Source: Pseudomonadota bacterium | GTDB taxonomy: Bacteria > Pseudomonadota > Gammaproteobacteria > Halothiobacillales > Halothiobacillaceae | Assembly: GCA_021795795.1 (NCBI GenBank) | Contig: JAJYPA010000463.1 | Span: 1 to 6,672 of the forward strand | Direction of reading: 5' to 3' | DNA length: 6,672 bases | Shown here: positions 1 through 6,672 of the stretch, piece after piece | Position numbering within the stretch: position 1 is the first letter of the stretch | Layout: every line of letters begins with the position of its first letter | Position numbers and translations under genes: made by a program | The notes under the pieces: generated by a model | Seen by the model: the letters and a program-made list of their open reading frames with translations, nothing else | Told to the model about the DNA's origin: nothing | Databases searched by the model: none

Positions 1-40
1 TCTGAATGTCCAGACCCCCCCCCCCGGTTTCCTCCTTCGT

Positions 41-109
41 GGCTTGTCCGACGCCTGCCCGAGGAGCCCTGCAGAGCCAGTCGCCGTGTGGGCAGGCATC
101 AGACAACCC
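41..109 (-). repeat. Long inverted repeat / stem-loop (20-nt arms, 29-nt loop)
   Basis: Arms at 41-60 and 90-109 are complementary at 17 of 20 positions. In minus-strand RNA two of the three mismatches become U-G pairs, giving 19 of 20 pairs with one G-G mismatch. In plus-strand RNA the same positions are C-A mismatches. The core pairs GCCTGCCC with GGGCAGGC. No U-tract follows on the minus strand; only CCCTTTACTT follows on the plus strand. It is therefore not a classic intrinsic terminator in either direction, though it could end or stabilise a minus-strand transcript. It might also be the structured end of a mobile element. Confidence 0.7.
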
Positions 110-110
110 T

Positions 111-257
111 TTACTTAAGCGGTCGTTCGAGGTTAGTGAGTATCATTTCCAGGAAGTTGATAGTATCAGCTTTGCTTTTCCGTACCACTTGAGGGCTGGG
201 GAGCATGGGATATTTCTGCGGACGAGCCGTCACGTCGTACCACAGATCGGCCTTTTC
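111..257 (-). pseudogene. Possible decayed coding fragment
   Basis: A minus-strand frame from 257 to a TAA at 111-113 encodes 48 residues containing EKADLWYDVTARP and ending DTINFLEMILTNLERPLK, which looks more protein-like than random sequence. It has no start codon near its beginning. The codon just before it (258-260) is TAA, and the same frame stays open for about 60 further codons upstream of that stop. This pattern would fit a gene interrupted by a nonsense change, but I recognise no family. The last stop lies one base before the 41-109 stem-loop. Confidence 0.2.
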
Positions 258-458
258 TTATGCCATGCCCTGATACCGTCCAATCAGAATGTTGTGCTTA
301 TTTGAGCAAATACATTGATGGGTTGTGCCAACTGATAGGCGGCCCCTGCCGAACTGGTGCTGGGTGAAGCACTTAGGGTGACGCTGATTAACACTATTGG
401 GGCCAATGAGCACTGCTGCGAGAGATAGTGTATGCGCAGGCTATGCTTTCACTTGGGT

Positions 459-3092
459 TCACACAATGCCGGATGGCGAAAAATCTGGGGCAGCACCATT
501 TATCTCTGCAATCATTTCCTCGGCATCCGAATATTTTTCGGCAATGCGCGGAGAGATGACTATGCCGTGAAGTTGTGCGCGTAGGTCATCCCATCGACCA
601 CGTAGTACCTGCCAGTTTATCTCATCATACGTTCCCCGGAAAATAACTGGGCGAATTTCGATTCTAGGAAGGTCGCTATTCACTTGCTTATCAGCGATCA
701 CCTGATTCAGTTTTTGTTCCCACAAACTACCGATCCTATCGACTCGACCAATCTGCTGCTCAACCACGCCAGGATTCCATTCTGGGTGCAATAGCAAAAC
801 CGTACGACATGCCTTGTGAAGATTAAGCCCCTCACGACCCACTAACGATTGCGCGACCAATACCTTTGGGTAACCTTGCTTTCGATTAAAGGCCAATTGC
901 AAGAGGCGCCGAGTCTCTGGTTTTGTTTCCCCAAACATTAACCGCGCGTATCGACCTTCTGGGCGGTTGTATTCTTCGTGTAGCCTGATTTGGAGTTCAG
1001 CCCAGAGATCAGATGCTTCCACTTCATCCAACTGCCCATCCCCATTTTCATCACCTTTGTCACGATCACTTGCTGCCGCCACTAAATCAATAAAGGCCTG
1101 CGCAAAGTCGGACGACGTGGCATTCTCGGTGTTAGCCTGTACCAATTCTTGCATTGCTCGAGCAACTATTGCCAAGGCATGATCGTCGTTGCCTTGAACC
1201 TGTTTCGAATCCTCATTAGCTACTTTCTTAAAGACATCAAACAGCGCTCGCACACGTTTGTCTGGCTGCTTGCGGTTGAAATCTTCCTCGATGTGGCTAA
1301 TTAGCTTTCCCCGAATATCGCGGCGCTGATTCTCGATTTTTTGGTATTGTTTTGCGAGGGCATCATCCAGAACCTGGCGATCCAACTTTTCTTGCCTTTC
1401 CAACTGCCGATGAGCAGCAAGGATGGCATTCCAGTTATCGTTCTCATGCACTTTCGATTGTGGCCAGGGCAAATCTTCATCCAAGCACCGTAGCATCTCC
1501 CGAGCGTTGAGCAGTTGCACCAATGCCCGTAATGGGCGCGTGAACCGACCGAATGCCAGAACTTTTTCCCCTTGCCGACAAGTATCCTCAATTTCTTTAA
1601 CAGCGGCTAGAATCGCCGGGTGGTCAAATAACTCCGAGCCGTCGTTCTTCATGAACGGTTGGGCCATAACGTTCTGCCACCACTCAGCGCGTAGCCGACG
1701 CTTGAGATCTGCTTCTGCGCCACGCTGTGCAGTGATCTCAAGCACGCTATCATCCTCATTTTCTTCATGGCCATCTTTGTCATCGGAATGTAATTGATCA
1801 ATCAGCGCAGCAATGCCATGACCATTGCCTAAGGTTAGGCGCAGCCGCTTGGCAAGCGTACGATCGGATTGACGTGTAACAAACGACAACGCCTCAGCTG
1901 CGCATACAGCTCCCTTCCATTCGTAAGATAGTTGCGCTATATCGACTAGGATTTCCTTCTCGCGCCGGTAGGCGTGATAGCCCTTGCCAGATAAATTCTG
2001 AAATTTGATGACCGCAGGATCTTTCCGTTTATCACGTCGCAGCAGATAGTCATTTAGCGCCAGCTTGAATGCAGTGGCCGATTTTTTGAATTCCTTGCGC
2101 ACTTCTTTGTCACTCGGGCATTGCCTTACCCTGGCTACGGCTTGCACATAATTCGAAATAGCTGTAGTTGCTACCGCTTTCGATGCATCATCAACCCGGA
2201 TGCGTTCCAGCATTTGCGTCCATTGTGTCGCATCGAGCTCAACTGGCGTTGCGGTCATAGCTAGGCAGCGGGCATCGCCAGATTTCAGAACGACCTCAGT
2301 TAACAATCGATTTAGCCCACTGTCTTGCCCCCTGCTTTTGTGTGCCTCATCAACAATGACAAGATCAAATACACCGAGCCCAAGTCCGACTGCACGTTCT
2401 AGCCAGGGCCGTAATTGTGCGTTACACCCATATTCACCAACAGTCAGAGCACCAGGCCAAGGTGTCTTTTGAGCTAATTCTTCAATGAGTTTTCGAGTAG
2501 CGTGATTTTCTGGGTTGGCGCATATTGCACTGACGATGCTCTCCGCAGCTCGTTGAACCCACTTGTCGTGGAGCATGTCGTTATTGCAATAACCACGCGG
2601 CCAACGCCCGTTCAGTTGCTTTCGCCATCTGGCATATATTTCTGGGAGCAAAGCCCAGCGCCAAGGGACGCTGTTCTCTCCAAGCCGCCAGTTCGTGAAA
2701 GCATGAGACACAACTAGGGCCGACTCCTTAAACCACGGAGCATTCTCATCTTTGGTTTCCCATGCCTGCAAATATTCCCAGAGACGGCGCAAGATCGGCG
2801 GCGCATCGACTCCGGCTTTTCGTAATTCGTCGCTCCACTGATAGCCCAATCCAGGTGGCACCAGTATCGCAACCCGACCACCCGCGGCAATCACAGCCCG
2901 GGCGACCGCCACAGCTATTCGCGTCTTACCCATGCCAACTTCGTCCGCGATGATGACGCCGTTATTTGGCAATCGCTTGGCGAGTTCTCGAAGGCTCGCT
3001 GCTTGCCCATCGTTGAGTTCTATTGTTCGATCATCTGCAAGCCTGCAAAGCTTTTTTCCTACTTCTTTCCAGCCTCTGAACCCTTGACTCAT
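459..3092 (-). CDS. SNF2/RapA-like superfamily 2 DNA helicase/translocase
   Basis: An 877-residue ATPase with complete SF2 motifs: a Q-like segment near residue 30; motif I DEVGMGKT (50-57); Ia VAILVPPG (about 74); motif II VIVDEAH (245-251); motif III MTATP (279-283); motif IV near VLAFGRF (511-517); motif V SLVGREGLNL (749-758); motif VI QQIGRVDRIGS (779-789). The GRVDRIG form of motif VI and the WNP just before it resemble RapA/HepA-type SNF2 proteins, which translocate on double-stranded DNA rather than unwind it. Motifs IV and V are about 230 residues apart. The space holds long charged, probably coiled-coil helices (about 555-605) and a segment matching the 12-residue EF-hand loop (681-692). 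Another helical insertion lies between motif III and IV (about 300-490). No methyltransferase, nuclease or DUF1998-like tail is seen. ATG overlaps the PLD stop (ATGA). As last gene of the operon it is the likely motor that brings the PLD protein to its substrate. Confidence 0.97.
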   Translation of the reverse strand: MSQGFRGWKEVGKKLCRLADDRTIELNDGQAASLRELAKRLPNNGVIIADEVGMGKTRIAVAVARAVIAAGGRVAILVPPGLGYQWSDELRKAGVDAPPILRRLWEYLQAWETKDENAPWFKESALVVSHAFTNWRLGENSVPWRWALLPEIYARWRKQLNGRWPRGYCNNDMLHDKWVQRAAESIVSAICANPENHATRKLIEELAQKTPWPGALTVGEYGCNAQLRPWLERAVGLGLGVFDLVIVDEAHKSRGQDSGLNRLLTEVVLKSGDARCLAMTATPVELDATQWTQMLERIRVDDASKAVATTAISNYVQAVARVRQCPSDKEVRKEFKKSATAFKLALNDYLLRRDKRKDPAVIKFQNLSGKGYHAYRREKEILVDIAQLSYEWKGAVCAAEALSFVTRQSDRTLAKRLRLTLGNGHGIAALIDQLHSDDKDGHEENEDDSVLEITAQRGAEADLKRRLRAEWWQNVMAQPFMKNDGSELFDHPAILAAVKEIEDTCRQGEKVLAFGRFTRPLRALVQLLNAREMLRCLDEDLPWPQSKVHENDNWNAILAAHRQLERQEKLDRQVLDDALAKQYQKIENQRRDIRGKLISHIEEDFNRKQPDKRVRALFDVFKKVANEDSKQVQGNDDHALAIVARAMQELVQANTENATSSDFAQAFIDLVAAASDRDKGDENGDGQLDEVEASDLWAELQIRLHEEYNRPEGRYARLMFGETKPETRRLLQLAFNRKQGYPKVLVAQSLVGREGLNLHKACRTVLLLHPEWNPGVVEQQIGRVDRIGSLWEQKLNQVIADKQVNSDLPRIEIRPVIFRGTYDEINWQVLRGRWDDLRAQLHGIVISPRIAEKYSDAEEMIAEINGAAPDFSPSGIV

Positions 3093-5083
3093 TTCGCACC
3101 CCCAATCGGGCTCACTTCATTGACCTTCCAACTATTTTCAATCCTGAGCAACATATCGTCATACAGCTTTCCGGGCTTTGAGTCACCGGTTTCAGCAAAC
3201 GATGGGCGAAAAGACTGATGGTGTAACGCACTAAGTGGATTTAGTCCAAGTTTTTCACGGAAATATTTGACTGAAGCACTGTCGGCCGCTTGCCCCAACG
3301 TCTGTTCAAGGCGGTTGCACCAGACCACCCAATCCATTTCGTCGATTTCAGTTTGCTTGGCTGCGATGTTTTCAACTAGTTCCATCATTTGGCGTACTGG
3401 ATAACTGGTCGTTGGCACTGGTCGACGCTTCGACTGGGCCTTGCCTTCGTTTTCGTCATCTCCGTCATCTCCGCCGTCCTCATCCGGGGGCAGTGGAAAG
3501 TCAGCTAGCTGCCACCATGCCTCGTCGATATCGATAGTTGGCAACTGGGTGGCGGCAATACGCCCATATTGATCGACGACGGGTCTCTGCGTCTCAATCT
3601 GCTGTCCGTTTGCTTGCCACTGTATGCGAACTTGGCGGGGTTGAACTTCGTGCCATTGAATTCCTGTGTGAGTTTTTAAACAGGCTATTCCGGCTGAATC
3701 AAGCACTTCGAACTCGGTGCCGCTGGGTTCTCCTGCACGGAGTTCGCGCACGTCATCGGCTTCGTGCCATGTGAGCCAAGCAACAGGTGGCGCAATATAG
3801 ATGGCATCCCGTTGCTCCATGCCGCAACCGGCATTCAGCTTTGAAACGTCATCAATCTTATCGTCCCATTGAATGGGTAACAGGCTCGTCACCACCTGAT
3901 GCTCTGGGGTAGCCTCGTTTTTCTGCCAGCATAGCGAGTTCGGGGTAAACACAACGCCTGCTTCGAGGTTGCCATCATCAGCGCTCATCTTGTTGACGAA
4001 GCCTGGACTGGTCAAATTTCCTGAACCCAGATAAACCCAGGCACTGGTGCAGGCATTCGAATTGTCACGATAGTTAGCGCTGAACAAGAATTTCGCGTGC
4101 AAACTACGCCGCGCCCCTTCTCCGAACACAATTGCTGGAATAGCTGCAGGGCGAACCGTGATGCCACAGTCGTCGCGCAATGGCTTCACCGCTTTTGCAA
4201 TGGCTTGACAGGCATTTGGATTGACATAGAGGTCTACTTCCGGTTCCCGAGTCAGCAAGCCCTCATCACGAAGAGTCTTGAGCATTTCCAGTGGCACTTC
4301 AGGTGGCTTCTGGGGATCACCTGATGTTTCATAGAACCCGGACCCAATGGCCAGGTAATTGCGCTTTACCTCGCCATCTGCCTTGATTTTTTCAGGTAGT
4401 TGAGACAGCAGGGATTTGCTCCGATTGTCGAAGACCCTCGGCTGCCCTTGTGCCTTTGTAGAGCACGCATCGATCCAACTGCTGACCTGCTGAAGTGCAT
4501 TCATCGTCTCGCTGAGACGACCATGGACGGAAGCATGGAGCAACCGGGTGTCGAAAAGTTTCTGAATCCACGCCAATAGATCCCAGGCTGCCTTGACATC
4601 CGCGCAGTCTCGTTTGATATCAGCGTCCAGGTTACTGAGTGATTCGCTGGAGATATCGATCCGCCACATCAGATCCAAACTCTCCTCCAGCGTCTGCCGC
4701 GTCCAATTGCCTGTTGACACCAGCAAGCGTAATTGCCACTGACTGTGGTTCTCCTGATGGCGAAAACCTAGCAGAGCGACCTTGGCATGCAAAAGTCGAA
4801 ACGGCTTTTTCGCGTGATCTATGATCGGGAAATGCGCCACCCCTGGGGCATCCTGCAACGAAACAGGAGGGTTGCCCGGATCAAGCAACGCAACGAGAGC
4901 AATACGGCCTTGGTGGGCACGTTGCGAACGAGTGAGTCGAGTAAAGCGTTCAGTGGCGTCATCCAAAAATAACGCATCCGCCGAGTAGCCGCACAGCCAA
5001 CCAAAATGTCCGGTGTAGTCTGCTGGCGCATCAAAATGCTGTGCCAGCGACAGCGGCCTCAAGGATTCGCTATTGATGCTCAT
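3089..5083 (-). CDS. Phospholipase D superfamily protein (Tdp1-like HxK...N), putative nuclease
   Basis: A 664-residue soluble protein with two PLD half-sites. Site 1 is LLHAKVALL (H99, K101), followed by STGNW (N126). Site 2 is SLHAKFLF (H329, K331), followed by GSGNLTSPGF (N356). The canonical HKD aspartate is missing from both, and each has the downstream Asn seen in tyrosyl-DNA phosphodiesterases and many bacterial PLD-fold nucleases. The two sites normally form one active centre that attacks a phosphodiester through a covalent phospho-histidine, so a DNA- or RNA-cleaving or end-processing role is likely. The protein is longer than minimal PLD nucleases. A C-terminal region of about 250 residues includes a beta-rich part (about 425-520), an acidic Asp/Glu/Gly linker (534-546) and a helical tail. 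The start ATG overlaps the preceding stop (ATGA), with GGTGA just upstream. The 3' end overlaps the helicase gene in the same way. Lipid hydrolysis is unlikely given the absence of any export signal and the helicase neighbour. Confidence 0.95.
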   Translation of the reverse strand: MSINSESLRPLSLAQHFDAPADYTGHFGWLCGYSADALFLDDATERFTRLTRSQRAHQGRIALVALLDPGNPPVSLQDAPGVAHFPIIDHAKKPFRLLHAKVALLGFRHQENHSQWQLRLLVSTGNWTRQTLEESLDLMWRIDISSESLSNLDADIKRDCADVKAAWDLLAWIQKLFDTRLLHASVHGRLSETMNALQQVSSWIDACSTKAQGQPRVFDNRSKSLLSQLPEKIKADGEVKRNYLAIGSGFYETSGDPQKPPEVPLEMLKTLRDEGLLTREPEVDLYVNPNACQAIAKAVKPLRDDCGITVRPAAIPAIVFGEGARRSLHAKFLFSANYRDNSNACTSAWVYLGSGNLTSPGFVNKMSADDGNLEAGVVFTPNSLCWQKNEATPEHQVVTSLLPIQWDDKIDDVSKLNAGCGMEQRDAIYIAPPVAWLTWHEADDVRELRAGEPSGTEFEVLDSAGIACLKTHTGIQWHEVQPRQVRIQWQANGQQIETQRPVVDQYGRIAATQLPTIDIDEAWWQLADFPLPPDEDGGDDGDDENEGKAQSKRRPVPTTSYPVRQMMELVENIAAKQTEIDEMDWVVWCNRLEQTLGQAADSASVKYFREKLGLNPLSALHHQSFRPSFAETGDSKPGKLYDDMLLRIENSWKVNEVSPIGGAK

Positions 5084-6372
5084 GCTTCACCCCCGTCTGC
5101 GTTCGGATTTAGCCATTCGTCCAGCTCACCGTGCATGTCGAGATTCAAAAGATAGAGATTTCGCACGCGGTAGGAGATGCCTTCAGGTAATGGAATGCCA
5201 CTCGCTTGTGGCGTTTCTTGACCTTCATTGTCGGCACCGACCTGCCTTATCGAACCACGAAATGCCGGCCCTGGCTTGATTTCATCGCCTACTAAGCGCA
5301 GAACATACCCGTCTCGATCAACCAGGGTTCGCAAAATGCTGGACGGATCGGTAGTTACGCACTCACGACAGAATTTGTTGGCTTCTTCATCCGCGTGTTT
5401 GAACGCCAGGTATTCTCTTGCTGCGGCTTTCAGCTTGTCAATCGCAGGTTTCAGCGCCTCAGGAATTCGCGCCCTCAAGGAACAGGACTGCGCGACTGTC
5501 TGGCTTCCGATGTGGGCCTCTGCTGCATCAAGAGTAGCAATTGCAGCTTCACGTGCCTCAAAAAACAAGGCTCCTGCCTGGAGGTCGTGCCAATGCTCTT
5601 CTGAAATTTCTTGCGGACGGTGAGCCCACGTCAGCCTACTTGGCCTACTATTCCGAATTGCCTCGACCCAGGCCAGTACGTTGCTTCGCCGTTTCTTGTC
5701 CTCATTGGGTTCATTCCCTCCTTGGATTAGTCTTTCGCGAAGTAATGGAATTGCTTCATCGGATAGCCGGTTGAGTGGCGACAGAACCTGTCGAAGTGCA
5801 TCTGTATCGACGCGGTCATCCTTCATCTGCGCCCACCAAGTTAGATGATCGATGACCGCTCTGTTATACGGACGATATCCCCCTGATGCCCTATCGATAA
5901 AGGATCTTCCTTCTTCCGCGCAACAAAATGCATTGAATCGTGCGCTGTCGGACTCTACAAAGCCAAGTGCGGGCAAGGCTTGGCCGGTCGCCATTCGCAT
6001 GGGCTGCGCGACGTAGAAATTTCGCTGACGCACCCGCCGGAAACTGAAATCATCTTTGCCTTGCAACTTGGTATTTCCGCGCAAGCGACTGTCACTGCTC
6101 CACCCATTGCTTTTGAAGGCCAGCCAACAGGCCAGCGCTTCAATCGCATTCGCCACTTCAATATTCTGCACTTTCACACCTTGGCTACGCGCAGCTTCCG
6201 CTACAGCGACACCAAGCGTCGCAAGTAACAGCTGCTTGCCGTACCAGACGCCACCTAACCCGGGAACAGCAAGATCATTAAAGCGACGCACCGACGCGCC
6301 CAGTCCAAGTGTTCTAGTACGGCGCCCATTCGGCAAAAATTCTGGCCCCAGAAGGCCCCATGTACTTTCCAT
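5080..6372 (-). CDS. Unrecognised protein, first gene of the helicase-PLD operon
   Basis: This is an intact gene of 430 codons that I cannot assign to a family. The ATG at 6372 is preferred: AAGGAG lies 9 nt upstream. An in-frame TTG at 6375, immediately before it, is an alternative start. Seen in the sequence: no signal peptide or membrane helix; a glycine- and arginine-rich N-terminus (about residues 8-45); a segment at about 95-130 with many basic and aromatic residues; a Cys-Cys pair near 150; a mostly helical, charged stretch at about 255-340 ending in a single C-x2-C near 335; and a C-terminal part (about 350-425) that looks like a small beta-rich domain followed by a conserved-looking YRVRNLYLLNLD segment. 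No ATPase, nuclease or methyltransferase motif is visible. Its last bases overlap the start of the PLD gene (ATGA), so the two are probably translationally coupled. By position it is likely the system-specific subunit (target recognition, scaffold or control), but this is inference only. Confidence 0.93.
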   Translation of the reverse strand: MESTWGLLGPEFLPNGRRTRTLGLGASVRRFNDLAVPGLGGVWYGKQLLLATLGVAVAEAARSQGVKVQNIEVANAIEALACWLAFKSNGWSSDSRLRGNTKLQGKDDFSFRRVRQRNFYVAQPMRMATGQALPALGFVESDSARFNAFCCAEEGRSFIDRASGGYRPYNRAVIDHLTWWAQMKDDRVDTDALRQVLSPLNRLSDEAIPLLRERLIQGGNEPNEDKKRRSNVLAWVEAIRNSRPSRLTWAHRPQEISEEHWHDLQAGALFFEAREAAIATLDAAEAHIGSQTVAQSCSLRARIPEALKPAIDKLKAAAREYLAFKHADEEANKFCRECVTTDPSSILRTLVDRDGYVLRLVGDEIKPGPAFRGSIRQVGADNEGQETPQASGIPLPEGISYRVRNLYLLNLDMHGELDEWLNPNADGGEA

Positions 6373-6375
6373 CAA

Positions 6376-6513
6376 TCAGATCTCCTTCGTTACGGCTTGG
6401 CCGCGACTATGTGGGAGCCGCCGTGCATCAGCAATCACATCCCCAAACCTGCGCACCCACCACTCCAGCATGGCGCTATCGACGACCTCAGCCGTGATTT
6501 CAAGTTGCCCGTC
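6376..6513 (-). pseudogene. 3' remnant of a WYL-domain transcriptional regulator
   Basis: The last 45 codons of a reading frame end in TGA at 6376-6378, 3 nt before the ATG of the first operon gene. The translation contains ITAEVVDSAMLEWWVRRFGD, which matches the C-terminal extension of WYL regulators: a beta strand, then a D-s-x-L-x-x-W-x-x-x-F-G-D helix and turn. Residues after it (RRLPHSRGQAV) fit the usual tail. Upstream in the same frame are TAG stops at 6514-6516 and 6523-6525. The winged-helix DNA-binding domain and WYL core are therefore missing, although such regulators usually have about 300 residues. WYL regulators such as BrxR and CapW commonly control defence operons, so this is probably the decapitated former regulator of the operon. 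The break may be an insertion or deletion junction. Alternatively the tail could be expressed from an internal ATG, but a functional product is unlikely. Confidence 0.75.
6382..6387 (-). promoter_or_regulatory. Ribosome binding site of the first operon gene
   Basis: AAGGAG lies inside the last codons of the WYL remnant, 9 nt from the ATG at 6372 and 6 nt from the alternative TTG at 6375. It is the strongest Shine-Dalgarno-like site in the operon. It suggests that the first gene starts efficiently by itself while the two later genes rely partly on coupling through ATGA overlaps. Confidence 0.7.
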
Positions 6514-6522
6514 CTAAATCGA

Positions 6523-6585
6523 CTACTTGCTGGTCAATGGATAATGAGCTATAGTCAATTCTGGTGTATGAGCATTTACTGACAT
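6523..6585 (-). other. Short ATG-started 20-codon frame, possible 5' fragment of a disrupted gene
   Basis: An ATG at 6585, 3 nt after the preceding stop, opens a 20-residue frame beginning MSVNAHTPELTI and ending in TAG. It is in the same frame as the WYL remnant, separated from it only by two stop codons (TAG at 6523-6525 and 6514-6516). It could be the start of a gene whose body has been lost, the tail of an inserted element, or chance. No good ribosome binding site is visible; the nearest, AGGA, is about 14 nt upstream. Confidence 0.25.
6533..6559. repeat. Direct repeat of ATTGAC, 21 bp apart
   Basis: Two copies of ATTGAC (minus strand; GTCAAT on plus at 6533-6538 and 6554-6559) are exactly 21 bp apart, about two helical turns, just upstream of the regulator remnant. 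Each contains TTGAC, resembling a -35 element, but neither has a convincing -10 box 16-18 bp away. They could be half-sites for a regulator or a coincidence. Confidence 0.25.
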
Positions 6586-6588
6586 AGC

Positions 6589-6672
6589 TTAGGCGGCGTC
6601 CTGTTGGTCCCCCGGCAGGGTTTCATTAGCCGGTAATCCATCGGTGAATTTTACCCCCGCAAACAGATCGCG
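6589..6672 (-). CDS. Partial C-terminus of an unidentified gene at the window edge
   Basis: A reading frame open from the window edge ends in TAA at 6589-6591. It encodes 27 residues beginning RDLFAGVKFTDGL and ending in a Gln/Asp/Ala-rich tail. The composition looks like a soluble protein C-terminus. I do not recognise it: a transposase tail or a small antitoxin-like protein are both possible. It reads in the same direction as the operon. Only 84 nt are visible, so whether it is coding is uncertain. Confidence 0.4.
   Translation of the reverse strand, partial: RDLFAGVKFTDGLPANETLPGDQQDAA

Follow-up and report, generated by a model that had tools for sequence, protein, structure and literature searches.

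A linked operon of a helical protein, a PLD-type protein and an SNF2-type helicase as a candidate antiviral system, apparently related to Azaca

Our analysis of a 6,672-nucleotide stretch of DNA (the window) found an operon of three genes, encoding a protein of no recognised family (X), a PLD-type protein and an SNF2-type ATPase, which move together among bacteria and plasmids. The nearest known systems are Azaca (ZacA-ZacB-ZacC; PADLOC PDLC03828-03830) and the candidate PDC-M27, and not DISARM or Mokosh, and the best reading of the triad is that it represents a third, unannotated type of the arrangement "helical protein + PLD nuclease + SNF2 motor". Its linkage, its carriage on plasmids and the defence genes that adjoin it at some loci support the operon as a candidate antiviral system, and we consider it likely that the products form a DNA-targeting complex of the Azaca kind, of a third and uncatalogued type, acting against phages or other mobile elements. 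A full-text search of the literature, judged by titles and abstract openings, recognised no account of an X–PLD–SNF2 triad.

The triad is the sole intact content of the window and lies on its minus strand. As the first-pass annotation had stated, all three genes are intact (ORFs 5080-6375, 3089-5083 and 459-3092) and both of their junctions are four-base ATGA overlaps, the stop of X meeting the start of the PLD gene at 5080..5083 and the stop of the latter meeting the start of the SNF2 gene at 3089..3092. The first gene (5080..6372) encodes the 430-residue, mostly helical X, in the position of ZacA or PDC-M27A; the ORF call begins at TTG 6375, and the ATG at 6372 is preceded by AGGAG. The second gene (3089..5083) encodes a ZacB-like PLD protein of 664 residues with two HxK...N half-sites, and the third (459..3092) a predicted SF2 translocase of 877 residues, recognised by Pfam, hhalign and its motifs. 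Of the WYL regulator tail described upstream, 27 residues (6433..6513, minus strand) indeed align well with the WYL protein encoded at a related locus, L002 (81% identity), but they are a decayed and disrupted relic of a C-terminus, with stops immediately upstream and about 12 further residues in a different frame. Upstream of the relic no alignment rises above chance level, though the window continues to 6672, 300 bases beyond the start of X. Between 6350 and 6672 no sequence resembling a promoter or terminator was detected, and Rfam gave no match at gathering scores.

The description of the third protein as a RapA-like SNF2 ATPase is well founded, as the Pfam models Helicase_C, ResIII and SNF2-rel all score above their cut-offs and RapA is the best sequence match in the PDB (6e-7); the motifs ADEVGMGKT, DEAH, TATP and QQIGRVDR can be read in the sequence. 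In PADLOC the protein matches PDC-M27C (1.5e-19), DrmD (4.1e-16) and ZacC (7.9e-12), and hhalign against the ZacC set gave 98.7% (E 3.9e-16). Because PDC-M27C and DrmD outscore ZacC, and because the PDC-M27C protein of the Rhodoferax locus L041 itself matches the SNF2 set (E 3.2e-19), the helicase alone does not pick out Azaca. For the PLD protein, ZacB was the sole match at E<=1 among 5027 PADLOC models (1.1e-9), with 94.9% in hhalign against the ZacB set (E 4.6e-8), and the profile match spans the non-catalytic N-terminus together with the first HxK site. The second gene is thus a ZacB-type PLD, but a distant one, with 35.7 bits vs 570 for a true member. Its two half-sites, H99/K101/N126 and H329/K331/N356, are invariant in all nine aligned sequences, and the window protein lacks the Asp of an HxKx4D motif; the HKN pattern is a hallmark of Tdp1. 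The label "Tdp1-like" holds in this respect; at the level of families it does not, since the Tdp1 Pfam family gave no row at E<=1 and PLDc_2 stays below its cut-off (E 5e-4, 20.3 bits vs 27). The best 60 of 78 rows of the PDB search with this protein were chance matches to antibodies (best E 0.05).

X could still be placed in no recognised family, in agreement with its first description: no PADLOC or Pfam family matches it at E<=1, and its single row in NCBIfam is at chance level (E 0.23). Among the 7997 candidates scored, however, it has 892 relatives at E<=1e-3, which takes the operon far beyond chance. None of the 120 relatives listed carries a precomputed Pfam domain, so that annotation with family models misses them. 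The AlphaFold model of X (pLDDT 87, pTM 0.86) found no Foldseek match at E<=0.001 in the PDB or BFVD, and a sequence search of the PDB with X profiles found none. Likewise, ZacA had no Foldseek match in BFVD at E<=0.001, and its profile gave one chance row in the PDB. VIA-align returned weak rows only for both proteins, the MukBEF chain 7nz2_C1 being common to the two lists.

Linkage of the three genes is strong. Relatives of X occur in 7 of 72,556 plasmid records; PLD relatives are found in the identical seven, and so are the SNF2 relatives that align over 80% or more of the query. The order X–PLD–SNF2 is kept in 14 of 15 distinct loci, with L003 (record titled Planctomycetota), a 99.985% duplicate of L002, not counted as independent. 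Class-wide, X was found in two of 369 genomes, the source genome counted. Phage records held no X at E<=1e-5, viral contigs held one X locus (L032), and a search of E. coli genomes for near DNA matches found none. One apparent match, in G723 (L031/L034), was discarded as false: it consists of 75 positions within another ORF, and tblastn finds no X, PLD or SNF2 there. G051 is a putative match of the ZacA search (E 1.2e-4). Two outcomes had been named beforehand as refuting a defence system, unlinked genes and a clean assignment to a known system; the genes proved linked, and no clean assignment was obtained.

The neighbours of the triad are in part shared with the known systems. A PD-(D/E)XK + UvrD (AddAB-like) pair is found next to 6 of the 14 X-type triads, namely the viral-contig locus L032 and all five alphaproteobacterial plasmid loci (L005, L006, L007, L008, L010), and is present at one of the seven Azaca loci examined, in Bradyrhizobium, upstream of the triad; the PD-(D/E)XK protein of that Azaca locus has no clear homology to those of the X-type loci (hhalign 2%). 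AAA and WYL genes adjoin the Azaca locus L026, and an AAA-DUF2779-WYL cassette lies upstream of the X-type triad in L002 and also upstream of the PDC-M27 triad in L041, the two cassettes being 66-69% identical. Since this cassette, or parts of it, occurs without any triad at all seven other AAA loci inspected, its presence proves no functional link. The inspection covered seven of the 12 AAA plasmid records without a known X-type or M27 triad, and five of the 29 DUF2779 records (L041, L045, L047, L048, L049). BREX genes and a reverse transcriptase are found in L006, and BrxL in L007. Defence neighbours (BREX, reverse transcriptase, AAA/WYL) are thus seen at some loci. At L001 (Ferrovum) and L033 the triad has no accessory genes and its flanks are of housekeeping type. 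The flanks of L001 and L033 are compatible with an inserted island, yet they leave doubt.

Those two loci are part of the case for an alternative in which the operon is a DNA-repair or end-processing module, composed of a Tdp1-like PLD and a RapA/SNF2 protein, that serves the maintenance of plasmids or chromosomes and not defence. The HKN-type half-sites, the match to RapA and the AddAB-like neighbours at some loci point in the same direction. Nevertheless, X is rare and patchy in the class-wide genomes, the triad is found on plasmids and at some loci close to BREX, reverse transcriptase and WYL genes, and the only PADLOC relative of the PLD belongs to a named defence system, all of which makes a repair module improbable. 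The first-pass annotation had chosen DISARM, with its DrmC, and Mokosh as comparators, and these are not the best ones, given that ZacB is the only PLD match and that the gene order is that of Azaca and PDC-M27. Although DrmD models match the SNF2 protein, a DISARM- or Mokosh-type system is contradicted by gene content and strikes us as extremely unlikely. With ZacB as the only PADLOC match of the PLD at E<=1, no DrmC or Mokosh model matches it (the library presumably includes both), and membership was therefore rejected. The absence of methyltransferase, PglZ and DUF1998 partners, noted from the start, is true of the triad itself; DrmA, DrmB and a methyltransferase are missing both from the triad and from the incomplete annotation of L004, L005, L009 and L010.

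A much stronger contender is that X is a strongly diverged ZacA, in which case the operon would be a diverged Azaca and no separate type; we give this reading somewhat less than an even chance. X and ZacA occupy the same slot and are similar in length, each of the two models has a long helix at its centre (33 and 31 residues), and short motifs match at equivalent places in the N- and C-terminal parts. Sequence comparison argues against it, as hhalign of X and ZacA gives a probability <1%, 6 of 40 column-shuffled controls (up to 22.7) score above the local hhalign score of 18.2, as does the reversed alignment with 19.4, hmmsearch reaches a best E of 0.023 one way and 0.27 the other way, with deeper alignments no better, and neither the PADLOC ZacA model nor Pfam models match X. 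We also used a custom-written profile aligner with hand-set weights and predicted secondary structure. When secondary structure was weighted fully, 10 of 200 block-permuted controls attained the true score, and none of 100 reversed or 200 residue-shuffled ones did, but block-permuted controls reached it in 128 of 200 cases without secondary structure and in 48 of 200 at half weight. With none, half and full weight, the corresponding figures were 22, 0 and 0 of 100 for reversed controls and 55, 2 and 0 of 200 for residue shuffles within secondary-structure class; rotated controls, which partly retain the true alignment, were not used. The structure-aware likeness is suggestive at most, and homology of X to ZacA is unproven on these comparisons.

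If the triad is indeed an uncatalogued type of DNA-targeting complex, its helical X would bind or recognise DNA and hold the complex together, while the SNF2 protein would translocate on double-stranded DNA at the expense of ATP. The PLD, with its two half-sites, could cut DNA once the motor has engaged or come to a stall. At loci that have them, the AddAB-like helicase-nuclease pair, or the AAA ATPase with the Cas4-like DUF2779 protein, might then process the cut DNA, and the WYL protein might regulate the locus. In the least supported step, foreign DNA would be told from self by its structure or state; methylation is a less likely basis because the triad has no methyltransferase.

The equal order of the slots and the shared neighbours suggest that Azaca, PDC-M27 and this triad may be variants of one machine with an exchanged first subunit. 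A bolder extension, which we regard as doubtful, is a general, swappable immune core of a helical recognition protein, a PLD nuclease and an SNF2 motor, in which the recognition subunit comes in three or more seemingly unrelated forms (ZacA, PDC-M27A and X) and accessory cassettes are shared. X would then represent a novel kind of DNA-recognition subunit that sets the target of the core, and its fold might resemble the recognition domains of FokI and N.BspD6I. As variants of one machine, the three systems would offer natural forms to compare and a testable prediction as to which subunit carries specificity.

Among known systems, Hachiman resembles the triad by description in joining a nuclease to a helicase, but it has two genes, HamA and HamB, and the account cited names no PLD protein among them (PMC12278908). 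DISARM shares a PLD nuclease, DrmC (PMC12458937), and an SNF2-type protein, DrmD, by its NCBIfam name; the triad differs from it in having no DrmA, DrmB (DUF1998) or methyltransferase and a PLD without a DrmC match. PDC-M27, a phage defence candidate in PADLOC, consists like the triad of an unknown protein, then a PLD and then an SNF2 helicase, the last about as close to the window SNF2 as ZacC is. Unlike in the window, its first gene is M27A, which has no match to X: the PDC-M27A and M27B models do not match the window X and PLD in PADLOC, no match to the X profile was obtained with the M27A protein of L041, and its M27B resembles the PLD set of the X-type loci only weakly (hmmsearch E 0.005, hhalign 32%). 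Azaca was reportedly named in a 2022 paper. It appears in the table of a 2026 review among systems of unknown mechanism (PMC12926258). The triad departs from Azaca in its SNF2 protein, of 877 residues vs about 1043-1131 for ZacC, in its PADLOC scores for ZacB and ZacC (35.7 and 42.6 bits vs 570 and 1135 in a true member), and in its first gene, since X is unrelated to ZacA by sequence tests and is not detected as DUF6361 (PF19888), the Pfam family carried by ZacA relatives. In common with Azaca it has three genes in equal order, a PLD with two HxK...N half-sites and an SNF2-type helicase in last place; the order ZacA-ZacB-ZacC holds in all six genomic Azaca loci fetched and in one plasmid locus, the first and second genes of Azaca being similar in length to X and PLD, and the PD-(D/E)XK + UvrD pair upstream of one Azaca locus and the AAA and WYL genes at another are of the same kinds as those beside X-type triads.

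In the window, the three genes of the triad, X (5080-6372), PLD (3089-5083) and SNF2 (459-3092), all on the minus strand, are joined by two four-base ATGA overlaps, X/PLD and PLD/SNF2. X has no match in PADLOC or Pfam at E<=1 and a single, chance-level row in NCBIfam, and 892 of the 7997 candidates scored are relatives of it at E<=1e-3. The match of PLD to PLDc_2 is sub-threshold and its single PADLOC match is ZacB of Azaca (1.1e-9); its residues H99, K101, N126, H329, K331, N356 and E374 are invariant in 9/9 aligned sequences. SNF2 carries Helicase_C, ResIII and SNF2-rel domains, has RapA as its top PDB match and, in PADLOC, matches the models PDC-M27C, DrmD, BrxH and ZacC (by order of first appearance). 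The sole gene trace 5' of X before the window stops at 6672 is a WYL relic (6513-6433, minus strand), in which 27 residues align with 81% identity; it is disrupted by stops directly before these residues, and about 12 more lie in a different frame. On the other side, 3' of SNF2, about 100 bases (18-126) match unannotated plasmid stretches of Acidithiobacillus caldus (86% identity), Methylobacter (77%) and Methylomonas (78%), have no match in Rfam, and may be one end of a mobile element.

The three genes travel together. Searching 72,556 plasmid records with tblastn, we found X in seven and PLD in the same seven; SNF2 was found in 46, and the seven with at least 80% query coverage are again those with X. 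Among the SNF2 plasmid matches listed (25 of 46) are 15 Klebsiella and Raoultella rows (H40-H54), which match over 81 C-terminal residues only (793-873, 47% identity), a stretch that resembles a remnant of SNF2 or a domain in its own right. The order X-PLD-SNF2 is kept in 14 of the 15 distinct loci obtained from all sources: the window, L001, L002, L004 to L010, L029, L032, L033 (where the sequence stops within SNF2) and L039. L003 was left out of this count as a duplicate of L002; titled Planctomycetota, it matches that Lysobacterales contig at 99.985% identity across 6731 bases, probably through contamination of one assembly. The exception to the order is L040, in which a truncated X is followed by ORFs that read as transposase-like, with neither a PLD nor an SNF2 match. 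In L007, a Novosphingobium resinovorum plasmid, PLD is interrupted by about 2.5 kb (10575-13063) of what looks like an IS21-type element, a label taken from reading its ORFs. X is rare: positives, the centre genome among them each time, were 2/369, 3/398 (one judged false), 1/300, 2/250 and 2/246 in five genome sets, and in the set of 369 genomes ZacA matched seven, one of these as a candidate only.

A PD-(D/E)XK protein and a UvrD/AddA-like helicase directly adjoin 6 of the 14 ordered triads, before the triad in L005, L006, L007 and L010 and after it in L008 and L032. AAA and WYL genes are found at L002, L004, L005, L009 and L032, in Fuscovulum (L010 plus the bases just 5' of it) and, as weaker matches, at L039; IetA models score on the AAA proteins of L002, L004, L009 and L032. 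DUF2779 proteins, Cas4-like in PADLOC (2.5e-6), occur at L002, L029 and L039. Of the 'viral' contigs, L032 alone has a triad; it may be a virus or a misassigned plasmid, and it holds in a row (5126-21171) AAA, WYL, a 522-aa protein, the triad, PD-(D/E)XK and UvrD. L006 neighbours BREX PglZ, BrxL and a defence-type reverse transcriptase, BrxL also adjoins L007, and a NERD+UvrD protein adjoins L004. The L001 triad is flanked by GMP-synthase/IMPDH/Obg-type and TolB-type genes, and that of L033 adjoins RNase E-like and pseudouridine synthase-like genes (by reading, without a family scan).

Neighbours of these kinds also occur beside some Azaca and PDC-M27 loci. In L041, from Rhodoferax antarcticus, an AAA-DUF2779-WYL cassette precedes PDC-M27A, M27B and M27C and is 69%, 66% and 68% identical, gene by gene, to that of L002. 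At the Azaca locus L026, genes for AAA (42% identity along almost the whole protein) and WYL (35%) adjoin divergently, and in L046 (Bradyrhizobium sp. 195) a PD-(D/E)XK and UvrD pair lies directly 5' of ZacA, ZacB and ZacC; this UvrD and the one in L005 are related (29% over 560 residues), and its PD-(D/E)XK partner is not clearly related to the L005 counterpart. At E<=1e-30, 18 plasmid records hold AAA relatives, namely five of the seven X-type records, one M27 record and 12 others; at seven of these 12 (L042 to L045 and L048 to L050), tblastn over about 12 kb on each side found no X-type, Azaca or PDC-M27 triad. One of them, L045 from Diaphorobacter, holds a complete cassette (11890-16624, 63-73% identical to that of L002) and no triad in the part of the record that was read; the cassette may therefore have an independent role. 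At E<=1e-20, DUF2779 relatives were found in 29 plasmid records, with none of the seven X-type records among the matches listed. Since the cassette, or parts of it, also occurs without a triad, and the PD-(D/E)XK and UvrD pair was found at 1/7 Azaca loci, these neighbours are shared and not exclusive.

We consider it quite probable that the triad is a DNA-targeting anti-phage or anti-mobile-element complex of the Azaca kind, forming a third, uncatalogued type, and most likely it works like Azaca; we infer a defence role, DNA as the substrate and the function of X. Our confidence goes no higher because the helicase result favours Azaca no more than PDC-M27 and because the sharing of neighbours is loose. 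A 2023 review (PMC10952713) tabulates both Azaca and Mokosh as systems that contain a PLD-like domain, and a Cell paper (PMC12278908) includes ZacC of Azaca in a list of SF1/SF2 helicase-domain proteins. In six genomic Azaca loci fetched via ZacA (L023-L028), the order ZacA-ZacB-ZacC was found in 6/6 with the PADLOC-confirmed L046 proteins as queries, ZacC of L027 being broken across frames. In profile comparisons, PLD matched ZacB (94.9%, E 4.6e-8) over its N-terminal region and first HxK site, and SNF2 matched ZacC (98.7%, E 3.9e-16); PDC-M27C of L041 matched the window SNF2 set about equally (99.2%, E 3.2e-19), so the helicase links the triad to Azaca and PDC-M27 alike. By the ZacA test the triad would not be an Azaca member and, judged from sequence, X belongs detectably to neither system. 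PLD and SNF2 place the triad beside Azaca and PDC-M27.
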